The translations under genes and the position numbers were made by a program. The notes beneath the pieces were generated by a model, which was not told the origin of the DNA, searched no databases, and saw only the letters and a program-made list of their open reading frames with translations. 31,039 bases of DNA. Source: a virus. Numbering within the stretch: the first letter of the stretch is position 1; every line of letters begins with the position of its first letter. Positions 1 to 31,039 of the stretch are shown piece by piece. The stretch is taken from positions 1-31,039 of the IMG/VR virus record IMGVR_UViG_3300007735_000600; one strand, written 5' to 3'.

Positions 1-127
1 CATTGTTTGCAACCAAAGGACTCAAAGCATTGATGGCATCGTTCAAAGATGATTGTTGTACATCCGTAATCAATGGCAATCCAAGTTCTTTTCTTGCTTC
101 TTCGTTTGTAATTACACCAGCGGTGAA
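1..127. repeat. Left copy of 127-bp terminal direct repeat (circularity overlap)
   Basis: The first 127 bases are identical to bases 30913-31039. The repeat lies wholly inside the portal gene and the reading frame passes through it without a break. An exact overlap of 127 bases equals a common maximum k-mer size in short-read assembly, so I infer that this is the closure overlap of a circular or circularly permuted genome rather than a true biological terminal repeat. Removing one copy leaves 30,912 bp. Confidence 0.95.
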
Positions 128-1210
128 CAACGCTTGATAGTCCAATCCAACTGGTGGCTTGTTGATGGTTTCCAATCTTACCTGTGCGATAGGTTCAAGC
201 AAGTAAGAGAATACATCGTCTATCTTTTGTTGGCGTGGTTCAATGTATGCGTGATGAAACATCTCATATGATTCTATCAATTCACTTCTACCACCCAACT
301 GACCTTCTACACGCACTCCAAACAACATCGGAGAGTTGACCTTATGGGCAACAAATATCTCTTGTTGTACGGTCTTATTTAACAAGTCAAATTGCTTGTC
401 AAAATCCGAAGGCTGAAGGTTTGAAATGACTGATTCCTTTTCGGTAGGATCGTTGTATTGTATAATCAAACCACCAGCATTGTCCGTGCCTTGATAGTTC
501 TCTTTGAATCTTCTTGCGGTTGCTCTTGCTTCTTCAGGTGTTGGAATCCCCTTGAACAACTGGATGTGAGTTTGTGCCGTGAATCCGTTCTTGATGCTAT
601 TCAAGTAGTAATTGGATATCTCGGTGTCAACCTCAATATATTTCAATGCTCCAACATAATCGGGCAAAGGATATTCACCTTGACCGGGACGATAGAACTG
701 GCAATAGTACAACTGCTTTGATTCTCTCGTGATGGGGTTGTAGGGTTGGTAGTGGATTTTCTCGGCTTTGGAATCAGTCCAATCAGCACAATAAATGTAG
801 TCACCTTCCAAACCTTTACGAACATCCTTGAATGGGATGTGATAGTATTCCGCTGGTGCGGTCTTGGCTTTGTTCCAAATTACCTCTACACAAAAGCCAT
901 TGAACAACTCCGCATCGTAGGCGATTTTGGCTTTGAGTTCCTCGTAGGTCTCGTAAGCGTTTATGTTCTTGAGTTTGGCTTCGGCTTTGGCAATGTCAGT
1001 TGTGTTTTGACCGTATACCTCCGTCCCAATACCAGCAACATATGATGCTTTAGCAGAAACGATTGCATTGTGCTTGGGTGATTTATTGAATAACTCAATG
1101 AGAAAATCAGGATACTGATTGTCTGCCCCAAATGTCACGAACCCTTTCGCCTTGTTCTCCTTGAACACAGGCAATTTGTTATCGTGAAAGTTTATTCTTT
1201 GGAATATCAT
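1..1210 (-). CDS. Phage portal protein, N-terminal part (gene continues across the contig ends)
   Basis: This is residues 1 to about 403 of the portal, the dodecameric ring at the capsid vertex through which DNA is packaged. ATG is at 1210. The frame is open to base 1 and resumes in the identical terminal repeat, ending at 30242, for a joined protein of 626 residues. Visible portal-like features are an N-terminal start MIFQRINFHDNKLPVFKEN, a segment KNGFTAQTHIQLFKGIPTPE near residues 200-220, and LNKTVQQEIFVAHKVNSPML followed by a GGRSE turn, as in HK97/SPP1-type portals of Bacteroidota phages. The start codon sits 7 nt after a GCTATTT box (1218-1224). The gene follows the holin after a 16-nt gap. 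No ORF is reported here only because the stop lies at the other end of the linearised contig. Confidence 0.85.
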   Translation of the reverse strand, partial: MIFQRINFHDNKLPVFKENKAKGFVTFGADNQYPDFLIELFNKSPKHNAIVSAKASYVAGIGTEVYGQNTTDIAKAEAKLKNINAYETYEELKAKIAYDAELFNGFCVEVIWNKAKTAPAEYYHIPFKDVRKGLEGDYIYCADWTDSKAEKIHYQPYNPITRESKQLYYCQFYRPGQGEYPLPDYVGALKYIEVDTEISNYYLNSIKNGFTAQTHIQLFKGIPTPEEARATARRFKENYQGTDNAGGLIIQYNDPTEKESVISNLQPSDFDKQFDLLNKTVQQEIFVAHKVNSPMLFGVRVEGQLGGRSELIESYEMFHHAYIEPRQQKIDDVFSYLLEPIAQVRLETINKPPVGLDYQALFTAGVITNEEARKELGLPLITDVQQSSLNDAINALSPLVANN

Positions 1211-1217
1211 CACCTAC

Positions 1218-1224
1218 AAATAGC
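1218..1224 (-). promoter_or_regulatory. GCTATTT box upstream of the portal gene
   Basis: On the minus strand GCTATTT is followed by exactly 7 nt and the portal ATG. The same box lies 6-7 nt before three other late genes (5274, 8253, 13800). It could be the -7 part of a late promoter giving a nearly leaderless transcript, or a translation signal. No TTG is found 20 nt upstream at this copy. Confidence 0.45.
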
Positions 1225-1226
1225 AA

Positions 1227-1451
1227 TCATTCCTTTTTGTTTGAGAACTTGTCAATGGATGTAAACCCAAGACAAGCAATCACGATGAATTCAACCGCAG
1301 TCACCAATTCAGGAGAAGGTGCGATATCAGTAGTTGACATAGAATTGTGAGCCATTGTCCCAAACAAAACAAAAGCACCGATGATGCCCACGAATCGCTT
1401 TGATGACATTTCTCCTTTGTCACCTGTGAAAATTTCTAAAAGTTTTTTCAT
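1227..1451 (-). CDS. Putative holin (74 aa, two membrane segments)
   Basis: Small inner-membrane protein expected to form the lesion that lets the endolysin reach the cell wall. It starts MKKLLEIFTGDKGEMSSKR, followed by a hydrophobic segment at about residues 21-36 (FVGIIGAFVLFGTMAH), a short polar loop with SPELV, and a second hydrophobic segment at about 52-65 (VEFIVIACLGFTSI), with a charged tail NKKE. I recall the pattern GDKG..SSKR as typical of holin-like proteins in Bacteroidota phages. The start codon overlaps the stop of the endolysin candidate by 4 nt (ATGA), which implies translational coupling within a lysis pair. Membrane topology was judged by eye. Confidence 0.7.
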   Translation of the reverse strand: MKKLLEIFTGDKGEMSSKRFVGIIGAFVLFGTMAHNSMSTTDIAPSPELVTAVEFIVIACLGFTSIDKFSNKKE

Positions 1452-2017
1452 ATGTCGGAAGATAGCAAAAGAGTGTATGTGAAGGAGTTTCCGTGCAAGG
1501 ATGCAGCCTTTTTGACAATAGCCATAAACGAATCAAAGTCAGCCGAACGCTTAAACACTTGACAACCCTCGCTCCAGTTCTCAACATAGGTTGAATCTGC
1601 ACCTGCTTTGTGAATGTTGATTCCATAGATGCCCTCCGTGATGACCTTCTCATCGTATGTCATATCCTTGTTGGAATCTCGGTATACCTTGAGCGGTTTA
1701 ACTTGTCGTAGTGCCTCGTATTTGCCTTGATGCAGACCGATGGCGTGGCTTCCTTTGTATTGTCCGGGGACTAAACGAGCAACACCTTGTGCGTTGTGGA
1801 ACTCTTTCACTCCTTTTGTGCCGGGATCGGTTGTGGCTGCCCATTGTTTGAACACCCACTCTCCATTCACCTTGTATGAAACGGTTAAAAGGTCATCAAA
1901 AACATTGGTCACTTTGTTGCCGATGGTTCGGATTCCGATGATGTTCAGGTTGTAGTCACCATTCTCAAAGAATGCGTAACCTTTTGCCTTCATTGCGGTC
2001 TTGATTTTGTCTATCAT
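1448..2017 (-). CDS. Endolysin candidate with L,D-transpeptidase-like catalytic motif (189 aa)
   Basis: Probable peptidoglycan-active lysis enzyme. The body YNLNIIGIR ... TDPGTKG ... LVPGQYKGSHAIGLHQGKYEALRQ and the end GINIHKAG ... WSEGCQVF match a protein type often seen in lysis position in Bacteroidota phages. The histidine of INIHKAG and the cysteine of SEGCQVF mimic the H-x(n)-SxGC signature of YkuD-type L,D-transpeptidases, so Cys is the likely nucleophile. There is no signal peptide, which fits holin-dependent export. It sits between a 39-aa basic protein (4-nt overlap, 2014-2017) and the holin (4-nt overlap). A peptidase rather than transpeptidase activity is likely if it lyses cells, but the chemistry is not shown by the sequence. 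Confidence 0.7.
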   Translation of the reverse strand: MIDKIKTAMKAKGYAFFENGDYNLNIIGIRTIGNKVTNVFDDLLTVSYKVNGEWVFKQWAATTDPGTKGVKEFHNAQGVARLVPGQYKGSHAIGLHQGKYEALRQVKPLKVYRDSNKDMTYDEKVITEGIYGINIHKAGADSTYVENWSEGCQVFKRSADFDSFMAIVKKAASLHGNSFTYTLLLSSDI

Positions 2018-2133
2018 CTTCCTTGTCCTTTATATGGTTTGGAACTCTTATGTTTGTTCTTGTGCTTTGTGTGTCTGCCCAACTTGTTTTTGGGTTTCAC
2101 ACGGAAGGTCGTGGTGTTTACTTTTGCTGCCAT
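2014..2133 (-). CDS. Small basic protein (39 aa), unknown function
   Basis: ATG at 2133, stop TGA overlapping the endolysin ATG. The product begins MAAKVNTTTFRVKPKNKLG and continues with RHTKHKNKHKSSKPYKG, ending GQGR. It is very rich in Lys, Arg and His and has no hydrophobic stretch. I recall short Bacteroidota phage proteins with the same RHxKHxNKH...GQGR pattern, which argues that it is real. It overlaps the end of the upstream 134-aa gene by 16 nt. Binding to nucleic acid or to the capsid is conceivable but unsupported. Confidence 0.7.
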   Translation of the reverse strand: MAAKVNTTTFRVKPKNKLGRHTKHKNKHKSSKPYKGQGR

Positions 2134-2522
2134 ATGTAGATTCTAAAGTATTCAAAATCTTCCTTTCCTCCCTCTTCAACATAGTTCAACCACGCATCGT
2201 AGACCTGTCCTTTGAACTCAACCATTGCTACCGTTGTATCCATTCCGCTTCCAATCATCTTGACTGCGTAAACCTCAATTTTCTCCTCCATCTTTTTGAT
2301 GGATTCTTGGAGTTGTTTTTTCTCCGCACACTTTTTCTTGACCAACTTCTCACTCACCTCGTGAGCATCGTGCGTGGCTTCTGCGACACTTTTGGTGTGG
2401 GTTTGTATCTTCTTAAGCATCTCCTCCATTTCGTTGGTTTTAGGAGTGTCTATGGCTTTTGTTTCCGAGAACAAATAACCAGTGAAGAACACAATTGAAA
2501 AAATCAAAATTAAGCGGTTCAT
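2118..2522 (-). CDS. Secreted or periplasmic coiled-coil protein (134 aa)
   Basis: The N-terminus MNRLILIFSIVFFTGYLFSE is a clear signal peptide or membrane anchor, with possible cleavage after ETKA. The middle (about residues 31-80, EMEEMLKKIQTHTKS to SIKKMEEKIEV) is heptad-like and charged. There is no lipobox cysteine at the signal end, so it is not a typical outer-membrane spanin lipoprotein. It overlaps the 86-aa gene upstream by 4 nt (2519-2522) in the pre-lysis membrane cluster. A spanin-like or envelope role is a guess from context only. Confidence 0.65.
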   Translation of the reverse strand: MNRLILIFSIVFFTGYLFSETKAIDTPKTNEMEEMLKKIQTHTKSVAEATHDAHEVSEKLVKKKCAEKKQLQESIKKMEEKIEVYAVKMIGSGMDTTVAMVEFKGQVYDAWLNYVEEGGKEDFEYFRIYIWQQK

Positions 2523-2779
2523 ATTTTTCTCATTGAATTGATGATGCGGAGTTCGGTGATGGCTGCGGACAATGCCGAATCTGCCGTCTTCAATGCTCGG
2601 TATGCTTGTTTTTGTTCTGCTCGTAGTTGTGCAACTTCCTTCTTACACTCTTCAATTTGTTGTTGATTGGACGAACGAAGGTCAATATACAAATAAGAAA
2701 CAGCCAAGAGCATACAAAAAGCAATGGCAGCAGTTGGGTTTTTTTGAAATTGTTCAAAGCTTACAGGTAGTTTGGTCAT
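2519..2779 (-). CDS. Membrane-anchored coiled-coil protein (86 aa), possible inner spanin
   Basis: One hydrophobic segment at about residues 17-34 (AAIAFCMLLAVSYLYIDL) follows a short N-terminus, then a coiled-coil-like segment QQQIEECKKEVAQLRAEQ to ALSAAITELR. N-in topology with a periplasmic coiled coil is the layout of Rz-type inner spanins. Its ATG overlaps the stop of the 29-aa gene (ATGA, 2776-2779) and its stop overlaps the secreted 134-aa gene, so the two may form a coupled pair. No sequence family was recognised. Confidence 0.6.
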   Translation of the reverse strand: MTKLPVSFEQFQKNPTAAIAFCMLLAVSYLYIDLRSSNQQQIEECKKEVAQLRAEQKQAYRALKTADSALSAAITELRIINSMRKI

Positions 2780-2865
2780 TGTCTGCGTTTACATTTATAG
2801 CGGTGAAGGTGATATCCGATTAATATTCCGATGTAGAGCGTTGTGATGTACGGGATTGCTTCCAT
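2776..2865 (-). CDS. Tiny membrane protein (29 aa)
   Basis: ATG at 2865 gives MEAIPYITTLYIGILIGYH and a basic end LHRYKCKRRQ, then TGA overlapping the next ATG. One hydrophobic segment (about residues 5-18) is followed by a strongly positive tail, so the protein should be N-out/C-in. It overlaps the upstream 72-aa gene by 46 nt in another frame. Coupled stop/start, a sensible membrane-protein composition and position in a cluster of membrane genes support it. It is too short for firm proof. Confidence 0.5.
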   Translation of the reverse strand: MEAIPYITTLYIGILIGYHLHRYKCKRRQ

Positions 2866-3038
2866 AGTCCTATGAAGATAGCAATAATTAAAACAAATAC
2901 AAGTCCTCCGTTGATTGGTACGCTTGTATTCTTTCCACTACCTCCTCCGACTCCGTTTCCGTTGTTCTCTTCCAACTGCGTGAACTCAAGTTCTCGCACC
3001 TCATCTTGTGTTGGTTGCATCCACTCGCTGTGTTGCAT
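2820..3038 (-). CDS. Single-pass membrane protein (72 aa)
   Basis: ATG at 3038 overlaps the stop of the 114-aa gene by one base (TAATG). The N-terminal half is acidic and polar (TQDEVRELEFTQLEENNG), followed by a glycine linker GVGGGSG and one hydrophobic segment at about residues 45-59 (GLVFVLIIAIFIGLW), with a basic tail. The function is unknown. It opens the run of small envelope proteins that precedes the lysis genes. Confidence 0.6.
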   Translation of the reverse strand: MQHSEWMQPTQDEVRELEFTQLEENNGNGVGGGSGKNTSVPINGGLVFVLIIAIFIGLWKQSRTSQRSTSEY

Positions 3039-3382
3039 TACAAGGCAATCACATCTACATTGTCAACCCCATAGATTGCCTCCAATGCTGACTCAACTGC
3101 ATTTATCAAAAGCACTTCCGCTGGTTGTGTTTCGTAAGCAGATACGCTCAATTCCAAACCGCTGAAAGTGGTGTTAAAATCTTGGATGCCTTGGATCGGT
3201 GCTTTGCCTTGTGCCAATGCTTCAACACTTGCAAAAACAAAGGTTGCGATTTGGGCGGGGATTACTCCGTCTTTTTGGCTTTTAACATCTGCGTAACCTT
3301 CTGCGATTACACATACTGAACCCGAAGGGATTGACAAACCGCTTGTAAGGTTAACGGGTGAATTTATTTGTAAACATTTCAT
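3038..3382 (-). CDS. Small protein (114 aa) downstream of the tail fibre, unknown function
   Basis: Starts MKCLQINSPVNLTSGLSIPS with no signal peptide or membrane segment; the composition is beta-rich and slightly acidic. It directly follows the fibre gene with an 18-nt gap. A TAATTTTG match to the host -7 consensus overlaps the fibre stop codon and lies just upstream, but no TTG is found 20 nt before it. A virion or fibre-associated role (for example a fibre chaperone) is possible from position; nothing in the sequence identifies it. Confidence 0.6.
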   Translation of the reverse strand: MKCLQINSPVNLTSGLSIPSGSVCVIAEGYADVKSQKDGVIPAQIATFVFASVEALAQGKAPIQGIQDFNTTFSGLELSVSAYETQPAEVLLINAVESALEAIYGVDNVDVIAL

Positions 3383-3400
3383 AGTTGTATATTTTCAAAA

Positions 3401-4828
3401 TTAGAATAAATCATTCCAAGTGCTACCATTATAGCAACACAATTTGTTAGTTGTAGTGTCGTAAACTACCAATCCCGCAGCGGGTGTGGCAATGGCGTTC
3501 TTTTGGGTTGTGGTCATTCGGGGTGGAAGGAATCCTTTGCTTGTGCTATTGACTTGAAGCATTGCAGATGCAGCAACCGTATCGTATCCTACATCAGAAA
3601 TACCAAAACCAAACGATGCCCCAGTAATTCTATATTTAATTGAACCATTGGATAAATTGTAACTATTCCAATCGTTACCACTTAAAAAATCACCAACGTT
3701 TGCATTACCTACAAAGTTAAATGCACCTCTATTGAATGTACCATCATCTTTAACTCTTATTGATTCACTCCCCACACTATTCTGCACCAACAACGATGTA
3801 GTGGCGGAGGTTGAGCCGCTGCCACGCACACCCAATCTTGCACCGAGTGATGTTGTTCCGTTTCCAAAAGTTGTGTTAGAATCAATTACTGCGGTTACTG
3901 TTCCCGCAACTGAAAAATTGTGGTTAGTTCCACCATAATTCATTTTGAACCAAGCATTACCTGGCCACAATGAATTCAAAAACGCCCCATTTGTTGAACT
4001 AAACGCAGATATTAAAGCGCCTTGCGATGCAGTACCCGCCAAAATAGATGTTTGATTGCTAAACGCTTGTGGATTTGTTGCATCATCCGTTACAATTTGC
4101 AAACGACTTGATGGTGCATTCGTACCAACCCCCAACCTTTTATTGGTGTTATCCCAAAAGAAATTTGAAGCATCACTTGCAAACGCTGAACCATTTGAAA
4201 ACTGAATCGCACCTGATACACCTGAAGGACTTGCAGAAATTACAATATCTCCACTACCGAGTAATGAAGTTGAGTTGATTGTTTTGATGTTTGTGCCACT
4301 TACCAATGTCGCCTGTACTGCAACATCACCCGAACCCAACAACGAAGTTGAATTAACGGTCTTTATATTAGTTCCGCTTACAAGCGTATCTTGTTTGCTT
4401 GTTGCCAATCCACTGTACTGCGAGTTGGTTGCATTGTCTCCGGTGTTTGTTCCGCTTGTGTTGCCAACAACTACCAATTGAGCATCGGTTACATATCTGC
4501 GGTTTGTTGAATCTGCAATGTCTGCGGTGGTTGCATCCGCTCCAGCCGTTACCAAACCTTTTGCATCGTATGTGATTTTCGTTTTGGTCGCTCCGGTGAT
4601 GGCAGCGTTTTCGTCAACCTTGCCATCCAAAGCGGTTTGGGTTGCACTTGAAATCGGCTTGTTTGCATCCGATGTGTTGTCTACATTATTCAGAGACAAT
4701 GCCGTCTTCAACGCAGATGGTGTGATTTTCTTCGTTTCCGCTGCTGAAGTATCAACGATTGGAAACAAATCCGATGCCGTGTCAACCGTGACAATGGTCG
4801 TTAATTGGGATATTTTTTGGTCTGCCAT
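3401..4828 (-). CDS. Tail fibre / receptor-binding-like protein (475 aa)
   Basis: Starts MADQKISQLT and has DLFPIVDTS, an N-terminal motif common in phage fibre proteins that attach to the virion. Residues 35-150 contain trimeric-fibre-like repeats (LNNVDNTSDANKPIS; TNRRYVTDAQL). A tandem repeat built on TLVSGTNIKT...LLGSGD lies at about 148-195. Further on are RLGVGTNAPSSRLQI and a C-terminal KGFLPPRMTTTQKNAIATPA followed by GLVVYDTTTNKLCCYNGSTW, the usual end of Bacteroidota phage and secreted fibre-like proteins. It most likely binds the host surface. Its start overlaps the stop of the 148-aa gene by one base. Confidence 0.8.
   Translation of the reverse strand: MADQKISQLTTIVTVDTASDLFPIVDTSAAETKKITPSALKTALSLNNVDNTSDANKPISSATQTALDGKVDENAAITGATKTKITYDAKGLVTAGADATTADIADSTNRRYVTDAQLVVVGNTSGTNTGDNATNSQYSGLATSKQDTLVSGTNIKTVNSTSLLGSGDVAVQATLVSGTNIKTINSTSLLGSGDIVISASPSGVSGAIQFSNGSAFASDASNFFWDNTNKRLGVGTNAPSSRLQIVTDDATNPQAFSNQTSILAGTASQGALISAFSSTNGAFLNSLWPGNAWFKMNYGGTNHNFSVAGTVTAVIDSNTTFGNGTTSLGARLGVRGSGSTSATTSLLVQNSVGSESIRVKDDGTFNRGAFNFVGNANVGDFLSGNDWNSYNLSNGSIKYRITGASFGFGISDVGYDTVAASAMLQVNSTSKGFLPPRMTTTQKNAIATPAAGLVVYDTTTNKLCCYNGSTWNDLF
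4244..4387 (-). repeat. Tandem 26-residue repeat (78-bp period) inside the tail fibre gene
   Basis: Residues 148-169 and 174-195 of the fibre are almost the same: TLVSGTNIKTVNSTSLLGSG and TLVSGTNIKTINSTSLLGSG, followed by DV or DI. The period is 26 codons. Such repeats form beta-spiral fibre shafts and change length by recombination. Confidence 0.85.
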
Positions 4829-5274
4829 TAGAGTATGATTTTATCACCGCTTTCTTGAAGGAGAAAATCCCCATTCTCAAGCAACATGAAGAGTATTTGT
4901 GTGGGTTGTTCTATCTCGTAAATCTTCTCATTCAATGTCACTTCGTAGTATGTCCGAGTCACATCAAATTCAACTTTCAAGATTCCGCTCTCAACCAATT
5001 CATTTGCCAATGCTGGAGACAAATTGCTTGGGGATGTTTGAGCATATACTTGGTATTCAAATTCACCAGCATCAAGAGTGAAGGTGCTACCCTCCACAAC
5101 TGCAAATTCATTGTATCGTTCTTTGTGTGTTGAGATGTCCGACAAGATGACGGTTGTGACCTCATTAGTCAAACGATGTGTGAACGCAAACAAGAAGTAT
5201 GGATTGGCAATCGTGACTTTTTCGGTCAGCGTTAAATACCAATTCTTTGATTCTGCTTTTTCAATTACCAACAT
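4828..5274 (-). CDS. Conserved structural protein (148 aa), probably tail or fibre associated
   Basis: The sequence SKNWYLTLTEKVTIANPYFL, then the FAFTHRLTNEVTTVILSDIS region and FTLDAGEFEYQVYAQTSPSN, is a pattern I recall from Bacteroidota phages, where it accompanies tail genes. It is a beta-sandwich-like protein with no catalytic motif. It begins a new transcription unit: a terminator (5308-5334) and a TTG-N20-TATTTTG promoter lie directly upstream, with GCTATTT 7 nt before the ATG. It is coupled to the fibre gene by a 1-base overlap. The function is inferred from position only. Confidence 0.7.
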   Translation of the reverse strand: MLVIEKAESKNWYLTLTEKVTIANPYFLFAFTHRLTNEVTTVILSDISTHKERYNEFAVVEGSTFTLDAGEFEYQVYAQTSPSNLSPALANELVESGILKVEFDVTRTYYEVTLNEKIYEIEQPTQILFMLLENGDFLLQESGDKIIL

Positions 5275-5279
5275 CTCTA

Positions 5280-5309
5280 CAAAATAGCGATGCGAATTTT
5301 ATGTAACAA
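5280..5309 (-). promoter_or_regulatory. Promoter for the fibre-lysis-portal unit (TTG-N20-TATTTTG)
   Basis: On the minus strand TTG (5309-5307) is followed by exactly 20 nt and TATTTTG (5286-5280), close to the Bacteroidota consensus TTTG/TAnnTTTG. The box is part of GCTATTTTG and lies 7 nt before the ATG at 5274, so the transcript would be nearly leaderless. It begins within the U-tract of the upstream terminator. Confidence 0.55.
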
Positions 5310-5334
5310 AAAAGGGAGAGCATTTGCCCTCCCT
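5308..5334 (-). terminator. Intrinsic terminator after the capsid / tail-tube-like genes
   Basis: The minus strand reads AGGGAG...CTCCCT as a 6-bp stem, with two further GC pairs in the loop region around ATTT/AAAT, directly followed by six T residues. It lies about 25 nt past the stop of the 168-aa gene. It is the clearest rho-independent terminator in the genome and separates abundant capsid and tail transcripts from the fibre-lysis-portal unit. Confidence 0.85.
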
Positions 5335-5359
5335 CTTTCTCCTATGAATCAAGAACCAA

Positions 5360-5866
5360 TTAGATACCTAAAGCGGTAACAACTGAACTCTGCAATTTGT
5401 AAGGTGCTTCCGCTTCAATCGCTGACAAGGTAACCTCATATCCATTTGAATCACCCATCGCAGTACCTGTGTTTGCAACCATAGCGGTCACATCACATCC
5501 GTACTCCTTACCTACCAAGAAATACTCATCGTTGTTGTTTTTCACGATGCAGAAACATCTGCCTTGTGCCAACAATTTCATTTCATTTCTTTTGGTGGTT
5601 GACAATCTGCGAAGTTTGAAAGCGACATCCGACTGATTGAAGGATGTGCCATTCTCAACACTCACATTTGTGGTGATTACCATTGATCCGGTTGCTTTGG
5701 GAAGTTCGTAAGTGTAAACACTACCACTCGCAACGCTTGTTGCGGTAACTTCTCCACTTGCAACGGTGAATCCTGAAGTTGCCCAGTTAATCAAATGGAT
5801 GCTTTTGATACCTCCAACCGCATCTTTGCAGTCAAGGCTAAATCCTGAAGTTAGTAAACAAGGCAT
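5360..5866 (-). CDS. Probable major tail (tube-like) protein (168 aa)
   Basis: Starts MPCLLTSGFSLDCKDAVGGI and contains SVENGTSFNQSDVAFKLRRL, KRNEMKLLAQGRCFCIVKNN, GKEYGCDVTA and ends with EAPYKLQSSVVTALGI. I recall this pattern from Bacteroidota siphophages, directly after the capsid gene, often left as hypothetical or called a tail protein. Size, beta-rich composition and a position between the capsid gene and a strong terminator, typical of very highly expressed proteins, fit the tail-tube subunit. A head-completion role is an alternative. Confidence 0.65.
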   Translation of the reverse strand: MPCLLTSGFSLDCKDAVGGIKSIHLINWATSGFTVASGEVTATSVASGSVYTYELPKATGSMVITTNVSVENGTSFNQSDVAFKLRRLSTTKRNEMKLLAQGRCFCIVKNNNDEYFLVGKEYGCDVTAMVANTGTAMGDSNGYEVTLSAIEAEAPYKLQSSVVTALGI

Positions 5867-5877
5867 ATCTTAATGGA

Positions 5878-6807
5878 TTAAAGGGTGAAGTAAACGATTT
5901 CTCCGGGGAAAGCAACCTGAACACCAGCTTTGAAAGTGAAACGAACACGAACTTCATCATTGTCCTGTGAGTACCACATTTTCACTTCTTCTTGCTCGTC
6001 AATCAAGTCAGTTCCCATAAAGAAGTTGCTCAAAGAACCAGCAACAATCTTGTTAGTTCCGTTCAAACCACCAACGGCAATCAACTTCATATTAGAACCG
6101 GGGTAAACCATTTCCATTGTAGAAGCAGCATCGCCCACATAGTGGAACAAGTTTGCGTTCTTCAAGTTTACCAACATCAACTTGTAGGCATCAATTCCCA
6201 AGAAGCACACCAAGTCGTTCTTTTGAGCAACGGCTGCTGGGATGTTAGCGTACACTTGATCCAAGATGTCATCAATGTTTGCAGCGGTGATTGAAGTGAA
6301 AGTTGTTGGAGCAGCGTTACCCAATACTGGAGAAGCGGCAGCAATCAACTTGATGAAACCATCAAAGCGAGACAAGTTGGGGTTACCACTTGCGGTGTTA
6401 CCTTGCCAAATGGCAGTTTCCAAAGTTTCAGCAATTACGGCAGCCTTTTCAGCACCGATTTGCTCTTCAAAAGGAACCATTGTGGGTGAACCCGGCATGA
6501 TTTGGGTTTGCATCCATTTGGCTTCCAATGTTTTTGGACACAAAGTTTCTTCAACTTTTACAGCACCAACGGTGATGTTACGCTGAGTGAAGGCAGTTGT
6601 ACCTGATGGGTTGTAACCACAACCATCGGCTTGAAAGAAAACGGTTGAAGCAAGAATGTTCAAGGCAGATGCTGATTTAACACCTACTTGAACTTGGTTA
6701 GCAGATTGCAAAGTTGAAGAAGTTTTGCTTCCGAACAATGCTTTTACCAACAAATCGGTAGATTGTTCGTTGGTGTAGTTAGCGAGTGATCCTACTGAGA
6801 ATGACAT
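5878..6807 (-). CDS. Major capsid protein (309 aa)
   Basis: Likely HK97-fold shell protein. It starts MSFSVGSLANYTNEQST, has an N-terminal segment before TTAFTQRNITVGAVKVEETL and KWMQTQIMPGSPT, then IGAEKAAVIAETLETAIWQG (spine-like helix), a central FTSITAANIDDILDQVYANI and a C-terminal DLIDEQEEVKMWYSQDNDEV/GVQVAFPGEIVYFTL. The length is usual for this family. It follows the scaffold gene by 4 nt, which follows the protease gene: the classic protease-scaffold-capsid order. Its A-rich leader TAAACAAATAAAACT is shared exactly with the DnaA-like gene, a likely strong translation signal. Confidence 0.85.
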   Translation of the reverse strand: MSFSVGSLANYTNEQSTDLLVKALFGSKTSSTLQSANQVQVGVKSASALNILASTVFFQADGCGYNPSGTTAFTQRNITVGAVKVEETLCPKTLEAKWMQTQIMPGSPTMVPFEEQIGAEKAAVIAETLETAIWQGNTASGNPNLSRFDGFIKLIAAASPVLGNAAPTTFTSITAANIDDILDQVYANIPAAVAQKNDLVCFLGIDAYKLMLVNLKNANLFHYVGDAASTMEMVYPGSNMKLIAVGGLNGTNKIVAGSLSNFFMGTDLIDEQEEVKMWYSQDNDEVRVRFTFKAGVQVAFPGEIVYFTL

Positions 6808-6822
6808 AGTTTTATTTGTTTA
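6808..6822 (-). promoter_or_regulatory. A-rich translation leader of the capsid gene, duplicated at 20678-20692
   Basis: TAAACAAATAAAACT directly precedes the capsid ATG and is identical to the leader of the DnaA-like gene. Bacteroidota genes often use A-rich upstream sequence instead of Shine-Dalgarno pairing; an exact 15-nt copy at an abundant-protein gene suggests a strong initiation element. Confidence 0.5.
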
Positions 6823-7345
6823 TAGAGTTTTTGAATTTTTTAAGTGCCTCAAAGCGGTCGTTCTTTTTGGTAGATACAGGTGCTTTCAAGGGTTCTTCGC
6901 TTGGCAAGTCGGCAACCTTTTCAATCAGGTCAATGGCTTTGCTCATAGCTTCTTTGTGCTTGATGTTTGATGCAGTCAATGACTCAACCTTTGCAGACAA
7001 TTCAGCGATTGCAGATTCCAACTTGGAAACGGTGTCGTTGAATGCAGATACGGTTGCGAACTCTTCAGCCTCAATTTCAATTTCAATTTCGGGTTCAACG
7101 ATTTCGGTGACAAATCCACCTTCAGTTGTTACCAACATACCACCTTCAACCTCGTGAGTTGCATCAGGTGCTGGAATGTTACCTTCAGCGGTTTGAACGA
7201 ACACGGCAGTTCCTACTGCCAATTCGCCTTCCCACTCAATGATTGTGCCGTCAGTCAAGGTGGCAGTTGCCATCTCAACTTTGACTTCTTCGTCCGAAAA
7301 TCCCAACATCGTGCGGATTTCTTTCAATGTTTCTTTTGCGTTCAT
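6812..7345 (-). CDS. Capsid scaffolding protein (177 aa)
   Basis: The ATG at 7345 (MNAKETLKEIRTMLGFSDEE) is preferred over a TTG 18 codons upstream because a promoter-like TTG-N20-TAATTTTA ends 6 nt before it. The N-terminal part (about residues 25-85) is a beta-rich region ATLTDGTIIEWEGELAVGTA to EGGMLVTTEGG. It is followed by an acidic stretch EPEIEIEIEAEEF and a coiled coil at about 98-150 (SKLESAIAELSAKVESLTAS), with a basic C-terminus KKFKNSINK that could contact the capsid protein. Acidic coiled-coil plus basic tail is the scaffold signature, and it lies between protease and capsid genes. Confidence 0.75.
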   Translation of the reverse strand: MNAKETLKEIRTMLGFSDEEVKVEMATATLTDGTIIEWEGELAVGTAVFVQTAEGNIPAPDATHEVEGGMLVTTEGGFVTEIVEPEIEIEIEAEEFATVSAFNDTVSKLESAIAELSAKVESLTASNIKHKEAMSKAIDLIEKVADLPSEEPLKAPVSTKKNDRFEALKKFKNSINK

Positions 7346-7350
7346 TTGTA

Positions 7351-7381
7351 TAAAATTAGAGTTTATGTTTTCGTGTTGCAA
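7351..7381 (-). promoter_or_regulatory. Promoter for scaffold-capsid genes (TTG-N20-TAATTTTA)
   Basis: TTG (7381-7379) is followed by exactly 20 nt and TAATTTTA (7358-7351), one mismatch from TAnnTTTG. It spans the end of the protease gene and the 38-nt gap before the scaffold ATG. It shares the 20-nt spacing with four other sites in this genome. Confidence 0.5.
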
Positions 7382-7383
7382 TT

Positions 7384-8253
7384 TTATTTGCCATTCCACT
7401 TGGAAAGGACTTCTTTCAATGCCTCAAGTATTTGTTCGTCTTTGTCTTCGGGAAAGTCAAAAACCCCCTCAACGGAGAACCCTTTGAACTCGCCATCTTT
7501 GACTCTTGCCCACACATCGTCATTGTCTACAAGGTAGGAAACGAACCACGATCCATCTGCAACCTCTTCAAATCCCTTTGGTGGCATCACGCCTCTTTCC
7601 CGGTCAATGATGTAGGACTCAAACAAACTCACGCCATCCATTATTGGAGTGCGGTGATGTGCGTTGACTGCATCGTACTTGTTTGACCTTGCCCATTTCT
7701 TGGCAATCTTAAAGATGCTCTCCTTGTCAAAGACAACATAGTATTCACCACGGATGTCATCTCTGCGGTAGATTGGCAAATCGGCAATCATCGCTGCTCC
7801 AGTTACGATTCTTTTTTCCTCGTCTTGGATGGCAAACTTTTGTGCATCTACCTTGAGCATTCTCTCACACCAACGGAGCATCTCTTCACCACCCCATAAC
7901 AGGTAGGAGATAGTTCCACACGCTTCAGTATCATCGGGGTTGTAGTATTCCTTCGCACGAGACAAGAAAGAGTAAGTGCGTTCAATCGTTTCCATTGACA
8001 AGTTCTCACGGTTGGCAAGTTGGTTTGCTCTTGCCTTGCCTACCAATGTTGCACACTTGTTGTTGACCTTGTCGTTCAACTCAATTCCACGGATAGCGTT
8101 GTCAACTGCTGCTTGTGGGTAGTCGTTCTCAAATTCAGCGGAGAAAGCGAGAAAGTCCTTTTGTATGGCTGGAGATTCCACGAGAGAGACAAAGTCAATA
8201 CCTGTCTCCTCGTCCCATTCATTGATGTCTAATTTGTAAACTGGTAGTTTCAT
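7384..8253 (-). CDS. XkdF-like prohead serine protease (289 aa)
   Basis: Likely cleaves scaffold and capsid during head maturation. The ATG at 8253 (MKLPVYKLDINEWDEETG) is chosen over a TTG three codons upstream because a GCTATTT box lies 7 nt before it. N-terminal FVSLVESPAIQKDFLAFS is the usual protease start. Residues about 48-135 form an inserted domain (AVDNAIRGIEL, CATLVGKARANQLANRENLS, CGTISYLLWGGEEMLRWCER) also found in other phage proteins. The C-terminal XkdF part has PIYRRDDIRGEYYVVFDKE, a His pair AHHRTPIMDGV, a SYIIDRERG turn, DGSWFVSYLVD and EFKGFSVEGVFDF, whose Ser is the likely nucleophile. It overlaps no gene and precedes scaffold and capsid. Confidence 0.75.
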   Translation of the reverse strand: MKLPVYKLDINEWDEETGIDFVSLVESPAIQKDFLAFSAEFENDYPQAAVDNAIRGIELNDKVNNKCATLVGKARANQLANRENLSMETIERTYSFLSRAKEYYNPDDTEACGTISYLLWGGEEMLRWCERMLKVDAQKFAIQDEEKRIVTGAAMIADLPIYRRDDIRGEYYVVFDKESIFKIAKKWARSNKYDAVNAHHRTPIMDGVSLFESYIIDRERGVMPPKGFEEVADGSWFVSYLVDNDDVWARVKDGEFKGFSVEGVFDFPEDKDEQILEALKEVLSKWNGK

Positions 8254-8260
8254 CCTATTC

Positions 8261-8267
8261 AAATAGC
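8261..8267 (-). promoter_or_regulatory. GCTATTT box upstream of the protease gene
   Basis: GCTATTT is followed by 7 nt and the ATG at 8253. It sits in the 15-nt gap after the tape measure stop. No TTG lies 20 nt upstream. It is one of four matching boxes, see 1218-1224. Confidence 0.45.
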
Positions 8268-8268
8268 A

Positions 8269-9969
8269 TTATTTCACAACGGACACTCTTTTGGTGTTTC
8301 CGACTCTTGCTTGTGTGCGTGAGATGTCCCCTTCGGTCACAAATACTCTCTGCGGAAAGCCGATTCCTGTTTCAGTTGGAAGAGTTGATGAAGTAATTGT
8401 TGTTGGGTTGATACCGATTGGAGTGCCTCCGACCATTGCACCTTGTCCGCTTCCACCTGAAAGCAGTTGTTTCGCTCTTGCGACATTCGCCAAAATTCTT
8501 GCAACACCTTGTGCATAGTACGCTGCGGTAAAGATTGGAGTTGCAGGTCCAAGAATACCAGCCATCTTTGCTGATGCTTGTGCAGATTCAGCGTTCAAAC
8601 CTGAAAAAGCAACTGCACTATCAATGGCAATCTCAACCAATGCAATACCCTTTTGAATGTTCTCTCTCTTCTTCTCCTCGTTTGTCAAGATGGTGTTCAA
8701 CGAAGTCAATCCATCAACGGTGCTTTTTGCCATTGACAACTTCGCATCCATTATTTGTTGATCCGCTTTTCTATTCAGTTCAATTCTCTTTTGGTTGAAC
8801 TCTGCCTCGTTTGCAAGTGCTTTCTCTGCATACAATTTGTCAATCTTTTGAATCTCCTCCGTGTTGCCTTTTGCCATTGCAATTTGCTCCGCATACCATC
8901 GTGACAATTGAGTGATTTGAGCAACTTGTTCTGCACCTAATCTCTTGAATTCATCTTCAGTATTGGTGATTCTTTTCTTGAGTTTCTCGTCCTCAATTTG
9001 ATTGTCTATGTCTTGCAATCTCTTTTGATGTTCTTTGCGTTTCTCTTCGGCTTCCTTCTCTTTGTCTGCCACATATTTGTCACGCTCTGCATCCGTTACC
9101 TTCAATTTGTTGTTAAGTTCACGATACAATCTTGCTTCTTCTTCAAGTTCATCTTCGGTCAATTTTACACCTGTCTCCTTACGCTTGGCAATCAATGCCA
9201 ATTGGTTATTGATTATCTTTTTTCGGAGTTCAAAGATTTCAAGTTCCTTGTTGCCTTGAACGGATAGCAAATCAATTTGACCTTGAATGTCCTCGTTGGT
9301 TGTGGTGATGGATTTAGAGAATGCCTTATATGACCTCTCCGCTGCCGATGTCACACCAATGAAATCCGTAAATCTTTGCACTAAATTTCCTACAATCTTT
9401 CCGAGTTGTGCAAGTCCGGGAATGAATTTCAACACCGCTTGACTCACCTTCTCAAAGTTTGCCACAACATAACCCAATGCAACTGCCAAAGCACCGATAC
9501 CAGTTGCAAGAATCGCACCTCTCAATGTACTGAATGCAGTTACAACACGACTTTTGATTGTGTTTGCCAATGCCCCAAATTGTTGCTGAACCTTTCCGAG
9601 TCCTTCCAGTCCTTCAGCCAACGCCATTGCACCTTGCAACTTGACCATTGTCTTTTGCAAGTCCTCACTCTCATTGCCAAAGAGAGCCATCGCCCCTTGT
9701 GCTGCTTGGAATCCACGAGCAACGCCTTGAACGACCGTGTTGATTTGGGCGAACTTGTCGGGGTTTACTGCTGCAACTCGGTCATTGAAGTCCTCCATTC
9801 GGTCACGAGCTTGTGCGAGTGCTTGTTCTGCCTTGATTGCTTCAGGTGAAAACTCGCCAAACTGCATCACCGCTTGTTGTGCTGCAATGGTTAACTCTCT
9901 AATCTCTGCCTTCATTGATTTGAAGTCAGGTTTTTTGACCGTTAGGTCTATCGCTGCCGTTAGTGCCAT
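8269..9969 (-). CDS. Tape measure protein (566 aa)
   Basis: Sets tail length and is ejected ahead of DNA. The N-terminal helix-rich part (MKAEIRELTIAAQQAVMQFG, AEQALAQARDRMEDFNDRVA) is followed by VQGVARGFQAAQGAMALFGN, LEGLGKVQQQFGAL and hydrophobic segments at about 150-205 (ATGIGALAVALGYVVA; VLKFIPGLAQLGKIVGNLV). Residues about 235-440 are a long charged coiled coil (DKEKEAEEKRKEHQKRLQDI), then an Ala-rich stretch KGIALVEIAIDSAVAFSGLN and a Gly/Ser-rich end. A small tape measure implies a short tail, roughly 80-90 nm at the usual 1.5 angstrom per residue. It starts one base after the 901-aa gene stop. Confidence 0.8.
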   Translation of the reverse strand: MALTAAIDLTVKKPDFKSMKAEIRELTIAAQQAVMQFGEFSPEAIKAEQALAQARDRMEDFNDRVAAVNPDKFAQINTVVQGVARGFQAAQGAMALFGNESEDLQKTMVKLQGAMALAEGLEGLGKVQQQFGALANTIKSRVVTAFSTLRGAILATGIGALAVALGYVVANFEKVSQAVLKFIPGLAQLGKIVGNLVQRFTDFIGVTSAAERSYKAFSKSITTTNEDIQGQIDLLSVQGNKELEIFELRKKIINNQLALIAKRKETGVKLTEDELEEEARLYRELNNKLKVTDAERDKYVADKEKEAEEKRKEHQKRLQDIDNQIEDEKLKKRITNTEDEFKRLGAEQVAQITQLSRWYAEQIAMAKGNTEEIQKIDKLYAEKALANEAEFNQKRIELNRKADQQIMDAKLSMAKSTVDGLTSLNTILTNEEKKRENIQKGIALVEIAIDSAVAFSGLNAESAQASAKMAGILGPATPIFTAAYYAQGVARILANVARAKQLLSGGSGQGAMVGGTPIGINPTTITSSTLPTETGIGFPQRVFVTEGDISRTQARVGNTKRVSVVK

Positions 9970-9970
9970 A

Positions 9971-12676
9971 TTAGTGTTGTCCAGTTATAAAGTAATCAGT
10001 ACCATCAGTCACAAAAGTATGTGCTGACCATTGTGAATTTTGGGTGTGTGTGTCGTTGCCATCAATCTTTGCAGTTCCTGTTGTGTCTATAGTTACTTGA
10101 TTTCCTGATGTAATCTTTTTAACAATGAATGTTTTGCTACTCAACCCACTTGGATTTGGGAAAGTAATTGTGACGCTTCCAGCAGTTGTATCAACCAAAA
10201 ACATATAATCATCTTTGGTTGCGGTGTAGTTTGCCGTGATTGTTTTCACCAATCCACCACTCAAATACGCTGGATACATCTCGTAATTTCCAATGTAGAG
10301 TGTGTCGGGTTTTGTAATTACAAAGTCATTACACACAATCGCTCCGCTCCCATCGGTACCTGCTTGGAATGTGGTGTTTTTGGAAACAACCGCAAAACTA
10401 TCAGTCACATTGTTGTTCTGCACAATGCCGTCACCTTGAACAATACCTCCACCGCCTTGACTCACGCCAACGGTTACACCTTTGATTCCAGGTTTGATTG
10501 GGATATCTCCACCGGGATAGATGTCGGATTCTGCATCGGTTTGACCAGCAGTTCCAGCACCGATTGTCTTTTGTACGATGGTCGCTGGTTCAATAAATTG
10601 TGCTAACAAGAACTCGCATAAGTACACGCCATCTTCAATCGGGTTGTAATCCACGATTTGATTCAACCGCCAATACTGACCTTCAAAGAAGTACGCATCC
10701 GAAAATGACAAGTTTAGCCAATCCTTTGGAGTGATGCGGAAGTATGCTCTCAACAACTTTGAGTTTGCACCTGTAATCTCACTCAAGAAGCGATAATAGT
10801 AATTATTGACAAGGTTTGAGTTGGTGTACTTATACCCAGCACCAAGACCAATCTCTCTCGGCATCCCAAAGTTGATGTCAAAGGTTGGATTGCTTATTGA
10901 ATCCAAGTGAATTGTCAAAGGGATAGAATAGCGGTTTTGATAGTTTAAACCAACACCAGCATATTGTGCGTATAGCATCCAGTTGACTCCACTAACCACA
11001 CCACCAAAATACAATATCCTCAAGTCACCGTCTTGGTAGTTTGGGACATACGACAAGACAAAGTTCTTTTGGTTGTTGTATGAGTTTATTTGTGTAGGCG
11101 TGAAGGCAATTTGAATCTTCTTTTCGTTCTTGATGAACTGATTGTCAATTTTGTATGTCCGACTTCCGTATGTGGTTTGGTAGGATTCCTGATACAACAC
11201 ATTCGCCTCATCCTTTCCCTCCTTATATTGGAAGACATATGGATTGGCTTCAAGTTCGCCCATTGGCACAATTTCCACAGGTTGAGAATAGTCAAGTTTG
11301 GCAGTCCAATCAACATTGTCACCATTGAAGAACTCATCTCGTGGAACGCAACGCAACTTCTTTGGATTGTCCTTGTCGGATTCAATATACAAATTGAACA
11401 TCTTGACAAACGACATCAGCATCTCGCTTTGCTTTACTTCCGAGTTAAGGAATGCGGAGAAGTCAACCGTCTCACCATAACCATAAGTGTATGCGGATTG
11501 GTTGCTCTCCATATTTGAACCCACTCCGATGTCAACTTGAAATTGTGAGTTGGTGAGATTGTACAAATTGGCTTGATCCCATACCTGAGCCAAGCGGATG
11601 TCAATTGTATTGCTTCCAAATACTGCAAGGGGCGAGAAGTATAATTGAACATTGAACGCTGGTGAGCCAAAGTCAACCGTCACCGTGCTTGTTTGTTTCA
11701 ACACGCCATTGACATACAACCCAAATACCAACCAAATATCTTCTTGATAAGTTGGTGTGTATCCTGTGGATGCGTAGTTGATGGACAAGTCCAAGTCAAA
11801 GACATAACTCCCTCCGACTGGTGCGGTGTATTGACCGGTTGTGTTGTTGTAGTTGTTGCCGTTGTCGTAGTTGCCCGATGTAGAATCGTTTTGAAATATC
11901 AGGATTGAGTTTAGGTCAAGCGATTGTGCTGTTGTTGTCCGTGATGCTTTGAATCTGCGTGATTCTAATGTCGCAGCGTTGGCAGTCAGCGATGATGGTG
12001 CTGGAATAACCAAGCGTTTGAACCTATCCGAATTGAAGAATGAATCGTTGGTGTATGTGAACCCAGCATTGGTGAAGATTTTGTCAACCACCGTCTTCGC
12101 ATAGAGTGAAGGAGTGAACTGACTCGCATCCCAAATTGAGATGTTTGTCGGATGCCCTTTGTCAATCATAGCGTACATATAGCCATCGCCATATGCAAAG
12201 GATTGTGGACTTCCGTTCTTGTAGATTTGATTTGACCACGAGTCAATGATGTTGCCACTTGACAATGTGTGGTTGTATTCGCTGAAATCTAATTGATTGA
12301 GTTTGCGTTCTGCTATGGTCGTAAAGAAGTCCGCAGATTGTCCGTGGCAAGTCACCTCGTAGGTGATGTGCGTTGAGTCATCCACCTTTATTGACAACAA
12401 CCTCAAGAACCCTCTCAACTGCTCAACTCCGTCTGCGTAGATGATGCAATCGGCTTTGATGTTTGGGTTGAACGATGTCCCATAGACCGTTTGCTCTACC
12501 TCAAAAAGGTGAGAGAATATCTTGTTGTTGGCGGATGTGCCGGGAATCTCAATTGTCTTTGACCACTCCGATTCTCGTGATTCAGGTTCACGAATATCTG
12601 CAATGGATCGTGTGATAAATATGTTTGGGTTTTGGAGTATGCCCAAAGGTTGCCCATCAACGAGAATCTCTATCAT
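9971..12676 (-). CDS. Large tail tip / baseplate-hub-like protein (901 aa)
   Basis: Starts MIEILVDGQPLGILQNPNIF and continues ITRSIADIREPESRESEWSK, TIEIPGTSANNKIFSHLFEV and GVEQLRGFLRLLSI, a pattern I recall in tail proteins of Bacteroidota phages near the tape measure. The middle is beta-rich with SMSFV-like helices (KQSEMLMSFVKMFNLYIESD). Gly-rich linkers at about 720-775 (VSQGGGGIVQGDGIVQNNN) separate a C-terminal domain ANYTATKDDYMFLVDTTAGS/VTITFPNPSGLSSKTFIVKK that resembles the tip domain of receptor-binding proteins. Likely hub plus receptor contact. It overlaps the 375-aa gene by 4 nt. Confidence 0.7.
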   Translation of the reverse strand: MIEILVDGQPLGILQNPNIFITRSIADIREPESRESEWSKTIEIPGTSANNKIFSHLFEVEQTVYGTSFNPNIKADCIIYADGVEQLRGFLRLLSIKVDDSTHITYEVTCHGQSADFFTTIAERKLNQLDFSEYNHTLSSGNIIDSWSNQIYKNGSPQSFAYGDGYMYAMIDKGHPTNISIWDASQFTPSLYAKTVVDKIFTNAGFTYTNDSFFNSDRFKRLVIPAPSSLTANAATLESRRFKASRTTTAQSLDLNSILIFQNDSTSGNYDNGNNYNNTTGQYTAPVGGSYVFDLDLSINYASTGYTPTYQEDIWLVFGLYVNGVLKQTSTVTVDFGSPAFNVQLYFSPLAVFGSNTIDIRLAQVWDQANLYNLTNSQFQVDIGVGSNMESNQSAYTYGYGETVDFSAFLNSEVKQSEMLMSFVKMFNLYIESDKDNPKKLRCVPRDEFFNGDNVDWTAKLDYSQPVEIVPMGELEANPYVFQYKEGKDEANVLYQESYQTTYGSRTYKIDNQFIKNEKKIQIAFTPTQINSYNNQKNFVLSYVPNYQDGDLRILYFGGVVSGVNWMLYAQYAGVGLNYQNRYSIPLTIHLDSISNPTFDINFGMPREIGLGAGYKYTNSNLVNNYYYRFLSEITGANSKLLRAYFRITPKDWLNLSFSDAYFFEGQYWRLNQIVDYNPIEDGVYLCEFLLAQFIEPATIVQKTIGAGTAGQTDAESDIYPGGDIPIKPGIKGVTVGVSQGGGGIVQGDGIVQNNNVTDSFAVVSKNTTFQAGTDGSGAIVCNDFVITKPDTLYIGNYEMYPAYLSGGLVKTITANYTATKDDYMFLVDTTAGSVTITFPNPSGLSSKTFIVKKITSGNQVTIDTTGTAKIDGNDTHTQNSQWSAHTFVTDGTDYFITGQH

Positions 12677-13800
12677 TGGCGTTGGCGTTTTGATTCAAAG
12701 GAGTACGACATATCAAGCTCAATGAAGAATGCATTGTCTTGGATGTGCTTCTTGACTTCGTAAGTGTTTGCGTCTATATTCACCGCAACCAATGTTCCAT
12801 CGTAAGCGTACACCACAGGTGATGTGAACAAATCCAACAACCACTCGCTCTCGGCTTCAGTTATCCAATTGCTGAACAACTTGACCTTGTGAGTCATATT
12901 GGTGTCATAGGTCTTTTGTTTAAATGCCGATGTTGTGTATCCGTATGTCGCACCCAATGTGTATGGATTTGACTTGAATTGCTTTCGTTGGATGTCGTAA
13001 GTGTCTCTCCTTACCTTGTTGAATCGGAATGAGTCAAACCCTCCCAATGAGTTCAAGAAGAACAAATCGGTTGTGTCATATTTGCTACACTCGTCAATGA
13101 TGTTCACTCGGTAGGTTTCGGACAACACCGTACTGCTCAACTTCAACTGGATGTCGTAGTATGTCGCACCGCTTGGGATTGTCAATTGACTTCCTGATGG
13201 GATACGAACGACCTTTGTGGATGGCAGATTGATTGTTTGTGTGGATGCGTCCGAGTAAGTCACAAGGGCAGTTGTTGCCGTGTTGCGGATAGCATAGAGC
13301 CAATCCTTTTGAGTTCGGTGGATGGTCTTGCTACGGATAGGAGTCAAGAACAAACCATCGCCATCCATCGTGTATTGACCAGCATAGTTGACCAAGTCAA
13401 TTGGATTCAATGCAGCGTTCCAAACGCTTCCAGTTGCGGATGTCAAATTGGTGTACTCAACAACGGTACCTGTAGCAGATGTGGAGTATTCATAGCCGAA
13501 CTCAACCTTGTAGTCCATAATTGAACTTGTGCAACCACTTGCTGCACTATCGTTGTAGTTCCAATCGTGGGAGACATAGTTCTCAAGGATGCGTCCGATA
13601 TTGAACACGCCCTTGTTGGTGCTTCCGTAGTAGATGGGTGCTTTGAGTTTGGCAAGTGATGTTGTGTTCTGCTTGACCTCTGCAATGAACTTGAAATTGT
13701 CCTTTGTGTAGATGCCACCTGATGACTCCGTAATTACAAAGTTGGTATCGTTATACGCTGGAGCGTACTCGTTTGGTTGTTGTGTGATTGATAGTGCCAC
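12673..13800 (-). CDS. Tail protein, distal-tail-like (375 aa)
   Basis: GTG start at 13800, chosen because it is the first start after a TTTG-N20-TATTTTC promoter and lies 6 nt after a GCTATTT box. Starts MALSITQQPNEYAPAYNDTN and has SGGIYTKDNFKFIAEVKQNT, NIGRILENYVSHDWNY, TPIRSKTIHRTQKDWLYAIR, YRVNIIDECSKYDTTDLFFL and SNWITEAESEWLLDLFTSP. It is beta-rich and has no enzyme motif. It is translationally coupled to the 901-aa tip protein. Homologues I recall are unannotated tail proteins in Bacteroidota phages; the distal-tail role is inferred from position. Confidence 0.65.
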   Translation of the reverse strand: MALSITQQPNEYAPAYNDTNFVITESSGGIYTKDNFKFIAEVKQNTTSLAKLKAPIYYGSTNKGVFNIGRILENYVSHDWNYNDSAASGCTSSIMDYKVEFGYEYSTSATGTVVEYTNLTSATGSVWNAALNPIDLVNYAGQYTMDGDGLFLTPIRSKTIHRTQKDWLYAIRNTATTALVTYSDASTQTINLPSTKVVRIPSGSQLTIPSGATYYDIQLKLSSTVLSETYRVNIIDECSKYDTTDLFFLNSLGGFDSFRFNKVRRDTYDIQRKQFKSNPYTLGATYGYTTSAFKQKTYDTNMTHKVKLFSNWITEAESEWLLDLFTSPVVYAYDGTLVAVNIDANTYEVKKHIQDNAFFIELDMSYSFESKRQRQ

Positions 13801-13804
13801 GATA

Positions 13805-13835
13805 GAAAATAGCGGTTAGGTTTATGCGTCCCAAA
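13805..13835 (-). promoter_or_regulatory. Late promoter for tail genes (TTTG-N20-TATTTTC)
   Basis: TTTG (13835-13832) is followed by exactly 20 nt and TATTTTC (13811-13805), the latter part of GCTATTTTC. The GTG start at 13800 lies 6 nt past the GCTATTT box, so the transcript would be almost leaderless. The spacing equals that at 5280, 7351, 24177 and 26786. Confidence 0.55.
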
Positions 13836-13868
13836 TCAACCTATAGGTGTAGTTTATGACGGATAGAT

Positions 13869-13884
13869 TCAACTTTAAAGTTGA
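13869..13884. promoter_or_regulatory. 16-bp perfect palindrome, candidate operator
   Basis: TCAACTTTAAAGTTGA is its own reverse complement. It lies about 35-50 bp upstream of the late promoter's TTTG element, a position suited to an activator or repressor dimer. Confidence 0.5.
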
Positions 13885-13887
13885 TTT

Positions 13888-13906
13888 TTTGTGATATTGT
13901 CACAAA
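13888..13906. promoter_or_regulatory. Inverted repeat TTTGTGA-N5-TCACAAA
   Basis: Seven-base arms with a 5-nt spacer (TATTG), symmetrical and only 3 nt from the 16-bp palindrome. It resembles the half-site TGTGA-N-TCACA used by CRP/FNR-type dimers, although the 5-nt gap between these arms is shorter than the canonical 6-nt spacing. No T-tract follows, so it is not a terminator. Confidence 0.45.
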
Positions 13907-13989
13907 TATCCAACGATAAAGTGTCATATAACAACCAAAACAATATGCTTTTGTCCCTTTTATGGCAAGTTATATGTGTAAGGGTATAA

Positions 13990-14001
13990 TACCGCTCGGT
14001 A
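13990..14001. repeat. Palindrome TACCGCTCGGTA, copy 1
   Basis: TACCG and CGGTA arms with a CT centre. An identical copy starts exactly 50 bp further on (14040). Each is preceded by an AT-rich run (TATAA and TTTAT). Paired identical sites at a whole number of helical turns are typical of protein-binding sites. Confidence 0.65.
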
Positions 14002-14039
14002 GAAATTTTCGGAAAAATTCATGCAGATGATACATTTAT

Positions 14040-14051
14040 TACCGCTCGGTA
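14040..14051. repeat. Palindrome TACCGCTCGGTA, copy 2
   Basis: Identical to 13990-14001, 50 bp away. See copy 1. I saw no third copy elsewhere in the window. Confidence 0.65.
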
Positions 14052-14094
14052 CACGATTTCGTGAACACTCGTAACAAATTTACACGACTATTTG

Positions 14095-14852
14095 TTACAA
14101 CATCTCGTTCAAACAAGCCACGACATATGCGTTGAATCCCTTTGCTGCGGACTGCTCCAATCGTTTCTGCCGTTCTTTTGTCTTGGCTTTGTAGAATGCG
14201 ATTGTGTTGAGGAACTCTATCAACGGCATCTGCAAGATAGCGTCCCACTTTGTTCTATCCCCTTTGACAATCTTGTCAACTAACTCCAGCCACGCAATTG
14301 GACTTACGCTTCCGCTTTCAATTGGTTCATCTCCTCCTTCAAATAGGTTAGGATAGTTTCCAATAGTTTGGGATAAACTGCCGAAAAAAAAACTGCGTAC
14401 GAATACGCATAGGTAACTGGAAGCGACAAAAACAATTCACACTTGTCTTGATAGTGTGCTTGTGCATCCGTGACCTTCTTTGTCCTACCGAAGAAGTCAA
14501 CCTCGTAAGAGAGCAACGCCATCACCTTGTGGAGCGACTCAATCATATCTCCGTTGAACACTTGCTGAAGTTCAATAAAGTGGTGACCACAAATCTCGTT
14601 GGTTGTCTTTGCCAATCGGAAGTATCTGCCACGATGCTTGAACATAAATTGAACAGGTTGGTTTGGGAGTGTGTTTAAGAACTCCAACTTCTTCAGTTCG
14701 CTTGTCAGCTCGTCAATCGGCATTGACTCAACCTTGTCCATTGACCAATCGTTGACGATGGCAAGTGTGTTCATTGTCTTTTCTATGTGAGACATATCAC
14801 GACAAGAGTGAATCTCTTGCAGTTGGTAAATGCTTATGTTATTCCATTTCAT
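14095..14852 (-). CDS. Tail assembly chaperone, long product by -1 frameshift (252 aa, gpGT-like)
   Basis: At the T9 run a -1 slip after residue 156 opens a frame of 96 further codons that ends at 14095-14097. The extension reads like real protein: NYPNLFEGGDEPIESGS, then SPIAWLELVDKIVKGDRTKW, then LQMPLIEFLNTIAFYKAKTK. Family members I recall carry an equivalent W..L....G.......MPL.EFLN..AF.KAK C-terminus in a single frame. The extension has no ATG before its residue 53 and no ribosome site, so it needs the frameshift. The alternative is a one-base homopolymer error in the assembly. By analogy with gpGT the long form would bind the tape measure. Confidence 0.6.
14304..14852 (-). CDS. Tail assembly chaperone, short (0-frame) product (182 aa)
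   Basis: The ATG at 14852 (MKWNNISIYQLQEIHSCRDM) is one base after the terminase stop; an upstream ATG at 14900 lies inside the terminase gene and is less likely. The opening W(N/S)xI(S/T)xxQxQEI, then IEKTMNTLAIVNDWSMDKVE, matches a chaperone-like family that I recall upstream of tail genes in Bacteroidota phages. The 0-frame crosses GTT TTT TTT TCG (14393-14382) and ends 26 residues later in LKEEMNQLKAEA. It is expected to assist tape measure folding, as lambda gpG does. A longer -1 frame product is described separately. Confidence 0.65.
   Translation of the reverse strand: MKWNNISIYQLQEIHSCRDMSHIEKTMNTLAIVNDWSMDKVESMPIDELTSELKKLEFLNTLPNQPVQFMFKHRGRYFRLAKTTNEICGHHFIELQQVFNGDMIESLHKVMALLSYEVDFFGRTKKVTDAQAHYQDKCELFLSLPVTYAYSYAVFFSAVYPKLLETILTYLKEEMNQLKAEA
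14384..14393 (-). promoter_or_regulatory. Slippery site G-TTTTTTTTT (-1 frameshift candidate)
   Basis: Nine T residues in minus sense, read GTT TTT TTT T in the 0 frame. Both the P-site and A-site Phe-tRNAs can re-pair after a one-base backward slip. I see no clear pseudoknot downstream, though the region was only checked by eye. Confidence 0.6.
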
Positions 14853-14853
14853 A

Positions 14854-16041
14854 TTATGCGAAGTAAAAAGTTCCGGGACGATTATGTGACTTGCAATCAA
14901 CCGCCAAAGCCAACGCCATTACGCAATCATCATATAGTCCACTAGGTGCGGTGTATCGTACACCTGTACGGGTATACTCAAACTCAAAGTTCTCCATCTC
15001 ACTTCCGATTGGTTCTTCGGGAAAGTAGACCGAGTTTTGCTGAACGGAGAGAACGAGTCCCTCAATTAGTTGTTGCTTGGATTGTGATGTGAACTTGAAT
15101 CCCTTGACCCTTTGACATACCCTTTGGATTTGCTCCACGATAGGATCGCCCACACCGGTTGAGTCAATGAACGCTGGAGTGTTTCCAATCAACCGAATGA
15201 TTCTCTCTTGTGTGATGCCCCAATCCGCTTGGAATCGGTCAACATACGCACATTGATTGTTCGCATCCATCCCCACGATGACGGTATAATCCGAGTATTT
15301 TGCAAGGTCAATTCCCCAAGCGACAACCCTACCCTTTGACACAGGTCGGTAACATCTGCGAATGTTGTCAATTCCAAAGGGGTTGGTCTTGTCATCCGCT
15401 GGTTCTGCCAAGTACAACTCGTTAAAGACATTTTCAGGAAGGTCACGCTTGGCTTGTTCTACCTCCTCAAGTTTGAGAATGCCTTCCTTGACTGCATCAT
15501 AGGCGGTTATCTTGAAATAGCGGTAGTCACTCTCTCCACTCCTTGCTCTCTCTCCTAACTTGTAGAACCAATTCTTCTTGCCTTTGACATTCCCAATCAA
15601 TTTGCACTTGCCTTGTGTAGCAGTTAGCGTTGAACGCATCGCATACCACGACTCTTCCCTCATACGAGATGCCTCATCAATGACGGCAGCATACACATCG
15701 TCACCATATAGGTTGTCGGGTTTCTCTCCTGATTTGAACTCTATTCGGGATCCAGTTGGAAGCGTGAGTAGTAACTTGGTTTCGTTGCTTTGGAAAAAGT
15801 CACGGTCATTCACTTGTGTTTTCATCCTTCGGAATGCTATCTCTGCTTGTTGGTATACTGGAGCAACCCACCAAACTGATTGTCCATCCTTGCATTTGAG
15901 AGCCTGTTCAAACAACCATATGATGTGCGATGCCGTCTTTCCGGTCTTTGTACTCGCAGCAGTTATCGTGAACCTCTCCTCACAATCAAGGATGGCTTGT
16001 TGGTAACTGGTCACATATGGTCGCTTGTAGGTTATTTGCAT
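14854..16041 (-). CDS. terL: Terminase large subunit (395 aa)
   Basis: Packaging motor: ATPase plus nuclease. The ATPase part has a Walker A at residues 29-36 (ASTKTGKT), a coupling region AFRRMKTQVNDRDFF and Walker B AAVIDEAS near 120. The C-terminal RNase-H-like nuclease shows WGIDLAKYSDYTVIVGMD (first Asp), AFIDSTGVGD (second acidic site) and GLYDDCVMALALA (third). The length is slightly short but within the family range. The start overlaps the glycosyltransferase stop by 10 nt, and the stop is one base before the tail chaperone ATG. All catalytic landmarks are intact. Confidence 0.93.
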   Translation of the reverse strand: MQITYKRPYVTSYQQAILDCEERFTITAASTKTGKTASHIIWLFEQALKCKDGQSVWWVAPVYQQAEIAFRRMKTQVNDRDFFQSNETKLLLTLPTGSRIEFKSGEKPDNLYGDDVYAAVIDEASRMREESWYAMRSTLTATQGKCKLIGNVKGKKNWFYKLGERARSGESDYRYFKITAYDAVKEGILKLEEVEQAKRDLPENVFNELYLAEPADDKTNPFGIDNIRRCYRPVSKGRVVAWGIDLAKYSDYTVIVGMDANNQCAYVDRFQADWGITQERIIRLIGNTPAFIDSTGVGDPIVEQIQRVCQRVKGFKFTSQSKQQLIEGLVLSVQQNSVYFPEEPIGSEMENFEFEYTRTGVRYTAPSGLYDDCVMALALAVDCKSHNRPGTFYFA

Positions 16042-17018
16042 AGTTTATCGTAGACCGCCAACCGAGTCAGGTTATGCAGTTCCAAATTGTGATATGTTTT
16101 GCAATACTCAAAGTTGCTCCGTCCCATTGATTGCCTAACCGAATGCCCAGCGTCAATCAGTTTCTCAATGGATGCTCTCCAATTGTTCTGGGTGGTAAAT
16201 ATCACCCCATCGTTGGATGTGTGGTACAGGTAAGGGAACACCGCAGAGCAGATGATAGGGATTGAATAAGCAGCAGCCTCCACAATCTTGAGTTCACTCT
16301 TGCATTGATTAAAGTGGTTGTCCTGAAGCGGTGCAAGTACAAAGTCAAAGTGCTTGTAAACCTCTCCATATTCCCAAACGGATGTGCCTTCAACGACCTT
16401 TGCTTTTGGAATCAGTTTTACAATGTTGTTCCAATGGTCGCTTGGAGTATAGCCAACGATGTAGAACTCCACATCCATAGCGTTGATGTCATCAGCGATG
16501 AGCTTCAAATCCTCCTCGTGTGTAATTCCACCAACCCATCCAATCTTCACCGTCTCATTCTTTTCCTTTGGTTGCGACCATTGATTGTGTGTTAAGTCCA
16601 AGCAGTTTGGAACGACATAGACATTCTCATTGATGGTTCTCACCTCCTTTGCCAACATCGGTGTGGTGGTGATGACGGCATCTGCATAATGGATAGCGTC
16701 TTTGATGGCGTTCTTGATGCCCTTGCGATATGCCCAATAAGCCGGGTTGTATTTTGGGAGTACCCAATAGTCATCAACATCTATCACATACGGTTTGCCA
16801 GCGTCAGCGATTCGCTTCAGTACATCATAGTGGTATTTCCCGAGCCATCGTGAGAACACAATCACATCGTATGGCTTCAGGTCAAGTGTCATCCACTCTT
16901 CTTGGGATTGGCAGACATCAATTGTCGCTTGTCCGTCCAACTGCATCCGTAGGTGTGGCGTGTAGATGCGATGATACACCACGCCATTCATCCCATCGGT
17001 GAGAATAAGTATGTTCAT
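16032..17018 (-). CDS. GT-B fold glycosyltransferase, family 4 like (328 aa)
   Basis: Transfers a sugar from an activated donor; acceptor unknown. Residues 1-30 (MNILILTDGMNGVVYHRIY) and 49-80 (LKPYDVIVFSRWLGKYHYDV) form an N-terminal Rossmann-like half, with VIDVDDYWVLP and AVITTTPMLAKEVRTINENV. The C-terminal half begins VYVVPNCLDL, KIGWVGGITHEEDLKLIADD and holds the donor-site motif at about 240-265 (CKSELKIVEAAAYSIPIICS), the E(x7)E-like region of GT4 enzymes. It has no membrane segment. It is embedded between the small and large terminase genes, overlapping both neighbours by 4-10 nt, so it is a resident part of the operon. Confidence 0.8.
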   Translation of the reverse strand: MNILILTDGMNGVVYHRIYTPHLRMQLDGQATIDVCQSQEEWMTLDLKPYDVIVFSRWLGKYHYDVLKRIADAGKPYVIDVDDYWVLPKYNPAYWAYRKGIKNAIKDAIHYADAVITTTPMLAKEVRTINENVYVVPNCLDLTHNQWSQPKEKNETVKIGWVGGITHEEDLKLIADDINAMDVEFYIVGYTPSDHWNNIVKLIPKAKVVEGTSVWEYGEVYKHFDFVLAPLQDNHFNQCKSELKIVEAAAYSIPIICSAVFPYLYHTSNDGVIFTTQNNWRASIEKLIDAGHSVRQSMGRSNFEYCKTYHNLELHNLTRLAVYDKLCK

Positions 17019-17200
17019 TCGTTTGGTAGTATTGGTATAGGCATCCAGTAGAGAATTGTCAGGTACCGGTTGGTGTACTCACAAATCCACATATCGTCCA
17101 TATAACGAGCGAGAGTGGTCTCACCTTGTGTGGTGTGAACCAACTTCAAATCATCGTCCGTTGGTGGGTAAACATCAAGTCCTCGCCAAGTTTTTTTCAT
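17015..17200 (-). CDS. Small protein (61 aa), unknown
   Basis: Starts MKKTWRGLDVYPPTDDDLKL and ends YLTILYWMPIPILPNE. The ending W-M-P-I-P resembles the DUF551 signature (THWMPLP), a short domain common in phage proteins, but the match is weak. It overlaps the genes on both sides by 4 nt, so it is translated as part of the packaging operon. Function unknown. Confidence 0.55.
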   Translation of the reverse strand: MKKTWRGLDVYPPTDDDLKLVHTTQGETTLARYMDDMWICEYTNRYLTILYWMPIPILPNE

Positions 17201-17400
17201 CGTGGTTTGGGAACTGAAAGTGAATGGGTTGCTTTGCTCTTCTCGTGTGGTGCTTTCATACGATTGCAGTTCACACGGACATCACCGTACTGGTTGACTA
17301 CGAGTTCGCCACTCTTGATGGCTTCGTTTAATTTGTTGATGTTGATTGATAGGTTGAGTCCGTACTCATTCTCCCATCCGTTACCGAGATAAGTTGTCAT
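17197..17400 (-). CDS. Small conserved phage protein (67 aa), unknown
   Basis: Starts MTTYLGNGWENEYGLNLSIN with two short beta-strand-like segments and ends HEKSKATHSLSVPKPR. I recall similar small proteins (GNG....YGL...I...L ... THxVSV) in Bacteroidota phages and mobile elements, without known function. It overlaps the small terminase by 20 nt and the 61-aa gene by 4 nt. Confidence 0.6.
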   Translation of the reverse strand: MTTYLGNGWENEYGLNLSININKLNEAIKSGELVVNQYGDVRVNCNRMKAPHEKSKATHSLSVPKPR

Positions 17401-17770
17401 TGTCTAAATTCAAAGTTATTGTGAAATTCTTGGATTCTATAGTTTGGTCAATTGTTTCTTTTGGTTTTCCCTGTGAGCGTGTGAGTAACATCTCCAAGTT
17501 GAAGAGAGAGTTCTTGTCGTGTGATTTCAGCAAAGCACCAGCAATGATTCTCTCAAGGATGGTGAACTCATCTCCCTTGTCTATTTTCTCAAGGTCTTTC
17601 CGTGACATGGTGAGCATCGTGTTGACGGTATCCTCAACCTGACTCTTATGATACCCAATCTCCTTGAGTTGTGTGATTAATTTCTTTGGTCTGCCGTGCG
17701 GATTTAGGACTTCTCCTTTCTCCGGTCTTGTCAAACTGCCTCCGTGTGGTTGTTTCTCTTGTGTTGCCAT
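17381..17770 (-). CDS. terS: Terminase small subunit-like protein (129 aa)
   Basis: Likely recognises phage DNA for packaging. The N-terminus has RPEKGEVLNPHGRPKK, the NPxGRPKK motif found in small terminase-like proteins, followed by helices LITQLKEIGYHKSQVEDTVN and LEKIDKGDEFTILERIIAGA. It continues ALLKSHDKNSLFNLEMLLTR and QGKPKETIDQTIESK, a C-terminal pattern common in small terminases of Bacteroidota phages. Position just after an HNH nuclease and upstream of the large terminase supports the call. Start 9 nt after the HNH stop. Confidence 0.75.
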   Translation of the reverse strand: MATQEKQPHGGSLTRPEKGEVLNPHGRPKKLITQLKEIGYHKSQVEDTVNTMLTMSRKDLEKIDKGDEFTILERIIAGALLKSHDKNSLFNLEMLLTRSQGKPKETIDQTIESKNFTITLNLDNDNLSR

Positions 17771-17779
17771 CTCTCCGAA

Positions 17780-18034
17780 TTATTTCCGAATTAATTTCTC
17801 TGCGTGTTTGTCCTTTAGGAATTGTTTGAATTGCTTTTGATCCCCAAACTTTGTGTGACACGCTCTGCACAATGCTTGAAGATTTTCTATGTTGTCAGCC
17901 TCTTTGCTTCCTCCCATTCCCCTCGCTTCAATGTGATGGATGTCAACCGCAGTCGTTCCACATACCTCGCAAGGAATGAAGTCACTTATGTCATAGCCAA
18001 AATGATTCAAGTATGTCATCGTGTGTTTCTTCAT
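17780..18034 (-). CDS. HNH endonuclease (84 aa)
   Basis: Small metal-dependent nuclease, often part of cos or headful packaging next to terminase genes. It shows CEVCGTTAVDIHHIEARGMG (CxxC plus HH), DNIENLQALCRACHTKFGD (N, CxxCH), the full HNH fold with its zinc-binding cysteines. The length is typical of packaging-associated HNH proteins such as HK97 gp74. It starts MKKHTMTYLNHFGYDISDFI and overlaps the upstream 74-aa gene by 4 nt. It is distinct from the homing HNH gene at 23543. Confidence 0.85.
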   Translation of the reverse strand: MKKHTMTYLNHFGYDISDFIPCEVCGTTAVDIHHIEARGMGGSKEADNIENLQALCRACHTKFGDQKQFKQFLKDKHAEKLIRK

Positions 18035-18255
18035 CTCATCTCAAGGTTTTCTTCGTTCAATATGCGGTGCAACTCATTTCTTGTTTCTTGGAATGCGTTG
18101 AGCGATTCTTCGGGTGCGTCATCACTTGCATACTTGACCTTTGCCCTCAAGTATTGATCCAGTTGCCACATAGCATGTGACCATTTCCAACCATTTGAAG
18201 CATCTTCAAACTGCTCTTGTTCTTCAGGGAGATTGAATTCAAGTATTGCTTTCAT
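18031..18255 (-). CDS. Conserved small phage protein (74 aa)
   Basis: ATG at 18255 (MKAILEFNLPEEQEQFEDAS); a start nine codons upstream would extend it but the family I recall starts here. It continues NGWKWSHAMWQLDQYLRAKV and ENLNA-like helices to a C-terminal RNELHRILNEENLEMR. This W...MW.LDQYLR..LK pattern is widespread in phages of several phyla, function unknown. It overlaps the neighbouring genes on both sides. Confidence 0.7.
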   Translation of the reverse strand: MKAILEFNLPEEQEQFEDASNGWKWSHAMWQLDQYLRAKVKYASDDAPEESLNAFQETRNELHRILNEENLEMR

Positions 18256-18496
18256 AAGTTTCGTTGTAGTATTCGTCAAAATCCACCCAAGCCCTCATCT
18301 CATTTCTTCCTCTTGCTTCAAAGTTCTCTATAGATTTGTCCCAAGTTTTACCGTGTTCCTCCTTGTGCATTGCTTTGGCTTGTTCAAACAAGTCCATTAT
18401 TTTGTAGGACGGAAGTGCTTTATTTTCAAATTCTCCTAAAAGTGAAAACATTTCGTACAAAAAAAACTCAACGCTACTTTGTTTATTGTTGCTCAT
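18239..18496 (-). CDS. MSNNKQ-leader small protein A (85 aa)
   Basis: Starts MSNNKQSSVEFFLYEMFSLL, has SYKIMDLFEQAKAMHKEEHG and ends WVDFDEYYNETYESNT. Similar proteins in Bacteroidota phages combine a leader, a VEFL-type helix, a QAKxMEKEQ-like helix and a terminal YYNETYGG. The GGAGGT sequence 4 nt before its ATG (18501-18506) is encoded inside the C-terminus of the upstream gene. Its first 19 nt are copied at two further genes. Function unknown; probably an early or middle accessory protein. Confidence 0.65.
   Translation of the reverse strand: MSNNKQSSVEFFLYEMFSLLGEFENKALPSYKIMDLFEQAKAMHKEEHGKTWDKSIENFEARGRNEMRAWVDFDEYYNETYESNT
18478..18496 (-). repeat. 19-bp MSNNKQ leader repeat, copy at protein A
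   Basis: The first 19 nt of the gene (ATGAGCAACAATAAACAAA) are identical at 18719-18737 and 19105-19123. Identical codon choice, not just identical residues, points to recent duplication or to selection on the mRNA start region. Confidence 0.8.
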
Positions 18497-18737
18497 TGTT
18501 ACCTCCTTGTATTAAATTACGCATATAAGTTAGACCCCCAAAATAGGCTACGTCATAAGGGTCAAACTCATCATACTCCATTTCTTTTTTTATCTCATCA
18601 TCACTTGGTAATTCAATAGGGGTCATTTTGTTCAAATAAAATTCAGCCCCAATTTTTGTTAGTACCGTATATTTATCTAATAATTTAACTACCTCCTCTT
18701 CTGTGTATAGTTTCATACTTTGTTTATTGTTGCTCAT
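18483..18737 (-). CDS. MSNNKQ-leader small protein B (84 aa)
   Basis: Starts MSNNKQSMKLYTEEEVVKLL and continues LDKYTVLTKIGAEFYLNKMT, LPSDDEIKKEMEYDEFDPYD and YFGGLTYMRNLIQGGNNEQQ. The body is acidic and differs from proteins A and C, so only the leader and the region before the stop are shared. A GGAGGT lies 5 nt before its ATG (18743-18748), inside the C-terminal YGGGDK codons of protein C. Its own stop lies within the leader of protein A (14-nt overlap). Confidence 0.65.
   Translation of the reverse strand: MSNNKQSMKLYTEEEVVKLLDKYTVLTKIGAEFYLNKMTPIELPSDDEIKKEMEYDEFDPYDVAYFGGLTYMRNLIQGGNNEQQ
18719..18737 (-). repeat. 19-bp MSNNKQ leader repeat, copy at protein B
   Basis: Identical to 18478-18496; the identity with that copy extends two bases further into the gene. 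See the first copy. Confidence 0.8.
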
Positions 18738-19123
18738 TTGTCACCTCCTCCGTAGGTATTATTGAAATGTTGTTCAATGGTATTTTTGACATCAATTCCT
18801 TCACCCAATAAAGGCCCGTAGAAATACCAATCATCAGTAAAGTTGATTGTTTGTTCCTTCTCCATTTCTTTGTATGTATCCAAATCCACACCTAAATTTT
18901 CAATCATTAATTCTCTTGTCATGGTTTGGGGTTCATATTGAATAATTGCCACTCTCCTTTGTATCTCGGCAATCATTAACTCCACTGCCGTCTGTTGTTT
19001 ATTGTTTGTCATTGTTGTTGTTTTTTGATTGTCAAATGGATTTGTTTGTAATGTATTAGTACTAATTACAGTCTCTCTATGTGGTAGTTTAAGTTTCTTT
19101 TCAATTTGTTTATTGTTGCTCAT
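18734..19123 (-). CDS. MSNNKQ-leader small protein C (129 aa; possible internal start at 19012)
   Basis: ATG at 19123 overlaps the stop of the 88-aa gene by 4 nt, which supports this start. Residues 1-37 are a low-complexity lead (IEKKLKLPHRE, FDNQKTTT). At residue 38 a second initiator-like MTNNKQQTAVELMIAEIQRR begins, an imperfect copy of the MSNNKQ leader, and the conserved body follows: MEKEQTINFTDDWYFYGPLL and a terminal HFNNTYGGGDK. Either the gene carries a duplicated leader with an added 37-residue lead, or two starts are used. Function unknown. Confidence 0.65.
   Translation of the reverse strand: MSNNKQIEKKLKLPHRETVISTNTLQTNPFDNQKTTTMTNNKQQTAVELMIAEIQRRVAIIQYEPQTMTRELMIENLGVDLDTYKEMEKEQTINFTDDWYFYGPLLGEGIDVKNTIEQHFNNTYGGGDK
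19105..19123 (-). repeat. 19-bp MSNNKQ leader repeat, copy at protein C
   Basis: Identical to 18478-18496. A degenerate fourth copy (encoding MTNNKQQ) begins at 19012 on the same strand. Confidence 0.8.
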
Positions 19124-19386
19124 TGTTTGCGTCTCCTCTTTGGTTTCTGCTCATCATCTGCAAGTTGTGCTTTGGTGAGTGCATCTTGTTGCTGGTTCGC
19201 CCATATCAAAAGTGAGTGGAGTGCTTCCGTCACACAGGTAGAACAGTTCGGCAAGTTGCGTCCAAATATCTCACGATGCACCGCATTCAGTTGATTGGCT
19301 TGTTCTGCCGTTGGTTGGAACACTTGAGTTTGCTTCCACTTGTCAAAGAGTGGTTGAAGTGATAGGATGAATTCTATGTTGGTCAT
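19120..19386 (-). CDS. Conserved small phage protein (88 aa)
   Basis: ATG at 19386 overlaps the stop of the upstream membrane gene by 4 nt; an earlier in-frame start at 19506 would lie inside that gene. Starts MTNIEFILSLQPLFDKWKQT, then VFQPTAEQANQLNAVHREIF, LPNCSTCVTEALHSLLIWAN and a basic end EQKPKRRRKQ. The pair NCSTC suggests metal or disulfide chemistry. I recall homologues in Bacteroidota phages without function. The highly basic tail could bind nucleic acid. Confidence 0.65.
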   Translation of the reverse strand: MTNIEFILSLQPLFDKWKQTQVFQPTAEQANQLNAVHREIFGRNLPNCSTCVTEALHSLLIWANQQQDALTKAQLADDEQKPKRRRKQ

Positions 19387-19637
19387 ATCTTGGTTTCTAA
19401 AAGTGCAACGATAACGGTTGAGATGGATGCGTACAAGATACCCACAAGTCCGTATTGGTGTACAAAATAAGCAACACCCATCCACCACGATAAGCAGAAA
19501 GCACAATCAAGTGGTTTCATTCGCTTCCACTTGGAGTAATCACTTCCATACTTCCACCGCTTTAGGATGTCCGCTGGTTTGCCAAAGTTGACAATGATGA
19601 TGGATAAACACGCTATCCCAATTATTTCGTTGTACAT
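19383..19637 (-). CDS. Membrane protein with CAFC motif (84 aa)
   Basis: Starts MYNEIIGIACLSIIIVNFGK: a hydrophobic segment at residues 4-18. A polar part with LDCAFCLSWWMGVAYFVHQY follows, then a second hydrophobic segment at about 64-80 (GILYASISTVIVALLE). The C-x2-C before a membrane segment is a feature I recall in a group of small Bacteroidota phage membrane proteins. It overlaps the sigma-like gene by 16 nt and the 88-aa gene by 4 nt. Function unknown. Confidence 0.65.
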   Translation of the reverse strand: MYNEIIGIACLSIIIVNFGKPADILKRWKYGSDYSKWKRMKPLDCAFCLSWWMGVAYFVHQYGLVGILYASISTVIVALLETKI

Positions 19638-20131
19638 CGTTCTTTCATTAGTTTCACCACCCTCAACACTTCACGGACGGAGATGTCGGTCTTTCTATGG
19701 ATCGCCCTTGCAGACATTCCTGAACACCACATCTTGAAGAGTTCCTTCTCATAGAAATATGCTGATTCGGTGACTTGGTTTATTTTGTTGATTCGTTCAA
19801 GTTCAATTGTTTCTTCTTCTTCTCGCTCAAGCAGTAGGTCAGGTTCTTCAGCGAAGTCCAACTCGTAGACATCATACTGGTCATATATGCGAGAGTTCCC
19901 AAAGGGATGCCGGTTGCCGTTGATAGCCAAATACAAGAGACGGATTGACCAAAATTGGATGTATCCGTCTCGGTATATTTTTTCAATTTGCTCATCAGGT
20001 TTCTCAAGTAATGTCAAAAAGTAGAATTGATACAACTCCCTTGCCAACTCTCTATCTTTGGCGATATTCCTCGTGGCTTGGGTGAGCCAATCAGCTTTGG
20101 AAAGTTCCAATATGATGTCGGCTTTGTTCAA
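19622..20131 (-). CDS. Sigma-factor-like regulator with C-terminal HTH (169 aa)
   Basis: TTG start at 20131 (NKADIILELSKADWLTQATR follows); no ATG is available because a stop lies upstream in frame. Residues 20-70 (ELARELYQFYFLTLLEKPDE, GYIQFWSIRLLYLAINGN) resemble region 2 of small sigma-70-like proteins of Bacteroidota phages. An acidic spacer EREEEETIELERINK follows, then a region-4-like HTH at about 138-165 (GMSARAIHRKTDISVREVLR). It probably redirects host RNA polymerase to phage late promoters. It stands between replication and packaging modules, where such switches usually sit. A CAAATATA (TATATTTG) -7 match lies at 20150-20157 but without a TTG at 20 nt. Confidence 0.65.
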   Translation of the reverse strand: MNKADIILELSKADWLTQATRNIAKDRELARELYQFYFLTLLEKPDEQIEKIYRDGYIQFWSIRLLYLAINGNRHPFGNSRIYDQYDVYELDFAEEPDLLLEREEEETIELERINKINQVTESAYFYEKELFKMWCSGMSARAIHRKTDISVREVLRVVKLMKERCTTK

Positions 20132-20179
20132 ATTTTCTTTTCAATACTACAAATATAACCATCTTTTTCGTATTTTTTC

Positions 20180-20677
20180 TTACACCTCAACAACTCCTCC
20201 TCCGTCTTGTAGATGGAGATGCTCTGCGTTAGTCCTTTCTTGCAAGTAATTATCCAATAAGGCAGATGCTTTCTTATAGTGTTCGGTTGAGATTCGGTCA
20301 TATCTTATCAGGTCAGTGTATACATTTACGGCATTAATGATGGATGAATGGTCACGGTGTACGATGTAGCCAATCCCAGCGAAGGTCATCTTCAAATGCT
20401 TCCTACATAAATAGCAGAACAAGTGTCTTGCATAGACGATGTGTTGTTTGCGGTTTTGACTGATTACTTGGTCGGGAGTGACATCATAGATTTGACAAGT
20501 GACTCTCATTGCATCGCTCCAGTCAGCATCGGTGTTGTTGATGTCGCACTTTGGACGGATTATTTCTTGTTTTAATCTTCCGAGTTCTCGGTTGTGTTGG
20601 TTTGTCATTTGGACAATTGTCAATCGCAATCTGCGAATTTCTTGCTTCAGGTTGTGTACTTGTTGGTAGTGGTTCAT
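20180..20677 (-). CDS. DnaA domain IV-like DNA-binding protein (165 aa)
   Basis: The N-terminus (MNHYQQVHNLKQEIRRLRLT to RELGRLKQEI) is a coiled coil. Residues about 58-130 match the C-terminal DnaA-box-binding domain: YDVTPDQVISQNRKQHIVYA, RHLFCYLCRKHLKMTFAGIG, YIVHRDHSSIINAVNVY, the last containing the DHSSI signature (DHSTV in DnaA). There is no AAA+ ATPase, so it is a domain IV-only protein. It may mark a phage origin or act as a regulator. Its leader TAAACAAATAAAACT equals that of the capsid gene. It overlaps the next upstream gene by 4 nt. Confidence 0.75.
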   Translation of the reverse strand: MNHYQQVHNLKQEIRRLRLTIVQMTNQHNRELGRLKQEIIRPKCDINNTDADWSDAMRVTCQIYDVTPDQVISQNRKQHIVYARHLFCYLCRKHLKMTFAGIGYIVHRDHSSIINAVNVYTDLIRYDRISTEHYKKASALLDNYLQERTNAEHLHLQDGGGVVEV

Positions 20678-20976
20678 AGTTTTATTTGTTTACATACTCT
20701 GCATTTGTAGTAGGCTTTGAAATCGTTCGGTTTCATAATTTTACCGCAGCACTTTTTGCTTGGCATTAATTGGATGGAGTCATATACGCTTTGCCAATAC
20801 TCTTGACCTTCGGGAGTTTTATCCCATTTGAATCCTTCAAGTAGGCAATCGGTCAACTTGGTGTAGTGCTTGTCGTATACTTCCGATCCGCTATACTCCA
20901 AGATTTTCTTCCAATCCTTCAGCATTTTGATTTTGTAGTTGAAGGATTTGCTTTCTCTATAGTCCTTAATAATCAT
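20674..20976 (-). CDS. Small protein with C-terminal zinc-ribbon-like cysteines (100 aa)
   Basis: The ATG at 20976 overlaps the methyltransferase stop by 3 nt, preferred over a start 28 codons upstream inside that gene. Starts MIIKDYRESKSFNYKIKMLK, with HYTKLTDCLLEGFKWDKTPE, and ends with KKCCGKIMKPNDFKAYYKCR and VCKQIKL. The two pairs CC/C-x2-C suggest a metal-binding knuckle. No known family was recognised. Coupled between methyltransferase and DnaA-like genes. Confidence 0.6.
   Translation of the reverse strand: MIIKDYRESKSFNYKIKMLKDWKKILEYSGSEVYDKHYTKLTDCLLEGFKWDKTPEGQEYWQSVYDSIQLMPSKKCCGKIMKPNDFKAYYKCRVCKQIKL
20678..20692 (-). promoter_or_regulatory. A-rich translation leader of the DnaA-like gene, identical to 6808-6822
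   Basis: TAAACAAATAAAACT directly before the ATG, shared exactly with the major capsid gene. Here it also lies inside the coding end of the upstream 100-aa gene, which makes the identity less likely to be chance. Confidence 0.5.
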
Positions 20977-21704
20977 AATGATTCTAAAATTTGAAAAAGT
21001 TGTAGAGCGATTTGGGGAACTATGGCGTTTCCGTAACCCTTGATTGATTCTTGTCTCCATTTTGAAAAGGCAATTCCGTCCAATTTGGTGGGAATCCCAT
21101 CATCTCCGCTACAAACCGGGGATTGAGTTGGGAAGAAATCCCAAGTGTTTCCGTCAATTGCGTGTTCCCTTTGCGTTTTATTTTTGAACCTCTCCAATCC
21201 GATACCATTGGAGTTGGCAGAAACTCCAACAAACCAGCAGCGATATCTGCGGTGCGGTGCGTTTTTACTTGCAGCACCAATAACAAACGGTTGAACTTCG
21301 TAGCCTTCAGCTTCCAAGTCAACGCACACCTGGTTGAATACCAATCCGCCATCAATGTTGACGATACCAAATACATTTTCAGCGATGACAAATGTGGGTT
21401 TAATTTCTTGTATTGCTCGTAGCATCTCACCCCACAGGTAGCGTTCGTCTTCTGCCCCTTTTTTTTGTCCTGAAGAAGAGAATGGCTGGCAAGGGAATCC
21501 TCCTGTGAGAACATCAATTGTGTTTGCATATTTTCTAAAATCAGTTTTACAAATATCAATGTGACTATCCGCATTTGGAAAGTGATAGTCCAATACTTTT
21601 CGTGGGAACTCCATCCATTCACAATGGAATACATTCTCCCAACCCATCCATTCGGCTGCAAGGTCAAATCCACCTATTCCGCTAAACAAAGAACCGTGTC
21701 TCAT
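20973..21704 (-). CDS. C5-cytosine DNA methyltransferase (243 aa)
   Basis: Methylates cytosine in a specific DNA sequence, using SAM. Motif I FSGIGGFDLAAEWMGW (residues 7-22), motif IV GGFPCQPFSSSGQKKGAED with the catalytic Cys near residue 71, motif VI VIAENVFGI, motif VIII APHRRYRCWFVG and motif X KGYGNAIVPQIALQLF are all present. The target recognition region is short (about 165-215), so the enzyme is small for the family, as is common in phages. No restriction endonuclease neighbours it, so it probably protects phage DNA. It overlaps the helicase by 4 nt. Confidence 0.9.
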   Translation of the reverse strand: MRHGSLFSGIGGFDLAAEWMGWENVFHCEWMEFPRKVLDYHFPNADSHIDICKTDFRKYANTIDVLTGGFPCQPFSSSGQKKGAEDERYLWGEMLRAIQEIKPTFVIAENVFGIVNIDGGLVFNQVCVDLEAEGYEVQPFVIGAASKNAPHRRYRCWFVGVSANSNGIGLERFKNKTQREHAIDGNTWDFFPTQSPVCSGDDGIPTKLDGIAFSKWRQESIKGYGNAIVPQIALQLFQILESL

Positions 21705-22939
21705 ATCTTCTCCTCATACATTGTCCGACTACCTGTGAAGGTTGTTGGAATTGTGTGACATTCTCCGTGACGATTCTTTGCAATGATGACCTCTGCCTCT
21801 TCCACCTCAACCTTCTCACCTGAATAGTATGCCGGGCGAAAGGGAAACATAACGACATCGGCATCTTGTTCAATGCTTCCGCTCTCCCTGATGTCGCTCA
21901 ACATCGGTCTCTTATCGCTTCTCTCCTCACATTTGCGTGATAATTGGGCAAGAACAATGACGGTGATTTGCAACTCCTTTGCCAATAGTTTAAGGTTACG
22001 GCTTATCTCTGCTATCTCTTGCTCTCGGTTCTGCTTTGTGCCTTTGATTAATTGGATGTAATCAATCACGAGAAGGTCAAGTCCGTGCTTTGCTTTGTGA
22101 ATCTTTGCTTTGGATTTGATTTGCTGAATCGTGCAGTTCGGATCATCATCAACAAAGAACTCAACCTTTGAATTGTTCACCTTGTCGCATAGCGTTATGA
22201 CCTCAATCTCTTTCAGGTTAGCATTCCGAATCTTCCAATTTGGGATGTCTGCAAGAAGTGACAAGTATCTCTTTGCAAGTTGCTCGGATGACATCTCTAA
22301 ACTGACAAACAATCCTTTCCCTTCCAACTTTCCAAACTCATACATCAACGACAAAGCAAGAGCGGTCTTTCCTTGTCCGGGACGAGCAGCCATTACAACC
22401 AAATCACCAGCGTTCCAACCTCCCAAGATTCTATCAAGAGAAATCCATCCGCTTTGCTTACCTGTTATCCTATCGCCTCGCTCAATTGCTTGGGTGATGT
22501 TGTCAACGGCTTGACCACTCAACTTGTGGATGCTTACTGGATCATTGATTGTTGTGAACTTCGTGTTGTCAATTATGCTCTGCGTTTGTGTGAGCAATTC
22601 TTTCAAATCACTTGTCAGGTCAATAGAAGCGATTTGAGCAACGAACTCTTTGTGTAGGTACTTGGCTTCCAACTTGGGAATGTAACTGCTTACATTCGCC
22701 ACATTGCTAACATTCTGCCCAATGTAGATGACACGCATTCTATCATCGTGGTTCATCCCTTTGGTCAATGACATATAATCAATTGCCTCGTTACCATAAT
22801 AAGCAACCGACATCCGCTGGATGACTTCACGGTGAAGGGGTTGTTCAAACCATTGGTGTTTGATTCTTGGAAGCAATGCTCTTGTCTGCTCATAGAACAA
22901 AAGTTGTGCGAGTATATAATCTTCAAGTTCGTTATTCAT
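21701..22939 (-). CDS. dnaB: Replicative DNA helicase, DnaB type (412 aa)
   Basis: Unwinds DNA ahead of the fork. The ATG at 22939 (MNNELEDYILAQLLFYEQTR) gives a normal DnaB N-terminal domain and overlaps the upstream gene by 8 nt; an ATG 11 codons earlier is less likely. The RecA-like domain shows Walker A MAARPGQGKTALALSL, SLEMSSEQLAKRYLS, Walker B LDLLVIDYIQLI, ITVIVLAQLSRKCEER and RPMLSDIRESGSIEQDADVV, then the C-terminal KNRHGECHTI. The linker NDPVSIHKL precedes it. No primase is fused or nearby, so host DnaG must serve. Confidence 0.93.
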   Translation of the reverse strand: MNNELEDYILAQLLFYEQTRALLPRIKHQWFEQPLHREVIQRMSVAYYGNEAIDYMSLTKGMNHDDRMRVIYIGQNVSNVANVSSYIPKLEAKYLHKEFVAQIASIDLTSDLKELLTQTQSIIDNTKFTTINDPVSIHKLSGQAVDNITQAIERGDRITGKQSGWISLDRILGGWNAGDLVVMAARPGQGKTALALSLMYEFGKLEGKGLFVSLEMSSEQLAKRYLSLLADIPNWKIRNANLKEIEVITLCDKVNNSKVEFFVDDDPNCTIQQIKSKAKIHKAKHGLDLLVIDYIQLIKGTKQNREQEIAEISRNLKLLAKELQITVIVLAQLSRKCEERSDKRPMLSDIRESGSIEQDADVVMFPFRPAYYSGEKVEVEEAEVIIAKNRHGECHTIPTTFTGSRTMYEEKI

Positions 22940-23546
22940 AGTCCGACAAATTAAATACTTTTTTGTGAACAACTTGTTGACTCGGTGAATTATTTTTCAG
23001 GTTGTTAAGTTTCCAAGTTCTAACGGATGCTTTCCAATCCTTCATCTTGTTCTTGCCTACCATCCATCCATTTGCTTCGTAATGATTTAACCAGTTCTCT
23101 GCGATGTCGTTCATACCTTGTTCTCTCATATATTCTTTGAGTTGTTCAATGGTTGGTTTTTGGAATCGCACTACCTTCTTTTTTACAATTAAATCTTCAA
23201 TTTCATTTTCATTTTCCATATGTTCAACATATGATGAAGATGTGTTATTCATATCTTCTTTCTTCTTACGATTGTTTCTCCTTGATTCGGAGTAGGCTTT
23301 TCGCTTATCAACCTCCTCTTCCAACCTGATATTGTAGAACTTGCCTTGCTCATCTTTTTGAAATTTAGTGAATACATCTTCGTCATATGAACCACATATG
23401 TGCAACATATCTTTTTCGGATAAATGACCTTTTTGATGTTGGATACAAAGCAAGGTGATGAACTTGCCTTTTTGCTCCATTGACATCAATAATGTCCCGG
23501 TCAAGAAGTCCGAAGAATAAAACAGGAACGCTGGATCCTTGCTCAT
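22932..23546 (-). CDS. Replication-organiser-like protein, DUF1376-type N-terminus (204 aa)
   Basis: Likely recruits the helicase at the origin. The N-terminus MSKDPAFLFYSSDFLTGTLL, then SMEQKGKFITLLCIQHQKGH and LSEKDMLHICGSYDEDVFTK, resembles the winged-helix start of phage replication initiators. The middle is a basic, low-complexity linker SESRRNNRKKKEDMNNTSSS. The C-terminal part (PTIEQLKEYMREQGMNDIAE, NHYEANGWMVGKNKMKDWKA) is the common end of phage replisome organisers that precede DnaB. The stop overlaps the helicase start. Specific family membership was judged by eye. Confidence 0.7.
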   Translation of the reverse strand: MSKDPAFLFYSSDFLTGTLLMSMEQKGKFITLLCIQHQKGHLSEKDMLHICGSYDEDVFTKFQKDEQGKFYNIRLEEEVDKRKAYSESRRNNRKKKEDMNNTSSSYVEHMENENEIEDLIVKKKVVRFQKPTIEQLKEYMREQGMNDIAENWLNHYEANGWMVGKNKMKDWKASVRTWKLNNLKNNSPSQQVVHKKVFNLSDYE

Positions 23547-24067
23547 ATGTAAATGAATCTAATTGTTTTGTATGACATAAAGATTCTCATTGAGTGTCTT
23601 GAATATGGTTCGTTTAATACACGACAAGCTTCACTCAATGAATTGTATTTTGTGCCTGTATGCAAATCAAGAACTGGTTTGGAATGATGTAATTTAGCAG
23701 ATGCAGCACATTTTTTTCTTTTGTCTTCAAACAAACCTGTATCCCAAGCGTGTTGTATATTCTCTTTAATTGTCACCCATTCCAAATTGTCAATGTGATT
23801 GTTTAACTTGTTTCCATCAATGTGATTTACTTGTGGCTTATTAGCAGGGTTTGGAATAAACGCCAATGCAACCAATGTGTGAACCCTAACCTGTTTACAT
23901 TTTTTATCTTTTTGACTGATAAAAATTGTAGGATAACCTCTTGATTGCAAAACAGGTTTCAAAATTCGTTCCTTACCAAACTTTAAACTCTTGACTCTCC
24001 CCCAACTGGAGACATAGTACTCGCCATTGCATTCCGCAATAGGTTTCCAAATTTCTTTTGTGTTCAT
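23543..24067 (-). CDS. HNH homing endonuclease with NUMOD4 and NUMOD1-type modules (174 aa)
   Basis: Selfish nuclease. ATG at 24067 (MNTKEIWKPIAECNGEYYVS) is chosen because the NUMOD4 motif IW(K/R)PI begins there; the frame remains open to an ATG at 24160, so a 31-residue extension is possible. NUMOD4 (residues 5-30, SSWGRVKSLKFGKERILKPV), HNH_3 core (RVHTLVALAFIPNPANKPQV, NHIDGNKLNNHIDNLEWVTI) and a C-terminal NUMOD1-like part (KPVLDLHTGTKYNSLSEACR) are all seen. The core residues H, N and H look intact. It has its own promoter and leader. It overlaps the replication-organiser gene by 4 nt. No intron boundary is obvious. Confidence 0.9.
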   Translation of the reverse strand: MNTKEIWKPIAECNGEYYVSSWGRVKSLKFGKERILKPVLQSRGYPTIFISQKDKKCKQVRVHTLVALAFIPNPANKPQVNHIDGNKLNNHIDNLEWVTIKENIQHAWDTGLFEDKRKKCAASAKLHHSKPVLDLHTGTKYNSLSEACRVLNEPYSRHSMRIFMSYKTIRFIYI

Positions 24068-24078
24068 TTTTACCGCAT

Positions 24079-24102
24079 AAAAAAAGCCTCCGTGATAGAA
24101 GG
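24079..24102 (-). terminator. Possible intrinsic terminator / attenuator in the homing endonuclease leader
   Basis: The minus strand reads CCTTC-TATCAC-GGAGG, C and then seven T. The stem is only 5 bp with one wobble pair. It lies between the promoter at 24177 and the ATG at 24067, so it would attenuate rather than end a gene. Confidence 0.4.
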
Positions 24103-24176
24103 TCTGCGGGAACACATCTACCAAGAAGGCAAGGTTTTTTGATTTTGGACAAACCCGCATTTGTCAATCAACTATA

Positions 24177-24207
24177 CAAAGATAACAAAATCAATTCATT
24201 GTTGCAA
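24177..24207 (-). promoter_or_regulatory. Promoter for homing endonuclease / replication genes (TTG-N20-TATCTTTG)
   Basis: TTG (24207-24205), exactly 20 nt, then TATCTTTG (24184-24177), a perfect match to TAnnTTTG. It overlaps the end of the 54-aa gene and the 128-nt gap before the ATG at 24067. It would make helicase and replication genes independent of the upstream early promoter. Confidence 0.65.
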
Positions 24208-24360
24208 CTTGTAATGTTTTTTGATCCGTGAATACAGGTATCTCGCTTTCCATTCGCTGCATCCCATCTCCTCTGCAATGTATCTCCAGCAATGTTTGAA
24301 GTCATCACGAAGGATGGCGATTGCCCACATCAGGTTGTAGTTACTTTTTTCGGGTGACAC
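24196..24360 (-). CDS. Small helical protein (54 aa), unknown
   Basis: GTG start at 24360 overlaps the previous gene by 20 nt; an ATG at 24330 is an alternative start. Reads SPEKSNYNLMWAIAILRDDF, KHCWRYIAEEMGCSEWKARY and ends SRIKKHYKLQQ. The segment IAEEMGCSEWKARYLYSRIK resembles a helix-turn-helix, and the residues are charge-balanced and not random. It fills what would otherwise be a gap. Function unknown, moderate support. Confidence 0.5.
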   Translation of the reverse strand: MSPEKSNYNLMWAIAILRDDFKHCWRYIAEEMGCSEWKARYLYSRIKKHYKLQQ

Positions 24361-24499
24361 AAGCGATGCCTATTAAAAAGAGAGCAAATGCACCAATGAA
24401 CCCAGCGATGAACTGCCCGGTCAAAGGATAGGTGACGATTGTCCATCCGTACAGGATTCCACTTGCGATGACGGTGAGAATAATCAGTAGGTTTTTCAT
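24341..24499 (-). CDS. Small membrane protein, two segments (52 aa)
   Basis: ATG at 24499 overlaps the stop of the 45-aa gene by 4 nt. Starts MKNLLIILTVIASGILYGWT (membrane segment 1), a short PLTG loop and GFIGAFALFLIGIACVTRKK (segment 2, basic end). The coupling and composition are convincing. Function unknown. Confidence 0.6.
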   Translation of the reverse strand: MKNLLIILTVIASGILYGWTIVTYPLTGQFIAGFIGAFALFLIGIACVTRKK

Positions 24500-24633
24500 T
24501 GTTGGTCGTTTATAAATTTAGCGTAGTCGTGTGCATCCTGTTCGGTCTCAAAGGTGGCGAGAAGCTCACCACCAAAATAGACACGCCACTTGCAGATGTG
24601 GTTGATTGTTGCTCTAATTACGATTGCTTTCAT
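24496..24633 (-). CDS. Small protein (45 aa), unknown
   Basis: ATG at 24633 lies 20 nt inside the end of the 91-aa gene. Reads MKAIVIRATINHICKWRVYF, GGELLATFETEQDAHDYAKF and INDQQ. The beta-strands followed by a helix ETEQDAHDYAKF look like a small alpha/beta domain of the kind seen in many phages. It is coupled to the 52-aa gene by ATGA. Confidence 0.55.
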   Translation of the reverse strand: MKAIVIRATINHICKWRVYFGGELLATFETEQDAHDYAKFINDQQ

Positions 24634-24889
24634 TTTTGATAGCGTTGTACTGGTTCTCCCAAATTTGTGCTTTGTCTTCCAACTCGGCTTTGGTTTTCTC
24701 GTGTTCCATCTTTGCCAAGTTTAATTGAGTTTGCAAGTCAATGCGATTCTGCCAAAGTTCTGCTTCCAGTTCGGTGATTATCCGATTTAGACGGTCAAAT
24801 TCTTCATAGAATTGTTGAGCTTTGTTTTGATTGACATACACCTTGTATGCCAACAGGACACAAAGAATCCCAAGTGCGATTGTTGTCAT
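24614..24889 (-). CDS. Membrane-anchored coiled-coil protein (91 aa)
   Basis: N-terminal hydrophobic segment at residues 3-15 (TIALGILCVLLAY), then a long coiled coil at about 24-85 (YEEFDRLNRIITELEAELWQ, NLAKMEHEKTKAELEDKAQI). It is acidic and single-pass. It is coupled by 4-nt overlap with the 68-aa gene upstream. Function unknown; its layout resembles an i-spanin, but it lies far from the lysis genes. Confidence 0.6.
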   Translation of the reverse strand: MTTIALGILCVLLAYKVYVNQNKAQQFYEEFDRLNRIITELEAELWQNRIDLQTQLNLAKMEHEKTKAELEDKAQIWENQYNAIKNESNRN

Positions 24890-25092
24890 TTTGCTTTGCC
24901 TTTGTAGAACTTATGATTGTAGATTGCTTTTGAGAACTCATCAAATTCAGGGATGAACTGGTCTTTCTCAAACTCGTAGGGTTTTGCTTCGGGCAACTCT
25001 TGACGATTCGCCTTCTTGATGCAATGTACACCGTACATCACCGCAATGGTGATTGGTGTCAGGATGATTGGATAGATGATGTCTAATGCCAT
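24886..25092 (-). CDS. Small single-pass membrane protein (68 aa)
   Basis: Starts MALDIIYPIILTPITIAVMY: one membrane segment at residues 4-20. The polar end KPYEFEKDQFIPEFDEFSKA is acidic with a basic tail KFYKGKAK. It opens a run of four overlapping small genes. It follows an AT-rich 69-nt gap. Function unknown. Confidence 0.6.
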   Translation of the reverse strand: MALDIIYPIILTPITIAVMYGVHCIKKANRQELPEAKPYEFEKDQFIPEFDEFSKAIYNHKFYKGKAK

Positions 25093-25161
25093 GATTCAAA
25101 CTAACAACTTTTATTTCACAATTAAAAAATAATTTTACAATTGACTTTGTGAATGAACGAT
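25093..25161. promoter_or_regulatory. AT-rich 69-bp gap with a 7-bp inverted repeat
   Basis: TTCACAA (25115-25121) and TTGTGAA (25147-25153) are inverted arms 25 nt apart, around an AT-rich core. The motif TTTGTGA here also occurs in the 13888-13906 palindrome. It lies between the exonuclease and membrane genes. No well-spaced promoter was found. It may be a binding site or origin element. Confidence 0.35.
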
Positions 25162-25809
25162 TTATTTTGTGATTGACAAAAATAGTTCTCCAGCGTAGGT
25201 CAATTTCTCATCAATTATCTCTTGAGAGTCCTCGTCCAAAGTGATAAGCGTTCCAGTTACCTTCTTGCCTTCAGGCATTCGTGGATCGTAGGAAACAAAT
25301 ATCCCCTCTTCCAAGCCGGTTGCAATCATTCCCATCTGCATCTGCCAATAATACTCCGTCCGTTTGGATTTGAGTTGGTCGTTGTTGGTGATGAAGAAAT
25401 TTTGAAGGTGGTTGCCTGAATTAAAAGGACATTTGATTTCAATGAGCTTATCACCAAGTGCATCGGGAGAGTACCCACCCCAAAGACCATAGGTGATGAA
25501 GGTGTATGATTCCGCACCATAGTAGGTGTAGAAGTCATCCGATTGTTGCTGGAAGTAATGGAAGGCTTCTTTCTCGTGTTCCTTGCCCCAATCCAATGCA
25601 CGACCATAAATCTCCGTTCGGTTACCTGTGAGATACTCCGCAGCCTTTTCAAACACGAACGACTTTGCCGTCTCCGAAAGGAACTCCGATTTTGATTTCG
25701 GAGTCCCCATCAGTTTGTGAATTTCGGAAGCGGTGAAGCGTGACCTTCTCAAATCTTGCCAATCCTCTTCGTTCAAATTAGGGTGAATTGTTGGAAGTTG
25801 ATGTTTCAT
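25162..25809 (-). CDS. YqaJ-type viral recombinase / exonuclease (215 aa)
   Basis: Double-strand-DNA 5'-3' exonuclease working with the ERF annealing protein encoded next to it. Starts MKHQLPTIHPNLNEEDWQDL, RRSRFTASEIHKLMG (motif before the catalytic core), ALDWGKEHEKEAFHYF (E of the GxxxE helix), LWGGYSPDALGDKLIEIKCP (catalytic D and ExK of the PD-(D/E)XK fold) and KRTEYYWQMQMGMIATG (final helix Q). These are the usual lambda-exonuclease/YqaJ landmarks. Overlaps the ERF gene by 4 nt. Confidence 0.88.
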   Translation of the reverse strand: MKHQLPTIHPNLNEEDWQDLRRSRFTASEIHKLMGTPKSKSEFLSETAKSFVFEKAAEYLTGNRTEIYGRALDWGKEHEKEAFHYFQQQSDDFYTYYGAESYTFITYGLWGGYSPDALGDKLIEIKCPFNSGNHLQNFFITNNDQLKSKRTEYYWQMQMGMIATGLEEGIFVSYDPRMPEGKKVTGTLITLDEDSQEIIDEKLTYAGELFLSITK

Positions 25810-26345
25810 TTCTCGCCAATTAAAAGTTTTTGGTTTACTGGAGAGACATCGTACTTGGTCAAGATGTCAGCCATCAGTCCACCTGTCTTGAGATGCTCCA
25901 TTGCTTTTGCCCAATTCGGATGCTTGGGAGTGAGTTCTTCTTTCTTTGGTGCAGATGTTCTGCCCATCGCCTTCTCTCCGTCATCGTCATCGTCAATGTT
26001 CAAGTTTAGGATTGAACCAAGAGCATAACGCCTTGCGTAAGTAATGGCTGAACCCATCGCTTGTGGATCGTTCTGCTTGACTACCGGCATCACATAGGAT
26101 GACTCCATCCATTCACCTGATTCGGAGTGAACGATGATGGTTGTGAGTGCATCTCCATCGGGAAACTGACTCACCGCCAAACCACATTCGCTCAATGGCT
26201 TTTGGATGGTTGACAGGATGTTTGCCAATGACGCATACTTTGACTTGAAGAAAGGATTGTTTGACTCCTTTGCTACCTTGCTCACTGATGCTTGGAATTT
26301 TACCAACGCACCAGCGATGTTCTTAATTGATTCTGATTTATTCAT
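25806..26345 (-). CDS. ERF-family single-strand DNA annealing protein (179 aa)
   Basis: Anneals complementary strands in recombination, the partner of the YqaJ exonuclease. Starts MNKSESIKNIAGALVKFQAS; the ERF core has NNPFFKSKYASLANILSTIQ and LSECGLAVSQFPDGD, TTIIVHSESGEWMESSYVMP, then QAMGSAITYARRYALGSILN with the invariant GSxxTYxRRYxL motif. After an acidic patch (NIDDDDDGEKAMG) comes a linker and a C-terminal helix. It overlaps both neighbours by 4 nt. Confidence 0.93.
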   Translation of the reverse strand: MNKSESIKNIAGALVKFQASVSKVAKESNNPFFKSKYASLANILSTIQKPLSECGLAVSQFPDGDALTTIIVHSESGEWMESSYVMPVVKQNDPQAMGSAITYARRYALGSILNLNIDDDDDGEKAMGRTSAPKKEELTPKHPNWAKAMEHLKTGGLMADILTKYDVSPVNQKLLIGEK

Positions 26346-26599
26346 AGGAAATTTGTTTTTTGTCCGAGCATAAATAACACCGTAAACTTGTCGGGTTCAA
26401 GATAGAAGAATCGCTCCGATTCAATGCCGACTAAATTGGTCTCAACGCATCCACCGAAGTAGACATCACGCTTTATCATATACGGCTCAAGTTCATCAAA
26501 GTGGTTGTTGAGTAAATAGTCATCCACTTGCTTGTCGGTATAGACATACCTATCCCCACCGATTGTGAGAATCCATCCGTTGACGGTGCATTCAATCAT
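26342..26599 (-). CDS. Small protein (85 aa), unknown
   Basis: Starts MIECTVNGWILTIGGDRYVY with DKQVDDYLLNNHFDELEPYM, VYFGGCVETNLVGIESERFF and KFTVLFMLGQKTNFL. It is beta-rich, acidic, with no membrane segment. A GGAGGT Shine-Dalgarno lies 5 nt before the ATG (26605-26610), encoded inside the end of the HTH gene. It overlaps the ERF start by 4 nt. No family recognised. Confidence 0.6.
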   Translation of the reverse strand: MIECTVNGWILTIGGDRYVYTDKQVDDYLLNNHFDELEPYMIKRDVYFGGCVETNLVGIESERFFYLEPDKFTVLFMLGQKTNFL

Positions 26600-26777
26600 T
26601 GTTCACCTCCTTCAATGCAATCTCAATAACTGACTTTGCCTTTGGAGAAACGATGTTCCCCTCAATCAAATACTTTCTAACCGTTGGGAGAGATACCCCA
26701 GCTTTACGAGCAACGGACTGGATGAGTCCTTGTCTGCGTTTCATTTTAATCTCTTCAATTGCTTTCGTGTAATCCAT
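26592..26777 (-). CDS. Small HTH DNA-binding protein (61 aa), first gene of early operon
   Basis: Starts MDYTKAIEEIKMKRRQGLIQ. Residues 18-40 (GLIQSVARKAGVSLPTVRKY) form a helix-turn-helix like LacI or XRE type N-terminal domains, followed by LIEGNIVSPKAKSVIEIALK. It has no dimerisation domain beyond a short tail, so it is a Cro-like or autoregulatory candidate. The early promoter at 26786-26816 ends only 8 nt before its ATG, so its mRNA is leaderless or nearly so. It opens the replication transcript. Confidence 0.75.
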   Translation of the reverse strand: MDYTKAIEEIKMKRRQGLIQSVARKAGVSLPTVRKYLIEGNIVSPKAKSVIEIALKEVNND

Positions 26778-26785
26778 AACGAGAG

Positions 26786-26816
26786 CAAAAGTAAATTAAA
26801 ATTATTAATTGTGCAA
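26786..26816 (-). promoter_or_regulatory. Early promoter (TTG-N20-TACTTTTG)
   Basis: TTG (26816-26814), exactly 20 nt of AT-rich sequence, then TACTTTTG (26793-26786), a perfect TAnnTTTG. It lies in the 60-nt gap between the gp10-like gene and the HTH gene. The ATG is 8 nt downstream of the -7 box, predicting little or no 5' UTR. Confidence 0.7.
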
Positions 26817-26837
26817 GTATTTTTTTGTTTTTGTCAA

Positions 26838-27377
26838 TTAACTTTTCACTTCCACGGCAAATATCAAGTCACCCAAACGAGCATTCAACTCGTTTACTAA
26901 CTCCATTTGTAGTGATTCGGTGAACGCATCTGCCAAGAATGGGTTTGCTTTTGTACCTCTGCGGTGAATCTTCCTTGCAATGGCTTTGGCAAGTGACTCA
27001 TAAGACATATCAGGGTTGGTTGGTTTGATTCCTTTGTAAGCGATCCACTCTTGAATTGATTGCCATAGGTACGGAGTGCCTTCGGTGTGACCATTCCTTG
27101 TTGGCTTCCTTCCGTATTCCACAAACTCCCAATAATCTTCAGCCATCAAAATGGTATTGATGGATGTTGGTGTCTTGATAATCTCACCCGGCACAAAGGA
27201 TTGCTTCAAAGCGGACGAAGCATTGATTTTCTTCTCGTCCATTGACCGAGCGATTTCGGGATAGACCTTTTGATTCCACCAATTCTCAATGATTTGATGC
27301 AATAGGTCATCATTCCCACCTTGACCAAGAAATGTGTCAAGTGAATCACCCAATTTGCTGATGTCTATTTCAGCCAT
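26838..27377 (-). CDS. HK97-gp10-like head-tail or tail-completion protein (179 aa)
   Basis: Starts MAEIDISKLGDSLDTFLGQG, has SSALKQSFVPGEIIKTPTSI and DYWEFVEYGRKPTRNGHTEG, the EYGR core typical of the gp10-like neck family, then SIQEWIAYKGIKP and KAIARKIHRRGTKANPFLAD. Function: completion of head-tail connection. It stands far from the portal block, after accessory genes, and is the last gene before the early promoter. Its start overlaps the previous gene by 13 nt. Confidence 0.7.
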   Translation of the reverse strand: MAEIDISKLGDSLDTFLGQGGNDDLLHQIIENWWNQKVYPEIARSMDEKKINASSALKQSFVPGEIIKTPTSINTILMAEDYWEFVEYGRKPTRNGHTEGTPYLWQSIQEWIAYKGIKPTNPDMSYESLAKAIARKIHRRGTKANPFLADAFTESLQMELVNELNARLGDLIFAVEVKS

Positions 27378-27697
27378 CCTACAAGCATTAAAATGGTTAG
27401 ACCTATACTGACACTCTTGAACAACGACAAAGTGCGTGAGATGGCTTTATTTTCGCTCACAAGGGCATCATTCTTCTCACGGAGATATGCGTTTTTGATT
27501 CTCACCTTGACAATGATAGAATCTTGCTCGGCAATTATGATGGAATCGGATGTCACAATTTTACGAAGAACCGTGACTTGTTCCCTTGCGATTGCTCCCT
27601 TGACCAAATAATGGTTCGCTTGTTTGATGGTGTTTGTATCAACAAGGACTTGTCCATAACTGGTCAACGGAAAGAGCAGAATCAACAAGAATCTCAT
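27365..27697 (-). CDS. Signal-peptide coiled-coil membrane protein (110 aa)
   Basis: The ATG at 27697 (MRFLLILLFPLTSYGQVLVD) begins exactly at a signal peptide and follows the DUF3310 stop by one base; an upstream TTG start at 27754 is rejected. Signal cleavage is likely after SYG. The middle (about 45-85, EQDSIIVKVRIKNAYLREKN, DALVSENKAISRTLSL) is heptad-rich, and a membrane segment ends the protein (SVSIGLTILMLVGWLK). Envelope-spanning layout. Function unknown. Confidence 0.65.
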   Translation of the reverse strand: MRFLLILLFPLTSYGQVLVDTNTIKQANHYLVKGAIAREQVTVLRKIVTSDSIIIAEQDSIIVKVRIKNAYLREKNDALVSENKAISRTLSLFKSVSIGLTILMLVGWLK

Positions 27698-27698
27698 C

Positions 27699-27935
27699 TT
27701 ATAAAGTAGCGTTTTTCTTGGTTTGTTTTTCCTTCTCTGCAATGAGCTTGTCAAGATACCACTTGGCTTTGTACAAGTCCTCCAGTCCGTTCTTGTCTTC
27801 GCATCTCCACAGGTACTTAATCACATTGGCGGTGCATACGGCAATGAGTCCCTTCTTCCTGATGGTTGCTGACTCAATCGCATCAATGCACTCTATGTCT
27901 CCTTGCTTGTAGTGGGTTGGGTTAATTGCATCCAT
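27699..27935 (-). CDS. DUF3310 protein (78 aa)
   Basis: Starts MDAINPTHYKQGDIECIDAI, has GLIAVCTANVIKYLWRCEDK and NGLEDLYKAKWYLDKLIAEK, the HY..G.IE.ID.I ... N.IKY..R...K.G.EDL.KA..YL..L pattern of DUF3310. This domain is common in phages and is sometimes linked to nucleotide-kinase-like proteins; its function is not settled. It lies between a small protein (43-nt overlap) and a secreted protein. Confidence 0.85.
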   Translation of the reverse strand: MDAINPTHYKQGDIECIDAIESATIRKKGLIAVCTANVIKYLWRCEDKNGLEDLYKAKWYLDKLIAEKEKQTKKNATL

Positions 27936-28147
27936 TTTCTCACAAAGGTATAATAACTCTCTTCAATCACAATGATGTGTCCTCCGGTCATATACAACTG
28001 CGTATTCTCAAACAACGCAGATGCAGCAACAATGTGTTGCTCATTTACAAATCCATCTTCCAAGATTTGCACAATCTCAGGCTCAATCCCAACAGATTCA
28101 AGCCACGAGTCGTTGCGTTGCTCCATTATGATTTGCACTTTCATCAT
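27893..28147 (-). CDS. Small protein (84 aa), unknown
   Basis: ATGATG at 28147/28144 overlaps the metallophosphoesterase stop. Starts MMKVQIIMEQRNDSWLESVG and includes EPEIVQILEDGFVNEQHIVA, ALFENTQLYMTGGHIIVIEE and YYTFVRKWMQLT. It is alpha/beta and cytoplasmic. I know no family. It overlaps the DUF3310 gene by 43 nt. Confidence 0.6.
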   Translation of the reverse strand: MMKVQIIMEQRNDSWLESVGIEPEIVQILEDGFVNEQHIVAASALFENTQLYMTGGHIIVIEESYYTFVRKWMQLTQPTTSKET

Positions 28148-28983
28148 AATGTCTTATGCGTATAAGCGTTTATTTTGCGATTTGTTTTCTCATCTCGGAA
28201 GGGTTTCATAATTAACCAACGACCTCCGATTGGTTTGGGAGATGCACCCCTTTCAATGTGCCAACCCTTTGAGCCATCGCCATACTCTTCCTTGTATGCA
28301 CTTGTCCGAATCATCAAGATGTCACGAAGCATCACCGTGTCTTTGTTTGTCAACTCTTCAACCGTGTAGGTCATCTCATAGTCCTCGTGAACATGACCCA
28401 TCCAAATCGCATCCGCTCCTTCTACATTCACGCTCATTCGGTTGTGCTGGATAGTACCACGAGTAACCGCACCACCACCACCAAATCCGTGCATATACTT
28501 AATTTTAAATGACTGCGTATTTGAGCCATCGTTAAACTGGTACCTGATCCATCCACCATATCCACCAACTTGAATTGCACTACCTGTCTTGTAGTTCAGC
28601 AAGGTCACAAAGCGTTCAATGATGTCCGTCTCTTGTCTCTTTAGGATGGCGGTCTCGTGATTTCCGTAGCCGACTAACTTGATGAGATGGGCGTAAGGTG
28701 CAAACCAATCAACTGCCGTGTTGATGATGGCATCAAAGTAGTTTGCGTGGTTGTGTTCGGGACGGATGTCGCTCTTTGATTTGCGTGGATCATACGCTCC
28801 TTGCATCAAACAAAACAAATCTCCGTTGATAAGGATGTCGTGATTTCCTTTGACCGCTTGGTCAAGGTGTTTCTTGAGCAAATCCCTATCGCATTTGGGA
28901 TTGTCCCAATGTAAGTCCGAGATGAGCAGAACTTTCGTCTCCTCCCAGTTCTTGTCAACTCTCAATACATTGTTTTTTTTCAT
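28144..28983 (-). CDS. Calcineurin-like metallophosphoesterase (279 aa)
   Basis: Hydrolyses a phosphomono- or diester using two metals. The metal motifs are all intact: DLH at residues 23-25 (ISDLHWD), GD at 54-55 (INGDLF), GNHE at 107-110 (YGNHET), H165 (YMHGFGGGG) and GHVH at 196-199 (MGHVHED). The length is usual. It has no signal peptide. The substrate is unknown; phage relatives act on nucleotides, DNA ends or protein phosphates. It is embedded between virion genes (29200-30245) and a DUF3310 gene, with 4-nt overlaps on both sides. Confidence 0.9.
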   Translation of the reverse strand: MKKNNVLRVDKNWEETKVLLISDLHWDNPKCDRDLLKKHLDQAVKGNHDILINGDLFCLMQGAYDPRKSKSDIRPEHNHANYFDAIINTAVDWFAPYAHLIKLVGYGNHETAILKRQETDIIERFVTLLNYKTGSAIQVGGYGGWIRYQFNDGSNTQSFKIKYMHGFGGGGAVTRGTIQHNRMSVNVEGADAIWMGHVHEDYEMTYTVEELTNKDTVMLRDILMIRTSAYKEEYGDGSKGWHIERGASPKPIGGRWLIMKPFRDEKTNRKINAYTHKTL

Positions 28984-29261
28984 ATAGTGTCCAAGTGGAT
29001 GTGCAGTCCTATCGCCTTTTTAAGCCCCTCTGCGGAAGGTTTGAAGGTGTCAAGGTAGATTGTATCAAATGACTTGATTTGTTTTAATAGAGTGTCTCTT
29101 ACAAGTTTCTCCCTCTCCACGATTCTCTCGTGCATCTCTACATTTATTGGTCGTTCAATGCGAATTGGTCTTTCTAAATTCAAGAAAGCCAAAAACACAC
29201 TACACAGGAACAACGCAAGTATCAAATAAATAAGGAGTGTTGACTTGGAAGTTGATTGCAT
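28980..29261 (-). CDS. Single-pass membrane protein with charged tail (93 aa)
   Basis: ATG at 29261 (MQSTSKSTLLIYLILALFLC) is preferred, although an ATG at 29288 is also in frame. The hydrophobic segment is at residues 8-25, followed by a charged helical part (RPIRIERPINVEMHERIVER, EKLVRDTLLKQIKSFDTIYL) and a C-terminal amphipathic end. It overlaps the preceding tail-terminator-like gene by 62 nt and the next by 4 nt. Envelope role, function unknown. Confidence 0.55.
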   Translation of the reverse strand: MQSTSKSTLLIYLILALFLCSVFLAFLNLERPIRIERPINVEMHERIVEREKLVRDTLLKQIKSFDTIYLDTFKPSAEGLKKAIGLHIHLDTI

Positions 29262-29640
29262 ATCCTGAAAGAATGTCGGTTTTGGCATCGTAAAAAGGTG
29301 AAGCGTTGGAAGTAACTACCAGTTCAAAGTCCTCATCATTGATGGTGTTGTTGTCAATCAAAGCAAAGATATCTGCAACGATTTGTGCGGTGTCCGAAAG
29401 AACCTCAACGACATTTGATTCACTCTCAAACACACGATCCATCACCAACAATGCGAAATTATAGGTCATTAGGTTTCCAGTTGTGGAGAGATTAAACCCA
29501 TCAGGATACAACCAAACGAGCGGATAATATTCAATGTTTTCAACCGTCAAGTTTGACTGCTGACCAACACCGAACTTGCCGACCATCTTATGGCTTTCGG
29601 CTGCCGTTTGGATTTTTTTGATGATTTGGTTTAGTGTCAT
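29200..29640 (-). CDS. Tail-terminator-like or neck protein (146 aa)
   Basis: Starts MTLNQIIKKIQTAAESHKMV, with VEYYPLVWLYPDG-like strands (NIEYYPLVWLYPDG), YNFALLVMDRVFESESNVVE, VLSDTAQIVADIFALIDNNT and SPFYDAKTDILSGYAINFQV. The pattern of a helix, strand and long helix followed by a sandwich is that of the tail-terminator/tail-completion group as I recall it in Bacteroidota phages; no signature proves it. It lies after the adaptor gene at the head-tail junction block. Confidence 0.6.
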   Translation of the reverse strand: MTLNQIIKKIQTAAESHKMVGKFGVGQQSNLTVENIEYYPLVWLYPDGFNLSTTGNLMTYNFALLVMDRVFESESNVVEVLSDTAQIVADIFALIDNNTINDEDFELVVTSNASPFYDAKTDILSGYAINFQVNTPYLFDTCVVPV

Positions 29641-29684
29641 TCTTTAGGAATTTGAGAAGCTTTGCCTCGTTGTTTTTCTGCCAC
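29637..29684 (-). CDS. Micro-ORF (15 aa), doubtful
   Basis: GTG at 29684 directly after the adaptor stop TAA gives MAEKQRGKASQIPKE and a TGA overlapping the ATG of the next gene by ATGA. The fit to stop and start on both sides is neat, so it may be a truncated relict gene or a translation-coupling spacer. The length alone gives little proof. Confidence 0.2.
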   Translation of the reverse strand: MAEKQRGKASQIPKE

Positions 29685-30245
29685 TTATTTGTCCTCGTTG
29701 GGGAAGTCATAGTTCCAATAACAATCTTGTGAAGTTGGAAGATAAATGCCACCTACAAAAGCGGTGTTCTTTGGGCGAATGGTGTCAATGGTATTGCCCG
29801 GATTCAAAAACAATGGATAGTCCGTTGTGTTGGTACGCAAGTAATCACGCAAACGATTGGCATAATACTCTGCCTTGTCACGATATCTGCCCTCAATCAT
29901 TGTCATCTCCTCAACCGATACTGCACGAGCGTTGTCACTCTCCCTTGATGCAACTGATTTGTTCATCAATTTGAAGGTCATTGGAAGCATCGCTTCGGTC
30001 AAAGTGTAGTATTTCAAGCAAGGTGCGATGTAAGAGTCCAAAAGGGTTGTATTCAACTGAGTCAAAGTACCAGCAAAGGCTTGAACTTGCAACTCGTTGT
30101 AAATGCCTGAACCGATGACATCTCTCACATAGATTTCCTGTGCCTCTTTGATTGCTGACTTGAGCAATTTATCGTCAACATTCTCATTCAAAGGAGTGTT
30201 GTCCTTCAAATAGGTTGTGCTTATGAAATATACAAAGTTGGTCAT
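29685..30245 (-). CDS. Head-tail adaptor-like protein (186 aa)
   Basis: Starts MTNFVYFISTTYLKDNTPLN with ENVDDKLLKSAIKEAQEIYV, RDVIGSGIYNELQVQAFAGT and SYIAPCLKYYTLTEAMLPMT, then a C-terminal region KNTAFVGGIYLPTSQDCYWN. The pattern (LL..AI..AQ..Y....IG...Y..L, then Y I.P.L......E) is that of the gp6-type adaptor family of Bacteroidota phages (DUF6712-like as I recall). It directly follows the portal with a 4-nt overlap. A role at the portal ring is consistent. Confidence 0.75.
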   Translation of the reverse strand: MTNFVYFISTTYLKDNTPLNENVDDKLLKSAIKEAQEIYVRDVIGSGIYNELQVQAFAGTLTQLNTTLLDSYIAPCLKYYTLTEAMLPMTFKLMNKSVASRESDNARAVSVEEMTMIEGRYRDKAEYYANRLRDYLRTNTTDYPLFLNPGNTIDTIRPKNTAFVGGIYLPTSQDCYWNYDFPNEDK

Positions 30246-31039
30246 CGTTTAATTCTCCTCAATAATTTTTGAACCCAAATGTGTCTGCATTGTGGTGTGT
30301 TGACATCAAGTGTTGGATTGTGATACCAACCACCTCTGCGTTTCCACACATCATATCCCAACTCTGCTGACATCATATTGATGTCCTCACGAGAATATAC
30401 ACGCCCACTATTTACAACATCGGTGCAGAACTTCCGAGATGTGTCAATCAAAAGTCCTCCGCTGATTCCCGGTGCAAGTCCATATTGATAGCGAACCACC
30501 AATTCAGTTTGAAGGTTCTTGATTTCTTCCAATCCTTTTGGCGTTGTTTCAAGACCATCCTCGTATGATTTAATCAATTGCGCTTTGGCAAGTTTGGCAA
30601 TCGTATCGGCAACAACCTTTGCGTCAAGTTTGGTGATGTTTACAATGTCACCGACCTGAAGACCTTTGTTCTCTTTCAGCACATTCAAGATGGCAGATTC
30701 AATTGCATCTGCAAACTCAAACTTACCTTCTTCAAACTCTTCGGCTTTTTCTCCGTATTTGTTAAAGACAATCAGGTCACGCTCATCATCCCATCCAAAG
30801 GGGTTTTGTTTTGACAAGGCAATTGGTGCTGCGGATGGCAATGAATCACCTCCAGCGATAGGTGGCAGATTTGCCAACTGACGCTTCTCGTTGATTGTCA
30901 TATTGCTCAACACATTGTTTGCAACCAAAGGACTCAAAGCATTGATGGCATCGTTCAAAGATGATTGTTGTACATCCGTAATCAATGGCAATCCAAGTTC
31001 TTTTCTTGCTTCTTCGTTTGTAATTACACCAGCGGTGAA
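30242..31039 (-). CDS. Phage portal protein, C-terminal part, with winged-helix-like and MuF-like segments
   Basis: This is residues 362-626 of the same portal, entered through the terminal repeat. An apparent TTG start at 30991 is just an internal leucine codon. Beyond the portal core there is a low-complexity linker, then a segment at about residues 470-532 (IESAILNVLKENKGLQVGDI, then KLAKAQLIKSYEDG) that reads like a winged-helix domain. The tail at about residues 559-626 has DTSRKFC, GRVYSREDI, GGWY and CRHIW, resembling the end of MuF/SPP1-gp7-type head morphogenesis proteins. The portal core alone is usually about 400-500 residues, so this is a long fusion. The stop overlaps the next gene start by 4 nt. 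The portal call is firm from context; the two appended domains are my inference. Confidence 0.8.
   Translation of the reverse strand, partial: FTAGVITNEEARKELGLPLITDVQQSSLNDAINALSPLVANNVLSNMTINEKRQLANLPPIAGGDSLPSAAPIALSKQNPFGWDDERDLIVFNKYGEKAEEFEEGKFEFADAIESAILNVLKENKGLQVGDIVNITKLDAKVVADTIAKLAKAQLIKSYEDGLETTPKGLEEIKNLQTELVVRYQYGLAPGISGGLLIDTSRKFCTDVVNSGRVYSREDINMMSAELGYDVWKRRGGWYHNPTLDVNTPQCRHIWVQKLLRRIKR
30913..31039. repeat. Right copy of 127-bp terminal direct repeat (circularity overlap)
   Basis: This copy is identical to bases 1-127. Base 31039 is the first base of a portal codon in both copies, which supports joining position 30912 to position 1. See the left copy for interpretation. 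Confidence 0.95.

Follow-up and report, generated by a model that had tools for sequence, protein, structure and literature searches.

A candidate regulatory junction in a small uncultivated phage: a putative late promoter beside an interchangeable cassette of paired dyad sites

Short intergenic sequences that recur among phages have been described as the PeSL mobile regulatory cassettes of T4-type phages, in which promoters and stem-loops lying between genes are common to phage genomes; a part in modular gene shuffling has been proposed for them (Arbiol et al. 2010; Comeau et al. 2014; both cited in PMC4503421). PeSLs are units of an early promoter and a stem-loop shared between T4-like phages. 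The locus analyzed here is alike in concept, given that intergenic sequence is common to different phages in different gene contexts. It differs from PeSLs in that the shared core is a phased, operator-like pair of sites (S1-S2) accompanied by several dyads, found at one locus per genome beside a structural operon, and in that phages without a common terminase or capsid share it. Inspection of the S1-S2 unit recognized neither an early-type promoter nor a terminator hairpin with a T-run, and the cassette is not classed as a PeSL because the defining promoter-plus-stem-loop unit was not found. As for recombination, the cassette displays only its mosaic outcome.

Phage operator arrays bound by cooperative or looped repressors are exemplified by OL and OR of phage lambda. 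The present locus resembles these in containing several imperfect palindromes that share a consensus and are set at a fixed distance, but here no cognate repressor was found and no integrase was noted, and the sites are far from the promoter and common to unrelated phages. A further point of reference is the sigma-ABfr promoter of Bacteroidetes, with its boxes TTTG at -33 and TANNTTTG at -7 (PMC6847099).

The gene-free stretch, its neighbors and its variation

The window (the whole 31,039-nucleotide stretch analyzed, IMG/VR record IMGVR_UViG_3300007735_000600) has an exact 127-bp terminal repeat, indicating that the assembly is circularly closed, and all its genes are on the minus strand. Its sole noncoding stretch of at least 90 bp lies within positions 13,801 to 14,094, bounded by a GTG start codon at 13,800 and a stop codon at 14,095-14,097, in agreement with the preliminary description, in which this was the only gene-free region; stop codons break all six frames of the stretch, which disposes of the concern that it might encode a protein.

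The first gene after the gap (12,673-13,800, minus strand, GTG start) is a tail or structural gene matching phrog_35281 (E 1.6e-12), the function of which is unknown, and is followed by large structural, tape-measure-like and capsid genes. On the upstream side, the gap is bordered by the stop of a gene pair (14,095-14,900, minus strand) comprising ORFs 14,304-14,900 and 14,095-14,384, which, judging from sequence, probably encodes a tail-assembly chaperone with a programmed -1 frameshift. The gene ending at 14,095 is most simply read as a -1 frame extension of ORF 14,304-14,900; the window's own slippery heptamer, U_UUU_UUU, lies in a T9 run at 14,384-14,392, and an in-phase U_UUU_UUU or U_UUU_UUC together with an open -1 frame of at least 70 codons was found in 71 of 74 homologues. 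A slippery heptamer with a -1 extension is the layout of the lambda G/GT-type tail-assembly chaperones. The minus strand of the window also encodes a stand-alone DnaA C-terminal (DNA-binding) domain protein (20,180-20,677; PF08299, E 3e-17) and carries a NUMOD4/HNH homing-endonuclease-like gene (23,543-24,160), the homologues of which in relatives are frequently interrupted by stops. A Toxin_BN_H Pfam match of 22,932-23,546, weak and far under the cut-off, was dismissed as chance.

The dyads previously reported in the gap are largely as described. The perfect 16-bp palindrome TCAACTTTAAAGTTGA is present at 13,869-13,884 (module G) and the TTTGTGA/TCACAAA hairpin TTTGTGATATTGTCACAAA, with 7-bp arms, at 13,888-13,906 (module F); the 12-mer TACCGCTCGGTA does occur identically at 13,990 and 14,040, 50 bp apart, but its copies are imperfect palindromes with 5-bp arms around a non-symmetric CT center (10 of 12 positions symmetric). 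Among 2000 Markov-1 simulations of 294 bp each, a 16-bp palindrome arose in 1.05% and any repeated 12-mer in 1.1%, and an identical palindromic 12-mer present twice was never obtained (0/2000). The total number of dyads is mildly raised (4 versus 1.3 expected, P 0.04), a rise not seen in most relatives.

Relatives were collected by scanning IMG/VR with the tail protein, which yielded 80 loci, in which the gap preceding the tail gene measures between 30 and 1150 bp. The palindromes listed in the preliminary description are gained, lost or altered even at 94-99% identity of the tail protein. The core of module G, CAACTTTAAAGTTG, is found in 13 gaps, with one-base variants in 9 further gaps, and is absent from others; module F (TTTGTGA-N5-TCACAAA) keeps its arms in 17 gaps with differing centers. 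Module E, an A/T-rich block running from CATATAACTTGCCATAAAAGGGAC to TTATATGAC (13,924-13,976, minus strand), is the most conserved block among close relatives, occurs as variants in most long-gap relatives, and is present as an inverted copy in the unrelated record L084. Module A (14,071-14,098, minus strand), an inverted repeat GTAACAAAT-N10-ATTTGTTAC that overlaps the stop codon of the upstream gene, recurs with variable loops in many long-gap relatives, and stems of the D module carry paired changes, with C-G in 26 instances and A-T in 8. In several relatives, the longer gap accommodates a terminator hairpin along with one or two small genes. This insertion hotspot upstream of the tail gene was observed in L031, L034, L036, L046, L047, L051, L052 and L053, where several of the small genes have TANNTTTG boxes 4 nt before the ATG and are followed by a AGAGAGAC/GTCTCTCT terminator.

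At the other extreme, the gap measures only 30 bp in G015 and 42 bp in G006, both of them closed relatives with 127-bp terminal repeats. Neither has a noncoding stretch of at least 90 bp elsewhere in its genome, and when cassette sequence of L057 served as a blastn probe, G015 gave no significant match and G006 a trace of just 20 bases. The palindromes are part of an interchangeable, fast-changing cassette that is dispensable in some relatives. The preliminary description held that free variation of the palindromes among close relatives would speak against a function; most of them do vary in this manner, but the promoter-like element P1 and the geometry of the site pair do not.

Promoter-like elements P1 and P2

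P1 (13,806-13,835, minus strand) is a bipartite promoter-like element, TTTG-nn-ACG-N13-GCTATTTT-N5-GTG, which ends 5 nt short of the tail gene's GTG. Among the 78 IMG/VR loci of relatives with enough sequence, TTTG (-35 to -32) and TATTTT (-11 to -6) are kept in 77, and ACG (-29 to -27) and GC (-13/-12) are likewise 99% invariant, the remaining positions being free; P1 is retained even where the entire gap is 30 bp long. The layout of TTTG and TATTTT at the P1 distance was found at 1 of the 2094 gene-strand start codons in the window. The sole relative without a promoter at the gap end, L024 (3354), is cut directly before ATCGTGG and may be an assembly chimera or a true deletion. A second copy of the promoter form, P2 (TTTGTTACATAAAATTCGCATCGCTATTTT, 5281-5310, minus strand), stands 6 nt ahead of the start codon (ATG) of gene 4828-5274; six of nine other near-complete relatives examined have it too. 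Late-gene control, one of the roles suggested at the outset, gains support for part of the region, since P1, abutting the tail-gene start, is invariant in all but one of the 78 loci.

P1 and P2 are probably promoters with almost no leader, because TTTG and TANNTTTG at -33 and -7 are the promoter boxes of Bacteroidetes. The resemblance to sigma-ABfr promoters (PMC6847099) consists in TTTG and a TA-containing box at matching spacing, and some relatives of the window have a perfect TATTTTTG. P1 differs in its invariant ACG after TTTG and GC before TATTTT, in often lacking the terminal TTG, and in leaving almost no leader. As to the Bacteroidetes consensus, 77 of 78 loci have TTTG-N20-TATTTT, usually departing from TANNTTTG at the two final positions of that box. 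Several features count against the promoter reading: the -7 box of P1 lacks the host TTTG end (TATTTTCT versus TANNTTTG); the usual gap of 4-5 nt would place the start site at or just inside the GTG; and most mRNAs of F. johnsoniae have leaders (PMC6847099), which speaks against a leaderless transcript. The combination of invariant ACG and GC, frequent loss of the final TTG and a nearly absent leader suggests a phage-specific promoter variant.

The protein encoded at 19,622-20,131 (minus strand) resembles sigma factors and is a candidate reader of P1 and P2. Weak matches to Sigma70_r2 (region 2) were obtained for four of its eight homologues, and the PDB fold matches of its predicted model (pLDDT 73) were mostly ECF sigma factors, the best at E 0.016 and none below E 0.001, so that by both sequence and structure the assignment as a candidate sigma factor is a weak one.

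The S1-S2 pair in relatives and in unrelated phages

In gene orientation (minus strand), the repeated 12-mer reads TACCGAGCGGTA. S1 (TACCGAGCGGTA, 14,040-14,051, minus strand) is 50 bp from S2 (TACCGAGCGGTATTATACC, 13,983-14,001, minus strand), which consists of the 12-bp dyad and an ATACC half-site and has variants in the gaps of relatives; in close relatives, the partner is TCCCTATCGGGA at -49. Variants of the TACC-NANC-GGTA dyad occur 26 times in the gaps of relatives (23 kb) and not once in about 809 kb outside them. Partner sites, defined as matching at least 9 of 10 consensus positions within 80 bp of S2, were sought in 24 non-redundant contexts and were found at offsets of 49 (8 contexts), 50 (4), 15 (5), 16 (1) and 39 (1), and at no others; a 49-50 bp partner is thus present in 12 of 24 contexts, with about 0.9 hits expected summed over all offsets. 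In a further record, L104, the offset is 51. Some of the spacers between S1 and S2 are related to one another, so that the independent spacer groups number about eight rather than twelve.

The preliminary description had argued that the 50-bp spacing matters, and this holds to the extent that partners at 49-50 bp recur in unrelated phages with differing spacers. Other shared modules shift by hundreds of bases relative to S2, which S1 does not; of 13 unrelated carrier records, 10 have a single copy of module C (TGCATGAATTTTTCC, 14,011-14,025, minus strand), which in the window lies between S1 and S2, with no more than one mismatch and at varying distance from S2. Shared descent could carry the spacing along; the spacing has nonetheless outlasted the spacer sequence. 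The orientation of the pair relative to flanking genes flips, being opposite in L096 and L104 with respect to a GroES-like gene and in L103 and L094 with respect to a MYIDH gene. Spacing and orientation flips together favor a protein-DNA assembly over an RNA structure, and the likeliest role of the two TACC-NANC-GGTA sites is to hold two dimers of a single DNA-binding protein in a fixed arrangement. The distance from S1-S2 to P1, about 190 to 470 bp among relatives, is too variable for a simple proximal operator.

Exact matches to the element TACCGAGCGGTATNATACC were obtained in 38 IMG/VR stretches, contigs of 44-69 kb among them, and a relaxed form adds more records, one of them on a 222-kb contig; all the carriers are metagenome contigs. 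The window's terminase and capsid were found in none of 10 unrelated carrier records tested, some of which are fragments, with both controls positive. When the relatives' gaps were compared by blastn with 16 unrelated carrier loci, there were 418 hits, the strongest at 3.6e-28, and reversed controls gave 2; the 12-mer was confined to one locus per genome in all unrelated carriers examined. In the unrelated phages L103, L104, L110 and L163, the noncoding DNA just before the dyads has repeated G tracts (6-9 G) that lead into TATATTTT or CTATTTTT. No similar DNA was found in deposited phages and plasmids, and the 12-mer is absent from the literature searched. An exact search for S2 in bacterial and archaeal genomes returned 8 hits in scattered taxa, about the chance level, and S2 was accordingly rejected as a host repeat. 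The hosts are probably Bacteroidetes, judging from the promoter type and from methyltransferase matches: a methyltransferase near the site in one unrelated carrier has its best matches in Bacteroides phages.

Several proteins were considered as partners of the cassette. The phage's own LacI-like HTH protein was rejected as the S1-S2 binder, being absent from unrelated carriers and present in relatives without the cassette. The HNH endonuclease (23,543-24,160) was rejected as a mobilizer; it correlated with the site in nine genomes, yet exceptions were found, with the site but no HNH match in G017 (a 25.7-kb fragment) and L097 and the converse in G008. A C5-methyltransferase common to many carriers is absent from G001 and G016, which carry consensus sites, and was likewise rejected. 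DnaA-domain proteins, encoded in 6 of 14 unrelated carrier records and also in relatives without sites, are a lead only.

Interpretation of the junction

Any explanation has to accommodate sequences that are conserved, a spacing that persists, a cassette that unrelated phages share and carry in either orientation, and the fact that some relatives do without it. Our preferred reading, which we hold with about as much belief as doubt, is that of a regulatory junction, combining a phage late promoter with an exchanged operator cassette that includes a phased pair of dimer sites. It would lie between the packaging and tail-chaperone genes and the structural operon of this small phage. From the late promoter, of the form TTTG-nn-ACR-N13-GCTATTTT, transcription would start at the start codon or at most a few bases from it, yielding an mRNA with almost no leader; the promoter would be used twice per genome, as P1 and P2, firing late and probably read by the phage's own sigma-like protein. 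The upstream dyad cassette would be a replaceable part exchanged with unrelated phages by recombination, and S1-S2 would serve as cooperative or looped operators for two dimers.

A related possibility, which we consider less likely than not, is that the two-dyad module itself, as yet undescribed and with some 49-50 bp between its sites, passes among unrelated phages as a plug-in binding platform for one, perhaps host-encoded, protein; that phages with different genomes thereby use one common regulatory circuit is proposed equally tentatively. Under such a model, the 39-bp partner offset would place the sites of one lineage a helical turn closer together.

Recombination cassettes without a regulatory role, acting as homology for gene shuffling or persisting as selfish palindromic repeats, are an unlikely explanation, although they would fit the mosaic sharing with unrelated phages in both orientations, the gain and loss of modules, and the cargo genes inserted at the site. 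Neutral shuffling leaves unexplained both the 49-50 bp spacing maintained over different spacers and the paired changes in the arms, and selfish repeats, unlike the sites observed here, would not be expected at one locus per genome and at about chance numbers in host genomes, as transposed repeats behave otherwise. It is improbable that the hairpins act as an RNA element (terminator, leader or small RNA). On either strand the fold is mildly more stable than that of shuffled sequence (z -2.1 and -2.5), and some relatives have a clear terminator hairpin (ATTCCCAACCATTGGGAATTTTTT in L004), but the stability is similar on the two strands, there is no Rfam match, a terminator would need its T-run on the other side of S2, and the orientation flips relative to flanking genes; a tRNA search of the region found none.

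Origin of replication and packaging signal, the other roles put forward in the preliminary description, fare worse, as the lack of the cassette in G015 and G006 argues strongly against an essential site of either kind at this position for the family. An origin, in which the dyads would be initiator sites, possibly for the phage's DnaA-domain protein, is decidedly improbable: there is one A/T-rich, dyad-rich noncoding locus per genome, DnaA C-terminal-domain proteins are encoded by the phage and several unrelated carriers, and the sites spaced by 15 bp are iteron-like, but the two closed relatives, with gaps of 30 and 42 bp and no cassette copy elsewhere, demonstrate that the array is not required in every member and keep the DnaA-domain protein without it, and the window has no DnaA box and, on the GC-skew check proposed earlier, no skew extreme at the gap. 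A packaging site (cos or pac) is barely credible, since, although the terminase large-subunit gene ends about 0.8 kb before the gap, the closed relatives that miss the array have terminases 79-84% identical and unrelated phages carry the site without a related terminase.

The retention of a spacing of about 50 bases in unrelated phages suggests that phages trade ready-made protein-docking DNA. If the preferred reading of a regulatory junction is confirmed, unrelated phages would exchange regulatory DNA with exact geometry, separately from genes, and S1-S2 would provide a concrete probe for a regulator common to uncultivated phages. P1 and P2 could anchor a family-wide late-promoter motif and, if likewise confirmed, would establish a class of late promoters for a phage group of which no member is in culture, making its transcription program predictable from sequence.
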